In this document: piece by piece, positions 1 to 64,000 of the stretch | Position numbering within the stretch: position 1 is the first letter of the stretch | Layout: every line of letters begins with the position of its first letter | From: Cellulomonas fimi | GTDB taxonomy: Bacteria; Actinomycetota; Actinomycetes; Actinomycetales; Cellulomonadaceae | Direction of reading: 5' to 3' | DNA length: 64,000 bases | Assembly (NCBI RefSeq): GCF_028583725.1 | Contig: NZ_CP110680.1 | Location: 1,798,001 to 1,862,000, forward strand | Program-made: the position numbers and the translations under genes | Notes under the pieces: model-generated | Seen by the model: the letters and a program-made list of their open reading frames with translations, nothing else | Database searches by the model: none | Told to the model about the DNA's origin: nothing

Positions 1-1254
1 TATGTCGACGCCGACCGTGAGCGGTGGGTGCCCGAGGCCCCGAAGTCGCGCGAGCGCACCGCGTTCGAGCGGGACCGTGCGCGGATCGTGCACTCGTCGG
101 CGCTGCGCCGGCTGGGTGCGAAGACGCAGGTGCTCGGGCCGTCCTCGGACGACTTCGTGCGCACGCGGCTGACCCACACGCTCGAGGTCGCGCAGGTCGG
201 CCGGGAGATCGGCAAGGCGCTCGGCTGCGCCCCGGACATCGTCGACACCGCGTGCCTCGCGCACGACCTGGGCCACCCGCCGTTCGGGCACAACGGGGAG
301 CGCGCGCTCGCCGACATCGCGCGCGGGATCGGCGGCTTCGAGGGCAACGCCCAGACGCTGCGCCTGCTGACGCGCCTGGAGCCGAAGGTCGTCGGGCCCG
401 ACGGTCGGACGGTCGGCCTCAACCTCACGCGCGCGAGCCTCGACGCGTCGGTCAAGTACCCGTGGCGGTTCGGCCAGGGGCCGGTGAGCGCCGCGAGCGG
501 CCGGCCGACGCACAAGTTCGGCGTGTACGAGGACGACCTGCCGGTGTTCGCGTGGCTGCGCGAGGACGCGCCCGCCGGCCGCAAGTGCCTCGAGGCGCAG
601 GTCATGGACCTGGCGGACGACATCTCCTACTCGGTGCACGACGTCGAGGACGCGGTCGTCGGCGGGCGCCTCGACCTCGGCGTGCTGACCCGCCCGGACG
701 AGCGGGCGCGCGTCGTCGAGGCCGTGCAGACCTGGTACGGCGACGCGGTCGACGAGAACGGCCTGCACGACGCGATGGACCGCCTCGTCGCCGCGCACCT
801 GTGGGCGACGCCCGCGTTCGACGGGTCCCGCGGCGCGCTCGCGATGCTCAAGGACGCCACGAGCCAGCTCATCGGCCGGTTCGCGAAGGCCGCGCAGACC
901 GCGACGCGCGCCGAGTACGGCGACGGTCCGCTGACCCGCTACGCCGCGAACCTCGTGGTGCCGATCGGCACGACGGCCGAGATCCTCGTGCTCAAGGGGC
1001 TCGCGGTCGCCTACGTCATGGCGCCGCGTGAGCTCGAGCCGCTCTACCACCGGCAGCGCGAGGTGCTCACCGACCTCGTGCGCGTCATGTCGGACCGCGC
1101 GCCGCTGGCCCTGGAGCCGCCGTTCGCGGCCGACTGGGCGCAGGCCCCCGACGACGCCGCACGGCTGCGGGTCGTGGTCGACCAGGTGGCGTCGCTCACG
1201 GACGTGTCGGCCGCGGAGATGCACGCGCGGCTCGTCCACCCGCCGCGGCACTGA
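1..1254 (+). CDS. dgt: dGTPase-like HD-domain triphosphohydrolase (5' partial)
   Basis: Deoxyguanosinetriphosphate triphosphohydrolase-like enzyme, which splits dNTPs into deoxynucleoside and triphosphate in the cytosol and so trims the dNTP pool. The frame is open from base 1 (reads YVDADRERWVPEAP), so the true start lies upstream; the GTG at 28 is internal. The HD metal site is visible as LTHTLEV followed by CLAHDLGHPPFGHNGE, with DLADDISYSVHDVED further on. The C-terminal region matches the usual dgt length once the missing N-terminus is allowed for. It is followed 75 bp later by dnaG on the same strand, a common actinobacterial order that groups DNA-precursor and replication functions. 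Confidence 0.93.
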   Translation, partial: YVDADRERWVPEAPKSRERTAFERDRARIVHSSALRRLGAKTQVLGPSSDDFVRTRLTHTLEVAQVGREIGKALGCAPDIVDTACLAHDLGHPPFGHNGERALADIARGIGGFEGNAQTLRLLTRLEPKVVGPDGRTVGLNLTRASLDASVKYPWRFGQGPVSAASGRPTHKFGVYEDDLPVFAWLREDAPAGRKCLEAQVMDLADDISYSVHDVEDAVVGGRLDLGVLTRPDERARVVEAVQTWYGDAVDENGLHDAMDRLVAAHLWATPAFDGSRGALAMLKDATSQLIGRFAKAAQTATRAEYGDGPLTRYAANLVVPIGTTAEILVLKGLAVAYVMAPRELEPLYHRQREVLTDLVRVMSDRAPLALEPPFAADWAQAPDDAARLRVVVDQVASLTDVSAAEMHARLVHPPRH

Positions 1255-1329
1255 GCCCGGGCCGCGCGCCCGGGCGAACGGCGTCGCGGGCGGGCCGGAC
1301 GACCTCGCGCGACGCCTAGACTCACCGGC

Positions 1330-3465
1330 GTGGCGGGACGCATCCGACGGGAGGACGTGGAGGCGGTCCGCGAGCGTGCGCGCATCGAGGAGATCGTCGG
1401 CGCCCACGTCAGCCTGAAGCCCGCGGGCGTCGGGTCGATGAAGGGCCTGTGCCCGTTCCACGACGAGCGCTCGCCGTCGTTCCACGTCCGCCCGCAGGTC
1501 GGGCGCTACCACTGCTTCGGCTGCGGCGAGGGCGGCGACGTCATCGCGTTCGTCATGAAGGTCGACGGGCTGGGCTTCGCGGAGGCCGTCGAGTACCTCG
1601 CGGGCCGCGTCGGCATCCAGCTCCGGTACGAGGAGGGCGGTGCCCCGCGCCCGGGCGACGAGCCGGGCCGGCGTCGTCGCCTGCTCGACGCGCACCGCGT
1701 CGCCGAGGAGTTCTACCGCGAGCAGCTCACGACGCCCGCCGCGGCCGCGGGACGCGCCTTCCTCGCCGAGCGCGGGTTCGACCGCTCGGCCGCCGAGCAG
1801 TTCGGCGTCGGGTTCGCGCCGCAGGGTTGGGACGGCCTGCTGCGGCACCTGCGCGGCCGCAGCTTCACCGAGGCGGAGCTTGTGGCGTCAGGGCTGGTCA
1901 GCCAGGGGCAGCGCGGCGTCTACGACCGGTTCCGCGGCCGGCTCGTCTGGCCGATCCGCGAGGTCACGGGGGAGACCGTCGGGTTCGGCGCGCGGCGCCT
2001 GTTCGACGAGGACCAGGGGCCGAAGTACCTCAACACCCCGGAGACGCCGCTCTACCGCAAGTCGCAGGTGCTGTACGGCATCGACCTGGCGAAGCGCGAC
2101 ATGCAGCGCGACAAGCGGGTCGTGGTCGTCGAGGGCTACACCGACGTCATGGCGATGCACCTGTCGGGCGTCGGCTCGGCGGTCGCGACGTGCGGGACGG
2201 CGTTCGGGTCGGACCACGCGCGCATCGTGCGCCGGCTCGTCGGCGACGCCGGCTCGACGGGCGGGGTGCAGCTCGCGTCGGGCACGTCGGTCGGCGGCGA
2301 GATCATCTTCACGTTCGACGGCGACGCCGCCGGGCAGAAGGCCGCGCTCCGCGCGTTCGGCGAGGACCAGTCGTTCTCGGCGCAGACGTTCGTGGCCGTC
2401 GAGCGGTCGGGCATGGACCCGTGCGAGCTGCGCCAGGCGAAGGGCCCGGACGCCGTGCGCGCGCTCGTCGCCGGGCGCACGCCGCTGTTCGAGTTCGTCA
2501 TCCGGTCGACGCTCGACTCGCACGACCTGCGCACCGCCGAGGGTCGCGTCGCCGCGCTGCGGGCCGCCGCACCGGTCGTGGCGGGCATCAGGGACGCGGC
2601 GCTGCGCCCGGAGTACACGCGCCTGCTCGCGGGGTGGCTCGGCATCGACGACCAGGAGACCGTGCGGCGTGCGGTCGCGGCGGCCGGTCCGGGCCGGGGC
2701 GGTGCCGCGCGGTCCGGCGAGCAGCGGCCCGACGAGCGTCGCGCGCGACCCGACGGCGGCCGCGCGGACGGCCGTGGCGGGCGTCCCGAGTGGCGCGGTG
2801 GCGACGGTGCGCGCGGGCGCGGCGACGGCGGACGGCGCGACGGGCAGTGGTCGCGGTCGGACGACCGCCGCCCCGGTCCGGACGGACGCGGTCGGCCGGA
2901 CGACCGGTGGGCCCGTGACGAGCGCGCCGACGGCCCGTTCGCCGAGGCACCCGTCGCGCGGATGCCCGCGCCGGACCGCCGCGACCCGGTCGTGCAGATC
3001 GAGCGGACGGCGCTCGAGGTCGTCCTCCAGCAGCCCGAGCACGTGCCCGCGCAGTTCGACGACCTCGGCGCCGACGCGTTCGCGGCCCCCGCCCACCGCG
3101 CGGTGCACGAGGCAGTGCGGGCCGCCGGCGGCCTCGCGGCCGCACGCGCGGCGGCCGCGGCGGCGGGCGGGGCGTCGACGGGGTGGGTCGACGCGGTCGT
3201 CGAGCAGGCGGCGGAGGCCGTGCGGCCGCTCGTGACCGAGCTGGCCGTCGCACCGTTGCCCGAGGACCGGCCCGAGTCGATGCCCGGCTACGTGCGCGAC
3301 GTGGTGCTGCGGCTGGTCGAGATCGGCTTCACCCGGAACATCGCGGACCTGCGCGGCCGTCTGCAGCGGATGGACCCCGCGGAGGACGCCGCCGCGTACC
3401 AGGCCGCGTTCGCGGAGCTCGTCGCGCTCGAGGGTCGCCGCCGCACGCTGCGCGAGAGCGCCTGA
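1330..3465 (+). CDS. dnaG: DNA primase DnaG
   Basis: Replicative primase that makes RNA primers for lagging-strand synthesis. 711 residues from a GTG start. Domains: CHC2 zinc finger with C41, H44, C62, C65; catalytic core with the TOPRIM motif EGYTDV at 268-273 and the metal-binding DGD at 330-332 (FTFDGDAAGQKA); a long Arg/Gly/Asp-rich low-complexity linker around residues 455-550; and a C-terminal helicase-binding region (about 555-711). The TOPRIM domain has a short Gly/Ser-rich insertion (about 305-325), as seen in other actinobacterial primases. The linker is unusually long and repetitive, but the frame is intact. It follows dgt on the same strand. Confidence 0.97.
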   Translation: MAGRIRREDVEAVRERARIEEIVGAHVSLKPAGVGSMKGLCPFHDERSPSFHVRPQVGRYHCFGCGEGGDVIAFVMKVDGLGFAEAVEYLAGRVGIQLRYEEGGAPRPGDEPGRRRRLLDAHRVAEEFYREQLTTPAAAAGRAFLAERGFDRSAAEQFGVGFAPQGWDGLLRHLRGRSFTEAELVASGLVSQGQRGVYDRFRGRLVWPIREVTGETVGFGARRLFDEDQGPKYLNTPETPLYRKSQVLYGIDLAKRDMQRDKRVVVVEGYTDVMAMHLSGVGSAVATCGTAFGSDHARIVRRLVGDAGSTGGVQLASGTSVGGEIIFTFDGDAAGQKAALRAFGEDQSFSAQTFVAVERSGMDPCELRQAKGPDAVRALVAGRTPLFEFVIRSTLDSHDLRTAEGRVAALRAAAPVVAGIRDAALRPEYTRLLAGWLGIDDQETVRRAVAAAGPGRGGAARSGEQRPDERRARPDGGRADGRGGRPEWRGGDGARGRGDGGRRDGQWSRSDDRRPGPDGRGRPDDRWARDERADGPFAEAPVARMPAPDRRDPVVQIERTALEVVLQQPEHVPAQFDDLGADAFAAPAHRAVHEAVRAAGGLAAARAAAAAAGGASTGWVDAVVEQAAEAVRPLVTELAVAPLPEDRPESMPGYVRDVVLRLVEIGFTRNIADLRGRLQRMDPAEDAAAYQAAFAELVALEGRRRTLRESA

Positions 3466-3526
3466 CGCGACCGGCACCGGTCCGCTCACCGCGCACGACA
3501 GGGCGGCGGGCAGGACAATCGCGTCC

Positions 3527-4510
3527 GTGACCAACACCGCCGCCACCCCGACCGAGCCGGCCCCGCAGCAGCGCGACGGCGACGAGCCGCTGCGCACCGC
3601 GGTGGTCGTCAACCCGAACCGGGTGGAGGGCACGGACGAGCTCCGCAAGGCCATCACCGACCAGCTCGCCGAGGCCGGCTGGCCCGCGCCCGCGTGGCTC
3701 GAGACGACGGCCGAGGACCCGGGTACGGGCCAGGCCCGCCAGGCCGTCGAGGACGGCGCCGACGTGGTCCTGGTGTGCGGCGGCGACGGCACCGTCCGCG
3801 CGGTCATCGAAGGGCTCGTCGGGACGGAGACCGCGCTCGCGGTGCTGCCGGGCGGCACCGGGAACCTGCTCGCCGCGAACCTCGACGTGCCGACGAACGT
3901 GCCCGACGGCGTCGACACCGTGCTGAAGCGTGGGCGCCGGCAGATCGACGTCGGCCGTGCCGACGGGCAGGTGTTCGCCGTCATGGCGGGGATGGGCCTG
4001 GACGCCGCGACCATGGACGACGCGCCGACGAAGCTCAAGAACACGGCCGGCTCGATCGCCTACGTCTTCTCCGCGATCAAGCACCTCGCCGACGACGAGA
4101 TGCACGTCGAGATCGAGGTCGACGGCGGCGCGCCCCGACGTCGCCGCGCGCGCTCCGTGCTCGTCGGCAACGTCGGACGCCTCCAGGGCGGTATCACGCT
4201 GCTCCCGGACGCCCAGCCGGACACGGGCACGATGGAGGTGGCCGTCCTCGCGCCCAAGAACGTCGGGCACTGGGTGCAGCTGCTCGTCGGCATCGCGCTG
4301 CGCCACAAGCGCGTGCCTGCCCGCGAGATCGTGCGCGGCTCGCACGTCGTGATCCGGTGCGACCGCCCGCAGCCCCGTCAGCTCGACGGCGACGTGCTCG
4401 ACCCGGGCCGCACGCTCGAGGTGACCGTCGAGCCGCGCAGCCTGTGGGTGTGCGTGCACCAGCCCGACGAGTCGCCCGACCTCGCCGAGGGCGGGCCGCA
4501 CGACCGGTGA
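3527..4510 (+). CDS. Diacylglycerol kinase catalytic-domain protein (YegS/LCB5 family)
   Basis: Lipid-kinase family protein, 327 residues, GTG start. The ATP-binding glycine motif GGDGTV lies at 85-90 and the second motif PGGTGNLLA about 25 residues later, both typical of the DAGK_cat fold; the C-terminal half (LVGNVGRLQGG, QLDGDV) matches the YegS-type accessory beta-sandwich. Members phosphorylate diacylglycerol or related lipids at the cytoplasmic membrane face; the substrate here cannot be told from sequence. The first 25 residues are Thr/Pro/Gln-rich and probably disordered. Convergent with the transglutaminase-like gene, 47 bp apart. Confidence 0.9.
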   Translation: MTNTAATPTEPAPQQRDGDEPLRTAVVVNPNRVEGTDELRKAITDQLAEAGWPAPAWLETTAEDPGTGQARQAVEDGADVVLVCGGDGTVRAVIEGLVGTETALAVLPGGTGNLLAANLDVPTNVPDGVDTVLKRGRRQIDVGRADGQVFAVMAGMGLDAATMDDAPTKLKNTAGSIAYVFSAIKHLADDEMHVEIEVDGGAPRRRRARSVLVGNVGRLQGGITLLPDAQPDTGTMEVAVLAPKNVGHWVQLLVGIALRHKRVPAREIVRGSHVVIRCDRPQPRQLDGDVLDPGRTLEVTVEPRSLWVCVHQPDESPDLAEGGPHDR

Positions 4511-4557
4511 CGCCCACCGCGGACCCGCGACGGGACCGCCGAGCAGCCGGCGGGACC

Positions 4558-5355
4558 TCAGCGCAGCGTGACGAGACCCGTGCCGTCGTCGACGGGGAGC
4601 GTGCCGTGCACGGTCGCGGTCACGGTCATCGACCGCAGCGTCAGCGCACCGCCGTAGTACGACATGAACGCGGTGTCGGTCGCGTCGCGGCCCGTCGCGA
4701 TCCGCACGAACGACTCGCGCGGCGCGAGGCGGGTCGCGTCGACGACGTGCCAGCCGCCGTCGACGTACGCCTCCGCGACCGCGTGGAAGTCCATGGGCTT
4801 GAGCCCCGGCGCGTAGACCGACACCAGCCGCGCGGGGACGTCGGTCGCGCGCAGCAGCGCGACGACGAGGTGCGCGAAGTCCCGGCACACGCCCCGTCGC
4901 TTGAGCAGCGTGTCGGTCGCGCCGTCCGTCGGCAGGCTCGACCCCGACAGGTAGGTGACGTGTCCCGCGACCCACGCGACCACCGCGTCGAGCAGCTCGG
5001 CACCGGCGAGCCCGCGGAACTGGTCGCGCGCGAACGCGAGCAGGCGGTCGGACTCGGCGTACCGGCTGGGCCGGCGGTACTCGACGAGGTCGACGTCCTC
5101 GACGGGCGGGGCGTCGGCCTGACCGATGACCGTGGCGCTGTAGTCGACCACCAGCCGACCGGCCGGCGCGAGGACGCGGTGGGTGCGGCCGCCGTGCGGC
5201 CCCTTGATCTCGACGACGTCGAGCGGGCCGTCCTCGTGGCGGACGGTGAGCTGTTCGGAGCGGTCGTGGGCGCCGTCCGCGACGGCCACGGCGAGCAGCA
5301 GCTCGAGCGGCTGCCGCACGTCGATCGACAGGTGGGAGGTCACGGTGCGCAGCAC
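4558..5355 (-). CDS. Transglutaminase-like cysteine protease family protein
   Basis: 265-residue protein with a transglutaminase/protease core. N-terminal beta-rich domain (about 1-85), then the core with a complete Cys-His-Asp triad: C157 in RRGVCRDFAHL, H191 in DFHAVAEAYVDGG, D206 in WHVVDATRLAP. No signal peptide, so probably cytoplasmic. The start chosen is the GTG at 5355 (MLRTVTSHLSIDV), preceded by an AAAGGA element; the frame stays open far upstream but without coding character. Related proteins are often annotated as transglutaminase-like domain proteins of unknown substrate. It is divergent from the small gene at 5460. Confidence 0.87.
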   Translation of the reverse strand: MLRTVTSHLSIDVRQPLELLLAVAVADGAHDRSEQLTVRHEDGPLDVVEIKGPHGGRTHRVLAPAGRLVVDYSATVIGQADAPPVEDVDLVEYRRPSRYAESDRLLAFARDQFRGLAGAELLDAVVAWVAGHVTYLSGSSLPTDGATDTLLKRRGVCRDFAHLVVALLRATDVPARLVSVYAPGLKPMDFHAVAEAYVDGGWHVVDATRLAPRESFVRIATGRDATDTAFMSYYGGALTLRSMTVTATVHGTLPVDDGTGLVTLR

Positions 5356-5459
5356 GACCGCACGGGTCCTTTCCCGGCACTCTGCGGCCGGAACATCGAG
5401 GGGGCGACGGCAAGTGTGAGGCTCGCCGGGCGTTCCGTCCAGCGGGCGGAGGAGGGCTC

Positions 5460-5762
5460 GTGGCGACACGACGGGTGAGCGGCGCACGGGTCGCCGCGTC
5501 GAGCACGTGGGTGGACCCCGACGGGGTCCACCGACCGGCCGGCGACGTGCACGCGTGGCTGCCCGGCACCAACCAGACGGTGTGCGGGCTGCCGCTCGCG
5601 CGGGCCGACCTCGCGCGGTTCCCGCACGTGTCGTGGGCGGACGCGGACCCCGCCACCGGTGCGCACGCCGACGCGGTCGCGCACCGCTGCCACCGCTGCG
5701 CCGCCGGGACCGGCGAACGTCGCGACGAGCGCTCGTGGCGGCGCGTGGACCCGCGACCGTGA
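5460..5762 (+). CDS. Small Cys/His-rich hypothetical protein
   Basis: 100-residue protein, GTG start behind a good GGAGG. I do not recognise a named family. It contains HAWLPGTNQTVCGLPL, a PHVSWADADP segment, and a closing HRCHRCAAG; the Cys and His spacing could bind a metal but this is inference. Its stop overlaps the GTG of the phosphoesterase gene by 4 bp (GTGA), so the two are probably translated together. The tail is rich in Arg and Asp. Confidence 0.72.
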   Translation: MATRRVSGARVAASSTWVDPDGVHRPAGDVHAWLPGTNQTVCGLPLARADLARFPHVSWADADPATGAHADAVAHRCHRCAAGTGERRDERSWRRVDPRP

Positions 5763-6289
5763 GCGTGCCGCGGGGTGAGCGCGTGCGCGTCGTCGCGATG
5801 GCCGACACCCACGTGCCGGGCCGCGCGCGGGACCTGCCCGCCGCGCTGTGGGAGGCGGTGGACGATGCCGACCTCGTGGTGCACGCCGGCGACTGGGTGA
5901 GCGCGCCGCTCGTCGACGCCCTCGCCGCCCGGTCCCGTCGCCTGCTGGCCTGCCACGGCAACAACGACGGCGCCGACGTGCGGGCGCGCGTTCCCGAGCT
6001 GGCCCGCACGACGGTCGCCGGGGTGCGCGTCGGCGTGGTGCACGAGACCGGTGCGGCGGCGGGGCGTGAGCGGCGGTGCGACGACGCGTACCCCGACCTG
6101 GACCTGCTCGTGTTCGGCCACTCGCACATCCCGTGGGACACCACGACGCCGGGCGGCCTGCGCCTGCTCAACCCGGGGTCGCCCACGGACCGCCGCCGCC
6201 AGCCGGCGTGCACCTACCTGACGTTCACGCTCGCGGACGGCGCCCTGCACGACCTGGCGCTGCACGCGCTGCCGCCACGCGTCCGCTAG
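5759..6289 (+). CDS. Calcineurin-like metallophosphoesterase (YfcE/MJ0936 type)
   Basis: 176-residue phosphodiesterase-type protein. All dimetal motifs are present in order: MADTHVPGR (DxH), HAGDW (GDxx), HGNND (GNHD-like), and GHSHIPWD (GHxH). This set defines the small YfcE-like metallophosphoesterases, which act on phosphodiesters with Mn or other divalent metals; the physiological substrate is not evident. The GTG at 5759 overlaps the preceding stop (GTGA), which supports this start over the next GTG at 5765. A longer open frame upstream is antisense-like shadow and was excluded. Confidence 0.88.
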   Translation: MSVPRGERVRVVAMADTHVPGRARDLPAALWEAVDDADLVVHAGDWVSAPLVDALAARSRRLLACHGNNDGADVRARVPELARTTVAGVRVGVVHETGAAAGRERRCDDAYPDLDLLVFGHSHIPWDTTTPGGLRLLNPGSPTDRRRQPACTYLTFTLADGALHDLALHALPPRVR

Positions 6290-6340
6290 GCACCCGCGTG
6301 GCGACCGGGGCGCGCGCACGGGCCGCGCCAGACTGTCGCC

Positions 6341-7351
6341 GTGCTCCAGCTGCGCGTCACGGTCCCGGCCGACGTCACGGACGCCGTGCTCGGCGTGCTC
6401 CGGGACGACCCAGCGGTGTCGGCGCTCACGGTCGGCGCGGGCGCGGCGCTGCGCCCGGAGGGCGACGTCGTGACGGCCGACCTCGCACGCGAGGCCGCGG
6501 ACGACGTCGTCGAGCGGCTCCTCGCGCTCGACGTCCAGCAGGTCGGCACGATCCAGCTCACGCCCGTCGACACGTGGGTGTCGCGCGCGGGCTGGGAGGC
6601 GGAGCGGCTCGCTCCCGGCGCGAGCGCCGACTCGGTCGTCTGGCCGCAGGTCGTGCTCCGCGCGTACGACGACACCGAGCTCACCTGGACGTTCCTCAGC
6701 TTCATGACCCTCGCGACGCTGCTCGCGAGCGTCGCGATCATCGTCGACTCCCCGGTGATCGTCATCGGTGCGATGGTGCTCGGCCCGGAGTTCGGGGCCG
6801 TCGCCGCCCTCGGCGTCGCGCTCGTGCGGCGGCGCTGGCGGCTGCTGCGGCGTGCCGCGCTCGCGCTGCTCGTGGGCTTCGTCGTCGCGATCGGGCTGGC
6901 CGCCGCGGCGGCGCTCGTGCTGCGCGGGGTCGGCTGGGTGACGCTCGACGACGTGACCGGCCCGCGTCCCGGGACGGACTTCATCTACCGGCCGGACCGG
7001 TGGTCGATCGTGGTCGCCGTGATCGCGGGCGCGGCGGGGGTGCTCTCGCTCACGTCGTCGCGCGTCGGGGGTCTGACCGGCGTGTTCATCTCCGTCACGA
7101 CGATCCCGGCCGCGGGCAACGTGGCCCTCGGCATCGCGTTCGGGGTCCCGGAGGAGATCACGGGCAGCGTGCTGCAGCTCGTGGTCAACATCACGGGCAT
7201 GGCCGTCTCCGGGTGGCTCACGCTGGTCGTGCAGCAGACGGTGTGGCGGCGTGCGTCGGTGCGGCGCGCCCGGTTCGCCGCACGCATCGGGCGCGCGGCG
7301 ACGCACGGCCCGCACGCCGGACCGCTGCGCCCGCCGGACGGTGCGGCGTGA
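6341..7351 (+). CDS. DUF389 family membrane protein
   Basis: 336 residues, GTG start. An N-terminal soluble alpha/beta domain (about 1-100, ACT-like in look) is followed by several membrane segments beginning at FLSFMTLATLLASVAIIV. The stretch DSPVIVIGAMVLGPEFGAV is the hallmark of DUF389/TIGR00341 proteins. Function in the family is unknown; a transport or sensing role at the membrane is inference. Stands alone between the phosphoesterase and the TRIC-like gene, all on the plus strand. Confidence 0.88.
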   Translation: MLQLRVTVPADVTDAVLGVLRDDPAVSALTVGAGAALRPEGDVVTADLAREAADDVVERLLALDVQQVGTIQLTPVDTWVSRAGWEAERLAPGASADSVVWPQVVLRAYDDTELTWTFLSFMTLATLLASVAIIVDSPVIVIGAMVLGPEFGAVAALGVALVRRRWRLLRRAALALLVGFVVAIGLAAAAALVLRGVGWVTLDDVTGPRPGTDFIYRPDRWSIVVAVIAGAAGVLSLTSSRVGGLTGVFISVTTIPAAGNVALGIAFGVPEEITGSVLQLVVNITGMAVSGWLTLVVQQTVWRRASVRRARFAARIGRAATHGPHAGPLRPPDGAA

Positions 7352-7400
7352 GCCGCGGGTCCCGGCCGGCCGGTGCGCGCGCCTGGGAAGATGGCGTCCC

Positions 7401-8036
7401 GTGATCGCCGACCTGCCGTACGAGCCGCTGCTCGAGATCCTCGGCGTCTTCGTCGGCGCGATGTCGGGCGCCCTCGCCGCGGTCCGCAAGCAGTTCGACG
7501 TGTTCGGCATCCTCGTGCTCGGCTGGGCGGCCGGCCTCGGCGGCGGCATGCTGCGCGACGTGCTCATCGGCGCCGTGCCGCCCGTGGGCATCTCCGACTG
7601 GCGCCTCGTCGTCACGGCCGTCGTCGGCGCGTTCACCATGTACTTCTTCCACCCGCGGCTCGAGCGGGCGCGCCGCGTCATCGTCGTGCTCGACGCGGGA
7701 GCGCTCGCCGTGTTCACCGTCGTCGGCACGATCAAGGGCCTCGAGCTCGGCACGACGGCGGTCGCGGCGGTCCTGGTGGGGGTGATGACGGGCGTCGGCG
7801 GGGGAGTGCTGCGGGACCTGCTCACCGGCGAGGTCCCGGTCGTGCTGCACCACCGGCAGCTCTACGCGGTGCCCGCGCTGCTGGGCGCGGTGCTGACCGT
7901 GGTCCTGTGGCGGTGGGAGGCCCTCGACGGCGCGACCATCACGGGCGCGGTGCTCCTGATCTTCGTGCTGCGCGTCCTCGCGCTGCGGTTCCGGCTCACC
8001 GTGCCCGGACCGTGGCGCGGCTTCCCGTCGCGCTGA
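7401..8036 (+). CDS. TRIC/UPF0126 (YicG-type) membrane protein
   Basis: 211-residue integral membrane protein with about seven hydrophobic helices and the duplicated glycine-rich signature of the family: GGGMLRDVLIGAVPP in the first half and GGGVLRDLLTGEVPV in the second. Prokaryotic trimeric intracellular cation channel homologues share this repeat and can conduct K+/Na+. The GTG at 7401 was chosen because hydrophobic sequence begins at once (MIADLPYEPLLEIL); the frame upstream is Arg-rich shadow. 49 bp downstream of the DUF389 gene, possibly one transcript. Confidence 0.9.
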   Translation: MIADLPYEPLLEILGVFVGAMSGALAAVRKQFDVFGILVLGWAAGLGGGMLRDVLIGAVPPVGISDWRLVVTAVVGAFTMYFFHPRLERARRVIVVLDAGALAVFTVVGTIKGLELGTTAVAAVLVGVMTGVGGGVLRDLLTGEVPVVLHHRQLYAVPALLGAVLTVVLWRWEALDGATITGAVLLIFVLRVLALRFRLTVPGPWRGFPSR

Positions 8037-8139
8037 CCAGCGGCTGCGCGGTCCGGGTCCCGAGAGGTGTCGCCCGGACGGGTGCGGGGCCGCCGTCCCG
8101 GCGTGCGCCTCGTCGAACCGTCGCCTAGCGTCGTTCGAC

Positions 8140-9594
8140 GTGCCACCGTCCGTCCTCGGCAGCGCGCCGACGCCGTCCCGGGGGACCGGCGCGCCCGCTG
8201 CTCCCGTGGTCCTCGGGCACCGGTACCGGCTCGACGAGGTGATCGGCCGCGGCGGCGCCGCCGTCGTCCACCGTGCCACGGACGAGCTGCTGCACCGGGT
8301 CGTCGCCGTCAAGGTCCTGCCGCCCGTGCCCCGCGCGAGCGACGACCTGCGCCGTCACGAGGCCGAGATCCGCGTCCTCGCAGGACTGCGGCACCCCGGA
8401 CTGGTGCGGCTGTTCGACGCGGACACGGTCCCCGTCGACGGCGACGAGGTGCAGGCGTACCTCGTCATGGAGCTCGTCCCCGGGCCGACGCTCGCACGCC
8501 GTCTCGCCGACGGGCCGCTCAGCGTGCGCCAGACCGCCGCCGTGGGCCGGGCCGCCGCCGAGGCGCTCGCCGTCGTGCACGCGCGCGACGTCATCCACCG
8601 CGACGTCAAGCCCGGCAACATCCTGCTCACCACTGACGACTGCCTCGACCTCGACGAGCTGCCCGACCACCCCGTCAAGCTCGTCGACTTCGGCATCGCC
8701 CGCCTCGCCGCCGCGACGCGCCTCACGGTGACGGGCATGATCGTCGGCACGGCGTCCTACCTGAGCCCCGAGCAGGCGGTCGGGAGCACGCTGGCCCCGT
8801 CGAGCGACGTGTACGCGCTCGGGCTGGTCCTGCTCGAGTGCGTCACCGGGCGGCCGGTGTTCGCCGGCACGATGGCCGAGGTCGCCGCCGCACGCCTCTC
8901 GCGCGACCCGGACGTGCCCGACGACGTCGACGGTCACCTCGCCGACCTGATCGTGCGCATGACACGTCGCCGACCCGAGGACCGCCCGACCGCCGACGAG
9001 GTCGCGCGCCGCCTCGCGGACGTCCTCGAGGGCCGTGCCGGGGCCCTCCCCGGGCCCGGCGCGACGCTCGTGCTCCCGGCCGCGCGCCCCGCGGGTGCCG
9101 AGGCGATCGCCGACCTGCCGACGGCCGCCGCCGACGCGGCCGCCCTCGGTCTGCCCGCCGCCGGCCGCGGGCTCGTCGACGAGCCGACCGTCGCCGCGGA
9201 CGCCACCGCCCTCGGTCTCGCGCCCGGCGAGGCACGCGCCGGGACCGAGCACGACGCCCCGGCGGACGCGGCCGACGCCGACGACGCGACACGAGCGCCC
9301 GCCACCGTGCGCCCGGCACGCGCGCCGCGGTCGTGGGTCCGCGGCACCCGGGACGTCGCGGCGACCGTCGTCGAGCGTGTCGGCGCAGCCGTACGGACGG
9401 CCGTCGGCCGGTGGGGTCGCACGCCGGTCGCCGTCGTGGCCGCGGCGGTCGTCGCGGGGATCGCGCTCGCGGTCGTCCTGCTCGCGCAACCGCCGGCGGA
9501 CGCCACCCCCGACACGCCCCCGCCGGCGTATCCGGTCGTCGAGGGGCCGCTCGGCGACGCGCTCGTGCGGCTGCAGCACGGGGTGGATCCGTGA
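8140..9594 (+). CDS. Membrane-anchored Ser/Thr protein kinase (PknB type)
   Basis: 484 residues. Kinase domain about 28-290: glycine loop GRGGAAVVH (36-44), catalytic Lys at K58 (VAVKVL), HRDVKPGN with D155, DFG at 183-185, and SPEQA of the activation segment. Then an Ala/Pro/Asp-rich juxtamembrane region (about 295-425), one transmembrane helix (VAVVAAAVVAGIALAVVLL) and a short external tail of about 35 residues, with no PASTA repeats. It phosphorylates Ser/Thr on unknown partners from the membrane. The stop overlaps the start of the lipoprotein gene (GTGA), implying coupled expression of kinase and lipoprotein. Confidence 0.94.
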   Translation: MPPSVLGSAPTPSRGTGAPAAPVVLGHRYRLDEVIGRGGAAVVHRATDELLHRVVAVKVLPPVPRASDDLRRHEAEIRVLAGLRHPGLVRLFDADTVPVDGDEVQAYLVMELVPGPTLARRLADGPLSVRQTAAVGRAAAEALAVVHARDVIHRDVKPGNILLTTDDCLDLDELPDHPVKLVDFGIARLAAATRLTVTGMIVGTASYLSPEQAVGSTLAPSSDVYALGLVLLECVTGRPVFAGTMAEVAAARLSRDPDVPDDVDGHLADLIVRMTRRRPEDRPTADEVARRLADVLEGRAGALPGPGATLVLPAARPAGAEAIADLPTAAADAAALGLPAAGRGLVDEPTVAADATALGLAPGEARAGTEHDAPADAADADDATRAPATVRPARAPRSWVRGTRDVAATVVERVGAAVRTAVGRWGRTPVAVVAAAVVAGIALAVVLLAQPPADATPDTPPPAYPVVEGPLGDALVRLQHGVDP

Positions 9595-10136
9595 GCGCGC
9601 GGCGGTGGGCGGCGACGGTCGTGCTGGCCGCCGTGCTCGTCGGTGTCGGCGGCTGCGCACGACCGGACCTCGACGCGGGCCGCGCGCGGGCGCTCCAGTC
9701 GGACGTGCTCGCGGTGACGCAGGCGTCGGCCGAGGGGCGGTACGACGCCGCGGCCGCGCTGCTCGACCGCCTGCGGGCCGAGGTGGAGGACGGCCGCGCG
9801 CACGGCGACCTCTCCGCCGAGCGCTACGCGACGCTGTCCGACGCGCTCGACGACGTCGCGACCGAGCTCGAGGCGTCCGCGTCGGCGCAGGCGGCGGCCG
9901 AGGCGGCTGCGCAGGCGGCCGCGGCCGAGGCGGCGGCGGACGCCGCACGCGCCCAGGCGACCGCCGAGGCCGCGGAGCAGGCCGCCGCAGCCCAGGCGGA
10001 GGCGGACGCCGCCCTCGCGAAGGCCCAGGCGGAGGCGGCCGCCGCGCGCGCGGAGGCGGAGGCGAACCGGACACCGGGGCCGGGCAAGGGCGAGCCGAAG
10101 ACGCCGCCGCACGCGAAGAAGCCCGGCAAGGACTGA
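9591..10136 (+). CDS. Alanine-rich coiled-coil lipoprotein
   Basis: 181 residues from a GTG that overlaps the kinase stop by 4 bp. Signal peptide with lipobox GVGGC, lipid-attachment Cys at position 22. The mature part holds a helical region (about 30-110) and then a low-complexity Ala/Glu/Gln helix (about 112-160) that should form a coiled coil, ending in a Pro/Lys-rich basic tail. No known family recognised. Its overlap with the kinase gene suggests it is an extracytoplasmic partner of the kinase, perhaps replacing a PASTA-type sensor; that is inference. Confidence 0.82.
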   Translation: MSARRWAATVVLAAVLVGVGGCARPDLDAGRARALQSDVLAVTQASAEGRYDAAAALLDRLRAEVEDGRAHGDLSAERYATLSDALDDVATELEASASAQAAAEAAAQAAAAEAAADAARAQATAEAAEQAAAAQAEADAALAKAQAEAAAARAEAEANRTPGPGKGEPKTPPHAKKPGKD

Positions 10137-10234
10137 CCGGCACTTCGCCCTCAGCGCAACGCACCCGTGCGCGGAAACATGCGCGCCTGCGTGCTCGTTG
10201 AGGTGAGTCGAGAACCGTTCCCGAGAGGAGTGGC

Positions 10235-10648
10235 ATGACCAGGAAGACCCGCGGACGGATCGAGTTCGAGGCCGACGACGGCACTACCATGCGCTACGAC
10301 CGCCACCCCAACGGCGGCGGGCTCGTGTCGCCCGGCGCCCAGGTGCACGAGGAGGCGACGGTCGCCGACACCGCCTACGTGGAGTCCGGCGCACGCGTCG
10401 GGCCCCGGGCGCGCATCGGCACCGCCAGCTGGGTGGACCGCGACGTGCAGGTCGGCCCGGACGTCGTGGTCGGCTCCACCGTCCACCTGCGCCCCGGCAC
10501 CCGCGTCGGGGCGCGCGCCCGGATCGGCAGCCGCGCCCGCCTCGGTGCGGACGTCGTCGTCGAGTCCGGCGCGCACGTCGAGCAGGACGCGATCGTCCCC
10601 GACGGCGCCGTCGTCCCGCGCCACGCCGGCCGGCGCGAGGCCGCCTAG
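10235..10648 (+). CDS. Hexapeptide-repeat (left-handed beta-helix) protein
   Basis: 137 residues, ATG start behind GAGAGGAG. After a short N-terminal segment (MTRKTRGRIEFEADDGT) the protein is made almost entirely of hexapeptide repeats with hydrophobic/Gly/Ala-x-V-x periodicity (for example ARVGPRARIGTAS and TRVGARARIGSRAR), the signature of a left-handed beta-helix as in UDP-acyltransferases and gamma carbonic anhydrases. No transferase catalytic segment or His triad is seen, so enzymatic activity is doubtful. Single-gene unit closed by a strong hairpin. Confidence 0.75.
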   Translation: MTRKTRGRIEFEADDGTTMRYDRHPNGGGLVSPGAQVHEEATVADTAYVESGARVGPRARIGTASWVDRDVQVGPDVVVGSTVHLRPGTRVGARARIGSRARLGADVVVESGAHVEQDAIVPDGAVVPRHAGRREAA

Positions 10649-10652
10649 ACCG

Positions 10653-10692
10653 CAGGCCCGCGTCGACCTCGCTCGAGGTCGACGCGGGCCTG
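10653..10692 (+). terminator. Perfect 18-bp stem terminator
   Basis: CAGGCCCGCGTCGACCTC and its exact reverse complement flank a GCTC loop immediately after the hexapeptide-repeat gene. There is no T-run, which is normal for high-GC actinobacterial hairpins. Confidence 0.85.
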
Positions 10693-10786
10693 TGCACGTC
10701 ACGGCAGGCCGGACGCGCCGACCGCAGCGTGAGACCGTCCCGTGGCCGGACCGCGCACGGCGCGCGGCAGACGTAGCGTGGCGGGC

Positions 10787-11563
10787 ATGACACGTCGTCT
10801 CCGCATCGGAGTCCAGCTCCAGCCCCAGCACGCCGACTACGCCCAGATCCGCGACGCCGTACGCCGCGCCGAGGACCTCGGCGTCGACGTCATCTTCAAC
10901 TGGGACCACTTCTTCCCGCTGTCGGGCGACCCCGACGGCAAGCACTTCGAGTGCTGGACCATGCTCGGCGCGTGGGCCGAGCAGACGAGCCGCGTCGAGC
11001 TCGGCGCGCTCGTGACCTGCAACTCCTACCGCAACCCCGAACTGCTGGCCGACATGGCCCGCACGGTCGACCACATCAGCGGCGGCCGGCTGATCCTCGG
11101 CATCGGCGCGGGCTGGTTCGAGAAGGACTACGACCAGTTCGGCTACGAGTTCGGGACCGCGGGGTCGCGGATCGCCGACCTCGCGGACGCCCTGCCGCGC
11201 ATCAAGGCGCGCTGGTCGAGGTCGAACCCCGTGCCGACCCGCGAGATCCCGGTCCTCATCGGCGGCGGCGGCGAGCGCAAGACGCTGCGAGTCGTCGCGG
11301 AGCACGCGGACGCGTGGCACTCGTTCGGCGACGTCGACACCCTCACGCGCAAGAGCGCGATCCTCGACGAGCACGGGCAGGCCGTCGGCCGTGACACCGG
11401 GGCGCTCGTCGAGCGCAGCGTCGCCGTCAGCGCCCCGCCCGCCGAGGTCGCGGACGCGCTCGTCGACGCCGGGGTGACGCTGTTCACCGTCGGCACGTCG
11501 GGCCCGGACTACGACCTGTCGCTCGCCGAGCAGTGGGTCGCCTGGCGCGACGCGCAGGGCTGA
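10787..11563 (+). CDS. LLM-class F420/flavin-dependent oxidoreductase
   Basis: 258 residues from the ATG at 10787 (MTRRLRIGVQLQPQHADY). Luciferase-like monooxygenase fold: NWDHFFP near residue 40, GALVTCNSYRNP, GRLILGIGAGWFEKDY and PVLIGGGGERKTLRVV. The GIGAGW and GGGG motifs are those of the F420-dependent branch in actinobacteria. Substrate unknown. The downstream neighbour is convergent (42 bp gap), and the gene stands alone. Confidence 0.88.
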   Translation: MTRRLRIGVQLQPQHADYAQIRDAVRRAEDLGVDVIFNWDHFFPLSGDPDGKHFECWTMLGAWAEQTSRVELGALVTCNSYRNPELLADMARTVDHISGGRLILGIGAGWFEKDYDQFGYEFGTAGSRIADLADALPRIKARWSRSNPVPTREIPVLIGGGGERKTLRVVAEHADAWHSFGDVDTLTRKSAILDEHGQAVGRDTGALVERSVAVSAPPAEVADALVDAGVTLFTVGTSGPDYDLSLAEQWVAWRDAQG

Positions 11564-11605
11564 GCCGCCGCACCGCCCGTGCGCCCGGGCGAGGGCGTGC
11601 CCCGC

Positions 11606-12229
11606 TCAGTGCCACAGGACCGACGCGTCCGGCACGGTCGGCCCGCACGTCCCGCCCGGCTCGATCGTCGCCTCGAAGTGCCAGACCTCGTTCGCGAACA
11701 CCTGGCACAGCCCGAACTCGGCGCCGTGGTCCATCAGCCAGTACGCGCCCGCGGTCGGTCCGACGTCGATCGCGGTGCCCGCCACGTGCGCGGAACCGTC
11801 GACGGGCGCGACCCACCGGTGCGCCTCCGCCTCGGAGCCGTAGCGCGCGAGCGCGTCGTCGACGAGCGCCTGCTGCTCGCGTGCGGTCCGGTGACCCGAC
11901 GTGATGGTGAGGTCCACGCCGTCCTCCGCCGCCGCCGCGCGGGCGTCGTCGAACCGCCGCAGCAGCTCGGGGTCGATCCCGTCGGTGTCCCGCGGCGGCG
12001 CGTCGGCCGCGGGCTGGTCGGCCCCCTCCGGCGCCGGCGCCCCCTGCGGCTGCACCGCGTCCTCCGGCTCCGCGGTGGCCGGTGACGCCCCGGGCGGTGC
12101 GAGCACCGAGCCGAGGGCGCCGGTCGCGCACGCGGTCGCGCCCGCGGCGGCCACGACGACGATCGTGGCCACCACGAGCGTGGCGGTGGGGCGAGTGGTG
12201 CGGCGGGGGCGGGTCGTCCTGCTGGTCAT
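11606..12229 (-). CDS. Secreted D-alanyl-D-alanine carboxypeptidase, VanY/peptidase M15B type
   Basis: 207 residues. An Arg-rich n-region and hydrophobic helix (LVVATIVVVAAAGATACA) anchor or export the protein; a Pro/Ala/Gln linker (45-80) leads to a VanY domain with substrate Arg in SGHRTAREQ and zinc ligands H148, D155 (SAHVAGTAID) and H184 (EVWHFE). It trims the terminal D-Ala of peptidoglycan stem peptides outside the membrane. The ATG at 12229 was chosen as the only start that gives a proper signal region. Divergent from the two-component system genes across 174 bp. Confidence 0.9.
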   Translation of the reverse strand: MTSRTTRPRRTTRPTATLVVATIVVVAAAGATACATGALGSVLAPPGASPATAEPEDAVQPQGAPAPEGADQPAADAPPRDTDGIDPELLRRFDDARAAAAEDGVDLTITSGHRTAREQQALVDDALARYGSEAEAHRWVAPVDGSAHVAGTAIDVGPTAGAYWLMDHGAEFGLCQVFANEVWHFEATIEPGGTCGPTVPDASVLWH

Positions 12230-12403
12230 GGTCCCAGCGTCCGCAGGGACACCACGCCGCCGCGTCGGCGCCCCGACCGAACCGTGCGGGCCCGCACGGC
12301 GGAAGCGCAGCACGCGGTGTCCGCCCTGGGGCGGACGGGCCCGGTGCGGATCTCCGTCCAGGGGCGGTCGGGCAGCGCACGGTCGCGCGGTTAGCGTCGC
12401 CTC

Positions 12404-13657
12404 GTGCAGGAGACCGCCCGGACCCCGACGGTCGCCCCGACACCGCGGGACGTCGGCGCCCCGTCGCCCGGCGGGGCCGCGCGGGACGCGGCGCTCGGCG
12501 GCCTCGTCGGGCTCGCGTGGTGCGCGGCCGTCGAGGTCCTGCGCTCCTCGGACTGGTGGAACCCCCGCTGGGTCTCGGCGTGGTGGTCGTGCGGCCTGGC
12601 CCTGGCGGTCGTCGTCGCCGCGTGGCGACGGCACCCCCGCGCGACGTTCTGGGGGGTCGTCGTCGGTTACCCGCTCGTCTACCGGACCGGTCTGCAGTCC
12701 GAGCTGCACCTCGTCCCGCTGCTCGCCGCGGCGTTCGTCGGGGCGCGCGCAGGCGCCGTCGGGCCGGTTCTCGGGGCGGCCGCGACCGTCGGCGGGACGT
12801 TCGCGCTGCTGGTCCCCGGCGGTCCGGCCCTGACGCGCGACCTCGAGGTCTGGCGGCTGCCGTGGCTCCCGCTCGTCGACCTCTCGTACTCCGTCGCGCT
12901 CGCCGCGCTCGCGTGCGCGGCCGTGGTGCTCGGCGCCGTCGTGCACCGGCTCGAGCGCACCAGCGCGGACCTCGCCGCACGCAACGCCGAGCTGCGCCGG
13001 ATGCAGGCCGAGCGCACCGAGCGCGCCGTGCTCGCCGAGCGCAACCGGATCGCCCGCGAGCTGCACGACGTCGTCGCGCACCACGTGAGCGCGATCGTCG
13101 TGCGGGCGCAGGCCGCGAACCGCGTCGCCGGTCGTCGCCCCGAGGCCACCGCCGAGGCGACCGCGTGGATCGCGGGGGCCGGCAAGGAGGCGCTCGCGGC
13201 GATGCGCGGCCTCGTGCACGTGCTGCGGACGGACGCGCCCGCCGGGGCGCCCGCGGCGCTGGCGCCGACGCCCGGCGTCGACGAGGTCGCCCGCGCAGCA
13301 GCGCGTCTGCGCGACGCCGGCGTCGCCGTCGACCTCACGCTGCCCGACGGCCCCGACCTCCCGGCCGACGTCGCGCTCGCGGTCGCGCGCATCGCCCAGG
13401 AGGCGCTGACGAACGTGCTGCTGCACTCGCACGCCACCCGGGCCGAGGTCCGCGTCGAGCGCGTGGGCGCGTCGCTGCACCTCGCCGTGCGCGACCCCGG
13501 CCCGTCCCGCGGCGGCCACGCGTCCGGCGGTCACGGGCTCGTCCACATGCGGGAACGGGCGCGTGCGTGCGGCGCGCACCTGGAGACCGGGCCGACGGGC
13601 GACGGCGGGTGGGAGGTCCGGGCGTCGTTCCCGGTCCCGCCGGAGGTGGCACGGTGA
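12404..13657 (+). CDS. NarL-family sensor histidine kinase
   Basis: 417 residues, GTG start. Four to five membrane helices in the N-terminal half (about 30-190), a short coiled coil (about 190-215), a HisKA_3 dimerisation domain with phospho-accepting H221 in ARELHDVVAHHV, and a C-terminal HATPase domain with the N-box AQEALTNVLLHSHA and G-box GGHGLVHMRERA. Phosphorylates the response regulator encoded just downstream, whose GTG overlaps this stop by 4 bp. The stimulus is unknown. Confidence 0.93.
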   Translation: MQETARTPTVAPTPRDVGAPSPGGAARDAALGGLVGLAWCAAVEVLRSSDWWNPRWVSAWWSCGLALAVVVAAWRRHPRATFWGVVVGYPLVYRTGLQSELHLVPLLAAAFVGARAGAVGPVLGAAATVGGTFALLVPGGPALTRDLEVWRLPWLPLVDLSYSVALAALACAAVVLGAVVHRLERTSADLAARNAELRRMQAERTERAVLAERNRIARELHDVVAHHVSAIVVRAQAANRVAGRRPEATAEATAWIAGAGKEALAAMRGLVHVLRTDAPAGAPAALAPTPGVDEVARAAARLRDAGVAVDLTLPDGPDLPADVALAVARIAQEALTNVLLHSHATRAEVRVERVGASLHLAVRDPGPSRGGHASGGHGLVHMRERARACGAHLETGPTGDGGWEVRASFPVPPEVAR

Positions 13658-14385
13658 CGGTGCGCGTCGTGGTGGTCGACGACCAGCCCACGATCCGCCT
13701 CGGCCTGCGCATGATCCTCGAGCACGAGGACGACGTGTCCGTGGTCGGCGAGGCCGGCACGGGTGCGGGGGCCGTGGACGTGGTGCGCGAGGTCCGGCCC
13801 GACGTCGTCCTCATGGACATCCGCATGCCCGACGGCAACGGCATCGACGCGGTCGCGGCGCTCGTCGCGGAGCCGACGCTCGCCGCGACGCGCACGATCG
13901 TGCTCACGACGTTCCACGACGAGGAGTACGTGGTCGCGGCGCTGCGCGCCGGGGCCGACGGGTTCCTCCTCAAGGACGCGGACCCGGCCGACCTCGTCGC
14001 CGCCGTCCGGCGGGTGCACGCGGGCGACCAGCTGCTCGACCCGTCGGTGACGCGCCACGTCGTGGACCGGTACGTGCGGCTCGCGGAGGCCGCCGACGCG
14101 ACGCGGTCGCGCACCGCCACGCCCGCCGCGCGGCACGTGCTCGAGCGCCTCACGCCCCGCGAGCGCGACGTCCTCGTCCGGCTCGCGACCGGGGCGACGA
14201 ACGCCGAGGTGGCGGCGGCGCTCGCGCTCACGGAGGCGACCGTGAAGAGCCACGTCAGCTCGATGCTGACGCGGCTCGGCCTCACGTCACGCGTGCAGCT
14301 CGTCGTCGCGGCGTTCGACGCGGGCCTCGTCCGTCCGGCGGGGGAGCGGCCGACCGGCGAGCCGGACGCGTCGACCTGCGGCTGA
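13654..14385 (+). CDS. LuxR/NarL-family response regulator
   Basis: 243 residues. Receiver domain (1-125) with acidic VDDQP, phospho-acceptor D55 in VVLMDIRMPDG, conserved Thr in LTTFHDEEY and Lys in FLLKDADP; C-terminal HTH LuxR domain (about 160-225) with LTPRERDVLVRLATG and EATVKSHVSSMLTRLGL. Partner of the overlapping histidine kinase. Target genes are not shown by the sequence. Confidence 0.95.
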   Translation: MTVRVVVVDDQPTIRLGLRMILEHEDDVSVVGEAGTGAGAVDVVREVRPDVVLMDIRMPDGNGIDAVAALVAEPTLAATRTIVLTTFHDEEYVVAALRAGADGFLLKDADPADLVAAVRRVHAGDQLLDPSVTRHVVDRYVRLAEAADATRSRTATPAARHVLERLTPRERDVLVRLATGATNAEVAAALALTEATVKSHVSSMLTRLGLTSRVQLVVAAFDAGLVRPAGERPTGEPDASTCG

Positions 14386-14426
14386 CGCCGGAGGCGGCAG
14401 CGGCACCGCTCACCTACGGTCGTGCG

Positions 14427-14984
14427 GTGAGCGACCTGCGCCGCGTCCTGACCGACCGCCTCCGCCTCGATGCCGTGCGCGTGGAGGACGCCGAGCCGCT
14501 GTTCGCGCTCGACGCGGACCCGCGGCTGTGGCAGCACCTCCCCTCGGGCCGGCACACCGAGGTCGGCGAGACCCGCGCCCGGATCGAGCGGTACGCCGCC
14601 GCGTGGGACGACGACGGCCTCGGCTACTGGACGGCGCGTGACCGCGAGGACGACCGGGTGCTCGGCATCGGCGCGATGCTGCGTGCGGGCACCGTGTGGA
14701 ACGTCTACTACCGGTTCGCGGTCGAGGCGCAGGGCCGCGGGCTCGCGCACGAGCTGGCGCGCGCGGCGCTCGCGGCCGCCCGCGAGGTCCGGCCGGACGT
14801 GCCCGTCGTCGCGTACCTGCTCGAGCACAACACGCCGTCGCGGCGCCTCGCGGAGCGCCTCGGGCTCACGGTCGTGTGGCGCGGTCCCGACGTCGGCAAC
14901 CCCGACCCCGAGGCGGTCCGGCTCGTGCTCGCGGACCGTCCGCTCGGCGCGGACGCCCTCGCGGTGACGACGACCGGCCCGTGA
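14427..14984 (+). CDS. GNAT family N-acetyltransferase
   Basis: 185 residues from GTG 14427. RimJ-like layout: TDRLRLDAVRVEDAEPLF at the N-terminus, the acetyl-CoA binding stretch VEAQGRGLAHELARAAL, and LEHNTPSRRLAERLGLTVV near the end, all typical of GNAT enzymes that acetylate protein N-termini or small amines. Substrate unknown. It follows the response regulator by 41 bp and may share its transcript, but no overlap supports coupling. Confidence 0.85.
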   Translation: MSDLRRVLTDRLRLDAVRVEDAEPLFALDADPRLWQHLPSGRHTEVGETRARIERYAAAWDDDGLGYWTARDREDDRVLGIGAMLRAGTVWNVYYRFAVEAQGRGLAHELARAALAAAREVRPDVPVVAYLLEHNTPSRRLAERLGLTVVWRGPDVGNPDPEAVRLVLADRPLGADALAVTTTGP

Positions 14985-15015
14985 CGCCCCGGGGCGTGCC
15001 GTGCCGGCCCGGTCC

Positions 15016-15795
15016 TCACACGACGAGCGACTGCCCGCCGTCGACGAACACCTCGGTGCCGGTCACGTGGCTCGCCGCGTCGGACACGAGGAACGCGACG
15101 GCGTCGGCGACCTGCGACGCCCGCCCGGGCTCCTCACCCGTGAGCGGGATCTGCCCGTCGGGGTACTCGGTCCGCACGCCCAGGCGCTCGGTGTGCCGCT
15201 GCTCGGTGTTGTCGCCGATCTCCGTGTCGATCGCGCCCGGGCACACGACGTTGACCCGCACGCCGCGCGGCGCGAGCTCGACGGCCAGCATCCGCGCGAG
15301 CGCGACCTGACCGGCCTTGCTCGTCGCGTACGCCGACGCGCCGGAGTTGCTGAACGTGCGCGTCCCGTTGATCGACGACACGACCACGACGGCGCCACCC
15401 TGCCGCACCAGCAGCGGCACGGTGTACCGCAGCGTGAGGAACGTCCCCGTGAGGTTCGTGCCGATGGTCGCGTCCCACTCGTCGGGCTCGATCTCGTCGA
15501 CCGGCGCCCACACGCCGTTGACGCCCGCGTTCGCGACGACCACGTCGAGCCGCCCCAGCTCGTCCTCGACGCGCCGCACGACGTCCCGCACCGCCTGCGC
15601 GTCGGCGACGTCCGCCGCGACGGGCAGCGCCGTGCCGCCCGCGTCGCGGATCTCCGCGGCGACCTCGTCGGCGCTCTCCTGCCGGTGCCCCAGCACGACG
15701 ACCGTCATGCCGTCCGCCGCGAGCCGCACCGCCGACGCCCGCCCGATGCCCGAGCCGGCACCCGTGACGAGCGCGACCTTGTCCGTGGACGTCAT
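15016..15795 (-). CDS. Short-chain dehydrogenase/reductase
   Basis: 259-residue classical SDR. NAD(P)-binding TGAGSGIGRA at 11-20, NAG at 89-91, active-site Ser in VVVSSINGTR, Tyr156 and Lys160 in SAYATSKAG, and a C-terminal VDGG. The ATG at 15795 is preceded by a purine-rich GGAAAGAGGGCGG element. Cofactor specificity is not clear: the residues after beta-strand 2 (LGHRQES) suggest NADP(H). Monocistronic and convergent with the acetyltransferase gene. Confidence 0.92.
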   Translation of the reverse strand: MTSTDKVALVTGAGSGIGRASAVRLAADGMTVVVLGHRQESADEVAAEIRDAGGTALPVAADVADAQAVRDVVRRVEDELGRLDVVVANAGVNGVWAPVDEIEPDEWDATIGTNLTGTFLTLRYTVPLLVRQGGAVVVVSSINGTRTFSNSGASAYATSKAGQVALARMLAVELAPRGVRVNVVCPGAIDTEIGDNTEQRHTERLGVRTEYPDGQIPLTGEEPGRASQVADAVAFLVSDAASHVTGTEVFVDGGQSLVV

Positions 15796-15932
15796 CGTCC
15801 GCCCTCTTTCCTCACCGACCACGGGTCCGCGCCGCCGTCCGGACACCCCCGCGTGGCTCGACGGTAACCGCCGACCCGCCCGCGCGCCCGGCGCGGCCCC
15901 CGACGGCACCGTGGGGGCGCCGTCGCGGCCGG

Positions 15933-16325
15933 TCACCAGCGGACGGTGAACCAGACGACCTTCCCCGCACCCCGGGTCGGGCGCCATCCCCAGCCCGACG
16001 TGACGGCGTCGAGGATGTGCAGGCCGTGCCCGCCCGGCAGGCCCTCGCGGCCGGTCCGCCGGCGGGGGGCCATCGACGTGCCGTCGTGCACCTCGAACGT
16101 CACCTCCCGCTCCCGCTGGACCGCGCGCACGTCGATCGTCTGCGACCCGGGGGCGTGCCGCACCGCGTTGGTGAACGCCTCGCTCATCGCGAGCTGGACG
16201 GCGTCGACGACCCGCTTCGGGGCGCCCGCGTCACGCGCACGCTCCATCGACCAGGCGCGCGCCCGCGCGAGAGAGCCGACGGACGACGCGAACGAGCGTT
16301 CGTTGCCGTCGACCTCCGCGTGCAC
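15933..16325 (-). CDS. RsbW-type anti-sigma factor / Ser-Thr kinase
   Basis: 130 residues, GTG start at 16325 (MHAEVDGNERSF). GHKL ATPase domain of the anti-sigma kinase family: N-box MSEAFTNAVRHA and G-box LPGGHGLHILDAV. Such proteins hold a sigma factor or phosphorylate a STAS antagonist. Its likely partner is the STAS gene that starts 122 bp away in the opposite direction; no sigma factor gene is present nearby. Confidence 0.87.
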   Translation of the reverse strand: MHAEVDGNERSFASSVGSLARARAWSMERARDAGAPKRVVDAVQLAMSEAFTNAVRHAPGSQTIDVRAVQREREVTFEVHDGTSMAPRRRTGREGLPGGHGLHILDAVTSGWGWRPTRGAGKVVWFTVRW

Positions 16326-16447
16326 CCGCCGACCGTACCCGCCCGCACGTGTCCGCGCGCACCGTCGTCGGCGCGTCCGCGCACGCTCGCACCCGGTCGG
16401 GGGACACGGGTGCGACGGCCCGCGCACGGAGTCGCCATACTGGGCGG

Positions 16448-16816
16448 GTGACATCACTGTCGCGCCCGGACGGCGCCGCTGCTCAGCCCGACGGCCTGCG
16501 GATCGACCCCGACCGTCCGCACGTGCTGCGCGTCGACGGTGAGGCCGACGTGGCGTCCGTCCTCGACCTCGCGGACGAGCTCGGCGTCGCACGGGGCGAG
16601 CTCGGCCCGACGCTCGTGGCCGCGGGCGTGCGCGAGGTCGACCTGAGCCGCGCCACGTTCATCGACTCCTCGGTCATCGCCGTGCTCGTGACGATCGCGG
16701 CCGGCCACGCCGGACGCGTGCCGCTGCGTGGCGCGACGGGCAGCCCGCTCATGACCCTCGAGGCCTCGGGCGTCGTCGCGATGTTCGACGTCGACGGCGG
16801 TCCGTCCGAGACATGA
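16448..16816 (+). CDS. STAS-domain anti-sigma factor antagonist
   Basis: 122 residues, GTG 16448. STAS core VREVDLSRATFIDSSVIAVLV, where Ser74/Ser75 sit at the position phosphorylated in SpoIIAA/RsbV. Acts, by family, as the antagonist that frees a sigma factor from an RsbW-type kinase. Divergent from the kinase gene, sharing a 122-bp promoter region, which is less usual than the tandem rsbV-rsbW order. Confidence 0.87.
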   Translation: MTSLSRPDGAAAQPDGLRIDPDRPHVLRVDGEADVASVLDLADELGVARGELGPTLVAAGVREVDLSRATFIDSSVIAVLVTIAAGHAGRVPLRGATGSPLMTLEASGVVAMFDVDGGPSET

Positions 16817-16859
16817 CCCGGTGGCGCCGGTGGGACACCCGGCGCCCTCACGAGAGGCA

Positions 16860-16902
16860 CGAAGGCCCCCGGGTCCGCAGGAGTGCGGGCCGGGGGCCTT
16901 CG
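16860..16902. terminator. 13-bp hairpin between STAS gene and tRNA-Asn
   Basis: CGAAGGCCCCCGG pairs with CCGGGGGCCTTCG across a 17-nt loop. It lies between two converging units and can end transcription from both. Confidence 0.8.
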
Positions 16903-16909
16903 GTGTCTG

Positions 16910-16982
<73 letters not shown>

Positions 16983-17057
16983 TCGCGCGGGAAGAAACTC
17001 TAGCAGCCGCCGGAGGGTGCTCCGGACCACCCGTCGCGGTCGACCGGGGAGGTGTCG

Positions 17058-17567
17058 TCAGCGGGGGAGACCGACCGCGTCGCGCGCCTCCGCCTCGGCG
17101 ACGTCGAGGGCCGCGGACACGGCGGGGTCGTCCACGTCGACGTCCGCGTCGCCCAGCACCTGCGTGAAGATCTCGCCGTCCTCGTCGCGGCGCAGCGCGA
17201 GCCGTACCTTCGCGCCACCGGGGACGGTGACGGGCACGACGTGCACGACGGACTGCTGCACACGCTCGCGGAACGTCTGGGTGAAGCTCACGGACGCGGA
17301 GTCCTGCGCGAACGGGAGTCGCGACGTGCCGCCCCACACCCACGTGACGGTGAGGACCCGCGTGGCCGGGTCGAGCGAGCCGCGGTCGACGTCGCTCCAC
17401 GGGACGCGCGCGACCTTGCCGTCCTCGAGCAGGTGCAGCGCGCGGCGGGAGGCGACCGCCCAGCGACCGTCGGTCAGGTGCGCGTCGACCAGGACGCGGT
17501 CGCCGGGGCGCAGGTCGAGCAGCGCGTGGTCGGCCGCGGGGAGCCGACGTCGACGGGAGAGGGCCAC
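17058..17567 (-). CDS. Hypothetical actinobacterial protein
   Basis: 169 residues from GTG 17567. No named family recognised. It begins with a basic stretch (MALSRRRRLPAADHALL), then a beta-rich domain (about 18-85: LRPGDRVLVDAHLTDG, AVASRRALHLL, VPWSDVDRGS) that looks PH-like, and a C-terminal part containing FTQTFRERVQQSVVH and an Asp-rich helix. Flanked by two tRNA genes on the same strand, a position seen for conserved housekeeping-type hypotheticals in actinobacteria. Confidence 0.75.
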   Translation of the reverse strand: MALSRRRRLPAADHALLDLRPGDRVLVDAHLTDGRWAVASRRALHLLEDGKVARVPWSDVDRGSLDPATRVLTVTWVWGGTSRLPFAQDSASVSFTQTFRERVQQSVVHVVPVTVPGGAKVRLALRRDEDGEIFTQVLGDADVDVDDPAVSAALDVAEAEARDAVGLPR

Positions 17568-17649
17568 CGGGCAACGGTACCCGCGTGCGACGGGCGACCC
17601 GAGCACGGCGGCCGGCCGGGGTGCGGCGGCGTCGGCTGGTGCTGTCGGG

Positions 17650-17723
17650 TGGGGCAGGTGGGGCTTGAACCCACGACCCACGGATTATGAGTCCGCTGCT
17701 CTGACCGGCTGAGCTACTGCCCC
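17650..17723 (-). tRNA. tRNA-Met (CAT), probably elongator
   Basis: Seventy-four nucleotides on the minus strand beginning GGGGCAGTAGCTCAGCCGG. Acceptor stem GGGGCAG/CTGCCCC, anticodon CAT within GACTCATAATCC, T-arm GGGTTCAAGCCCC, discriminator A. The anticodon arm matches elongator Met of related actinobacteria; a lysidine-modified tRNA-Ile2 is the alternative but less likely. Confidence 0.93.
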
Positions 17724-17840
17724 GAGGCGAAGCCCAGGCTACGGCAGTCCGCTCCGGTCGCGGGCGGCCGGGTTCGCTGCCACGATCCGACGCGACGGAA
17801 CACGGGGGACGGCGGGGGGAGAGCGGGTGGTGAGGCGCAG

Positions 17841-18650
17841 ATGAGCGGGACGACGACGCACGCCGAGCACGGCTGGGAGCTGGCCGCGCGTGCCGGGTAC
17901 GCGGTGAGCGGGGTGCTGCACGTGCTCATCGGCGTGCTGGCGCTCCAGGTGGCGTTCGGAGGCGGGGGCCAGCAGGCCGACCAGTCGGGTGCGCTCGGCA
18001 CGGTCGCGTCGACGCCGTTCGGCGGCGCCGCGCTGTGGTTCTTCGTGGTCGCGTTCGCGGCGCTGGGAGCGTGGGAGGTCGCGAAGGCGGTCCGGGGTGC
18101 GCCGCCCACGTCGGGCGGCGGTGCCCAGGGGGCGCGGACGAACGGGTGGCGAGCCAAGGCGGCCGGCCGCGCGCTCGTCTACCTGGCGCTCGCGTTCGCG
18201 TCGTTCGCCTTCGCGCGCGGCGGTGGCGCGTCGAGCGAGCAGCAGACCGCGGACCTCACGGCGCGGCTCATGTCGGCACCCGGGGGGCGGATCCTCGTCG
18301 CCGTCGTCGGCCTGGCGATCGTGGGCGTGGGCGTCTACCACGTGGTCAAGGGCTGGAAGAAGAAGTTCCTGGCCGACCTGCACCGGCTTCCGTCGGGGAC
18401 AGCGGGGCGGGTCGTCGAGCGGCTGGGCGTATGGGGCTACGTGCTCAAGGGCGTGGCGCTCGGCGTCGTCGGCGTGCTGTTCGTGGTCGCGGCCGTCAAG
18501 GCGGACCCGCAGGCCGCGGGTGGCCTCGACCAGGCACTTCACACGCTGCGGGACCAGCCGGGCGGGCCGTTCCTGCTGGGCGTGGTCGCGCTGGGCCTCG
18601 TCGCGTACGGCGGGTATGCGTTTGCCCGGGCCAGATACGGGCGCCTCTGA
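17841..18650 (+). CDS. DUF1206 family membrane protein
   Basis: 269 residues, ATG start. Three repeated units of paired transmembrane helices: ARAGYAVSGVLHVLIGVLAL, KAAGRALVYLALAFASFAFA and RLGVWGYVLKGVALGVVGVLF each begin a unit, the triple arrangement of DUF1206. Function unknown. It ends 168 bp upstream of the bldC-like gene, which has its own promoter. Confidence 0.92.
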   Translation: MSGTTTHAEHGWELAARAGYAVSGVLHVLIGVLALQVAFGGGGQQADQSGALGTVASTPFGGAALWFFVVAFAALGAWEVAKAVRGAPPTSGGGAQGARTNGWRAKAAGRALVYLALAFASFAFARGGGASSEQQTADLTARLMSAPGGRILVAVVGLAIVGVGVYHVVKGWKKKFLADLHRLPSGTAGRVVERLGVWGYVLKGVALGVVGVLFVVAAVKADPQAAGGLDQALHTLRDQPGGPFLLGVVALGLVAYGGYAFARARYGRL

Positions 18651-18689
18651 AGTTCACCCGTTTGCCGCACGCAACCGACGCGGCGTTTC

Positions 18690-18718
18690 TTGACTAACTG
18701 TCCAGAAACGGTCATAGT
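18690..18718 (+). promoter_or_regulatory. Promoter of the bldC-like gene
   Basis: TTGACT (18690-18695) and CATAGT (18713-18718) with a 17-bp spacer, close to the vegetative sigma consensus. The predicted start of transcription, about 18725, falls at the 5' edge of the riboswitch. Confidence 0.7.
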
Positions 18719-18722
18719 TCTT

Positions 18723-18809
18723 CTTGTCAGCGACAACGGCAAACCCGCCGCAAGGTGGGGACGCAAAGCCACGGGACCCACGAGGTCAGCCGAGCTACCG
18801 AACGACAGG
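18723..18809 (+). promoter_or_regulatory. Class I cyclic-di-GMP (GEMM) riboswitch
   Basis: The leader of the bldC-like gene matches the GEMM-I aptamer: GGCAAACC, a hairpin closed by a GNRA loop (CCCGCC-GCAA-GGTGGG), GGGACGCAAAGCC, a second helix starting ACGGG, and CAGCCGAGCTACCG at the 3' side. A P1 stem can form between CTTGTC (18723-18728) and GACAGG (18804-18809). The 3' strand of P1 contains the first bases of the AGGAG ribosome binding site (18807-18811), so ligand binding would hide it and reduce translation. The aptamer call rests on sequence and pairing; the OFF direction is inference. Confidence 0.88.
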
Positions 18810-18817
18810 AGATGATC

Positions 18818-19033
18818 ATGGCTGTGACCACCGACGCCCCCCTCACGCAGGGTGCCCTTCTCACGCCGGGCGAGGTCGCGGTCCTGTTCCGCGTGGACCC
18901 CAAGACGGTGACGCGCTGGGCGCAGGCCGGCAAGCTCTCGGCGGTCCGCACGCTGGGCGGCCACCGCCGCTTCCACGAGGCCGAGGTGCGTCAGCTCCTC
19001 CAGGGCGTCCCCACGCAGCGCGCGAGCGAGTGA
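18818..19033 (+). CDS. bldC: BldC-type MerR-like developmental regulator
   Basis: 71-residue DNA-binding protein with a MerR-like winged HTH: LLTPGEVAVLFRVDPKTVTRWAQAGK followed by RTLGGHRRFHEAEVRQLL. Length and sequence fit BldC of Streptomyces, which binds DNA as asymmetric head-to-tail oligomers and controls development. The ATG at 18818 is chosen over 18812 because AGGAG sits 6 nt before it. Controlled by the promoter and c-di-GMP riboswitch just upstream. The organism probably does not sporulate, so the regulon must differ from that of Streptomyces. Confidence 0.93.
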   Translation: MAVTTDAPLTQGALLTPGEVAVLFRVDPKTVTRWAQAGKLSAVRTLGGHRRFHEAEVRQLLQGVPTQRASE

Positions 19034-19069
19034 CCTTCCGCGGCTCCGGCCGCGACCTGCACGACCCCG

Positions 19070-19105
19070 GGACGCCGGCGGTGACACCAGTCGCCGCCGG
19101 CGTCC
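19070..19105. terminator. 12-bp hairpin between bldC and tetR
   Basis: GGACGCCGGCGG pairs perfectly with CCGCCGGCGTCC over a 12-nt loop between two convergent genes, so it can act in both directions. Confidence 0.78.
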
Positions 19106-19132
19106 TGCTGTGTCCGGCCGGCTGAGCCGCGC

Positions 19133-19675
19133 TCAGCGGACGGTCGCGAGCACCGCCGTCCGCACGTCGTCGAGCGAGCGCCCGGGCTGGAACACCAGCC
19201 ACTCGAGCCCCGCCACGACCGTCGCGCCGAACAGTGCCGCGGCCGTGAGCGTCGGGTCGCGCTCGGGCCACGCCGTCCTCACAGCGGCCGCGAACACCCC
19301 CATCGCGTCGTCGCGGAGCGCCCGGATCGAGTCCTGCCAGAGCCGGCCGGTCCGGAACACCTCGGCCACCATGACCTTCGCGAAGTCGGGGTGGTCGTGC
19401 ACCTGCGTGAGCAGCTCTGTCACGAGCGCGTCGACCGCGTCGGTCCCGTCGAGCCCGTCCGCGGCCGCCCGCAGCGCCGTGGTCAGCCGGGCGACACCCT
19501 CGGCGATGATCGCCTCGAACAGCTCGGCCTTCGAGCCGAAGTTGTAGAACACCGACCCCTTCGCGACGCCGGCGGCCGCCGCGATGTCGTCGACCGCGGT
19601 CGCCGTGTAGCCGCGCTCCGCGACGAGCGCGAGGGCCGCGTCGACGATGTGCCGGCGGGTGTCGGTGCTCCGCAT
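19133..19675 (-). CDS. TetR family transcriptional regulator
   Basis: 180 residues. N-terminal HTH (about 10-55) with VDDIAAAAGVAKGSVFYNFGSK, and a helical ligand-binding domain. Last gene of a minus-strand operon after the ABC-type ATPase and YhgE/Pip gene (32 bp from the latter). It most likely binds the palindrome at 22405-22418 upstream of the first gene and so represses its own operon. The inducer is unknown, perhaps a membrane-active compound. Confidence 0.9.
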   Translation of the reverse strand: MRSTDTRRHIVDAALALVAERGYTATAVDDIAAAAGVAKGSVFYNFGSKAELFEAIIAEGVARLTTALRAAADGLDGTDAVDALVTELLTQVHDHPDFAKVMVAEVFRTGRLWQDSIRALRDDAMGVFAAAVRTAWPERDPTLTAAALFGATVVAGLEWLVFQPGRSLDDVRTAVLATVR

Positions 19676-19707
19676 GCGTGCAGCCTCCCAGAACGTGCGG
19701 GCGCCGG

Positions 19708-21630
19708 TCAGATCGTGAGCGCCGGGTGCAGCCGCGACAGCGTCCACGTGCGCATCCGGCCCGCCCGCCACGACGTGACCACGAGCGACGCGACGAGCAC
19801 CGCGACGAGGTACGCGACCGCGGTCCAGAGCCGGCCGTCGGGGTTGCCCGTGAGCAGGGCCCGCAGACCGTCGACGCCGTAGCTCATCGGCAGCCACGGG
19901 TGGATCGCGCGGAAGAACGCGGGCGACGTCTCGACCGGGTACGTGCCGCCGGCCGACGCGAGCTGCAGGACGAGCAGCGCGAGCGTCGCGACCCGGCCCG
20001 CCGCGGTCCCGAGCAGCGCGAGCAGCATCTGCTGCAGCGCGAGGAACGCCGCGACCACGAGGACGGTGAACGCGAGCGCGCCGACGGGGTGCGTCGGTGT
20101 CAGTCCCAACCCGACGCGCAGCACCGTGAGCAGCACGACGACCTGGACGACGCCCACGAGCAGCGCGGGCGCGTACCCGGCGAGCGCCGCGCGGACGCCG
20201 CGGGCGGGCGTGGTGAGCGCGCGCGGCGGGACGGGCCGCAGGACCATCCACGTCACGACGCCGCCGAGGAACAGCGCGAGCGGCAGGAAGAACGGTGCGA
20301 TGCCCTCACCGAACCCGGCGGCCGTCGCACGGTCCGTCGCGTCGAGCGTCACCGGGTCGGCGATCGCGGCGGCCCTCGACGCACGCGTCCCGTCGCTGTC
20401 CGCCGGCACCTGGGACGCGCCGTCGGCGAGCGCGCCCGCGAGCGTCGCGCTGCCGTCGTCGAGCTGCCCGGTCCCGTCCGCCAGTCGGGTCGCGCCGTCG
20501 GCGACCCGCTGCGCGCCGGAGGCGACCTGCGCGGTGCCGTCGGCGAGGCGGCGCGTCCCGTCGCGCAACGACGCCGCGCCGGCCGCGACCTGCGCGGTGC
20601 CGTCGTGCAGCGCGGCGGCGCCGTCGGCGACCTGGCGCGCGCCCGTGTCGAGGGCGTCGAGCTGCTGCGCTGCTGCCGCCAGCGCGGCCGCGTCGGGCAG
20701 CCGTCCGGCGGTCGACGCGAGACGCGTGAGCAGCTGCGCGGCGTCGGCGTCGCCCGCCTGGGCGCGCGCCGTCAGGTAGGCCGTGAGCGTCTGGAGGTCG
20801 GCCGGGAGACCGGACACGCCCGCGACCAGGCCGTCGACCTGGGTCACCGCCGCGTGGACGCCGTCGGCGACCTGCGCGCTCCCGGCGGCGAGCCGACCGG
20901 CCGCGGCGTCGGCCTGCGCGGACCCGTCCGCGAGCCGTGCCGCTCCGTCGCGGACGTCGGCGGCGCCGTCCGCGCTCCGTGCCGACCCGTCCGCGAGCGT
21001 CGCCGCACCGTCGGCGAGCGTGCGGGCTCCCGCGCCGAGCTCGTCGGCGGCGTCACGGAGCCGCACGGCGCCGTCCGCGGCCTCGGCGAGCCCGTCGTGG
21101 GCCCGCGACAGCCCGACGAGCACGCCGTCGACGGCCTGCTCACCTGCGGTCGCGGACACGGCCGCCGTGATCCGCTCCATGGCGGTGCGGCCGAGCGACG
21201 TGACGAGGAACGAGTTCGCGTCGTCGTAGGCGACGTCGATGCGCGCCGAGCGCGGCGAGTCGCCGCCCGCGGACACGAGGTCCGACGAGAAGTCGGCGGG
21301 CACGGTCACGCTGAAGTAGTAGCGGCCGGAGTCCACGCCGTCGGCCGCGTCCGCCGCGTCGGTCACGACCCAGTCGAGACGGTGCTCGTCCACGAGCCGG
21401 TCGACGAGGTCCGCGCCCGCGTGCACGGGCTCGCCGTCACGCGACGCGCCGGTGTCGGCGTCGACGAGCGCGACCGGGATGCGGTCGAGGTGACCGGTCG
21501 GGTTCCAGAACGCCCACAGGTACAGGACGCCGTACAGCAGCGGCACGACGATCATCGCGACGACGGCCAGGCGGGGCAGCGTGCCGCGGCGGAAGCGGCG
21601 CAGCTCGGTGCCGGCGGTGAGGGAGAGCAT
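19708..21630 (-). CDS. YhgE/Pip domain membrane protein
   Basis: 640 residues. One N-terminal transmembrane helix (LPRLAVVAMIVVPLLYGVLYLWAF), an extracytoplasmic YhgE domain (about 45-170), a long series of seven-residue repeats of the ADGAxxL type (about 185-420: TLADGAATLADGSARSADGAA and similar), then five C-terminal membrane helices (about 445-625) of the ABC-2 permease type. Family members include the Lactococcus phage infection protein Pip and relate to EsaA/YueB. Its exact role is unknown. Located between an ATPase-like gene and tetR, all on one transcript. Confidence 0.9.
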   Translation of the reverse strand: MLSLTAGTELRRFRRGTLPRLAVVAMIVVPLLYGVLYLWAFWNPTGHLDRIPVALVDADTGASRDGEPVHAGADLVDRLVDEHRLDWVVTDAADAADGVDSGRYYFSVTVPADFSSDLVSAGGDSPRSARIDVAYDDANSFLVTSLGRTAMERITAAVSATAGEQAVDGVLVGLSRAHDGLAEAADGAVRLRDAADELGAGARTLADGAATLADGSARSADGAADVRDGAARLADGSAQADAAAGRLAAGSAQVADGVHAAVTQVDGLVAGVSGLPADLQTLTAYLTARAQAGDADAAQLLTRLASTAGRLPDAAALAAAAQQLDALDTGARQVADGAAALHDGTAQVAAGAASLRDGTRRLADGTAQVASGAQRVADGATRLADGTGQLDDGSATLAGALADGASQVPADSDGTRASRAAAIADPVTLDATDRATAAGFGEGIAPFFLPLALFLGGVVTWMVLRPVPPRALTTPARGVRAALAGYAPALLVGVVQVVVLLTVLRVGLGLTPTHPVGALAFTVLVVAAFLALQQMLLALLGTAAGRVATLALLVLQLASAGGTYPVETSPAFFRAIHPWLPMSYGVDGLRALLTGNPDGRLWTAVAYLVAVLVASLVVTSWRAGRMRTWTLSRLHPALTI

Positions 21631-21661
21631 GGCGGTCCTCGGGGTGCGGGAGGGGCGGGGG

Positions 21662-22387
21662 TCAGAGGGGGAGAACGACGACGGCCGGCGGCGCGGACCA
21701 GCGGGTGCGGGTGACCTCGTCGGCGCTCGCGCACGCGGCGACGACGGTGACGCCGCCCGCGGCGAGCTGCTCGAGCCGGGTCCAGACGACCTGACGGCGC
21801 GCGTCGTCGAGGACCTGGTCGACGTCGTCGACGACCAGCAGCCGCGGGCGCTGGAGGAGCGCGAGCCCGATCCGCAGCAGCATCGCGTCGACCTCGTCGA
21901 GGTCCCACGCGACCGTGCCGGGCGCGGGCACGGGCCGGTCGCCGAACGCGGGTGCGAGGACGGCGTCGAGCGTGCGCTGCGTCGGGCGAGGCTGGCGCCG
22001 GTACCACGGGCCGAGCCAGGCGAGGCGCTCGCGGACGAGCGCGCCGACCGTGACGGACTGGTCGAGGTCGTCGATGCCGCCGAAGCCCGCGACGGCCGCG
22101 AGCCGCTGGACGGCCCGTCGCTCGCGCGGCAGGTGGTGACCGAGGACGCGCAGGTCGGCGTCCGCGTCGGGCACCATCCGACCGGCGAGGGTCAGCAGCA
22201 GGCTCGTGCGGCCGGACCCCTGAGCGCCCTGGACGACGACGAGCGTGCCGGGGGAGATGTCGAGGTCGACGGGACCGTAGACGCGTCCGCGAGGCCCGTG
22301 CAGGGCGAGGCCGCGCGCGCGGACGACGGGCGGGGCTGCGGCAAGGCTCGTGGGAGCGTCGGCGGCGGGGGTGGGGGAGGCGGTCAT
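21662..22387 (-). CDS. ABC-type ATP-binding protein with degenerate signature
   Basis: 241 residues. Walker A QGAQGSGRTSLLL (about 54-66) and a hydrophobic Walker B LLVVDDVD are clear. The LSGGQ signature is not present: the equivalent segment reads WDLDEVDAMLLRIGLALLQRP. The catalytic Glu after Walker B is Asp, and the H-loop region reads VVAACASADE with no His. It pairs with the downstream YhgE/Pip protein (31 bp away) as in other actinobacteria, but is probably weak in hydrolysis or serves a regulatory role. First gene of the TetR-controlled operon. Confidence 0.82.
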   Translation of the reverse strand: MTASPTPAADAPTSLAAAPPVVRARGLALHGPRGRVYGPVDLDISPGTLVVVQGAQGSGRTSLLLTLAGRMVPDADADLRVLGHHLPRERRAVQRLAAVAGFGGIDDLDQSVTVGALVRERLAWLGPWYRRQPRPTQRTLDAVLAPAFGDRPVPAPGTVAWDLDEVDAMLLRIGLALLQRPRLLVVDDVDQVLDDARRQVVWTRLEQLAAGGVTVVAACASADEVTRTRWSAPPAVVVLPL

Positions 22388-22404
22388 GCGTCGGATCCCT
22401 TCTG

Positions 22405-22418
22405 ACTGACCGGTCAGT
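22405..22418. promoter_or_regulatory. TetR-type palindromic operator
   Basis: Perfect 14-bp palindrome ACTGACCGGTCAGT, 17 bp upstream of the ATP-binding protein start, typical of sites bound by TetR proteins (TGAC-CGGTCA class). Likely target of the TetR encoded at the end of this operon. Confidence 0.78.
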
Positions 22419-22529
22419 ACAAAGATACGTCCGGTTCGTCGCCCCGTAGGCCGCCGGCGGGTGTCTGCCTGCTCACACGCGGCCGCCGGACGACCGTGGT
22501 CGGACGCCCGGGCATGAAAGGATCACCGC

Positions 22530-23018
22530 ATGGCCATGCGAGAGATCCGCACCGTCGGAGACCCCGTCCTGCGCACCCCGTGCGACCCGATCACGACGGT
22601 CGACGACCGCGTCCGCTCGCTCGTCGAGGACCTGCTCGAGACGGTGGACCACGAGGGACGAGCCGGGCTCGCGGCCAACCAGATCGGCGTCGGCCTGCGC
22701 GCCTTCTCGTGGAACATCGACGACGAGATCGGCTACGTGCTCAACCCCGTGATCGTCGAGCTGTCCGAGGACGAGTACCAGGACGGCGACGAGGGCTGCC
22801 TCTCGGTCCCGGGCCTGTGGTACCCGACGCGCCGTGCCTGGTACGCGCGCGTCGTGGGCACCGACCTCGACGGCAAGGAGGTCGTCGTCGAGGGCACCGA
22901 GCTCATGGCGCGCTGCCTCCAGCACGAGGTCGACCACCTCGACGGGATGCTCTACCTCGACCGGCTCGAGCGGTCGGTGCGCAAGAAGGCGATGCGGGCG
23001 ATCCGCGAGCAGCTCTGA
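22530..23018 (+). CDS. def: Peptide deformylase
   Basis: 162-residue metalloenzyme that removes the formyl group from nascent proteins. The three family motifs are intact: GLAANQIGV at 47-55, EGCLSVPG with metal ligand C90, and QHEVDHLDG with H132, E133 and H136. ATG start behind GAAAGGA. Monocistronic and divergent from the YhgE operon across a 142-bp region holding the TetR operator. Confidence 0.97.
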
Positions 23019-23157
23019 CGCTCGCCCGCGCGGGTGCTTGGCGGCGACGCCGCACGTCGGGCATAGTGTGCACAGCACGCCGCGAGACCGTGAGTGCTCC
23101 TGAGCAGGACCCGAGGACGTTGGGGAAGGCGAACCTCGAGCCGACCAGGAGGCCGAC

Positions 23158-23658
23158 ATGGCAGGTGCGATCACCCGCGGTGTTCTTTTCGTGCACTCTG
23201 CGCCCCGTGCGCTGTGCCCCCACATCGAGTGGGCTGCCGGGAACGTCCTGAACGCACGGGTGACCTTCGACTGGACCCCGCAGCCGGCCGGACCCGGCTT
23301 CTACCGGGCCGAGCACTCGTGGCAGGGTCCGCAGGGCACCGGTGCACGGCTCGCGTCCGCGCTGCGCGGCTGGGCGCACCTGCGGTACGAGATCACCGAG
23401 GAGGCCAGCCACGGCGTGGACGGCTCCCGCTGGAGCCACACGCCCGAGCTCGGCATCTTCCACGCCGCGACCGACGTGCACGGCAACGTCGTGGTCCCCG
23501 AGGACCGCATCCGCGCGGCGCTGGAGCACGCGGACGACCCGGCGCGGCTCCGGTCGGAGCTCGACCTGGCGCTCGGCCAGGCATGGGACGACGAGCTCGA
23601 GCCCTTCCGTTACGCGGGCGCGGGTGCGCCCGTGCGGTGGCTCCACCGCGTGGGCTGA
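23158..23658 (+). CDS. DUF3145 family protein
   Basis: 166 residues, ATG behind AGGAGG. Contains the DUF3145 core: RGVLFVHSAPRALCPHIEWA at the N-terminus, RAEHSWQGPQGTGARLASAL in the middle, and ELGIFHAATDVHGNVVV with EDRIRAAL later. The family is restricted to actinobacteria and uncharacterised. Stands upstream and convergent to the fatty acid cluster, separated from fabF by a strong bidirectional hairpin. Confidence 0.92.
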   Translation: MAGAITRGVLFVHSAPRALCPHIEWAAGNVLNARVTFDWTPQPAGPGFYRAEHSWQGPQGTGARLASALRGWAHLRYEITEEASHGVDGSRWSHTPELGIFHAATDVHGNVVVPEDRIRAALEHADDPARLRSELDLALGQAWDDELEPFRYAGAGAPVRWLHRVG

Positions 23659-23778
23659 CCTGCCGGACCCTGACGGGCCCCTCCGGACCGCCCGGTGTGC
23701 CCGGGCGGTGGCGATGTGCCAGGACGTGTCACGACGTCCCCGGGCCGCCACGCGCCGCGATCGGGCTCCCGCAGACGC

Positions 23779-23816
23779 CGAGGGCGCGCCACCCGGGCAG
23801 GGGTGGCGCGCCCTCG
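23779..23816. terminator. 16-bp perfect hairpin between DUF3145 and fabF
   Basis: CGAGGGCGCGCCACCC and its exact complement flank a GGGCAG loop, midway between two convergent genes. Terminates both. Confidence 0.85.
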
Positions 23817-23852
23817 CTCCGCCCGCGGGGGCGTCGCGTCGTGGCGGGTCGG

Positions 23853-25097
23853 TCAGACCGACGTGACGACGAGCGCCACGTTGTGGCCGCCAAAGCCGAA
23901 GGAGTTGTTGATCGCGGCGATCTGCCCCTCGGGCAGCGCGCGCGGCTTGTCGCGAACCAGGTCGAGCACGAGCTCCGGGTCGGGCTCCTCGACGTTGATC
24001 GTCGGCGGCGCCTGGCGGTCGCGCAGCGCGAGGATCGTGAACACCGACTCCAGCGCACCCGCGCCGCCGAGCAGGTGGCCCGTCATCGACTTGGTCGCCG
24101 ACAGCGCGACGTGGTCGGCGTCGTCGCCGAGGACGCCGCGGATGCTGCGCGCCTCGATGAGGTCGCCGACGACCGTGGACGTCGCGTGCGCGTTGACGTG
24201 CACGACGTCGCGGTGCGACACGCCGGCCTCCTGGAGCGCGGCGCGCATCGCGCGGATCTGCCCGTCGCCCGAGGGCTCGGGGGACGTGATGTGATAGCCG
24301 TCGGCCGACAGGCCGACACCCGCGATGCGCGCGTACACGCGGGCACCGCGCGCGGCGGCGTGCTCCGCGCTCTCCAGCACGACGACTCCGGCGCCCTCGC
24401 CGACGACGAAGCCGTCGCGGGACACGTCGTACGGGCGCGAGGCTCGCTGCGGGTCGTCGTTGCGCTGCGAGAGCGTGCGCGACGCGGCGAACGCGCCGAT
24501 CGGCATGGGGTGGATCGGGGCCTCGGTGCCGCCCGCGACGACCACGTCGGCGCGACCGGAGCGGATCATCTCGACGCCGTACCCGATCGCCTCGGCACCC
24601 GACGCGCACGCCGACACCAGCGCGTGCGCACCGGCCCGGGCGCCCAGGTCGAGCGACACGAACGCCACGGGGGAGTTCGGCATGAGCATGGGCACCGTCA
24701 TCGGCAGCATGCGCCGGGCGCCCTTCTCACGGAGCGTGTCCCAGCCGTCGAGCATCGTCCAGATGCCGCCGATGCCGGACGACACGACGGCCCCGAGCCG
24801 CTCGCCGTCGACCTCGGGGGAGCCCGCGTCGGCCCACGCCTCGCGCGCCGCGATCACGGCGTACTGCGCGGTGGGGTCCATCTTCTTGAGCTCGGGACGC
24901 GGCAGCACGTCCGCGGGAGCGACCTTGATGGTCGCGGCGAACGAGACGGGGATGCCGTAGGTCTCGGCCCAGTCGTTGTCGAGGGTGCGGGCCCCGGACT
25001 CACCGGCGAGGGCGGCGGCCCACGTCGAGGGCACGTCCCCGCCGAGCGGCGTGGTGGCGCCGAGTCCGGTGACGACGACGTCGGTTGCGTGGCTCAT
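23853..25097 (-). CDS. fabF: Beta-ketoacyl-ACP synthase II
   Basis: 414 residues. Elongating condensing enzyme of type II fatty acid synthesis. Catalytic C164 in VSACASGAEAIG, His residues in HVNAHATSTVVGD and KSMTGHLLGGAGA, and the terminal NNSFGFGGHN signature. Last gene of the cluster fasR-fabD-fabH-acpP-fabF, 93 bp after acpP. All catalytic residues are intact. Confidence 0.96.
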   Translation of the reverse strand: MSHATDVVVTGLGATTPLGGDVPSTWAAALAGESGARTLDNDWAETYGIPVSFAATIKVAPADVLPRPELKKMDPTAQYAVIAAREAWADAGSPEVDGERLGAVVSSGIGGIWTMLDGWDTLREKGARRMLPMTVPMLMPNSPVAFVSLDLGARAGAHALVSACASGAEAIGYGVEMIRSGRADVVVAGGTEAPIHPMPIGAFAASRTLSQRNDDPQRASRPYDVSRDGFVVGEGAGVVVLESAEHAAARGARVYARIAGVGLSADGYHITSPEPSGDGQIRAMRAALQEAGVSHRDVVHVNAHATSTVVGDLIEARSIRGVLGDDADHVALSATKSMTGHLLGGAGALESVFTILALRDRQAPPTINVEEPDPELVLDLVRDKPRALPEGQIAAINNSFGFGGHNVALVVTSV

Positions 25098-25190
25098 CGG
25101 TGCTCCTGGTGGCGATGGGGGTGGCCCGTCCCGGCGCCGGCGGCGGTGCGGCCGCGGCGGCGCCGGGACGGTGCCCGGGTCACAGCAGGC

Positions 25191-25439
25191 TCAGGACTGC
25201 GCGCCCGCGATGAACGAGACGGCGTCGCCCACGGTCGTGAGGTTCTTGACCTCGTCGTCGGGGATGCGCACGTCGAACTTCTCCTCGGCGAGCGTGACGA
25301 TCGTCATCATCGACAGCGAGTCGATGTCGAGGTCGTCGGTGAAGGACTTCTCCGGCAGGACCGAGTCGGCGGGCAGGCCCGTCTCCTCGCTCACGATCTC
25401 GGCCAGACCGGCCAGGATCTCCTGCTCGCTGTACGCCAT
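25191..25439 (-). CDS. acpP: Acyl carrier protein
   Basis: 82 residues. Carries growing acyl chains on a phosphopantetheine arm attached to S41 in DLDIDSLSMM; acidic helix II (EEKFDVRIPDDE) is the docking surface for Fab enzymes. ATG 25439 with a GAGGAGA ribosome binding site; the longer frame upstream is not coding. Between fabH and fabF in the cluster. Confidence 0.97.
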   Translation of the reverse strand: MAYSEQEILAGLAEIVSEETGLPADSVLPEKSFTDDLDIDSLSMMTIVTLAEEKFDVRIPDDEVKNLTTVGDAVSFIAGAQS

Positions 25440-25548
25440 GGTGTCTCCTCTGGTGACTGCTGGAAGGGTCGGACGAACGGTACAACCCGCGGGTGGACCG
25501 GCCTCCGGGGGGCGGGGCGGGTCCGGCGGGTGCCGGACCCCGGTGAGG

Positions 25549-26553
25549 TCAGGGCAGGACGACGACCTGCGCGGCGTACACGAGCCCCGCGCCGAAGCCG
25601 ATCTGGAGCGCGAGCGCACCGCTGGACACCTGGCCCTCGCGCAGCAGGCGCTCGGTCGCGAGCGGGATCGACGCGGCGGACGTGTTGCCCGTGTCGGCGA
25701 TGTCGCGACCGACGACGACCGACTCGGGGAGCTTCAGCTGCTTGATCATCTGGTCGATGATCCGCATGTTCGCCTGGTGGGGGATGAACGCCTCGATGTC
25801 GTCGGCCGTCACGCCCGCGGCGTCGAGCGCCTTCTGCGCGACCGGCGCCATCTGCCACACGGCCCACTTGAAGACCGACTGGCCCTCCTGTCGCAGCGTC
25901 GGCCAGCCCGCGCCCTCGTCGCGCGTCGCGAGCCACGAGTGCGTCTGGCGGATGGCCTGCGCCTGGCCGCCGTCCGAGCCCCAGATCGTCGGGCCGATGC
26001 CCGGCGTGTCGGACGGGCCGATCACGACCGCGCCCGCGCCGTCGCCCAGCAGGAAGGAGATGGTGCGGTCCGTCGGGTCGACGAACTCGCTCATCTTCTC
26101 GGCGCCGATGACGAGCACGTGCCGTGCCGTGCCGGCGCGGACGAGCGCGTCCGCCTGGCCGATGCCGTAGCAGTAGCCGGCGCACGCGGCGGAGATGTCG
26201 AACGCGGCGGCGGGCGTCGCCCCGATGCGGTCGGCGATGATCGCCGCACCGGCGGGCGTCTGGTGGAAGTAGGTGACCGTCGACAGGATCACCGCGTCGA
26301 TGTCGGCGCCCGTCAGGCCCGCGTTCTCGAGCGCGGCGCGCGCGGCGCCCTCGGCGAGGTCGAGCACGTCGGTGCCGTCGCCCGCGCGGCGGCGCGTGAC
26401 GATGCCGGTGCGCTGCCGGATCCACTCGTCCGAGGAGTCGATGGGGCCGACGAGGTCGTCGTTCGGGACGACGCGCTCGCCGCGCATCCCCCCGATGCCG
26501 AGGATCCGGGTGTGGGCCGGTCCGGTGGCCTGCGTCAGGGTGGGTCGGGTCAC
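25549..26553 (-). CDS. fabH: Beta-ketoacyl-ACP synthase III
   Basis: 334 residues. Starts fatty acid synthesis by condensing acyl-CoA with malonyl-ACP; in actinobacteria it selects branched or straight primers. Catalytic C124 in DISAACAGYCYG, His in FIPHQANMRI, and Asn in DTGNTSAASI. The GTG at 26553 overlaps the fabD stop by 4 bp. Residues downstream confirm the thiolase fold. Confidence 0.96.
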   Translation of the reverse strand: MTRPTLTQATGPAHTRILGIGGMRGERVVPNDDLVGPIDSSDEWIRQRTGIVTRRRAGDGTDVLDLAEGAARAALENAGLTGADIDAVILSTVTYFHQTPAGAAIIADRIGATPAAAFDISAACAGYCYGIGQADALVRAGTARHVLVIGAEKMSEFVDPTDRTISFLLGDGAGAVVIGPSDTPGIGPTIWGSDGGQAQAIRQTHSWLATRDEGAGWPTLRQEGQSVFKWAVWQMAPVAQKALDAAGVTADDIEAFIPHQANMRIIDQMIKQLKLPESVVVGRDIADTGNTSAASIPLATERLLREGQVSSGALALQIGFGAGLVYAAQVVVLP

Positions 26554-27554
26554 GACGGCTGCTCCTGGGTGTTCGCGGTGGTGCCCTCGGGCGTGGACGC
26601 GGACGACGCGCCGCCGTGCCGGCGTACGAGGTCGCGTGCGGCGTCGAGGTCGGCCGGCGTCTTGACGGCGACCGTCTCGACCCCCGGCAGCGTACGCCGG
26701 GCGAGACCCGTGAGGACCCCGCCGGGGGCGACCTCCAGCAGGCCAGTGACGCCGAGCGCGAGCAGGGTCTCCTGGCACAGGTCCCAGCGGACCGGGTTCG
26801 CGACCTGCGCGACGATCAGCGCGAGCGCGCGGGCGCCGTCCGGGACCACCGTGCCGTCGGAGTTGGTCAGCAGGGGGACGACGGGGTCGGCCGGCGTCAC
26901 GCCGTCGGCCGCGGCGCGCAGCTCGTCGACCGCGGGCTCCATGACCTGCGTGTGGAACGCGCCCGCGACCTGCAGCGGCACGACGCGCGCCCGGGCGGGC
27001 GGGGCGGCGGCGAACGCGGCCAGGGCGTCGAGCGGGCCGGCCGCGACGACCTGGCCGCCGCCGTTGACGTTGGCGGGCACGAGCCCGTGCGACGCGAGCG
27101 CCGCGAGCACCTCGTCCGGGTCGCCGCCGAGCACCGCGTTCATGCCGGTCGGCGTGCCCGCGGCGGCGCGGGCCATCGCGGCACCGCGCACCGCGACGAG
27201 CGCGAGGGCCTCGTCGTCGGTCAGCACGCCCGCGACGGCCGCGGCGGCGAGCTCACCCACCGAGTGGCCGGCGGTCGCGCCGACGACACCCGCCGCGGCG
27301 GTGCCGAGAGCGGTGCCCGCGTCGACGTCGAGGACCGCGCGCAGGCTCGCGAGCGCGGACGCGACGAGCAGCGGCTGGGCGACCGCGGTGTCGCGGATCG
27401 TGTCCGCGTCCGAGGTCGTGCCGTGCGCGCGCAGGTCCAGGCCCGCGGTCCGCGACGAGCGGTCGACCGACTCCGCGACGACGGGCAGCTCGAGCCAGGG
27501 GGCGAGCATGCCGGGGGACTGGGCACCCTGTCCGGGGCAGACGACGACGAGCAC
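26550..27554 (-). CDS. fabD: Malonyl-CoA:ACP transacylase
   Basis: 334 residues. Moves malonyl groups from CoA to ACP. Motifs: CPGQGAQSPGM at the N-terminus, GHSVGELAAAAV with the acyl-accepting S98, and a QVAGAFHT motif with the catalytic His. Start GTG at 27554. Second gene of the cluster, translated with fabH through a GTGA overlap. The intergenic region to fasR holds a candidate regulator site. Confidence 0.95.
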   Translation of the reverse strand: MLVVVCPGQGAQSPGMLAPWLELPVVAESVDRSSRTAGLDLRAHGTTSDADTIRDTAVAQPLLVASALASLRAVLDVDAGTALGTAAAGVVGATAGHSVGELAAAAVAGVLTDDEALALVAVRGAAMARAAAGTPTGMNAVLGGDPDEVLAALASHGLVPANVNGGGQVVAAGPLDALAAFAAAPPARARVVPLQVAGAFHTQVMEPAVDELRAAADGVTPADPVVPLLTNSDGTVVPDGARALALIVAQVANPVRWDLCQETLLALGVTGLLEVAPGGVLTGLARRTLPGVETVAVKTPADLDAARDLVRRHGGASSASTPEGTTANTQEQPS

Positions 27555-27598
27555 CTGACCACCTTGCCGTGCCCCCGGTCCCGTCCGGGCTCGTGACG

Positions 27599-27626
27599 CA
27601 CACCAACGTTCACCGACGGTGTTGTG
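27599..27626 (-). promoter_or_regulatory. Candidate FasR operator between fasR and fabD
   Basis: Inverted repeat CACCG-A-CGGTG at 27611-27621, extended outward by CACACCAAC on the left and GTTGTG on the right, in the 98-bp gap upstream of fabD. In Streptomyces, FasR activates fabD from this gap. The match to a FasR site is inferred from position only. Confidence 0.4.
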
Positions 27627-27652
27627 CGGACCCTACAAACGGTGCGGACCGG

Positions 27653-28939
27653 TCAGGGACGCTCGACGATCGAGGTCACGCCGGCGGCGTCGAGCCGACC
27701 CAGGGCCAGCGCGGTCTGCAGGACGTACGACTCGCGCGCGTCGAGCGGGTCCCAGCCCGTGACGTCGGCGACGCGCCGGAGCCGGTACCGCACGGTGTTG
27801 GGGTGCACGTACAGCGTGCGCGCCGCCGCCTCCAGCGACCGGCCGGTGCCCAGGTACGCCGACAGCGTCTCGAGCAGCGACCCCTGGCTCGCGGCCAGCG
27901 GCTCGAACGCGCGGTGCACGAGCGCGCGACGCGCGGTGACGTCGCCGACCAGCACCCGCTCGGGCAGCAGGTCGTCGGCCTGCACCGGTCGCGGCGCCTG
28001 CGCCCACGCGGCCGCCGCCGCGAGCCCGGCGAGCGCCGCGCGGGCCGCCCGCGCGCAGTCCGCGAGGTCCTGCGCCTCGGGTCCGACGACGACGGGACCG
28101 GGCCCGAAACGGGGGAGCAGCGCCGTGACGGCCCCCCGCAGGTCGCCCTCGCCCCCGACCAGCACGACCAGCCGGTCGCCGTGGATGCCCACGAGCGCGT
28201 CGTCGGCCGCACGCCGGGTCGCGCGGCGCAGGTCGGCGGCCCGCACGTCGTCCAGCGGCGACGCGGTCGTGCCGACGATGACCAGCGTGGAGCCCCGACC
28301 GCTCCACCCGAGCGCGGCGACGCGCGACCTCAGGGCGTCGTCGACGTCCCCGCGGACGATCGCGTCGACGACCAGCGCCTCCAGCCGGGCGTCCCACGCG
28401 CCGCGCACCTCGGCGGCGCGGGCGTAGACCTCGGCGGCGGAGAACGCGACCTCGCGCGAGTAGCGGAGGACGGCCTCCCGCAGCGAGCGCTCGTCGCCCG
28501 GCGCGGCGAGGCGGTCGCTGTTCGACTCGACGACGTCCACGACGACCCGCACGAGCTGCAGCGTGTGCTGCAGCGAGATCGACCGGGTCAGCTCGGGCGG
28601 GGCGGTCGCGAAGATGTCGCCCACCCCGTGCGGCGGGCGCGTCGGGTCCATGAACCACGTGACGAACGCGGTGATGCCGGCCTGCGCGACGAGCCCCACC
28701 CAGGACCGGTCCTCGGCCGGGAGCGCGCGGTACCAGTCCAGGTCGTCGTCGAGCCGCCGCATCGCCGCGGCGGACAGCAGTCCCGCTCCCTCGCGCACGC
28801 GCCGCTGCGTCTCGGCGTTCGCCGCGGTCTCGGCGGCGTCCGCGGGGTCGGCCGCACGCGTGCGCGGCGGGTCGGCGTCGGCGGGCCGCACGGCCTGCGC
28901 GCCGGTCGGCGGGCGTCCGCCGTGCGAAGGTCCGGGCAT
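27653..28939 (-). CDS. fasR: FasR-type PucR-family activator of fatty acid synthesis
   Basis: 428 residues. N-terminal disordered tail, a central CdaR/GGDEF-like domain (about 175-330), and a C-terminal PucR HTH with SLEAAARTLYVHPNTVRYRLRRV. Position directly upstream of fabD-fabH-acpP-fabF on the same strand is that of Streptomyces FasR (SCO2386 neighbourhood), which activates the cluster. The ATG at 28939 fits; a nearby ATG at 28950 is in another frame. Effector unknown, possibly an acyl-CoA. Confidence 0.9.
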   Translation of the reverse strand: MPGPSHGGRPPTGAQAVRPADADPPRTRAADPADAAETAANAETQRRVREGAGLLSAAAMRRLDDDLDWYRALPAEDRSWVGLVAQAGITAFVTWFMDPTRPPHGVGDIFATAPPELTRSISLQHTLQLVRVVVDVVESNSDRLAAPGDERSLREAVLRYSREVAFSAAEVYARAAEVRGAWDARLEALVVDAIVRGDVDDALRSRVAALGWSGRGSTLVIVGTTASPLDDVRAADLRRATRRAADDALVGIHGDRLVVLVGGEGDLRGAVTALLPRFGPGPVVVGPEAQDLADCARAARAALAGLAAAAAWAQAPRPVQADDLLPERVLVGDVTARRALVHRAFEPLAASQGSLLETLSAYLGTGRSLEAAARTLYVHPNTVRYRLRRVADVTGWDPLDARESYVLQTALALGRLDAAGVTSIVERP

Positions 28940-29053
28940 AGGGGGAGCATAGGAGGCGCGCTTGTGGGAAGTCGACAAAGGCGCGCGCCGAGGTCGACGA
29001 GCGGTCCGGAACGGGGCCGGGTGTCGTGCCCGGTCAACGGCTAAGGTCACGAC

Positions 29054-29740
29054 ATGGCTCTCCTGCCCCGACTGCGACAGCTGATGCGCCGCCCGAGCTC
29101 CGCCTCGCGCGTCGGAGCCCGACGACCCACCACCGCCGCACGGCGGGGGGACACCCTGCACGAGGACGCCCTGCGGTCGATGCTCAGCGACGACCCCAAC
29201 AACGAGCGCGCCTTCCGCGCGCTGGCCGAGATCGTGCGCCGCCGCGCCGCGGAGTCCGGGTCCGAGGAGGACCCGCTGACGGCCCCGGGCAACGAGACCG
29301 AGCGCGAGCGGGCCGCCGACCTGGCGGTCTGGGCGCTCGGCGAGGAGCTCGCCGGCAACCCCCGCGCGTGGTACCCCCTCATCGAGGTCGCCCGGCTCTC
29401 CGTGCGCGACGACCACGAGGGGACGGTGCGCCGCCTCACCACGGCGTCGGAGCGTGACCCGTCCGGCCGCGCGCTGGTCGAGTCGCTCGCGCTCCTGCGC
29501 AGCGCGGGGCAGCCCGTCGACGCTCTCGGTCTCGGTATCGGCCACTGGCGGCCGCGCGAGCACGACCCCGAGGTCGCCCGGCACCTGGTGCTCGCGGCGA
29601 TCGAGGCCGACCGCCCGCTCGAGGCCAAGCAGCACCTCGCGTCCCTCGACCTCTACCCGGACCAGGCGGCCGTGGCCGACCTGCGCAACGAGCTCGCGCG
29701 GGCGGTCGCGCACGCCGAGCAGACGATCCCCGGTACCTGA
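29054..29740 (+). CDS. Conserved hypothetical helical repeat protein
   Basis: 228 residues, ATG start, divergent from fasR. Basic N-terminal segment, then helical hairpins reminiscent of TPR repeats (RSMLSDDPNNERAFRALAEIV, WALGEELAGNPRAWYPLIEVA, LVESLALLRSAGQPVDALG). No signal peptide or membrane helix. I do not recognise a named family; similar genes appear between the fatty acid cluster and aceE in related actinobacteria. Followed by a bidirectional hairpin. Confidence 0.78.
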   Translation: MALLPRLRQLMRRPSSASRVGARRPTTAARRGDTLHEDALRSMLSDDPNNERAFRALAEIVRRRAAESGSEEDPLTAPGNETERERAADLAVWALGEELAGNPRAWYPLIEVARLSVRDDHEGTVRRLTTASERDPSGRALVESLALLRSAGQPVDALGLGIGHWRPREHDPEVARHLVLAAIEADRPLEAKQHLASLDLYPDQAAVADLRNELARAVAHAEQTIPGT

Positions 29741-29804
29741 CGCCGCACCTACGCCATCCCTGCACGGCGCGGACGACGCGACGACCTCAGGACGCCGGAG
29801 AACA

Positions 29805-29841
29805 CGAGGGCCCGCGGCGGGTGATCCGCCGCGGGCCCTCG
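29805..29841. terminator. 16-bp perfect hairpin before aceE 3' end
   Basis: CGAGGGCCCGCGGCGG and its exact complement flank a GTGAT loop between the hypothetical gene and the convergent aceE. Acts in both directions. Confidence 0.85.
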
Positions 29842-29862
29842 TCCGTCAGGTAGGGCCGACCG

Positions 29863-32607
29863 TCAGGAGTCGCCGCCCGTGTTGCCGGACGTGCCGGCGG
29901 TGACGTCGTGCAGGCGGTACTGCTCGATCGCCCGCGCGGGCGCGTCCGCCGGGACCGCACCGGTGCGGGCGAGCTGCTGGAGCACGCGCACGGCCGTCGA
30001 CGGGCCGTCGATCTTGAAGTGCCGGCGGGCGGCCGCGCGGGTGTCGGAGAAGCCGAAGCCGTCCGCACCGAGCGTGGCGTACGTGCCGGGCACCCACGCG
30101 CGCACCTGGTCGGCCACGAGGTGGTCGTAGTCCGTCGTCGCGACGAACGGACCCTCCGCACCCTGCAGCTTCTGCGTGAGGTACGCCTGCCGCGGCTCCT
30201 CGCCGGGGTGCAGGTAGTCGTGCTGGTCCGCGGCCAGGCCGTCGCGGCGCAGCTCGTTCCAGCTCGTCACCGACCAGACCGCGGCGCGCACGCCGAAGTC
30301 CTCCGCGAGCAGCTTCTGCGCCTCGAGCGCCCACGGCACCGCGACGCCCGACGCGAGGATCTGGGCGCGCGGCCCGTCACCCTCGGCCGGCGAGAGCAGG
30401 TAGATGCCCTTGAGCACGCCCTCGACGTCCAGGTTCTCCGGCTCGGCCGGCTGGACCATCGGCTCGTTGTAGACGGTGAGGTAGTAGATGACGTCCTTGT
30501 CGCGGCCGTCACCCTCCCCGTACATGCGCTCGATGCCGTCCTTGACGATGTGGCGCAGCTCGTAGCCGTACGCCGCGTCGTAGTGCACGACGTGCGACAT
30601 CGTGCCCGCGAGCAGCGGCGAGTGGCCGTCGGCGTGCTGCAGGCCCTCGCCCGTCAGCGTCGTGCGACCGGCCGTCGCGCCGATGAGGAACCCGCGGGCC
30701 ATCTGGTCGCCGGCCGCCCAGAACTGGTCGCCCGTCCGCTGGAACCCGAACATCGAGTAGTAGAAGTAGAACGGCACGAGCGGCTCGCCGTGCGTCGCGT
30801 ACGACGTGCCGACGGCCTGGAACGCGGCCGCGGACCCGGCCTCGTTGATGCCCGTGTGCATGATCTGCCCGGACTCGGACTCCTTGTACGAGAGCATGAG
30901 CTCCCGGTCGACGGCCATGTAGTTCTGGCCGTTCGTGTTGAAGATCTTCGCGCTCGGGAAGATCGAGTCCAGGCCGAACGTGCGGGCCTCGTCCGGGATG
31001 ATCGGCACCAGGCGGTGACCGAACTCCTTGTCCTTCACGAGGTCCTTGAACAGGCGCACGAGCGCCATGGTCGAGGCGACCTCCTGGTGCCCCGAGCCCT
31101 TCGCGAGCCCCTCGTACACCTTGGCCTCGGGCAGCGTGATCGCCTTGTGCGTCGACCGGCGCTCGGGCACGAACCCGCCGAGCTGACGGCGGCGCTCCAG
31201 CATGTACCGGATGCCCTCGTCGTCGGGGCCTGGGTGGAAGTACGGCGGCACGTACGGGTTGGCGTCGATCTGCTCGTCCGTGATCGGGATGTGCAGCGAG
31301 TCGCGCAGCGTCTTGAGGTCGTCCGCCTTGAGCTTCTTCATCTGGTGCGTGGCGTTGCGGCCCGCGAAGCCCGAGCCCAGGCCGTAGCCCTTGATGGTGT
31401 GCGCGAGGATCACCGTCGGCTGACCCGTGTGCTCGCGGGCGGCCTTGTAGGCGGCGTAGATCTTGCGGTAGTCGTGGCCGCCGCGCTTGAGCGCCCAGAT
31501 CTCGTCGTCCGTCATCTTCTCGACGAGCTGCTTGGTGCGCGGGTCGCGACCGAAGAAGTGCTCGCGGATGAACGCGCCGTTCTCCGCGCGGTACGTCTGG
31601 AAGTCGCCGTCGGGCGTCGTGTTCATGAGGTGCACGAGCGCGCGGTCCTTGTCGGCGTTGAGCAGGGTGTCCCACTCGCGGCCCCAGATGACCTTGATGA
31701 CGTTCCAGCCGGCGCCGCGGAACTGCGCCTCGAGCTCCTGGATGATCTTGCCGTTGCCGCGGACCGGGCCGTCGAGGCGCTGCAGGTTGCAGTTCACGAC
31801 GAACGTCAGGTTGTCGAGCCCCTGCTGCGCCGCGTGCTGGAGCATGCCGCGCGACTCGGGCTCGTCCATCTCGCCGTCGCCGAGGAACGCCCAGACGTCC
31901 TGCTGGCTCGTGTCCTTGATGCCGCGCAGGTGCAGGTACTTGTTGGTCCACGCCTGGTAGATCGCGGACGCCGGGCCGAGGCCCATCGACACCGTCGGGA
32001 ACTCCCACAGGTCCGGCGCGAGGCGCGGGTGCGGGTACGACGGCAGGCCGCCGCCCGGGTGCGACAGCTCCTGACGGAACCCGTCGAGCTGGTGCTCGGA
32101 CAGGCGGCCCTCGAGGAACCCGCGGGCGTACACGCCGGGGGAGGCGTGGCCCTGGAAGTAGACCTGGTCACCGCCGCCCGGGTGGTCCTTGCCGCGGAAG
32201 AAGTGGTTGAGGCCGACCTCGGTCAGCGTCGCGACCGACGCGTACGACGAGATGTGCCCGCCGACCGCGATGCCCGGACGCTGCGCGCGCGTCACCATGA
32301 CGGCGGCGTTCCAGCGGATCCACGAGCGGTAGCGCCGCTCCATGACCTCGTCGCCGGGGAAGTACGGCTCGTCGTGCACCGCGATCGTGTTGACGTACGG
32401 CGTGTTCAGCGAGGCCGGGATGGCCACGTTCCGCTGCCGCGCGTGGCGCAGCATGCTCAGCAGCACGTAGCGGGCGCGCGGACCACCCTTGTCGTCGATG
32501 AGCCCGTCGAGCGACTCGAGCCACTCGCCGGTCTCGGCGGGGTCGATGTCGGGGACCTGGCTGAGCAGGCCGCCGATGAGCGGGCCCGTCTCGTCGATGG
32601 AAGCCAC
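29863..32607 (-). CDS. aceE: Pyruvate dehydrogenase E1 (homodimeric AceE)
   Basis: 914 residues. Thiamine-diphosphate enzyme that decarboxylates pyruvate and passes the acetyl group to E2. ThDP motif [12 protein letters not shown] followed by [12 protein letters not shown], the [12 protein letters not shown] motif, and the E1-type C-terminal domain. The GTG at 32607 ([13 protein letters not shown]) is preceded by AAGGAG; upstream in-frame sequence is not coding. No E2/E3 gene is adjacent, as is usual in actinobacteria, where AceE joins a mixed PDH/ODH complex. Confidence 0.97.
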
Positions 32608-32954
32608 CGGTGCTCCTTCTGCCTTCTCGTCCGCACGCACAGGCCTCGTGGCCCCGGCGCGCATCTCGGCCCGACCCTGGTCCGAGCACGTGGGGCGCGC
32701 TGCGGCAGGTGCGGGTAGTCGGCCCATTGTCGGCCCCACCCGGGCCCAAAGTCACACCGTCCCGGCACTCGGGCCACGTGACGTCCGCGACAGTCATAGG
32801 ACGACTCGGGTCACGGGCGCCCCCGCGCGCCGCCGGACACGCCCGTCCGTGCGCGGTGTCTTGCCAGGGCCCGTCCGCGTGCGGTGGGCTACGGTGTGCG
32901 GACATCAGCAGGTCGCCCCGCCCGGGGCGACGCGACGAAGGGATCGGTCGGGAC
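32608..32954. promoter_or_regulatory. Divergent intergenic region aceE / DUF3052 gene
   Basis: A 347-bp gap between two divergent genes. No gene is supported. It contains a direct repeat GTCGGCCC at 32718-32725 and 32729-32736 (11-bp period) on the aceE side, a possible regulator site. Promoters for both genes must lie here, but I could not place -35/-10 boxes with confidence. Confidence 0.5.
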
Positions 32955-33377
32955 GTGTCATCCAGCACGGACGACGCCGCCTCGCAGGTGGCAGCGCGTC
33001 TGGGGTTCACCGCAGGACAGGTGATCCAGGAGTTCGGGTACGACGACGACGTCGACGAGGAGCTGCGTGACGCCCTCCAGGCCGTCACCGGCACCGAGCT
33101 GGTCGACGAGGACTACGACGACGTCACCGACGGCGCCCTCATCTGGTTCCGCGACGACGACGGCGACCTCACCGACTTCCTCGTCGACGCGATGACCGTG
33201 CTCGAGGACAACAGCCCCATCTGGGTGCTCACCCCGAAGTCCGGCCGGTCGGGCCACGTGTCGCACAGCGACATCGAGGAGGCGGCCACCACGTCCGGCC
33301 TGCACGCGATGACGACGTTCGCCATCGCCGCCGACTGGTCCGCCACGCGGCTCGGCACGCGCGGCCGCGGCAAGTGA
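32955..33377 (+). CDS. DUF3052 family protein
   Basis: 140 residues from GTG 32955. Acidic N-terminal part (EFGYDDDVDEELRDALQ, LVDEDYDDVTDGALIWFRDDDGDLTD) and a C-terminal strand SGHVSHSDIEEAATTSGLHAMTT, matching DUF3052, an actinobacterial family of unknown function. Its stop overlaps the start of a peroxiredoxin gene by 4 bp (GTGA). The coupling suggests a link to redox stress. Confidence 0.9.
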   Translation: MSSSTDDAASQVAARLGFTAGQVIQEFGYDDDVDEELRDALQAVTGTELVDEDYDDVTDGALIWFRDDDGDLTDFLVDAMTVLEDNSPIWVLTPKSGRSGHVSHSDIEEAATTSGLHAMTTFAIAADWSATRLGTRGRGK

Positions 33378-33841
33378 CCGCGACGCCGGTCCTCGGCGAG
33401 CTCGCCCCCGACTTCACGCTCGTCGACACCCACGGCACGCCCGTGACGCTCTCGGCGCTGCGCGGCACCCCGGTCGTCGTGGTGTTCGTCCCGTTCGCCT
33501 TCTCCGGCACGTGCCGCGGCGAGCTCTGCGAGATCCGGGACAACATCGCCGCCTTCGACCAGGCCGGCGTGCGCGTGCTCGTCGTCTCGTGCGACTCGAT
33601 GTTCACGCTACGCGCGTGGCAGGAGCAGGAGGGCTACGGCTTCGACCTGCTCTCCGACTTCTGGCCGCACGGCGACGTCGCGCGGGCCTACGAGGTCTTC
33701 GACGAGAAGGCCGGCCGCCCGCTGCGCGGCTCGTTCCTCGTCGACGCCGACGGCGTGCTGCGCTGGTCCGTCGTCAACCCCGCGGGCCAGGCCCGTGACC
33801 TCGCCGCCTACCGCGCGGCGATCGCCGACCTCGCCGCCTGA
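33374..33841 (+). CDS. AhpE-type peroxiredoxin
   Basis: 155 residues. Thioredoxin-fold peroxidase. Peroxidatic C47 in PFAFSGTCRGELC with the upstream PxxxTxxC-type pocket, a second Cys at C52, and the catalytic Arg in RGSFLVDADG. It matches the one-Cys AhpE group of mycobacteria, which reduce peroxides using mycothiol/mycoredoxin. Overlaps the DUF3052 gene by 4 bp. Confidence 0.92.
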   Translation: MTATPVLGELAPDFTLVDTHGTPVTLSALRGTPVVVVFVPFAFSGTCRGELCEIRDNIAAFDQAGVRVLVVSCDSMFTLRAWQEQEGYGFDLLSDFWPHGDVARAYEVFDEKAGRPLRGSFLVDADGVLRWSVVNPAGQARDLAAYRAAIADLAA

Positions 33842-33937
33842 CGACTGCCGCCTCCGACCCACACGGGCCCACTCCGGCGCCGTCGTGCGCACCGGTAGGC
33901 TGTGCGCCCGTCGCACGCCCGCGCGCGTGCCGACGAG

Positions 33938-34011
33938 GGGCCTGTAGCTCAGCTGGTCAGAGCGCCGCGCTTACACCGCGGAGGTCGCCGGTTCGAAACC
34001 GGCCGGGCCCA
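33938..34011 (+). tRNA. tRNA-Val (TAC)
   Basis: Seventy-four nucleotides beginning GGGCCTGTAGCTCAGCTGG. Acceptor GGGCCTG/CGGGCCC with one G-T pair, anticodon TAC in GCTTACACC, T-arm CCGGTTCGAAACCGG, discriminator A. CCA is not encoded. Confidence 0.96.
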
Positions 34012-34099
34012 CCGCACCGCCCCGCACCGACGGCACGTGGCGGCGTCACGCCGCTCGCGGACATACTGGTCTCACCGTTCGTCCGACGGTGGGGGCGCC

Positions 34100-35277
34100 A
34101 TGGAGGCGAGGCCGGAAGCAGCAGGCGACGACGCCACGGAGGCGGCTGACCAGGGCGCTGCGCCCGCCGTGCGGGCGGCCCAGGCGCGAGCCCGGTGGGT
34201 CCTTCCGGCCGCGTGGAGCTGTCTCGGCGCCCTCGTCGTCGCCCTGGTCGCCCTCGCGGTGTTCCTGCTGTTCAGGATGGACCTCTTAGCGGACGAACCG
34301 CTCACGGACGAGAAGATCAAGAGCCTGTGGGCGTTCCTCGGCGTCGCGCTCGGTGCCGCTGCCACCGTCATCGGCGCGCTCCTCACCGACCAGAACAGCA
34401 GGCGGTCGGCGACCCTCGCGAAGGAGGCGGAGGAGCGGGCGAAGCGTGCGCTCGACCAGCAGATCGCCCAGGACCACGAGACCGCGACCCGTCTGACGCT
34501 GGACACCCGGGCGCGAGTCCTCGAGCTCATCACGTACGAGGGCGACTACGCCCCGAAGGCGCGGGTCGCGGGGGCGCTCGCCACGCTGATGGAGCTGCGT
34601 GGAGGGCCGGTCGCCTGCAGGATCCTCGACGAGCTGTGGCGGCGGGACAAGATCGGGACGTCGTCCGCGGTCTGGATCGTCGAGCGCGTGAGTCGCCGGA
34701 CTCGACGCCCGCCGACAAGGAGGCGGCGGCGGGGATCCTGGCACTCAACGCGACGACGCTGTTCCCGGCCCGGGACAGCGAGAACCAGGACTGGAACGAC
34801 TGGCCGGACATCGTCCGCGACAGGTGGCCGACGACGCTCCCGCCGGGTGCGCGAGACGGCCTGATGAACATGGCGATCAAGGCGCTCCAGGGTCGCGGGC
34901 CGGACTACTGGATGCAGGTGGGCGTCGTCCTCCCCGTCGAGATGCTGCGATGCGTCGTGCGCGACGACGAGGACTTCAGAGCCCCCGCCGCCCATGCGCT
35001 GACGCGGATCTACGACGTCCCCGGCTTCCTCACGTACGCGAACGCCGAGGAGGAGGCGTACCTGCGCGCGCAGGCGGACGAGCGTGACACCGCGGGGTGG
35101 TTCGAGAAGCTCGTCGACCAGTTCGGTGACTGGCCACCGGAAGCGCACCCGGCCGACCGCAGCGTCGGGTCGGAACCCTCCACGACCGGGAGATGGGGCA
35201 ACGACGTCCCCGTGCTGCCCTCGGCGCCGAGCGACGGCGGCCCGGCGGTCGCCGTACCCGAGGCGCAGCCGCGCTGA
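34100..35277 (+). pseudogene. Two-helix membrane protein of unknown function, frameshifted
   Basis: ATG at 34100. Residues 1-200 contain an Ala/Glu-rich start, two transmembrane helices (VLPAAWSCLGALVVALVALA and LWAFLGVALGAAATVIGALL) and a coiled-coil segment rich in Lys/Glu/Arg. Good coding sequence stops at about 34688-34696, after WIVERV, and continues one frame back as ESPDSTPADKEAAAGIL to the stop at 35277. The tail of the first frame (to 34864) is Arg/Thr-rich out-of-frame text. One base appears to be missing here, by real mutation or sequence error. Repaired length is about 392 residues. Family not recognised; it lies just after tRNA-Val. Confidence 0.78.
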
Positions 35278-35304
35278 TCGTCGGGACGGTCGGCACCCGT
35301 CGCG

Positions 35305-35817
35305 TCATCCCCAGCCGCACGCCAGGTGCACGCCGTGCACGACCGCGGCCACGGGCGACCCCCACAGCTCGGCGAACAGGTCCGCGTCCTGCGGCTCGCG
35401 GACGTAGACGGGGGCGCCCCACGCGTCGTCCCACGACTCCGCAGCGACCCCGGCGGGGGCGGGCGGCACGCAGATCACCGGCGTCGCCGGTGCGCCGTAG
35501 CCGAGCGACTCGGCGCGTTCTCGTGCCTCGTCGAGGGTCGGGTCGTCGTCGGCGGGTGCGATCGCGAGCCACACGATCGAGGAGGGCTCGGTGGCGGCCA
35601 TCGCCTCGTCCTCGGGCAGCGCCGTCGGCCACGGCGTGGACGCGGTCGGCGTCGCGGCGCCTCCGGGTGTGTCCGCGGTCGTCGGGGCACCCTCCGTCGC
35701 GGCGGTCGGCGCGACCGCGTCGCTGGGAGCGGGCGTCGTGCAGCCGGCGAGCACGAGCGTGACCAGGGCGAACGTCAGCGGCGTCGTGCGGCGCCGGCGG
35801 ATCGCGCGAGGGGGCAT
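35305..35817 (-). CDS. Lipoprotein of unknown function
   Basis: 170 residues. Basic n-region (MPPRAIRRRR), hydrophobic helix and lipobox LVLAGC with lipid Cys at 26. A Thr/Ala/Pro-rich linker (about 27-70) leads to a folded domain with SIVWLAIAPADDDPTLDEA and CVPPAPAGVAAESWDDAW. No named family recognised. Ends 28 bp from the convergent frameshifted gene. Confidence 0.78.
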   Translation of the reverse strand: MPPRAIRRRRTTPLTFALVTLVLAGCTTPAPSDAVAPTAATEGAPTTADTPGGAATPTASTPWPTALPEDEAMAATEPSSIVWLAIAPADDDPTLDEARERAESLGYGAPATPVICVPPAPAGVAAESWDDAWGAPVYVREPQDADLFAELWGSPVAAVVHGVHLACGWG

Positions 35818-35931
35818 GGGCCGAGGATGGCGCACCGCCTCGCCGGCGAGCGCGCGTGTGCCGCACCGGGACCCGATCGTGACGCGGCCGCGTGCGGGCC
35901 GGACGCGAGGCGCACTTGCTACCGTCCGCGG

Positions 35932-36783
35932 GTGGCCACCACCCGCGTCTCGTCGCTGCACGTCTTCCCCGTGAAGTCGCTGCGCGGCGTCGGCGTCCCG
36001 GTGGCAGACGTCGACCCGTGGGGCGTCCGGGGTGACCGGCGGTGGATGGTCGTGACCGCCGACGGCACCGTGCTGACGGCTCGCGAGCACCCGGCGATGC
36101 TCGGGGTCCGCGCGACGCCGGACGGCGCGTCGTTGCGGCTCACCGCGGCCGGGGCCGGCGACCTCGTCGTCACCGAGCCCGTGGACGCGGAGCCCGACGT
36201 CGTCGTCGGGCTGTCACGCCTCGACCGGGCGACCGCGGCCGGGGCGGAGGCCGACGCGTGGTTGTCCGACGTGCTCGGACGCTCCGTGCGGCTGGTCTGG
36301 CTCGACGACCCGCGGCGGCGGTCGGTGAGCGTCCACCACGGGGGGCGCCCCGGCGATGCGCTCAACCTCGCGGACGCCGGTCCGTTGCTGGTCACCACCG
36401 AGGCGTCGATGGCGGCGCTGAACGGGTGGATCGCGGACCGGGTGCTGGAGACGGCGGACCCGACGGGGTCGCCGCAGCCGCCCGCGCCCCTGCCGATGGA
36501 GCGGTTCCGGCCGAACCTCGTCGTCGGCGGGGACCTGGAGCCGTTCGAGGAGGACCGGTGGGCGGGGCTGCGGGTCGGTCACGTCGAGCTGCGGTTCGCG
36601 GAGCGGTGCGACCGGTGCAGCCTCACCACGATCGACCTGGACGCGCTCGTCACGACGAAGGAGCCGATCCGGACGCTCGCGCGGCACCGGCGTGAGGACG
36701 GGAAGACGTGGTTCGGCGTGCGGATGGTGCCCGTGCGGACGGGCCGCGTGACGGTCGGCGACCTGGTCACGCCGCTGCGCTGA
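35932..36783 (+). CDS. MOSC-domain protein with N-terminal beta-barrel (mARC/YcbX type)
   Basis: 283 residues, GTG start. N-terminal MOSC_N beta-barrel (VSSLHVFPVKSLRGVGV, GVRGDRRWMVV) and C-terminal MOSC domain with RFRPNLVVGGDLEPFEEDRWA and the Cys-containing RCDRCSLTTID, equivalent to the molybdenum-binding Cys of mARC proteins. Such proteins reduce N-hydroxylated bases using the molybdenum cofactor. No ferredoxin domain follows, so electrons must come from another protein. Confidence 0.9.
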   Translation: MATTRVSSLHVFPVKSLRGVGVPVADVDPWGVRGDRRWMVVTADGTVLTAREHPAMLGVRATPDGASLRLTAAGAGDLVVTEPVDAEPDVVVGLSRLDRATAAGAEADAWLSDVLGRSVRLVWLDDPRRRSVSVHHGGRPGDALNLADAGPLLVTTEASMAALNGWIADRVLETADPTGSPQPPAPLPMERFRPNLVVGGDLEPFEEDRWAGLRVGHVELRFAERCDRCSLTTIDLDALVTTKEPIRTLARHRREDGKTWFGVRMVPVRTGRVTVGDLVTPLR

Positions 36784-36844
36784 GGCGGCCCCCGGTGCGC
36801 GCACGTGGGCGGCGGCCGCCCGCGTGGCGGGTAGCGTGCGTGAC

Positions 36845-38041
36845 GTGACCGCCCCGCGCCTGGCCGACGTCGTCCGCACGCTCGAGCGCCGCTACCCGCC
36901 GGCGACGGCCGAGTCGTGGGACGCGGTCGGGCTGGTCGCGGGCGACCCGGCGCAGGAGGTCCGGCGGGTGCTGCTCGCCGTCGACCCGGTCGCGGACGTC
37001 GTCGAGGAGGCCGTCGCCTGGGGCGCGGACCTCGTCGTCACGCACCACCCGCTCCTGCTGCGGCCGGTGCACTCGGTCGCGGCCACGACGTTCAAGGGTG
37101 CGCTGCTGCACCGGCTCGTGCGGTCGGGCGTCGCGCTCTACACCGCGCACACCAACGCGGACGCCGCGGTCGGGGGCGTCGCGGACGCGCTGGCCGACGC
37201 GCTCGGGCTCGTCGATCGGACGCCGCTGCAGGCCGCGACGGCGGAGCCGCTCGACAAGGTCGTCGCGATGGTGCCCGTCGGCGACGCGGAGGCGCTCGTC
37301 GACGCCCTGGCGGCCGCCGGCGCGGGCGCGATCGGCCGGTACGCGCGCTGCGCGTGGACCACGACGGGCGAGGGCACGTTCACCCCGCTCGACGGTGCGG
37401 ACCCGGCGATCGGCGCGGTCGGCGAGGTCGAGCGGGTCGTCGAGGCACGCGTCGAGATGGTCGCGCCGCGGCGGCTGCGGTCCGCGGTCGTCGCCGCGCT
37501 GCGCGCCGCGCACCCGTACGAGGAGCCGGCGTTCGACGTCCTCGAGCTCGCGTCGTGGCCGGGATCGACCGGGATCGGCCGGGTGGGCCGGCTCGCGCGA
37601 CCGACCACGCTCGCCGCGTTCGCCGCCGACGTCGCCGCCGCGGTCCCGGCCACCGCGCAGGGCGTCCGGTACGCGGGCGACGCCGACGGGCGGGTCGAGC
37701 GGGTGGCCGTCGTCGGGGGCTCGGGGGACTCGCTGGTCGACGCCGTCCGTGCCGCGGGCGTCGACGCGTACGTGACCGCGGACCTGCGCCACCACCCGGC
37801 GTCCGAGCTGCGCGAGCGGGCCGCGTTCGAGGCGCGCGACGGGCATGCACCGCCGTACCTCGTCGACCTCGCGCACTTCGCGTCCGAGTGGCCGTGGCTC
37901 GCGCGCGCGGCCCGTGACCTGGAGACCGACCTGGCCGCCGCGGGCACTACGGTGGAGACCCGGGTCAGCACCCTCAGCACCGACCCCTGGACGGGCCGCG
38001 TCGCCGCGCCCGCCCCCCTCCCGCCGGAAGGACACCCGTGA
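36845..38041 (+). CDS. Nif3-like dinuclear metal-centre hexameric protein
   Basis: 398 residues. GTP cyclohydrolase 1 type 2/NIF3 family: SWDAVGLVAGDP, the metal motif LVVTHHPLLLRPV, TAHTNADAAVGG, and, after the inserted PII-like domain (about 140-250), YVTADLRHHPASELRE and YLVDLAHFASEW. The protein forms a hexameric ring with a dinuclear metal site; function remains unclear. The GTG at 36845 (MTAPRLADVV) is preferred to 36824. Its stop overlaps the next GTG by 4 bp, so it is co-translated with the zinc-ribbon protein. Confidence 0.92.
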   Translation: MTAPRLADVVRTLERRYPPATAESWDAVGLVAGDPAQEVRRVLLAVDPVADVVEEAVAWGADLVVTHHPLLLRPVHSVAATTFKGALLHRLVRSGVALYTAHTNADAAVGGVADALADALGLVDRTPLQAATAEPLDKVVAMVPVGDAEALVDALAAAGAGAIGRYARCAWTTTGEGTFTPLDGADPAIGAVGEVERVVEARVEMVAPRRLRSAVVAALRAAHPYEEPAFDVLELASWPGSTGIGRVGRLARPTTLAAFAADVAAAVPATAQGVRYAGDADGRVERVAVVGGSGDSLVDAVRAAGVDAYVTADLRHHPASELRERAAFEARDGHAPPYLVDLAHFASEWPWLARAARDLETDLAAAGTTVETRVSTLSTDPWTGRVAAPAPLPPEGHP

Positions 38042-38787
38042 CGACTGCCCCCGCGGCGGACCAGCGCCGCCTGCTCGACGTCCAGGAGCTCGACACGCGG
38101 CTCGACCAGCTCGCGCACAAGCGCCGGACGCTGCCCGAGCTCGCGCGGCTGCTGGAGCTCGACGCGCAGCTCGCCGACCTGCACACCGCGCTCGTCACGT
38201 CGCGCACCGCGGTCGAGGACCTGCGTCGTGAGCTCGCCAAGGCGGAGGCCGACGTCGAGCAGGTGCGCTCGCGCGCGCGGCGCGACCAGCAGCGCCTCGA
38301 CTCGGGACAGGGCAGCGCGAAGGACCTGCAGGCGCTCACGAGCGAGATCGCGTCGCTCGCCCGACGTCAGGGCGACCTCGAGGAGGTCGAGCTCGAGGTC
38401 ATGGAGCGGCTGGAGGCGCACGAGGGCGCGCTGACCGAGGTGACGAAGGCGTACGACGCGCTCGTCGCGCAGAAGGAGGCGGTCGAGGCCGACCGCGACG
38501 CCGCGTTCCGGACGATCGACGCGGACGCCGAGCGGGTCCGCGGCGAGCGCGCGACGGCGGCCGAGGGCCTCGACGCCGGGCTCGTCACGCTGTACGAGCG
38601 GCTGCGGGGCCAGCTCGGCGGGCTGGGCGCCGCGCCGCTGCGCGGTCGTCGCTGCGAGGGGTGCCGGCTCGAGCTCAACCCGCTCGACCTCGACGCGATC
38701 CGCTCGAAGGGCGAGGACCAGGTCGTGCGCTGCGAGGAGTGCGGGCGCATCCTCGTGCGCCTGCCCGAGCCGGCCGCCGCGGTCTGA
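38038..38787 (+). CDS. Coiled-coil protein with C4-type zinc ribbon (CT398-like)
   Basis: 249 residues. An N-terminal long coiled coil (about 8-190) ends in a C-terminal zinc ribbon formed by CEGC and CEEC pairs. This matches the zf-RING_7/CT398 family (Mycobacterium Rv2229c), found with Nif3 and RNase H genes. Function unproven, perhaps a nucleic-acid or protein adaptor. Overlaps the Nif3-like gene by 4 bp and the RNase H gene by 1 bp (TGATG). Confidence 0.92.
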   Translation: MTTAPAADQRRLLDVQELDTRLDQLAHKRRTLPELARLLELDAQLADLHTALVTSRTAVEDLRRELAKAEADVEQVRSRARRDQQRLDSGQGSAKDLQALTSEIASLARRQGDLEEVELEVMERLEAHEGALTEVTKAYDALVAQKEAVEADRDAAFRTIDADAERVRGERATAAEGLDAGLVTLYERLRGQLGGLGAAPLRGRRCEGCRLELNPLDLDAIRSKGEDQVVRCEECGRILVRLPEPAAAV

Positions 38788-39989
38788 TGACCCGTCGGCT
38801 CGTCGTCGAGGCCGACGGCGGCTCGCGGGGCAACCCCGGGCCCGCCGGGTACGGCGCCGTCGTGCGGGACGCGGGCACGGGGAAGGTGCTCGCCGAGCGG
38901 GCGGACTTCCTCGGGGTCGCGTCGAACAACGTCGCCGAGTACTCCGGCCTGGTCGCCGGGCTGCGGGCGGCGCTCGCGATCGACCCGTCCGCACGGATCG
39001 AGGTGCGGATGGACTCGCAGCTCGTCATCGAGCAGATGCGCGGCACGTGGAAGATCAAGCACGCCGACATGCGCCGGCTCGCCGACGAGGTGCACGCGCT
39101 CGTCGACCCCGCGGACGTCACCTGGACGTGGGTGCCGCGCGCGCAGAACGGCGCCGCCGACCGGCTGGCGAACCTCGCGATGGACCGTGAGAGTGGGCTG
39201 GTGACCGACGACGCCAGCACCGGCCCGCTCACCCCGCCGAGCACCGACCCGGCCGGTTCCGGCACGCAGTCGGCGACCGGCGCGGGGGACCCGGGGTCCG
39301 GCCGCGCGCCGCGCCCGTCGGGTGCGGGCGTGCGGTTCGACGAGGAGAAGCCCGTCACCGTCGTGCTCGTGCGGCACGGTCAGACCGCGATGACGGTCTC
39401 CCGCGGGTACTCCGGCTCGTCGGAGCCCGGGCCGCCGCTCGACGAGCACGGGCAGCAGCAGGCCCGGGCCGCCGCGGTGCTTGTCGACCGGATCGGGCAC
39501 GACCTGTGGGGCGACATCGAGTACCCGTCGGAGATCATCGCGTCCCCGATGGTGCGCACGCAGGAGACCGCCGCGATCATCGCGGAGCGGCTGAAGCTCC
39601 CCGTCGAGACCGTCGACCTCGTCAAGGAGGCCGACTTCGGCGAGTGGCAGGGCCTCACCGCGGAGCAGATCGAGGAGCGCTGGCCGGGCGAGCTCGAGCC
39701 GTGGCACACGCGGGGCGACGTGCGGCCGCCCGGCGGCGAGTCGATCGCCGACGTGGGCGTGCGACTGCAGCAGGTGTTCGACGACCTGCTCGCCGACGGG
39801 CGCGGCCGGACCGTCGTCGTCGTGAGCCACGCGGTCGCGATCCGCGCGGCGCTGGGTGTGGCGATGGGTGCGCAGCCCGGGTCGTGGAGCCAGCTGCGTG
39901 TGGCACCGGCGTCGGTCAGCATCGTGCGGCTGTTCGCGGACAAGCGGCACGAGATCGCCGTCGTCGGGGTGCCGAGCGAGGGCTGGTAG
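38787..39989 (+). CDS. Bifunctional RNase H / acid phosphatase
   Basis: 400 residues. RNase HI domain (1-132): VEADGGSRGN, NNVAEYSGL, MDSQLVI and QNGAADRLAN supply the four acidic catalytic positions. A Pro/Gly/Ser linker (about 137-190) leads to a histidine phosphatase domain with LVRHGQTAM, MVRTQETAA and VVVSHAVAI. It corresponds to Rv2228c of M. tuberculosis, which removes RNA from hybrids and has alpha-ribazole-phosphatase-like activity. Third gene of the Nif3/zinc-ribbon operon. Confidence 0.95.
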   Translation: MTRRLVVEADGGSRGNPGPAGYGAVVRDAGTGKVLAERADFLGVASNNVAEYSGLVAGLRAALAIDPSARIEVRMDSQLVIEQMRGTWKIKHADMRRLADEVHALVDPADVTWTWVPRAQNGAADRLANLAMDRESGLVTDDASTGPLTPPSTDPAGSGTQSATGAGDPGSGRAPRPSGAGVRFDEEKPVTVVLVRHGQTAMTVSRGYSGSSEPGPPLDEHGQQQARAAAVLVDRIGHDLWGDIEYPSEIIASPMVRTQETAAIIAERLKLPVETVDLVKEADFGEWQGLTAEQIEERWPGELEPWHTRGDVRPPGGESIADVGVRLQQVFDDLLADGRGRTVVVVSHAVAIRAALGVAMGAQPGSWSQLRVAPASVSIVRLFADKRHEIAVVGVPSEGW

Positions 39990-40025
39990 GCCCGGTCCCG
40001 TCGCCGCGGCGCGACGCGTCCGGCG

Positions 40026-41201
40026 TCAGTGCGTCGCGGCGAGCGCGAGGACCGCGAGGACGACGACCGGGGGAGCGAGCAGCGCGCCCTGCGTCACGAT
40101 CGTGCGCACGGGGACGTCGAGCATGACCTGACGGCACCGGTGCCACCACAGCACCGTCGCGAGCGATCCCCACGGGGTCAGGAGCGGGCCCGCGCCGGTG
40201 CCGATGAGCAGCGCCGCCAGCCGCAGCGGGTCACCGGTCGCGGCGGGCTCGAGCGCCAGGTACGCGGGCAGGTTGTTGACGCCGTTCGACGCGAGCGCGG
40301 CGACGCCCCCGACGCGCAGCAGCTCGACGGCCCCGTTGCCGTCGCCCGCGAGGTCGCTCAGCAGCGCGCCGAGGCCGTGCGCGTGCGCCGTCTCGACGGC
40401 GACGAACAGCCCGAGCACCACGACGAGCGTCCGCCACGGTACGAGCTGCGAGGGCGGGACGGGCCACGGCCGTCGTCGCACGCGCGTCGCGACGAGCAGG
40501 ACGACCGCGACGCCGAGTGCGAGCGGGGCCGGAGGAAGCCCGACGACGAAGCCCACGGCCATCAGACCCGTGACACCGGCGGCGAGCAGCAGCAGCGGCC
40601 GGTCGGGGGCCGGTGAAGGCTCCTGCGGCTCGTACGTGCCGCCGAGGTGCCGCCGGTCGCGCACCGCCAGGATCGCGACGGTCACGACGATCGCGACCAG
40701 CGCGGGCGCCCACATGAGCGGCAGGAACGCAGCGCCAGCGCGCCGGATCGCGTGGTCGGCCAGCAGGTTCGTGAGGTTCGAGACGGGCAGCACGAGCGAC
40801 GCGGTGTTCGCCAGCGCGAGCACGGCCAGCGCGAACGGCAGGGGAGACGTGCGGGTGTGCCGCGCGAGCGCGATCACGACGGGCGTCAGCAGCACCGCGG
40901 TCGTGTCGAGCGACAGCACCGCGGTCGACAGCGTCGCGAGCACGACGACGAGCAGCCACAGCACGACGCGCCGGCCTCCCGCCACGCGAGCGGCGAGCCG
41001 CGCGGCCGCGTCGAACAGGCCCGCACCCGCGCCCGTCTCCGCGACGACCGTCAGCGCCGCGAGGAACAGCAGGATCGGCAGCACCCGCTCGGCGAGCGTC
41101 CGTGCGTCGTCGGCGGGCAACAACCCCGTCGCCGGCAGCAGCACCACGACCGCGGTGGCCACCGCCCACCACGGGAAGCCCCGGCGGGCGGGTCCGGTCA
41201 C
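40026..41201 (-). CDS. ArsB/NhaD-SLC13 superfamily transporter
   Basis: 391 residues with about eleven hydrophobic helices. The ion-transporter superfamily pattern is visible in LSTAVLSLDTTAVLLTPVVIAL, LALANTASLVLPVSNLTNLL, and a second-half repeat LASNGVNNLPAYLAL with TPWGSLATVLWW. Substrate could be an oxyanion such as arsenite, or Na+/H+; no arsenic genes are nearby. The GTG at 41201 overlaps the yaaA stop by 4 bp. Confidence 0.85.
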   Translation of the reverse strand: MTGPARRGFPWWAVATAVVVLLPATGLLPADDARTLAERVLPILLFLAALTVVAETGAGAGLFDAAARLAARVAGGRRVVLWLLVVVLATLSTAVLSLDTTAVLLTPVVIALARHTRTSPLPFALAVLALANTASLVLPVSNLTNLLADHAIRRAGAAFLPLMWAPALVAIVVTVAILAVRDRRHLGGTYEPQEPSPAPDRPLLLLAAGVTGLMAVGFVVGLPPAPLALGVAVVLLVATRVRRRPWPVPPSQLVPWRTLVVVLGLFVAVETAHAHGLGALLSDLAGDGNGAVELLRVGGVAALASNGVNNLPAYLALEPAATGDPLRLAALLIGTGAGPLLTPWGSLATVLWWHRCRQVMLDVPVRTIVTQGALLAPPVVVLAVLALAATH

Positions 41202-41974
41202 GCGACGACGAGCGACAGCATGCGCGCACCGCGCGCGGGCGGACCGAGCTCGACCGCGAGCAGCGCGTCGCCCACCAGCTCGGACGCCGCTGCCGCCAGG
41301 GCCTCCGCGTCGCGCGGCGGGCGCGCGCGGCGGGTCAGCAGGTGCCGCGTCAGGACGCCCCGCGTGTGCTTCGCGTGGTGCGACACGACCGACCGCACCC
41401 CGTCGACCTCGCGCAGGACGCGCACCGCGACCCAGTCCGCCGACCGCGGCGGGTGCCACGCGGCCAGGTACGCCGCCGACCGGCAGTCGACGACGAGCTC
41501 GCCGGCGGCGCGTGCGTCCAGCTCCACACCGAGCGGTCCGCGCCACGCCGCCGCAAGGGGTCCGATGCCCGGCAGGTCCGTGCCCATCGAGAGCCGGTAC
41601 GCGGGGATCGGGTCCTCGGGCGTGACCGCACCCCACAGCCCGGACACCACGCGCACCGACTCGTGCGCGCGCCGACGCGCGGCGGGCGTGAGCGAGTGCA
41701 GCCCGGCGGCGCCGTAGAGCACACCCGTGTACACCTGGCGCGCGGCGGCCGTCGGCGCGTCGCGCAGCGCCGTGTTGCGCGCGACCTCGTCCGCGAGGCT
41801 CGCGCCCACGCCGAGCACGGCCGCCGCGTCGGGACGCGCGCTCACCTCGGCGAGCGCGTCGAGCACCTTCTCCCGCACCGGCGTGAGCCCCGGCGACGAC
41901 AGGGCGCCGAGGTCGAGCGCCGGCCCCCGGGCAGGCGACGTCTTGGCCTCCGAGGGCGGCAGCAGCACGAGCAC
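41198..41974 (-). CDS. yaaA: YaaA family peroxide stress protein
   Basis: 258 residues from GTG 41974. N-terminal LVLLPPSEAKT and C-terminal VVSHHAKHTRGVLTRHL are the family signatures, with RLSMGTDLPG in between. In E. coli YaaA lowers free iron during hydrogen peroxide stress and binds DNA. Overlaps the downstream transporter start, so the pair is probably co-expressed. Confidence 0.92.
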   Translation of the reverse strand: MLVLLPPSEAKTSPARGPALDLGALSSPGLTPVREKVLDALAEVSARPDAAAVLGVGASLADEVARNTALRDAPTAAARQVYTGVLYGAAGLHSLTPAARRRAHESVRVVSGLWGAVTPEDPIPAYRLSMGTDLPGIGPLAAAWRGPLGVELDARAAGELVVDCRSAAYLAAWHPPRSADWVAVRVLREVDGVRSVVSHHAKHTRGVLTRHLLTRRARPPRDAEALAAAASELVGDALLAVELGPPARGARMLSLVVA

Positions 41975-42045
41975 GCCCCGACTGTAGGCTCCGCGAGCCG
42001 ACCCGGCCGCATCAGCGCCGGGCGTGTGCCGGAGGGGGTCGGGCG

Positions 42046-42429
42046 ATGGCGCAGGTCAAGGTGTACGGGCGGCGCGACGTGTGGTCCACGCGACGTCACG
42101 AGGTGTCCGACGCGATCCACGCCGCGCTCGTCGGCGCCTGGGGCCTCCCCGAGGACAAGCGGTTCCACCGCTTCCTGCTCCTCGACGCCGACGACCTCGT
42201 CGCACCCCGCTCGCCCGCCTACCTCGTCGTCGAGATCGTCTGCTTCACCGGCCGCAGCCGCGCCGCTCGCCGCGCGCTGATCGCCGCGTTCTTCGACTCG
42301 GTCGGGCCCGCACTGGGCCTCGACCCCGACGACCTCGAGGTCGTCATCGTCGAGAGCCCGCCCGAGAACTGGGGCATCCGCGGCCGCAGCGGCGACGAGC
42401 TCGACCTGCCCTACCGCGTGGACGTCTGA
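42046..42429 (+). CDS. Tautomerase family protein (Tautomerase_2)
   Basis: 127 residues, ATG. MAQVKVYGRRDVWSTRRHEVSDAIH, then EDKRFHRFLLLDADDL and VEIVCFTGRSRAARRALI, typical of the Tautomerase_2 group. The usual catalytic N-terminal Pro is not present: residue 2 is Ala, so classic tautomerase chemistry cannot be assumed. Located 49 bp before the RNase P RNA gene. Confidence 0.85.
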   Translation: MAQVKVYGRRDVWSTRRHEVSDAIHAALVGAWGLPEDKRFHRFLLLDADDLVAPRSPAYLVVEIVCFTGRSRAARRALIAAFFDSVGPALGLDPDDLEVVIVESPPENWGIRGRSGDELDLPYRVDV

Positions 42430-42477
42430 CCCCGGCTCGCGGCTTCGGCGGTGTGACCAGCGGGTAGACTCGGCCGC

Positions 42478-42877
42478 GCGGATGAGTCAGTCAGGCGGCC
42501 GCGTCAGGCCCTCGGGCCTGCCGAGGAACGTCCGGGCTCCGCAGGGCAGGGTGGTGGGTAACGCCCACCCGGGGTGACCCGCGGGACAGTGCCACAGAGA
42601 ACAGACCGCCGGCACCGCGTCGTGGAGATACGGCGCGGGCGCCGGTCAGGGTGAAACGGTGGTGTAAGAGACCACCAGCGCACCGGGTGACCGGTGCGGC
42701 TCGGTAAACCCCACCCGGAGCAAGGTCAGACAGGGAGCGTTCGAGGGCGGCCCGCCCGAGCTCCCGGGTAGACCGCTGGAGGCGTGCGGCAACGTACGTC
42801 GTAGAGGGATGGTCGCCACCCGTGCCGGGGCAACCGGGCACGGGGACAGAACCCGGCGTATCGACTGACTCATCCGC
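42478..42877 (+). ncRNA. rnpB: RNase P RNA, bacterial type A
   Basis: About 400 nt. P1 is formed by GCGGATGAGTCAGTC at the 5' end and its exact complement at the 3' end. Conserved core sequences are present: GAGGAACGTCCGGGC (P3/P4 region), ACAGAGAACAGACCGCC, GGTGAAACGGTGGTGTAAGAG, and ACAGAACCCGGCGTA near the 3' end. Catalytic RNA that makes mature tRNA 5' ends. Confidence 0.97.
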
Positions 42878-43419
42878 ATCCCGGTCGCTGGCCGCAGGAT
42901 GCTCGGCGCGGGGGCGACAGGCTCGCTCGGCCCCGGCCTGGCCTGTCTTCCGGAGCGGTGCCCAAGTCCCTGGGCTCGGTCAGCGCGAACGCCTCTGGCA
43001 TCCGCCGGAGCGGACGGCCCTTCCCGAGCCCGTCGCGCTGAGAGCGTACCGAGGCCGCGGGAGACGCCGCGACGAGGGCGGGTGGCCGACTCGTCGAGGG
43101 TGCGGCGTGCGGACCGGACCACCTACGTCAGCCTGGCACCGGGCGGCGTGGAGACGTCCTCGTGCGTTCAGCCCGGGCGGTCGCGTCGCAGACCGTCGAA
43201 CGAGCGGGCCCGACGTCTCGGCTCGGCTCCAGCATCACTGACCGTGCGCATCCGGCACCGTGGCGGATGCCCGGTGCTGTCAGCAGGTCGCGAACTGGGC
43301 GCTGTTCCGGTCGCGGGTTGCCGCGGGTGATCGGAGGATGAGCACCAGACCTCTCCGGAGAAGTCGGAGCGGTCGCGCACGCCCGTCACCTGGACGGCAG
43401 AGTCGCCGAGGGGGACCAC
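42878..43419. other. 542-bp region without a supported gene
   Basis: Between rnpB and the small gene at 43420. Open frames exist on both strands but have no start/RBS pattern or recognisable protein, and their composition (Arg/Ser/Pro-rich) is that of stop-poor GC-rich noncoding DNA. A weak hairpin, GCATCC...GGATGC, at 42876-42902 may end rnpB. Confidence 0.55.
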
Positions 43420-43719
43420 ATGGCCACGATCCACGTCTCACCCGATCCCGCACCGAGCGCGCCGGTCGTCTCGGCGTCGGTGCTCCGAGACGTCTCGGAG
43501 ACATTCCCGACCGCCGACGCGGTCACACAAGCGGTCCGTCTGCATGACGAGGCGTGCGAGGTGCACGAGCGTGCGGCCATCTTCTTCGACGAGCTCGCCG
43601 CGGCGGGCACCGAGCGTCGCGACTACTACCTCGGCCGTGCTGCCCGTCATCGGGTCCTCGCCGCGCAGGAGCAGGAGGCCGCCGCGCGGCAGAAGAGCAG
43701 GTCGCCGCTCGCCTTCTAG
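43420..43719 (+). CDS. Small hypothetical protein
   Basis: 99 residues from an ATG behind GAGGGGG. N-terminal Pro/Ser-rich part, then a helical section with VTQAVRLHDEACEVHERAAIFFDELAAAGTERRDYY. Looks like a short helical-bundle protein; no family recognised. Stands alone in a region of lineage-specific genes. Confidence 0.62.
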   Translation: MATIHVSPDPAPSAPVVSASVLRDVSETFPTADAVTQAVRLHDEACEVHERAAIFFDELAAAGTERRDYYLGRAARHRVLAAQEQEAAARQKSRSPLAF

Positions 43720-43892
43720 GTCACCGCTCGCAGGTCACCCCCTCCCGCCGCGCGGGAAGGTTCGGCTCGTGGCCGAGCTGGCGGCCGCCTCGATCGCGGG
43801 GTCGGGGTGACGACCGGAGGTCCGCCCGTCGACCTCGCGGGACGGTGGATGAACGTGTCGGCGCGATGTCCGTTTCGGCTAACTTCGCCCCC

Positions 43893-44549
43893 ATGTCGAA
43901 CCGCGCATGGGGGCACGGCCGCGCCACGACGGTCGTCGCGGCACTCGCCGCCGTACTGACCTCGATCACGCTGAGCGCGTGCTCTCAGGACCCTCCGTCC
44001 GACGACGGCCGCACTGGCGCCCAGGAGACGCCGACGCCGACCTCGGCGCCGAGCCCGACGCCGACGATGACGCCGGTCCCGCCCGGCACGATCGCGGCGC
44101 TGCCGGACGGGGTGAAGCCGACTCGCCCGGCCGAACTCGACGGGCCCCCGTCGCTCGACGCCGCGAAGGCCATCGCGCCGTACTACCTGCAACTCATGGC
44201 GTACGCCGAGAACACCAACGACATCGCCGAGCTCGAGTCCTTGAGTCACCCGGACTGCGTCTTCTGTGCGTCCACGATCGACGGCGTACGGGAGCTGTCG
44301 TCGATCGGAGGCCACGGGGTCGGCGGGGGCGTGTCGATCAGAGATGTCAGCGGGACCGCGGTCGACCCGCGCAACTGGTTCTCGCTCGACCTCGTCCTCC
44401 ATCAGGGCCCGGCCCAGAACGTCGACAAGAACGGTGTCGTCATCAAGGACTACCCCGGCTCCGCGGACTACGACGTCGAGATCATCGTGGTCCATCAAGA
44501 GGGACGTTGGCTGATCCGCGGGGTCTCCTACGAGCGGCGGGGCGCATGA
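43893..44549 (+). CDS. DUF6318-like lipoprotein
   Basis: 218 residues. Signal peptide with lipobox TLSAC, a Thr/Pro-rich linker (PTPTSAPSPTPTMTPVPPG), then a cystatin/NTF2-like alpha-beta domain with AIAPYYLQLMAYAENTNDIAELESLSHPDC and a paired CVFC. This arrangement is typical of DUF6318 lipoproteins of Cellulomonadaceae. The next gene begins within its stop (ATGA), so the two were a translational pair. An in-frame ATG at 43866 is an alternative start. Confidence 0.8.
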   Translation: MSNRAWGHGRATTVVAALAAVLTSITLSACSQDPPSDDGRTGAQETPTPTSAPSPTPTMTPVPPGTIAALPDGVKPTRPAELDGPPSLDAAKAIAPYYLQLMAYAENTNDIAELESLSHPDCVFCASTIDGVRELSSIGGHGVGGGVSIRDVSGTAVDPRNWFSLDLVLHQGPAQNVDKNGVVIKDYPGSADYDVEIIVVHQEGRWLIRGVSYERRGA

Positions 44550-45448
44550 TCGCAGTTGTCGGAGCGCTCGCGGTGCTGAGCACGCTGACGTTCAGTGTGG
44601 ACGACGGTGCAACCCAGGATCGCCGGCAAGTTCCAGGACGACAACGCGGTGCTCGACGCTGCGGCCGGAGAGTCGCGGTACCAAGAATCGGTCGTCGAGG
44701 ATCCGCGCATGCAGTTGGTGCGGTACATGCGGGCGCCGATGTGCAACGTGCCCACCGGTGGGCATCCCGAGCCCGGTCGTCCCGCGGACGGTGCACCTGA
44801 GAACGCGGGACAGTTGCGGGAGTGCGGTGCCTCGAACCAGACGGCGCCGATCCCGACGTGTGTCGACGGTCCGGCGCTGCTGCCGTTGTGGTCGCAGACC
44901 CGTCAGGCGCCGACCCAGTCGTGGCTTGGCATCCCGTGGGAGTTTGCGCTCGGGTACACCTGCCCGGAAGACGCGGTGCCGACGTTGACCGAGGCGGACT
45001 TCCGGCGGCTGCCGATCGCGCCGCCGGTTCTGCGGCTGCAGCCCGACCGGGGGTGGGTGCTGGTCAACAAGGAGACGATCGTGATGACGGACCGGCCGAG
45101 CAGACGTTCCGTACCGAGCTGCTCGGGCGGGGGATCGACGTCGTCGCAGCACCCGCCTCCTATCGGTACGACTTCGGCGACGGGTCACGAGACCTCGTCA
45201 CGACCAGCCCGGGGCACGAGTGGCCGGACCACGACACGTACCACCTCTACGACATGGTCGGCACGGTGCAGGTCACGCTCACCACGACCTGGAAGGGCAA
45301 GTACCGGGTCGACGGTACGACGGTCTGGCGCGACGTCGTCGGCACTGCGGCAACCTCGACCACGAGCGCACCGTTCGTCGTCGAGGAACGTCGCTCCCGC
45401 CTCGTCGACGACCTGTGCACCGACATTCCCACGCCCGACGACTGCTGA
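44546..45448 (+). pseudogene. PKD-like secreted protein, two frameshifts
   Basis: Starts at an ATG overlapping the DUF6318 stop (MIAVVGALAVLSTLTFSVDDG, a signal peptide). Coding sense then moves one base forward at about 44600-44612 (PRIAGKFQDDNAVLDAAAG in the new frame, running to about 45090), then one base back near 45090-45096 (AEQTFRTELLGRGIDVVAAP, then YRYDFGDGS, to the stop at 45448). The second join fits loss of one C from a CCC run, the first fits an extra A. The DFGDG motif and TLTTTWKGKYRVDG strands are PKD-like, as in related Cellulomonas genes downstream of DUF6318. Not expected to give a full protein as sequenced. Confidence 0.78.
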
Positions 45449-45612
45449 AGCGAGGGCGAAGGCGTGCCCACCGGTGACGACCGCACGAGGGTCGCTCTTC
45501 GACACCTCGCGTCGTCGTCAAGGCGCAGGTCGGTCGAGCGGACCGTCGCCAGGTCGCCCCGGTCACCGGTGCGCACCGGGTGGCACCCGCCTGTTGGCAG
45601 GTCTGGGCGGTG

Positions 45613-46026
45613 TCAGGCGTCAGAGCCTGCCGCCTCAGCCGCCGCGAGCTGGCTCGGGGTGCTGCGCAGGAGGCAGAACTCGTTGCCCTCGGGGTCGGCG
45701 AGGACGTGCCACGGGACGTCGCCCTGGCCGACGTCGACGGGCGTCGCGCCCAGTGCGAGCAGGCGGGCGAGCTCGGTGGCCTGGTCCGAGCCGTCGGGCG
45801 GGCGCACGTCCGGGTGGAGCCGGTTCTTGACGGTCTTGCCCTCGGGGACCTCGATGAAGAGCCAGTTCGTCGCAGACCCGTCGGAGGGGGCGATCTCGAT
45901 CTCGACCGGGCCGTCGTCGTCCTCGGGTTCGTCGAGCACGTCCCAGCCGAGCGCGTCGGCCCACCAGCGGGCGAGCGCGACGGGGTCGTGGCAGTCGATC
46001 GTGAGCTGGGACACGTGGAGGGGCAC
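45613..46026 (-). CDS. VOC (glyoxalase-like) family protein
   Basis: 137 residues from GTG 46026. VSQLTIDCHDPVALARWWADALGWDV at the N-terminus and HVLADPEGNEFCLLRS at the C-terminus give the paired beta-alpha-beta-beta units of the vicinal oxygen chelate fold. Specific reaction unknown. Not in an operon; 66 bp upstream of the small membrane gene in transcription order. Confidence 0.87.
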   Translation of the reverse strand: MPLHVSQLTIDCHDPVALARWWADALGWDVLDEPEDDDGPVEIEIAPSDGSATNWLFIEVPEGKTVKNRLHPDVRPPDGSDQATELARLLALGATPVDVGQGDVPWHVLADPEGNEFCLLRSTPSQLAAAEAAGSDA

Positions 46027-46092
46027 ACCGCGACGGTAGGGGGATCGGGTCGGGGTCGCGCGTCGAGGAGCGGCCGGGGGTCGCGAGCAGCG

Positions 46093-46380
46093 TCAGATCG
46101 TGCGGCCGGGGTCGATGCGGACGACGCCCGCGTCGAGGTCGACGGGCGGTGCCGCATCCTCCGCGTGCTGGATGTCGAGGCGCTGCCGGTCCTGCTCCTG
46201 TGTCAGGTACTCGCGGTTGGGCTGGAAGACGTCGACGAGGCCGCCGAACATCCCGGACGCGGCGGACCCGGACGGGACGCGGGTGCGGGGACGGCGACGG
46301 TCGAAGACGCCGCGCGCGACGAGGCGGTCGACCACGACGAGCACGCCGACCACGCCCGCGACGGCCCACAGCCACTCCAT
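46093..46380 (-). CDS. DUF6191-like small membrane protein
   Basis: 95 residues. One N-terminal transmembrane helix (WLWAVAGVVGVLVVVDRLV), basic stretch, then MFGGLVDVFQPNREYLTQEQDRQRLDIQ and an acidic end. The GGLVD-F-P...LT-E---QRLDIQ pattern is that of DUF6191 (family name from memory, moderate certainty). Function unknown. 21 bp after the MBL-fold gene. Confidence 0.75.
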   Translation of the reverse strand: MEWLWAVAGVVGVLVVVDRLVARGVFDRRRPRTRVPSGSAASGMFGGLVDVFQPNREYLTQEQDRQRLDIQHAEDAAPPVDLDAGVVRIDPGRTI

Positions 46381-46401
46381 CGGGCCATGGTCGCACGCGC
46401 C

Positions 46402-47229
46402 TCAGCGGTGCAGGGCGGCGAGCTGCGCGGCGTGGGCGTCGGCGACCCACGGGTCCGCGAGGCGCGGGTCGTCGGACCGGCCCGTGACCAGGTCGTCGAG
46501 GTAGGTGCGGTCGGCGTCGAGTCGCCGGTCGAGCTCGTCGCGGTCGCCGGGGGAGCCGTGCCCGGGGACGACGACGGAGACGCCGAACTGCTCGACGGCC
46601 GCGGCGAGCAGTTCGAGACCGTCGCGGTAGTCGCCCACGGGGTCGGCCGACGCGTCGTCGAGGAGCGGCACCTCGCGGTCGGACAGCATGTCGCCGCAGA
46701 GCAGGACGCCCGCGTGGACGACGACGAGCGCGCCGTGGTCCGGTGCGTGCGCGGCGTGCGGCACGACGGCGACCTCCGGTCCGGGCCAGTCCAGCCGGTC
46801 GGTGCCGGGCGCGTGCGGGAACGGCACGGGCGGCACCGGGACGACGTCGGCCGGGGCGTCCTGCGGGTGGGCGGCGAGCACGGCCGCGAGGGCGGCGTCG
46901 TCGTCCCGCTCGCGCGACCGTTCCTCGACCCAGCGCGACTCGTGCGCCACCGGGCCGCCGGCCCGCCACCGCGGCAGGCCGCGCACGCCGTGGCCGTCGA
47001 GCACGTGGTCCCAGTGCCCGTGCGTCGACCAGACGGCGACGGGCCGCCACCCGCGGCGCACGACGGCAGCACCGAGGCCGGCGACCTCGCCCGCGGTGAC
47101 GCCGGGGTCGACGACGAGCGTCGTGCCGTCGTCACCCACGACGAGGCTCGACGTCGTCGCGTACACCGCGCTCGTCGCCACGTGGACGCCGGCGGCGACC
47201 TCGACGAGCGGGCGCGGGCGCGTCGTCAG
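46402..47229 (-). CDS. MBL-fold metallo-hydrolase (apparent CTG start)
   Basis: 275 residues if begun at the CTG at 47229. Metal motif [13 protein letters not shown], later His/Asp ligands in [18 protein letters not shown] and VPGHGSPGD. First strands [24 protein letters not shown] are needed for the fold, but no ATG/GTG/TTG lies upstream of them in frame near ppgK; the CTG overlaps the ppgK stop as CTGA, like the GTGA/ATGA pairs elsewhere in this window. The alternative GTG at 47181 would remove the first strand. Substrate unknown. Confidence 0.83.
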
Positions 47230-47999
47230 TGCGCCTTCGCCGCGAGGGCAGCGGCGCCCACGATGCCCGCCGCGTTGCGCAGCTCGGCGGGGATGATCCG
47301 GGTGCGGATGTCCAGCAGCGGCAGGAACTGCTCGTGGTGCTTGCTGACACCACCGCCGACGACGATGAGGTCGGGCCAGAACAGGTTCTCGACGACCGTG
47401 AAGTACCGCTGGAGCCGCTGCGACCAGGAGGCCCAGTCGAGGTTCTCGCGGTCGCGCGCGGAGTCGGCGGCGCGGGACTCGGCGTCGAACCCGTCGATCT
47501 CGAGGTGCCCGAGCTCGGTGTTCGGGACGAGGCGGCCGTCGACGATGAGCGCGGACCCGATGCCGGTGCCGAGCGTGACGACGAGCACGACGCCGTCGAC
47601 GTCCTTCGCGGCGCCGTACTTGACCTCGGCGAACCCGGCGGCGTCGGCGTCGTTCACGGCGACGACCTTCCGGCCGGTCGCGGCCCCCACGGCGGTCTCG
47701 ACGTTGGTGCCGATCCACGACTTGTCGACGTTCGCGGCGGACTGCGCGACGCCGTGCAGGATCACCGCGGGGAACGTGACCCCGATCGGGACGTCCTTGT
47801 CGAGGTCGAACTTCGCGACGACCTCCGCGACGGTCTGCGACACCGCGTCGGGCGTCGCGGGCAGCGGCGTCGGGATGCGCACGCGATCCGCGGCGAACTC
47901 GCCCGCGTGCAGGTCGACGGGCGCGCCCTTGATGCCGCTGCCGCCGATGTCGATGCCGAACGCGACGTCGTGCTTCTTCTTGTGCTTGTCGTGGCTCAT
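47226..47999 (-). CDS. ppgK: Polyphosphate glucokinase
   Basis: 257-residue ROK-family kinase that uses polyphosphate (and ATP) to phosphorylate glucose. Phosphate motif [41 protein letters not shown] and ELGHLEID are the family signatures. A basic N-terminus ([11 protein letters not shown]) precedes. ATG 47999 overlaps the map stop (ATGA), so it is co-translated with map. Confidence 0.95.
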
Positions 48000-48868
48000 G
48001 GCAGTGTCAGGATCTCCGCTCCGGTGTCGGTGACCAGCAGGGTGTGCTCGAACTGCGCGCTGCGGCGGCCGTCGGCCGTCACGACGGTCCAGTCGTCGTC
48101 CCACAGGACCCAGTCGGGCGTCCCGAGGTTGAGCATCGGCTCGATCGTGAAGACCATGCCCGGCTCGATGACGGTGTCGTACAGCGGCGCGGCGTCGTAG
48201 TGCGGGATGACGAGGCCGGTGTGGAACGCGGGGCCGACGCCGTGGCCGGTGTAGTCGCGCACGACGCCGTACCCGAACCGTGCGGCGTACTTCTCGATGA
48301 CGCGGCCGATGACGTTGACCTCGCGGCCCGGCTTCACGGCCTTGATCGCCCGCTCGAGCGACTCGCGCGTGCGCTCGACCAGGAGGCGCGACTCCTCGTC
48401 GACGTCGCCCGCGAGGAACGTCGCGTTGTTGTCGCCGTGCACGCCACCGATGTAGGCGGTGACGTCGACGTTCACGAGGTCGCCGTCCTCGACGACCGTG
48501 GAGTCGGGGATGCCGTGGCAGATGACCTCGTTGACGGACGTGCAGAGCGACTTCGGGAAGCCGCGGTAGCCCAGCGTCGAGGGGTAGGCGCCGTGGTCGA
48601 GCAGGAACTCGTGCCCGATCGCGTCGAGCGCGTCGGTCGTGACGCCGGGCTCGACGTGCCGACCGACCTCCGCGAGAGCCTGCGCGGCGAGACGCGCCGC
48701 GACGCGGACCCGCTCGACGGTCTCGTCGTCGAGGACGTTGCTCCCACGCCACGGCGCGGGGCCCGGCTTGCCGACGTACTCGGGGCGGGCGATGGTCGAG
48801 GGAACGGCGCGGCGAGGGCTCACCGTGCCCGGGACCAGGGCGGATCGTGGCGCGTGCACGGGCGGCAT
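47996..48868 (-). CDS. map: Methionine aminopeptidase type I
   Basis: 290 residues. Removes N-terminal Met from new proteins. Five metal ligands appear in [17 protein letters not shown] (two Asp), [11 protein letters not shown] (His), FTIEPML (Glu) and QFEHTLLV (Glu). The N-terminal extension of about 40 residues ([14 protein letters not shown]) is that of actinobacterial MapB. First gene of a map-ppgK-MBL chain joined by two 4-bp overlaps. Confidence 0.96.
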
Positions 48869-48946
48869 ACCTGGCAGTCTACGGACAGCACGAGGGGGCG
48901 GCCCGGCCGGGACAGGTCGTGGGCGGCGACGCGGAGGGAGCGGACG

Positions 48947-49120
48947 ATGGCGACGGAGTACTGGTACAACACCGAGACCCACGCGGTCGAGGAGGGGCGC
49001 CAGAGCGACTGGAGCAGGCTCATGGGCCCGTACGCGACGCGCGAGGAGGCCGAGCACGCGCTCGAGCGGGCGCGCGAGCGGACCGAGAGCTGGGACGAGG
49101 AGGACCGGCGGAGCCGCTGA
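48947..49120 (+). CDS. Small SPOR-like conserved protein
   Basis: 57 residues from ATG 48947 behind GGAGGGAG. Reads [20 protein letters not shown], then [20 protein letters not shown] and an acidic tail. Such short proteins are widespread in actinobacteria, often labelled SPOR-domain, next to map. Divergent from map with a 78-bp gap. Function unknown. Confidence 0.85.
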
Positions 49121-49189
49121 CGCGGACGCCGGAGACCGTGCTCGGCGCAAGCCGCCGCGGCCCCGTGCGGTCCGGCGCGACGACGTGCG

Positions 49190-50173
49190 TCAGCGTGGCG
49201 CGAGCCGGGCCACGACCGGGCGGTGGTCGCTGCCTCCGGTCGCGGGCAGCACCTCAAAGCTCGTCACGCGCCAGCGGTGACCGTCGACCAGCACGTGGTC
49301 GATGGGCGCGGCGAGCAGCGTCGGCGCGGCGGCCGGCCACGTCCCGCGGGCTCCCGCCCCGGCGGCGCGGGCGGCGTCGACGCACGGACCGAGCGACCGT
49401 AGCCCGGGGTGGTCGAGGGTCGCGTTGAGGTCGCCCGCGACGATCGCGCCCGGCGTCCCCGCGCACGTCCGGGCGACGAGGGCGGTCTCGTCGCGCCACG
49501 TCGGCATGGCCGACCGCGCGATCGGTGCGAGGGGGTGCGCGGCCACGAGCACCGGACCGTCGCCCGCGGGGTCGGCGCGCAACGAGCCGAGCCGGGTCGG
49601 CAGCGGCTCCGCGGCGGCGTAGCGGCCGACGTCGGGGGAGACGAGCAGCGCGGTCCCGGCGATCGTGCTCACGTGGCCGGGGACGGCGAGCGCCTGGTAG
49701 GGGCGGCCACGGTCGGCGAGCAGGGCGGCGACCTCGCGCGCGGTCGTCTCCGACGTCTCCGGGAGGACGACGACGTCGGCGTCGTGCCGGTCGACGAGGT
49801 CCGCCAGCGCGGGGGCCCGGACGACGTCGAGCGTGTTGAACGACAGCACCACGACGGCGTCGTCGGACCCCGCAGTCGGCGCCGCGGCGGACGTGGCAGC
49901 GGCGGGGAGCGGGACCGAGCGCCACGCGAGCACGCCCAGCTGTCCCGCGGCGCCCACGGCCAGCACCACGACGACGGGCAGCAGCCGGCGGCGCGTCCAG
50001 GGCACGGCCACGAGCAGGACCGCACCGGCGAGCGTCGCGAGGCCGACGACCGCCCGGAACGCGACGAGCTGGGCGATGCCGAACAGCCCGCCGCCCACGG
50101 GCACGACGAGGACGCCGAGCACGACGGCCGCGAGTCCGGCGAGCACCCAGGCGGCGACCCGCGCGGGCGTCAC
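49190..50173 (-). CDS. Membrane-anchored endonuclease/exonuclease/phosphatase family protein
   Basis: 327 residues from GTG 50173, overlapping the panB stop by 4 bp. Three N-terminal helices (VAAWVLAGLAAVVLGVLVVPV, LVAFRAVVGLATLAGAVLLV, LLPVVVVLAVGAAGQLGVLAW) are followed by an EEP catalytic domain facing outward: LSFNTLD, VVLPETSETT, VAGDLNATLDH and TGGSDHRPVVA. The family hydrolyses phosphodiesters of DNA or lipids; the substrate is unknown. Confidence 0.9.
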   Translation of the reverse strand: MTPARVAAWVLAGLAAVVLGVLVVPVGGGLFGIAQLVAFRAVVGLATLAGAVLLVAVPWTRRRLLPVVVVLAVGAAGQLGVLAWRSVPLPAAATSAAAPTAGSDDAVVVLSFNTLDVVRAPALADLVDRHDADVVVLPETSETTAREVAALLADRGRPYQALAVPGHVSTIAGTALLVSPDVGRYAAAEPLPTRLGSLRADPAGDGPVLVAAHPLAPIARSAMPTWRDETALVARTCAGTPGAIVAGDLNATLDHPGLRSLGPCVDAARAAGAGARGTWPAAAPTLLAAPIDHVLVDGHRWRVTSFEVLPATGGSDHRPVVARLAPR

Positions 50174-50982
50174 GCGTCGAACTGGTGCGCCGCGTCGGGG
50201 AACGTGCCGCCGCGGACCTCGTCGATGTACGACGTCGCGGCTGCCTTGAGCGCCGCCCCGACCTCGCCGAACCGCTTGGCGAACCGCGGCGACCACTCCG
50301 TCATGCCGGCCATGTCGACCCACACGAGCACCTGGCCGTCGCACTGCGGGCCCGCGCCGATACCGATGGTCGGGACGGGCACGATCTCGGTGATGCGCGC
50401 CGCGAGCGGCGCGGGCACCATCTCCAGCACCAGTGCGACGACGCCCGCCTCGGCGATCGCGACGGCGTCCTCGGACAGCCTCTCGGCGGCGACGTCGCCG
50501 CGGCCCTGCACGCGCGGTCCGCCGAGCAGGTTCTCCGACTGCGGCGTGTACCCGAGGTGCCCGACGACGGGGATGCCCGCGTCGGTCAGCGCCCGGATCT
50601 GCGGCACGACGCGCTTGCCGCCCTCGAGCTTGACCGCGTCGACGCCGGTCTCCTTCATGAGCCGCACGCCCGTGGCGAGCGCCTGCTCCGGACCGGCCTC
50701 GTAGGAGCCGAACGGGAAGTCGACGACGACGAACGCGCGCTGCGCAGCCCGCGCGACGGCCCGTGCCGGCGGGATCAGGTCGTCCACGGTGACGGGGAGC
50801 GTCGTCGCGTGCCCGTGCATCGTGTTCCCGATCGAGTCGCCGACGAGCAGCATGTCGACGCCCGCGTCGTCGAAGATCGCCGCGGTGACCGCGTCGTAGG
50901 CGGTCAGCATCGACAGCCGCTCGCCGCGCTCCTTCGCCTGGCGCAGGTGGTGCACGCGCACGCGCTTCACGTTCTGGGTCAT
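50170..50982 (-). CDS. panB: Ketopantoate hydroxymethyltransferase
   Basis: 270 residues. First step of pantothenate (CoA) synthesis from ketoisovalerate. Signatures LSMLTAYDAVTAAIFDDAG, LLVGDSIGNTMHGH, KLEGGKRVVPQI and GAGPQCDGQVLVW. Position near glnA2/glnE follows the mycobacterial order. panC/panD are not in the window. Confidence 0.96.
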   Translation of the reverse strand: MTQNVKRVRVHHLRQAKERGERLSMLTAYDAVTAAIFDDAGVDMLLVGDSIGNTMHGHATTLPVTVDDLIPPARAVARAAQRAFVVVDFPFGSYEAGPEQALATGVRLMKETGVDAVKLEGGKRVVPQIRALTDAGIPVVGHLGYTPQSENLLGGPRVQGRGDVAAERLSEDAVAIAEAGVVALVLEMVPAPLAARITEIVPVPTIGIGAGPQCDGQVLVWVDMAGMTEWSPRFAKRFGEVGAALKAAATSYIDEVRGGTFPDAAHQFDA

Positions 50983-51046
50983 GAGGATGTGCTCCTGGGG
51001 TGCGATCGGGTCACGAGGGTCACGAGGGTCGCGGTGGGGTGAGGCC

Positions 51047-52714
51047 TCAGGGCTCGCGCCACCGCGACGTCACGGGCAGGCGGCGGTCGCGCCCGAACGC
51101 GAGCGCCGTCACCTTGGGGCCGAGGGGGTACTGCCGGCGCTTCCACTCGGCGCGGTCGACGAGCGTGACGACCTTGTCGACGACGGCCGGGTCGAACCCG
51201 CGGGCCAGCAGCTCGGCACGGCCCTCGGCGTGCTCGACGTACGCGTCGAGCACCTCGTCGAGCAGGTCGTACGGCGGCAGCGAGTCCTGGTCGAGCTGGC
51301 CCGGGCGCAGCTCGGCGGACGGCGGCTTGGTGATCGACGACTCCGGGATCGGGGGCGTCTCGCCGCGCGCGACGGCGTAGGCGTTGCGCCAGCGGGCCAG
51401 CGCCCACACGCGGGACTTGTCGACGTCCTTGAGCGGCGCGAACCCGCCGATGCTGCCCGCGTCGTAGATCGTCGCGTAGCCCGTCGCGAGCTCCGACTTG
51501 TTGCCGGGCGCGATGACGAGGTGGCCCTCGCGGTTCGAGATCGCCATGAGCAGCACGCCGCGCACGCGCGCCTGCAGGTTCTCCTCCGCGACGCCGGTGA
51601 GCGCGAGGTGCTCCTGGAACGCCTCGACGACCGACGCGATGGGCTGCACGCGGTAGTCGGCACCGATCCGTCGGGCGAGGTCGGCCGCGTCGTCCTTGCT
51701 GTGGTCCGAGGAGAACGCCGACGGCATGGACACGCCGACGACGTGCTCGCCCCCGATCGCGTCGGCCGCGATCGCCGCGGTCAGCGCCGAGTCGATCCCG
51801 CCCGACACGCCGAGGAGCACCGACCGGAACCCGTTCTTGCGGACGTACCCCGCGAGCCCGGTGACGATCGCCCGGTAGACCTCCTCGTCGGGCTCCAGCG
51901 GCGCGGCGAGCTCGCCGGCCTCCGGGGCGGCGCCGGGCTCGGGAAGGTCCCAGACCAGCAGGTGCTCGACGAACTGCGGCGCGCTCGCGAGCACGGTCCC
52001 GTCGACGCCGACCACGAACGAGCCCCCGTCGAACACGAGGTCGTCCTGACCCCCGACGAGGTTGACGTACGCGACGGGCGCGTCGACCTCGCGCGCGCGC
52101 CGGGCGGCGAGCTCGACGCGGACGTGCCCCTTGCCCTCCTCGTACGGCGAGCCGTTCAGCACGACGAGCAGGTCGACGTCGTTCTCGTCCATCTGCGCGA
52201 CCGGGCCGCCGTCCTGCCAGATGTCCTCGCAGATGACGACGCCGACGCGCGCGTCCGCGACGTCGACCACGCACGTCTCGTCACCGGGGGCGAAGATGCG
52301 GAACTCGTCGAACACGCCGTAGTTCGGCAGGTGGTGCTTGTCGTACCGCGTCTGCACCTTGCCGTGCCGCAGCAGCACCGCCTGGTTGGTGGGGAGCCCG
52401 CGGTCGTCCGGGGCGGCCGCGTCGCCCGCGCCGTGCTCGCCGACCGTGCCCACGAGCACCGCGAGCTCGCCGAGCCCCGCGCCGACGAGGTCCGCGGCGG
52501 TCCGCTCGAGCGCGGCCTCGGCACCGCGCCGGAACGACGCGCGCAGCGCGAGGTCCTCGATCGGGTAGCCGGTGAGGGTCATCTCGGGGAACACGACGAG
52601 GTCCGCACCCGCGTCCGCGGCCTTGCGCGCCCACGTGACGACGGCGGCGGCGTTGCCGTCGACGTCCCCGACGCACGTGTCGATCTGGGCCAGGGCGATA
52701 CGCGGCCTCGTCAT
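51047..52714 (-). CDS. nadE: Glutamine-dependent NAD+ synthetase
   Basis: 555 residues. Amidase (nitrilase) domain 1-260 with triad Glu in VVFPEMTLTGYP, Lys in TRYDKHHLPN and Cys in VVICEDIWQ; synthetase domain with ATP motif LLGVSGGIDSALTA, SSDHSKDDA and PGNKSELATGY. Ammonia is channelled between domains to amidate deamido-NAD. Start at ATG 52714. Shorter than the 680-residue mycobacterial type, closer to the compact bacterial form. Confidence 0.95.
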   Translation of the reverse strand: MTRPRIALAQIDTCVGDVDGNAAAVVTWARKAADAGADLVVFPEMTLTGYPIEDLALRASFRRGAEAALERTAADLVGAGLGELAVLVGTVGEHGAGDAAAPDDRGLPTNQAVLLRHGKVQTRYDKHHLPNYGVFDEFRIFAPGDETCVVDVADARVGVVICEDIWQDGGPVAQMDENDVDLLVVLNGSPYEEGKGHVRVELAARRAREVDAPVAYVNLVGGQDDLVFDGGSFVVGVDGTVLASAPQFVEHLLVWDLPEPGAAPEAGELAAPLEPDEEVYRAIVTGLAGYVRKNGFRSVLLGVSGGIDSALTAAIAADAIGGEHVVGVSMPSAFSSDHSKDDAADLARRIGADYRVQPIASVVEAFQEHLALTGVAEENLQARVRGVLLMAISNREGHLVIAPGNKSELATGYATIYDAGSIGGFAPLKDVDKSRVWALARWRNAYAVARGETPPIPESSITKPPSAELRPGQLDQDSLPPYDLLDEVLDAYVEHAEGRAELLARGFDPAVVDKVVTLVDRAEWKRRQYPLGPKVTALAFGRDRRLPVTSRWREP

Positions 52715-52807
52715 GGCATCGAGCCTAGTCACCGCCACGACGACCGCCCGCCACGTCGCACGGTCGATGGCGGCCGGACGGGCCCGGCATCGGGCAGGAT
52801 GTACGCC

Positions 52808-54145
52808 ATGGACAGGCAGCAGGAGTTCGTGCTCCGCACGGTCGAGGAGCGGGACATCCGCTTCATCCGCCTCTGGTTCACCGACGTGCTCGGGATCCTC
52901 AAGTCCGTCGCGGTCGCGCCGGCCGAGCTCGAGAACGCGTTCTCCGAGGGGATCGGCTTCGACGGCAGCGCGATCGAGGGCCTCACGCGCGTGTACGAGG
53001 CCGACATGATCGCGCGCCCCGACCCGTCGACGTTCCAGGTGCTGCCCTGGCGCGGTGAGCGGCACGGCACCGCCCGCATGTTCTGCGACCTGCTGACGCC
53101 CGACGGCGCCCCGTCGCTCGCGGACTCCCGCCACGTCCTCAAGCGCGCGCTGTCCCGCGCGAGCGACCAGGGGTTCACCTTCTACACGCACCCCGAGGTC
53201 GAGTTCTACCTGTTCGAGGCCCCGGCGGACCCGGCGCAGGCGCTCGTCCCCGTGGACCAGGGCGGCTACTTCGACCACGTGCCGCGCGGTACCGCGCACG
53301 ACTTCCGCCGCGCCGCGATCACGATGCTCGAGTCCATGGGCATCTCGGTCGAGTTCTCGCACCACGAGGCCGGCCCGGGCCAGAACGAGATCGACCTGCG
53401 CTACGCCGACGCGCTGACGACGGCCGACAACATCATGACGTTCCGCACGGTCGTCAAGGAGGTCGCGCTCGAGCAGGGCGTCTTCGCGTCGTTCATGCCC
53501 AAGCCGCTCGCCGACCAGCCGGGCTCGGGCATGCACACGCACCTGTCGCTGTTCGAGGGCGACCGCAACGCGTTCCACGAGCCGGGCGGCCACCTCGAGC
53601 TGTCGAAGACCGCGCGCTCGTTCATCGCGGGCCTGCTCACGCACGCCGCCGAGATCACCGCCGTGACGAACCAGTTCGTCAACTCCTACAAGCGCCTGTG
53701 GGGCGGTGCCGAGGCGCCGAGCTACGTGTGCTGGGGCCACAACAACCGCTCCGCGCTCGTGCGCGTCCCGCTCTACAAGCCGGGCAAGGGCAACTCGAGC
53801 CGCATCGAGTACCGCTCGGTCGACTCCGCGACCAACCCCTACCTGGCGTTCGCGGTCATCCTCGCCGCGGGCCTCAAGGGCATCGAGCAGGGCTACGAGC
53901 TGCCCGAGGGCGCCGAGGACGACGTGTGGGAGCTCACGGACGCCGAGCGTCGCGCGCTCGGCATCGACCCGCTGCCGCAGTCGCTCGACGCCGCGATCGC
54001 CGTGATGGAGAAGTCCGAGCTCGTCGCCGAGACGCTCGGCGAGCACGTCTTCGACTACTTCCTGCGCAACAAGCGCCAGGAGTGGGAGGAGTACCGGGCA
54101 CAGGTCACGCCGTACGAGCTGCGGCGGTTCCTGCCGGTCCTGTGA
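52808..54145 (+). CDS. glnA2: Glutamine synthetase, GlnA2 type
   Basis: 445 residues. GSI-type ligase: GFDGSAIEGL, DLLTPDG, HPEVEFYLFE, HHEAGPGQNEIDLRY, MHTHLSLFE, NSYKRLWGG, SRIEYRSVDSATNPYL. The length and the MDRQQEFVLRTVEERD start match GlnA2 of mycobacteria and streptomycetes. The second ATG (52808) is taken, since AGGA lies 8 nt before it. Next gene is glnE, as in M. tuberculosis glnA2-glnE. The region matching the adenylylation loop reads GYELPEGAEDD. Confidence 0.94.
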   Translation: MDRQQEFVLRTVEERDIRFIRLWFTDVLGILKSVAVAPAELENAFSEGIGFDGSAIEGLTRVYEADMIARPDPSTFQVLPWRGERHGTARMFCDLLTPDGAPSLADSRHVLKRALSRASDQGFTFYTHPEVEFYLFEAPADPAQALVPVDQGGYFDHVPRGTAHDFRRAAITMLESMGISVEFSHHEAGPGQNEIDLRYADALTTADNIMTFRTVVKEVALEQGVFASFMPKPLADQPGSGMHTHLSLFEGDRNAFHEPGGHLELSKTARSFIAGLLTHAAEITAVTNQFVNSYKRLWGGAEAPSYVCWGHNNRSALVRVPLYKPGKGNSSRIEYRSVDSATNPYLAFAVILAAGLKGIEQGYELPEGAEDDVWELTDAERRALGIDPLPQSLDAAIAVMEKSELVAETLGEHVFDYFLRNKRQEWEEYRAQVTPYELRRFLPVL

Positions 54146-54185
54146 CGGGGCGCGTGGACGTGCGCGCCGACGCGAGGCGGTCGTC

Positions 54186-57100
54186 GTGACGGTCGACGGG
54201 CGGGGCGGCAGCCTCGCGGGACGGCTCACGCGCGCGGGCGTCGGCGACGTGGCGCGCGCGCAGCGGCTGCTCGAGGACGCCGCGCTGCAGGAGGTCGTGC
54301 CCGGTGCGGCGGACGTCCTCGCGGGCGAGCTGCGCGAGCTCGCCGACCCCGACCAGGCCCTGCTGACCCTCGCGAAGCTCGCCGGGGCCGTCCGCGGCGA
54401 CGCCGTGCTCGGCGGTCTCCTGCGGGACGTCGTGCTCGACGGCGGGACGCCCCGCGACCGGCTCCTCGGGGTCGCGGGCGCGTCGGTGGCGCTCGGGGAC
54501 ACGCTCGTCGCGCACCCCGAGAACCTCCGGGTGCTGGTCGACGACGAGCCCGCGCTGGGCGTGCCCGTCGGCGACGTGCGCGCCGAGCTGCTGCGCGCGG
54601 TCGGCGCGGACCCGGACGCCGCGGTGCCCGTCGCGGGCGCGTCCGGCGGCACCGACGCCCTGCGCCGCGCGTACCGGACCCGGCTGCTGCGCATCGCCGC
54701 CGCCGACGTGACCGCGACCGACCCGCTGTCGCGGCTTCCGGGCGTCGCCGCCGCGCTCGCGGACCTCGCGGCCGCCGCGCTGGAGGGTGCGCTCGCGGTG
54801 GCGCGCGCCGACCTCGACGACCACGGCGCGGGCGTGCGGCTCGCCGTCATCGGCATGGGCAAGACGGGCGGGCGCGAGCTCAACTACGTGAGCGACGTCG
54901 ACGTCATCTACGTGGCCGAGCCCGTCGAGGGCGTGGACGAGTCCGAGGCGCTCGCCACGGGCGCACGGCTGGCCGCCGGGCTCGCGCGCGTCTGCTCGGT
55001 CCCGTCGGGGGAGCCCGCGCTGTGGCCGGTCGACGCGGCGCTGCGGCCCGAGGGCAAGGACGGCCCGCTCGTGCGCACGCTCGCGAGCCACCGCACGTAC
55101 TACGAGCGGTGGGCCAAGACGTGGGAGTTCCAGGCGCTGCTCAAGGCGCGGCCGCTCGCGGGCGACGCGGCGCTGGGCCGCGAGTACGCCGCGATGGTGC
55201 AGCCGTTCGTGTGGGCCGCCGTGCAGCGGGAGAACTTCGTCGAGGACGCGCAGGCGATGCGCCGCCGCGTCGAGCAGCACGTGCCCGCGGCCGAGGCGGA
55301 CCGCCAGCTCAAGCTCGGCGTCGGCGGGCTGCGCGACGTGGAGTTCACGGTGCAGCTCCTGCAGCTCGTGCACGGCCGAGCCGACGACTCGATCCGCAGC
55401 CCCAGCACGCTCACGGCGCTCGCGGCGCTCGCCGCGGGCGGGTACGTCGGCCGCGAGCACGCGGCGCGCCTCGCGGTCTGCTACCGGTGGCTGCGGCTGG
55501 TCGAGCACCGGATCCAGATGCACCGGCTGAGCCGCACGCACCTGCTGCCGACCTCCGACCCCGACCTCCAGCGGCTCGCGCGGTCCGTGGGTCTGCGGGT
55601 CGAGGGTGCGCAGGGTCTGCTGGAGCGCTGGCGGTCGGTGCGCCGCGACGTGCGCCACCTGCACGAGGAGCTCTTCTACCGGCCGCTGCTGCCCGCGACG
55701 GCGCAGCTCTCCACGGAGGAGGCGAGCCTCGCCCCCGACGCGGCCCGTGCGCGTCTCGCGGCGATCGGGTACCGCGACCCGGCCGGCGCGCTGCGTCACA
55801 TCGGCGCGCTCACGGAGGGCGTCTCGCGGCGGGCCGCGATCCAGCGGCAGCTCCTGCCGGTCATGCTCGGCTGGTTCGCGGACGGCGCCGACCCGGACGG
55901 CGGCCTGCTCGCGTTCCGCCGGCTGTCCGACGAGCTCGGCACGACGCACTGGTACCTCAAGGCCTGCTGCGGGACTCGGGCACGGTGGCGCAGCGGCTCG
56001 CGCACGTCCTGTCGACGTCGCGGTACGTCGCGGACGCGCTGTCCCGTTCCCCGGAGTCGGTGACGTGGCTCGCCGACGACGTCGAGCTCGAGCCCCGCAC
56101 GGCCGAACGGCTCGCGGCCGAGGCGGACGCGGTCCTGACCCGCGCGCACGAACCGGTGCCCGCGGTCCTCGCCCTGCGCGGGCTGCGCCGGCGCGAGCTC
56201 GCGCGCACGGCCGCGGCCGACGTGCTCGACGTGGTCACGAGCGTGCGGGCGTCACGCAGCCTGACCCTGGCGGCCGACGTCGTGCTGTCCGGGACGCTCC
56301 GCGTCGCGGAGTGGGAGGCGCGGGTCGCGCTCGGCCTGGACGAGAACCCGACCCGGATGCTGGTCGTCGCGATGGGCCGGCTCGGCGGCGCCGAGATGGG
56401 CTACTCGTCGGACGCGGACGTGCTGTTCGTGCACGACCCGCTGCCCGGCGCGGACCCGACCGTGGCGCAGGAGTTCGCGCTGTCGGTCGCCACGCAGGTC
56501 CGGTCGCTGCTCGGCTCGGTGGGGCCCGAGCCGACGCTCGCGGTCGACGCCGACCTGCGACCCGAGGGCCGCAACGGACCGCTCGTGCGGTCGTTCGACG
56601 CCTACGCCGAGTACTACGGCCGGTGGTCGTCGCCGTGGGAGAGCCAGGCGCTGCTGCGCGCGCGGCCGGTTGCGGGCGACACGGAGCTCGGCGAGCGCTT
56701 CGTCGCGCTCATCGCGCCGCTGCGCTACCCGGCGGGAGGACTCGACGCCGCGACCGTGCGGGAGGTGCGGCGGATCAAGGCGCGCGTGGAGGCCGAGAGG
56801 CTCCCGCGCGGCGTCGACCCGGCCCGGCACCTCAAGCTCGGCCGCGGCGGGATCGCCGACGTCGAGTGGACCGCCCAGCTCCTGCAGCTGCAGCACGCGC
56901 ACGAGGTGCCGGGGCTGCGCACGACGTCGACACTGGACGCGCTCGCGGCCGCCCGGGAGGCCGGCCTGCTCACCGAGGACGACACGCGCGTGCTGGTCGA
57001 CGCGTGGGAGCTCGCGTCACGGCTGCGCGACGCGAACGTGCTGTGGACCGGTCGTGCCGAGGGCGCGCACGCCGACGTCCTGCCGCACGACCGGCGCGCG

Positions 57101-57220
57101 CTCGGCGGCGTCGCCCGCGTCGCGGGGTACCCGGCCGGCGGCGGCGCGGACCTGGAGGAGGACTACCTGCGGACCGCGCGTCGTGCGCGTGCGGTCGTCG
57201 AGCGCGTGTTCTACGGCTGA
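54186..57220 (+). pseudogene. glnE: Glutamine synthetase adenylyltransferase GlnE, frameshifted
   Basis: Bifunctional regulator of glutamine synthetase: N-terminal deadenylylase with GKTGGRELNYVSDVDVIYV and C-terminal adenylylase with GRLGGAEMGYSSDADVLFV. The first frame ends its good coding at about 55962 (THWYLKA) and then becomes Arg/Ser-rich noise to a stop at 56063; coding resumes one frame back as LLRDSGTVAQRLAHVLS to 57220. Restoring one C at 55963-55964 (GGCC to GGCCC) joins them into about 1011 residues, the family's usual length. If real, a GTG at 55985 might restart the adenylylase half. All other motifs are intact, so sequence error is quite possible. Confidence 0.85.
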
Positions 57221-58425
57221 CGGACCTCGACCCCGTCCGCGTCGGCGTCGCCGTCGGGCGGGGCGACGGGCGGCGTGACGGACGACGGCGACTCCTCGTC
57301 GACGTCGTGCCAGCCCCGCGCGCGCAGCGCCTGCGCGTCCTCCTCGAGGATCGCGCTGTCGACGAGCTCGTGCCGGCGGATGTACGTCGACGACACCGCC
57401 TGGATCGTGGCCGCGACGGGCAGCGCGAGGAACGCCCCGATGGGGCCGAACACGGCGCCGAACGCGATGACGGCGAGGAACGACACGGCGGGGTTGAGCT
57501 CGAGCGACCGGGCGGAGACCTTGGGGGAGAAGATCAGGTTCTCCACCTGCTGGTACGCGATGATGAATGCGAGCACCGCGACGCCCTTGATCGGGTCGAC
57601 GGCGAGCGCGACGGCCACGGGGAGCGCACCGCCGATGTACGTGCCGACGGTCGGCACGAACTGCGAGACGACGCCCGTGAACGCGGCGAGCGGCAGCGAG
57701 TACGGGATGCCGAGGATCACCAGGAAGATCCAGGTGAACGCCGTGCAGAGCGCCGCGAGGACGATCCGCGAGTTGATGAAGTCGGCGACCTTCTCCTGCG
57801 AGACCTCCCACAGCCGCTGCACCTCGCGCTGGCGGTTCGGCGCGAACAGCCGCAGCACGGCGGCGCGGAACTTCGGCCCCGCGCTCGCCATGTAGTAGAC
57901 GACGAGGAGGATCGACGTGAGCGTGAACAGGCCGCCGACGATGGACGCGCCGACGCCGATGATGCCCGGTGCGAGGGACTGCCAGTTGTCGCCGACGTTG
58001 GCGATGACCTCGTCGGACTCGGGCAGCTCGACGCCGAACGACGTGTCGAGCCAGGTCTTCAGCTGCTCGTAGTAGGTCGGCAGGGACTCGACGAGCTCGA
58101 CCACCTGCGCGACGAACAGGCCGCCGAACAGCGCTGTGATGACGAGGATGACGAGGATGCCGCCGACCATCACGATGCCGGTCGCGCGGGTCCGCCGGAT
58201 CCGGTGCGCGACGAGCCAGCGGATCAGCGGCTCCATCGCGAGGGACACGAACCACGAGATCACGACGATCGTGATGACCGAACCCAGCAGCGACAGCGCG
58301 CGCCAGGTGAGCAGCCCGAGGAAGACGGCGACCCCGGCCATGAGGAGCGCGCGCGGGAGCCAGGCCGGCGGCTTGCGGGGGTCGCGGGCGACCGCGTCGT
58401 GAGCGGGGACGGGCGGTCTGGGCAT
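57211..58425 (-). CDS. AI-2E family transporter (PerM/YdiK type)
   Basis: 404 residues, about eight membrane helices: LLMAGVAVFLGLLTW, ITIVVISWFVSLAMEPL at the start, a soluble middle part (about 120-165), then FIPHQ-less C-terminal helices with FVPTVGTYIGGALPVAVAL and IAYQQVENLIFSPKV, the family core. Ends in an acidic tail. ATG 58425 has GGAGGGA before it. The stop overlaps the end of glnE by 10 bp in convergent orientation. Substrate unknown. Confidence 0.9.
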   Translation of the reverse strand: MPRPPVPAHDAVARDPRKPPAWLPRALLMAGVAVFLGLLTWRALSLLGSVITIVVISWFVSLAMEPLIRWLVAHRIRRTRATGIVMVGGILVILVITALFGGLFVAQVVELVESLPTYYEQLKTWLDTSFGVELPESDEVIANVGDNWQSLAPGIIGVGASIVGGLFTLTSILLVVYYMASAGPKFRAAVLRLFAPNRQREVQRLWEVSQEKVADFINSRIVLAALCTAFTWIFLVILGIPYSLPLAAFTGVVSQFVPTVGTYIGGALPVAVALAVDPIKGVAVLAFIIAYQQVENLIFSPKVSARSLELNPAVSFLAVIAFGAVFGPIGAFLALPVAATIQAVSSTYIRRHELVDSAILEEDAQALRARGWHDVDEESPSSVTPPVAPPDGDADADGVEVRQP

Positions 58426-58579
58426 CGGTCCCTCCAGGGACGACGAGCACGTGGCGTGCGGCCGACGATCGCGCGTGGAGCGCTCGGGGGGCACCGTACC
58501 GCGCCAGGGGTCGCGCGCTGACCTGCGACGCTGCCATGCTCAGCCTAGCGGGACGATTCGGGCATGTCGGGGAGGGGCG

Positions 58580-59974
58580 ATGGCCGGTCAGGATGCGCCG
58601 CGCGAGGTCGCGGACGGCAACGGCACGGACGAGCTGACGGCGCTCCGGGCCCGTCTCGCGGCGCTCGAGGAGGAGAACGCGCGCCTCCGGGCGGCCCCGC
58701 CGTCGTACCCGCCGGACGTCCCGGTCGCACCGGTCGCCACGCCGCGGCGGCGTCGGCCGGGACGCGTCACGGCGGCGGTCGTGCTCGTCGTGGTCGCCGC
58801 CCTGCTCGCTCCCGTGGCCGTCGTCGCCACGTGGGCACGCGGCCTCGTGACCGACACGGACCGCTACCTCGCGACGGTCGCGCCGTTGGTCGACGAGCCG
58901 CAGATCCAGCAGGCGGTCACCAACCGGGTGACGGGCGCGATCGTCGACGCGATCGACCTCGAGCAGCTCGCCGCCGACGCGACGGCGGCGGTCGCCGAGC
59001 TCGGCCTCCCGCCACGGCTCGCGACGGCGGTCGACTCGCTGCAGGGCCCGCTGGTGAACGCGGCGACGAACTTCGTGCACCAGGCCGTCGAGCGGCTCGT
59101 GACGTCCGACGCGTTCGACGCGGCGTGGACGGAGGCGAACCGCACCGCGCACGAGCAGCTGGTCGGCGTCATGCAGGGCGACCCGGACGCGATCGCGTCG
59201 ATCGACGCGCAGGGCACGCTGACGGTCGACCTCACGACGGTGATCGAGGCGGTGACGTCGGCGTTGTCCGCGCGCGGGTTCACGATCGTCGACCGGCTGC
59301 CGACCATCAACGCGAGCTTCCCGCTGGTGCAGAGCGCGGACCTGGTGCGGCTGCAGAACGCGTACGGCTGGCTCGACCTGCTGGGCACGTGGCTGCCCTG
59401 GATCGTCGTGCTGCTGCTCGCGGGCGGCGTGCTGCTGGCGCGGAACCGGTCGCGCGCGCTCGTCGTCGCGGGGCTCACGCTGGCGGGCGCGATGCTGCTG
59501 CTCGGGGTCGCGCTGACGATCGGGCGGTCGGTGTACGCGAACGCGCTGCCACCGTCGGTGCAGCGGCCCGACGCGGCCGTCGTGGTGTACGACCAGGTGG
59601 TGTCGCTGCTGCGCGTCGCGCTGCGGTCGGGGCTCGTGCTGGGCCTCGTGGTGGCCGTCGTGGCGTTCGTGTCGGGGCGCAGCGCGGCGGCCGTGGGCCT
59701 GCGCTCGTCGTGGACCCGCTCGGTCGCGTGGCTGCGGGGGGCGGGGGAGCGACGTGGCGTGACGACGGGCCCGGTCGGCGTCTGGCTCGACGAGCAGCGC
59801 ACGTTCGTCCGGGTGGTCATCGCGTCGGGTGCGGCGCTCGCGATCGCGCTGGGCATGCCGCTGACGCCGGGGTACGTCGTGGGTGTCGCCATCGCGGCGG
59901 TCGTGCTGCTCGCGCTGACCACGGTGCTGGCGCGACCGGCTGCCGCGGAGGGGCGCGCACCGGCCGAGGTGTGA
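58580..59974 (+). CDS. Large membrane protein of unknown function
   Basis: 464 residues, ATG behind GGAGGGG. N-terminal coiled coil (LTALRARLAALEEENARLRA), one helix (VTAAVVLVVVAALLAPVAVVAT), an extracytoplasmic domain of about 200 residues with TDTDRYLATVAPLVDEPQIQQ, then five helices (about 275-455). The layout is common in actinobacteria and unnamed to me. Divergent from the AI-2E gene. Confidence 0.82.
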   Translation: MAGQDAPREVADGNGTDELTALRARLAALEEENARLRAAPPSYPPDVPVAPVATPRRRRPGRVTAAVVLVVVAALLAPVAVVATWARGLVTDTDRYLATVAPLVDEPQIQQAVTNRVTGAIVDAIDLEQLAADATAAVAELGLPPRLATAVDSLQGPLVNAATNFVHQAVERLVTSDAFDAAWTEANRTAHEQLVGVMQGDPDAIASIDAQGTLTVDLTTVIEAVTSALSARGFTIVDRLPTINASFPLVQSADLVRLQNAYGWLDLLGTWLPWIVVLLLAGGVLLARNRSRALVVAGLTLAGAMLLLGVALTIGRSVYANALPPSVQRPDAAVVVYDQVVSLLRVALRSGLVLGLVVAVVAFVSGRSAAAVGLRSSWTRSVAWLRGAGERRGVTTGPVGVWLDEQRTFVRVVIASGAALAIALGMPLTPGYVVGVAIAAVVLLALTTVLARPAAAEGRAPAEV

Positions 59975-60024
59975 CGAGCGCGACGTCCGGGTCGTCCGCT
60001 GCGAGTCTTTCGTCCCATGAATCC

Positions 60025-60058
60025 GGCAAGCGCTGTCCCTAGGATGGAAGCGTTCCCA
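60025..60058 (+). promoter_or_regulatory. Pair of LacI-like half-palindromic sites
   Basis: GGCAAGCGCTGTCC (60025-60038) and TGGAAGCGTTCCCA (60045-60058), each centred on CG with partial dyad symmetry and 20 bp apart. They resemble LacI-family operators of the CebR/CelR kind, but neither is a full palindrome. Confidence 0.35.
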
Positions 60059-60076
60059 TGCACGGAAGGACCCGCC

Positions 60077-60364
60077 ATGAACCTCACCTTCCTCGCCGCC
60101 GTCGGCGCCGGTCTCACCGGCCACCCGACCGCGGGCCTCGTCGCCCTCCAGGCCGCCACCGAGGGCGAGCTGCTCACCGAGCGGTCCGCCCGCGCGTCGC
60201 GTCGCGGCCTGCGCCTGCGCCGCCGCCCGACCGTCGACACACCGGCCGCCACGACCGTCATCACGCTCGCCCCGCTGCCCACGGCCGCACGCAACCGCGC
60301 GGTGCGCGAGAACCAGACCGTCCCCGCGACCGTCGTCGCGTCCGCCGGAGCCGGCACGCGCTGA
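60077..60364 (+). CDS. Small hypothetical protein
   Basis: 95 residues from ATG 60077 behind GGAAGGA. Short hydrophobic start (LTFLAAVGAGLTGHPTAGLVALQAATEG), a basic segment (ARASRRGLRLRRRP), and a Thr/Ala/Val-rich end. No family recognised. Preceded by two LacI-like sites and followed by the oxidoreductase/GH13 pair, 98 bp away. Confidence 0.6.
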   Translation: MNLTFLAAVGAGLTGHPTAGLVALQAATEGELLTERSARASRRGLRLRRRPTVDTPAATTVITLAPLPTAARNRAVRENQTVPATVVASAGAGTR

Positions 60365-60461
60365 CGTCGGGGGGTCGCCCGCCCGGCCGGAGGGCGCGAA
60401 CCCGGTGTCCCGGCCCTGCTCGCCGCGCGGTCGGCCGCCGGAGCCGGTAGGAACGGTCACC

Positions 60462-61493
60462 ATGACCGTCGTCGGCTTCCACCACTCGCACGAGCAGATC
60501 CACCCGCGCGCGCTCCTCGAGGCCGCCCGGCACGCCCAGGACGTGGGCTTCGACGCGGGGATGTGCTCCGACCACTGGGCGCCGTGGAGCGCCACGCAGG
60601 GGCACTCCGGGTTCGCCTGGACGTGGCTCGGCGCCGCGCTCGCGACCACCGACCTCCCGTTCGGCGTCGTCAACGCGCCCGGGCAGCGGTACCACCCCGC
60701 GGTGATCGCGCAGGCGGCCGCGACGCTCGGCGCGATGTACCCGGGCCGGTTCTGGGTCGCGCTCGGGTCGGGCGAGAACGTCAACGAGCACATCACCGGC
60801 GACCGGTGGCCGTCCAAGGCCGAGCGCGACGCGCGCCTGCGCGAGTGCGTCGACGTGATCCGCGCGCTGCTCGACGGCGAGGAGGTCACGCACGACGGCC
60901 TCGTGCGCGTCGACCGGGCGCGGCTCTGGACCCTGCCCGCCGAGAAGCCGCTGCTGATCGGCCCGGCGGTCACCCCCGCGACCGCGGCCCGGCACGCCGA
61001 CTGGGCGGACGGCCTCGTCACCGTCAACCAGGACCCGGCCGTCCTGCGCGACGTCGTCGAGTCGTACCGGTCCGCCGGGGGCCGCGGCACGCTCGCGCTC
61101 CAGGTCCACGTCGCGTGGGCACCCGACGAGGACGCCGCGTTCGCGCTCGCGCGTGAGCAGTGGACCGCGAACGTCGTGGGGCCGCCCGTCGCGTGGGACC
61201 TCGACACCCCCGAGTCCTTCGACGCGCTCGTCCCGAACCTCACCGACGACCTCGTGCGCCGCTCGGTGCTCGTCGAGCACGACCCCGCGCGGTTGCGGGA
61301 CCGGATCGCCGCGCTCGTGGAGATCGGCTTCGACGCCGTCTACCTGCACCAGGTCGCGACGGACGAGACGGCCGGTCACGACAAGCACCCCGTCGCCGAG
61401 CCGACCGCCACGCCCGCGGACCGGAACCTGCGCGCGTTCCTCGACATGGCGGGCGAGCACCTCGTCCCGCAGCTGCGGGAGGTGACGGCATGA
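60462..61493 (+). CDS. TIGR03885-type LLM-class flavin oxidoreductase
   Basis: 343 residues. VGFHHSHEQIHPRALLEAA, CSDHWAPWSATQGHSGFAWTW, GVVNAPGQRYHPA and GRFWVALGSGENVNEHITG match the TIGR03885 group of luciferase-like oxidoreductases. ATG 60462. Members are commonly found beside an alpha-amylase family gene, as here: its stop overlaps the next ATG (ATGA). What the oxidoreductase does with the sugar enzyme is unknown. Confidence 0.9.
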   Translation: MTVVGFHHSHEQIHPRALLEAARHAQDVGFDAGMCSDHWAPWSATQGHSGFAWTWLGAALATTDLPFGVVNAPGQRYHPAVIAQAAATLGAMYPGRFWVALGSGENVNEHITGDRWPSKAERDARLRECVDVIRALLDGEEVTHDGLVRVDRARLWTLPAEKPLLIGPAVTPATAARHADWADGLVTVNQDPAVLRDVVESYRSAGGRGTLALQVHVAWAPDEDAAFALAREQWTANVVGPPVAWDLDTPESFDALVPNLTDDLVRRSVLVEHDPARLRDRIAALVEIGFDAVYLHQVATDETAGHDKHPVAEPTATPADRNLRAFLDMAGEHLVPQLREVTA

Positions 61494-63202
61494 GGATCCG
61501 CGACACCGGCGACCTGTGGTGGAAGAACGCGGTCGTGTACTGCCTCGACGTCGAGACGTACATGGACTGGAACGACGACGGCGTCGGCGACCTGCCGGGG
61601 CTCGTCCAGCGCATCGACCACCTCGCCGACCTCGGCGTGACGTGCCTGTGGCTCATGCCGTTCTACCCGACGGCCGACCGCGACGACGGCTACGACATCA
61701 TCGACTTCTACGGCGTCGACCCGCGGCTCGGCGACGCCGGCGACCTGGTCGAGCTCATCCGCACCGCGCGAGACCGGGGGATCCGCGTCATCGCGGACCT
61801 CGTCGTCAACCACACGAGCGACCGGCACCCGTGGTTCCGCTCGGCACGCAGCAGCGTCGACTCGCCGTTCCGCGACTTCTACGTGTGGAGCGCGACGAAG
61901 CCGCCGGACACGTCGGACCAGGTCGTCTTCCCCGACCAGGAGACGGGCATCTGGACGCTCGACGAGAAGACGGGCGAGTACTACCGGCACCGCTTCTACC
62001 GCCACCAGCCCGACCTCAACACGGCCAACCCGCGCGTCCGCGACGCGATCGCCAAGGTCGTCGGCTACTGGGCGGAGGTCGGCCTCTCGGGGTTCCGCGT
62101 CGACGCCGTGCCGTTCTTCCTGGCCGACGCGGCCAAGGGCAAGGGCGACGAGATCGAGCGCCCGCACGACTACCTCAAGTCGCTGCGCGCGTTCCTCACC
62201 CGACGCACGGGCGACGCGATCCTCATGGGCGAGGTCAACCTGCCGTACGAGGAGCAGCGGCTGTTCTTCGGCGACGACGACGGCGACGGCACCGCCGACG
62301 GCGACGAGCTGACGCTGCAGTTCGACTTCGTCCTCATGCAGCAGCTCTACCTCGCGCTCGCACGCCGCGACGCTGGGCCGGTCGCGACGACGCTGGCGGC
62401 ACGGCCGCCGATCCCGCGCGACGCGCAGTGGGCGACGTTCGTGCGCAACCACGACGAGCTGACCCTCGACAAGCTGAGCGACGACGAGCGCGCCGAGGTG
62501 TTCGCGGCGTTCGGCCCCGACCCCGACATGCAGCTGTACGGACGCGGCCTGCGCCGGCGGCTGCCCACGATGCTCGACGGCGACCCGCGGCGCGTGCGGA
62601 TGGTCTACTCGCTGCTCTTCTCGCTGCCCGGCACGCCCGTGCTGTTCTACGGCGAGGAGATCGGCATGGGGGAGAACCTCGCCGCCGAGGGACGCATGGC
62701 GGTGCGCACGCCGATGCAGTGGACCTCCGAACGCAACGGCGGGTTCTCGCGGGCGCGCGCGTCCCGGCTCAGCGGGCCGGTCGTCGAGGGCGGGTACGGG
62801 CCCGAGCACGTGAACGTCGCGGACCAGCGCCGCGACCCCGGTTCGCTGCTCACGTTCGTGCAGACGCTCGTGCGCCGCTACCGCGAGAGCCCCGAGCTCG
62901 GCTGGGCCACCGACGTCGAGATCCTCGACCAGCCGCACGCGGCCGTCCTCGCGCACCGCAGCACGTGGCAGGACGGCTCCACGGTCGCCCTGCACAACCT
63001 CGGCGACGAGGCCGTCGAGGTCCCGCTCGACCTGCCCGACGCGGTGCCCGACGACGACGGCGGCCCTGCGGTGCGGCTCGTCGACCTGCTGCACGCGCAG
63101 GAGTGGACCTGCGACGAGCGAGGCCGGGCGACGGTCCCGCTCGACGCGTACGGGTACCGGTGGCTGCGCGTCGTGCGCGCGGACAGCCGTCGCCTGCTGT
63201 GA
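61490..63202 (+). CDS. GH13 alpha-amylase / trehalose-synthase-like enzyme
   Basis: 570 residues. TIM-barrel glycosidase: VIADLVVNHTSDRHPWF, nucleophile D205 in GFRVDAVPF, acid/base E248 in LMGEVNLPYEE, and D322 in RNHDEL. PVLFYGEEIGMGENL and RTPMQWTSERNGGFS match trehalose synthase/oligoglucosidase members. A DDDGDGTADGDE loop (about 265-275) and DWNDDGVGDL (26-35) look like Ca2+ sites. Probably acts on maltose/trehalose-type alpha-glucans inside the cell (no signal peptide). Co-translated with the oxidoreductase. Confidence 0.92.
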   Translation: MRIRDTGDLWWKNAVVYCLDVETYMDWNDDGVGDLPGLVQRIDHLADLGVTCLWLMPFYPTADRDDGYDIIDFYGVDPRLGDAGDLVELIRTARDRGIRVIADLVVNHTSDRHPWFRSARSSVDSPFRDFYVWSATKPPDTSDQVVFPDQETGIWTLDEKTGEYYRHRFYRHQPDLNTANPRVRDAIAKVVGYWAEVGLSGFRVDAVPFFLADAAKGKGDEIERPHDYLKSLRAFLTRRTGDAILMGEVNLPYEEQRLFFGDDDGDGTADGDELTLQFDFVLMQQLYLALARRDAGPVATTLAARPPIPRDAQWATFVRNHDELTLDKLSDDERAEVFAAFGPDPDMQLYGRGLRRRLPTMLDGDPRRVRMVYSLLFSLPGTPVLFYGEEIGMGENLAAEGRMAVRTPMQWTSERNGGFSRARASRLSGPVVEGGYGPEHVNVADQRRDPGSLLTFVQTLVRRYRESPELGWATDVEILDQPHAAVLAHRSTWQDGSTVALHNLGDEAVEVPLDLPDAVPDDDGGPAVRLVDLLHAQEWTCDERGRATVPLDAYGYRWLRVVRADSRRLL

Positions 63203-63215
63203 GGCGACGCGGACG

Positions 63216-63896
63216 TCAGCCCTCGACGCCCGTCGCGTCGTGCGACGCGCCCACCGGCTTCGACTCGGGCGAGCCGCGCTCGCGCAGGTAGATCGACAGC
63301 ACGACCATCGACAGCACCGCGAGGAACTCGGACTGCCAGTTCTGCAGGGTCCGGTTCCAGAAGTCCGGCAGCGTCAGGTACTCCGACCACGACACGGGGT
63401 CCAGGTGGTCGCGCAGCTGCTCCTCGGAGTACGCGACGCTGCCGGCGAGCGACTGGGCGTACCAGCTGAGCAGGAAGATCGAGCCCATGACGAGCCCGAG
63501 CGAGTGCGAGTAGACCGACAGCCGCCACCCGCGCACGCGCGCCCAGGCCGGGGAGTCCTCGGTCGCGTGCTCGGCGACGCGCTGGTCCTCGTCGCTCTCG
63601 CGGCCCACCTCCTCGGGCTTCTTCGACTCGGGCGAGCCGACCTGCACGAGCCACACGGTCGCGAGGATGTAGAGCAGGAACTGCAGGAACTCCGACTGCC
63701 AGTTCTCCGTGATGTCCACGGCGAACTGCGACGACGTGAGGTACCGCGCGACCGTGATCGGGTCGAGGCCGTCCGCGCGCTGCTCCTCGTTGTAGAGCGC
63801 GACCCCGCTGAGCGCCTGCCCGACGACCGCCGCGACGAAGATCAGCGCGAAGAACACGCTGAGCGAGCTGTCCCGCAACGTCCGGCGGGCGCTCAC
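63216..63896 (-). CDS. DUF6766-like membrane protein with internal duplication
   Basis: 226 residues, GTG 63896. Two copies of one unit: SVFFALIFVAAVVGQALSGV... NEEQRADGLDP... ENWQSEFLQFLLYILATVWLV..GSPESKKP (residues 10-95) and GLVMGSIFLLSWYAQSLAGS... SEEQLRDHLDP... QNWQSEFLAVLSMVVLSIYL..GSPESKPV (130-218). Four helices in total. Family function unknown. Its start overlaps the stop of the 29-residue peptide by 4 bp. Confidence 0.85.
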   Translation of the reverse strand: MSARRTLRDSSLSVFFALIFVAAVVGQALSGVALYNEEQRADGLDPITVARYLTSSQFAVDITENWQSEFLQFLLYILATVWLVQVGSPESKKPEEVGRESDEDQRVAEHATEDSPAWARVRGWRLSVYSHSLGLVMGSIFLLSWYAQSLAGSVAYSEEQLRDHLDPVSWSEYLTLPDFWNRTLQNWQSEFLAVLSMVVLSIYLRERGSPESKPVGASHDATGVEG

Positions 63897-63982
63897 CGGT
63901 TCACCATCGCGAGCACGACGCAGTAGGCCAGCCCGGCGTAGATGCCGGCCAGGGTCACGACGAACACCACCCGGCGCGACAT
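63893..63982 (-). CDS. 29-residue single-helix membrane peptide
   Basis: ATG at 63982 with GGAGG upstream (spacing 4). Begins MSRRVVFVVTLAGIYAGLAY, then CVVLAMVNR and a stop; one hydrophobic helix. The stop overlaps the GTG of the DUF6766-like gene as GTGA, so it is translationally coupled to it. No family recognised. Confidence 0.65.
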   Translation of the reverse strand: MSRRVVFVVTLAGIYAGLAYCVVLAMVNR

Positions 63983-64000
63983 CACGCCTCCAGCGCGCAG

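Follow-up and report, generated by a model that had tools for sequence, protein, structure and literature searches.

The Streptomyces regulator BldD represses with c-di-GMP. Excerpts of two papers name bldC among the BldD targets of Streptomyces (PMC4151990, PMC6428758), and at the locus described here c-di-GMP would likewise act on a bldC gene. The sensors differ, however: in Streptomyces it is the DNA-binding protein BldD, whereas in Cellulomonas it would be the leader RNA of a BldC paralogue, and a model of the BldD-like C-terminal domain that matches 86 of the 118 genomes searched in the class finds no match in our source genome (one domain model, one genome). A second comparison is offered by the Vc2 riboswitch ahead of tfoY in Vibrio cholerae, which belongs to the same aptamer family, has the same contact bases and is also a leader element of a transcription regulator gene. 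According to an excerpt of PMC7371385, c-di-GMP-bound Vc2 restricts the translation of TfoY, whereas the direction of our element leans towards ON. Also unlike Vc2, the leader described here is nearly all aptamer, with a Shine-Dalgarno sequence 0 to 2 bases from helix P1, and its target is a BldC paralogue.

The locus lies in a 64,000-nucleotide stretch of the Cellulomonas fimi chromosome (hereafter the window). We propose, with a probability of roughly 0.82, that the 5' leader of the gene that we call bldC2 consists almost entirely of a class I c-di-GMP riboswitch, and that this riboswitch would control translation of the gene by binding c-di-GMP. The initial annotation knew of no described example of such a pairing, and our literature search, whose scope lay outside the original paper on the Rfam variant families, likewise returned no report combining riboswitch, BldC and c-di-GMP. 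Among the matches listed for Cellulomonas with riboswitch or c-di-GMP, none concerned c-di-GMP riboswitches by title, and the excerpts of two further papers merely list the variant c-di-GMP-I-GGC as a family (PMC12452182, PMC9943018). The features of the locus and the second BldC gene of the genome are as follows:

18690-18695 and 18713-18718, plus strand: promoter, TTGACT and CATAGT with a 17-base spacer (from sequence and conserved spacing)
about G18726, plus strand: predicted transcription start, where GUCAGCG and the conserved P1 begin (from spacing)
18726-18806, plus strand: P1, with outer GUC 18726-18728 facing GAC 18804-18806 and inner pairs C18731-G18800 and G18732-C18799
18729-18803, plus strand: c-di-GMP-I aptamer (from RF03167 and RF01051 matches, covariation and contact bases)
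G18738, A18765 and C18798, plus strand: contact bases, equivalent to Vc2 G20, A47 and C92 (our own mapping from Vc2)
18795-18799, plus strand: possible anti-Shine-Dalgarno CUaCC containing C92 and C93, whose predicted partner in the P1-open state is GGAG 18808-18811
18807-18811, plus strand: Shine-Dalgarno AGGAG, immediately downstream of the 3' strand of P1
18818-19033, plus strand: bldC2, a small single-domain winged helix-turn-helix (wHTH) protein of 71 residues in the BldC family (NF033787, HTH_BldC, 100.6 bits against a cut-off of 77)
C1:3698229-3698372: second BldC (HTH_BldC, 106.2 bits)

The aptamer and the layout of the leader

The GEMM-I-like aptamer, the promoter and the 71-residue BldC homologue claimed by the initial annotation all held up. 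A cmscan of the whole window matched RF03167 (c-di-GMP-I-GGC) at 18729-18803 with 66.9 bits (gathering cut-off 59, E-value 1.2e-13), making it the best-scoring Rfam family for the element, and RF01051 followed at 18728-18802 with a covariance score of 63.2 bits over a gathering cut-off of 35. The source genome (4.49 Mb, one contig) has three RF03167 matches in all. Elsewhere in the window lies a bacterial RNase P RNA of class A (42483-42876, 287 bits).

An alignment of 43 of the 75 distinct bldC-preceding aptamers, comprising 989 pair cells, has standard pairs in 96.4% of these cells and both-sided changes at 9 pairs, a number that none of 500 shuffles reached, while sliding the helix partners against each other lowers pairing to 24% to 43%. 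One pair in P3 is non-standard in 23 of the 43 rows. The outer P1 is paired in 96.1% of its cells, and 6 of the 43 rows have changes on both of its strands, probably from a single event in one clade. Three bldC leaders from genus g32, out of 80 that could be read, have GUC in place of GAC, which breaks the outer P1. Strict aptamer patterns miss degenerate copies, and two loci in our numbering, L257 and L263, were recovered as aptamers only by a looser pattern.

P1 is also where the initial annotation stood only in part: it had drawn GACAGG (18804-18809) as the 3' strand overlapping AGGAG, and GAC does belong to the conserved helix, but AGG does not. On paper GACAGG can pair with CUUGUC (18723-18728), yet only GUC/GAC is conserved and covarying. 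We thus rejected the CUU/AGG extension as a conserved feature, since CUU lies upstream of the predicted transcription start and is not kept in relatives.

The 5' end of the aptamer reads GTCAGCG in 69 of 85 distinct aptamer-bldC leaders, and 57 of these 69 have a -10-like box 6 to 8 bases upstream of it (exactly CATAGT in 47) together with a -35-like box at a spacing of 17 bases in 51 and 18 in 6, counts made with loosely defined patterns on related sequences and no shuffled control. This conserved spacing would place the transcript start at about G18726, in line with the initial annotation, which had it fall at the aptamer, so that bldC2 transcription would begin at the first base of P1. At the other end, the Shine-Dalgarno sequence lies 0 to 2 bases from the GAC of P1 in 72 of 85 bldC leaders, and the start codon follows the aptamer after a gap of only 14 bases. 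We rejected terminator-based control on account of this short gap, which makes translation initiation the most likely level of control.

bldC2 and the second BldC of the genome

The nearest solved chains to the bldC2 product are 6amk and 6ama, both annotated "Putative DNA-binding protein", which we take to be S. coelicolor BldC. The bldC2 gene is not the genome's closest counterpart of the Streptomyces gene, and we rejected it as the orthologue. Of 56 positions compared with the S. coelicolor protein (6ama segment), the second BldC is identical at 47 and the window protein at 42, and the second BldC groups with S. coelicolor BldC in our tree (support 91/96, 62 columns). The tree comprises 86 sequences (73 linked to an aptamer and 13 without); many of its forks are unresolved, and its bootstrap had not converged. 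Twelve of the 13 aptamer-free BldC proteins, including the S. coelicolor segment, share one branch (91/96) without any aptamer-linked member, while the remaining one, L266, sits on a long branch. The window gene is thus a BldC paralogue, hence our name bldC2. A pattern search of the 260 bases upstream of the second BldC found no aptamer, and the three RF03167 matches of the genome all lie elsewhere.

Fourteen aptamer-linked BldC proteins, most of them from Actinotalea, C. carbonis and C. bogoriensis, sit nearer to the canonical branch than to the Cellulomonas type (branch 100/97), and for this reason the aptamer-linked BldC genes may have more than one origin.

Direction of the predicted switch

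The initial annotation had translation repressed when ligand is bound. Our analysis does not support this part: the Shine-Dalgarno sequence is not part of the conserved P1, folding of the window RNA points the opposite way, and relatives are mixed. When the window RNA (18726-18829) is folded with P1 unconstrained, the GG of the Shine-Dalgarno sequence pairs with C93/C92 at 0.9 and its AG with U18796/C18795 at about 0.67 to 0.7, and the C92/C93 pairing stays at 0.91 to 0.94 across three RNA lengths. With P1 enforced, the five Shine-Dalgarno bases are 0.86 to 0.99 unpaired. The ligand would claim C92 and close P1 with C93, the very partners of the Shine-Dalgarno sequence, which argues for an ON switch: with P1 open, GGAG would pair with CUaCC; c-di-GMP binding would engage C92 and shut P1, a helix with a 3' strand that in most relatives ends 0 to 2 bases ahead of the Shine-Dalgarno sequence, and GGAG would be free for translation. 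Given these folding models, we give an ON switch in which c-di-GMP frees the Shine-Dalgarno sequence an even chance.

The relatives speak less uniformly. We folded 65 of the 85 bldC leaders (leaving out 16 without GTCAGCG and 4 without CCGAACGAC), and the C92/C93 pairing to the Shine-Dalgarno sequence exceeds 0.5 in 27, 24 and 24 of these 65 at three lengths. With 12 coding bases included, closing P1 leaves the Shine-Dalgarno sequence more open in 32 leaders, less open in 10 and similar in 23; with 35 coding bases the figures are 19, 16 and 30. The P1-closed folds are on average less stable than the ligand-free ensemble by 4.1 and 6.7 kcal/mol. An alternative GAC...GUC hairpin in the stretch that joins P1 to the start codon is found in 8 of 52 distinct bldC leaders against 3.4 expected from shuffling, and in 10 of 33 non-bldC leaders against 2.0 expected, counts that include related sequences and that we do not take as proof.

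The best-surviving rival is an OFF switch, in which the ligand-bound P1 would abut the Shine-Dalgarno sequence and block the ribosome. The short distance between the two in 72 of 85 leaders fits such a block, Vc2 provides a precedent, and BldD represses bldC in Streptomyces according to an excerpt of PMC4255298. Its difficulty lies in the folds, since the Shine-Dalgarno sequence is outside the conserved P1 and unpaired in the P1-closed window RNA, and since leaders that open on P1 closure outnumber those that become less open by 32 to 10 in the short context and 19 to 16 in the longer one. We regard the OFF switch as a tentative second reading, and it is unlikely that c-di-GMP has little effect in either direction.

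Distribution of the aptamer-bldC unit

Within the family, 116 of 221 genomes have an RF03167 match; they represent 7 of 25 genera and include 79 of the 81 genus genomes listed. A search for the aptamer before bldC in relatives, which the initial annotation had named as a check on the pairing, found the unit in all 36 genus genomes whose aptamer regions were examined. With one genome per species, an exact pattern (aptamer core, gap and BldC codons) that misses diverged pairs retrieved 68 stretches: 50 from Cellulomonas, 10 from Actinotalea (two of them from one genome), 1 from Cellulosimicrobium cellulans DE0111 and 7 from metagenome bins with names no finer than order. A related form of the proposed bldC2 riboswitch arrangement is present in Actinotalea. 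Across the class, RF01051 matches 42 of 345 genomes; of the 19 new loci among these, 8 were readable by regular expression, and no BldC-like downstream frame was found among those shown. Because so few of the class-wide loci are readable, the limit of the bldC link to the family is drawn mainly from the exact-pattern search.

This distribution bears on the possibility that the element is simply a structured 5' end that stabilizes the mRNA, or a relic, without any c-di-GMP-dependent control of bldC2. Loose synteny around the unit is compatible with that idea (among 34 distinct named loci, DUF1206 was found at 7 and TetR at 12), but several genera retain both the contact bases and the covarying helices, and a genus genome without an aptamer match (G081, 100% complete, 530 contigs) also lacks a second BldC, its single copy being of the canonical kind. 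We consider a stabilizer or relic highly unlikely and retain a riboswitch as the probable function of this leader.

The ligand

Vc2 contacts c-di-GMP through G20, A47 and C92 according to an excerpt of PMC4744006, and the equivalents of all three are present in the window aptamer. Among 162 distinct regex-readable aptamers, 153 have the full G/A/C set, and the A47 place is A in all 162, although the pattern permitted A or G there. The G20 place is A in 4 of the 162 (examples are L079 of genome G004 and L032 of genome G035), and 2 of these 4 precede bldC; C92 is changed or unreadable in 5 further aptamers. We take an A at the G20 place to be the mark of 3',3'-cGAMP-sensing relatives.

The name of RF03167 calls for a comment. 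We understand its "GGC" to refer by definition to a G at the A47 position, a position that we took from the model consensus. This consensus has G directly after CGC, whereas the window has A there, as c-di-GMP binders do, and so do all 162 aptamers; we therefore rejected membership in the GGC variant by its naming base.

Taken with the retained A47 and G/A/C contacts, the EAL proteins encoded behind related aptamers and the c-di-GMP enzymes of the genome (9 GGDEF and 7 EAL matches over cut-off, some of the EAL matches partial) make c-di-GMP the likely ligand of the window aptamer, as judged from sequence. A ligand other than c-di-GMP, as the variant label might suggest, is very improbable: RF03167 does outscore RF01051 for the window and for the genome copy at C1:271025 (67.9 over 63.6 bits), and A stands at the G20 place in those 4 aptamers, but the naming base is absent throughout, the contact set is complete in nearly all aptamers surveyed, the remaining copy of the genome is matched better by RF01051 than by RF03167 (68.0 over 61.5 bits), and related aptamers precede EAL proteins.

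Other genes behind related aptamers

Besides bldC, related aptamers precede genes for EAL proteins, secreted-looking proteins and proteins of about 50 residues. EAL-domain proteins are encoded directly behind the aptamer at L139 (G062) and L149 (G065), where feedback on c-di-GMP is possible. In the source genome, the aptamer at G000:C1:271025-271099 (L001/L085) is followed by a secreted-looking protein that matches Glyco_hydro_26, and the one at G000:C1:4250430-4250503 on the minus strand (L003) precedes a microprotein of 49 residues. Outside the family but within the order, a further aptamer (L004, G057) precedes a 124-residue protein that is response-regulator-like, as named from its sequence.

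We collected 31 such microproteins of 38 to 63 residues with an ARxxAWAxLA-like core. They occur in at least 21 of 36 genus genomes by a regex count that missed the source genome, which has one. Pfam gave nothing for the two that were tested, and one microprotein, used as a protein query, retrieved 2 relatives, of which one is named as a hypothetical protein of Cellulomonas biazotea. A [VILF]PxQ motif lies within the last 22 residues of all 31, a regex-chosen set, while two microproteins outside this set (L053 and L057) end without PxQ; a [VILF]Px[QP] tail is present in 82 of 86 BldC sequences.

These observations invite a broader and quite unlikely scenario, in which Cellulomonadaceae would have lost BldD and compact ON riboswitches, with the ligand-contact segment doubling as anti-Shine-Dalgarno, would govern extra BldC genes and microproteins of about 50 residues as one c-di-GMP regulon, the microproteins sharing BldC's VPxQ-like tail and maybe acting on BldC or a partner.

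Implications

The initial annotation had proposed that this organism links c-di-GMP to a Bld-type regulator by RNA instead of BldD. The aptamer leader, its conserved linkage to bldC, the c-di-GMP enzymes and the lack of a BldD-like domain match under our model speak for this, but the qualification is that the copy closest to Streptomyces BldC has no aptamer, so that the link would concern the paralogue. Two lineages may therefore couple c-di-GMP to bldC genes through different sensors. If this is true, the aptamers would delineate a candidate regulon of BldC paralogues, EAL proteins, secreted-looking proteins and microproteins, and one messenger would reach a bld-type regulator via a sensor made of RNA in one lineage of actinobacteria and via the protein BldD in another, providing a testable case of the rewiring of a second-messenger circuit.
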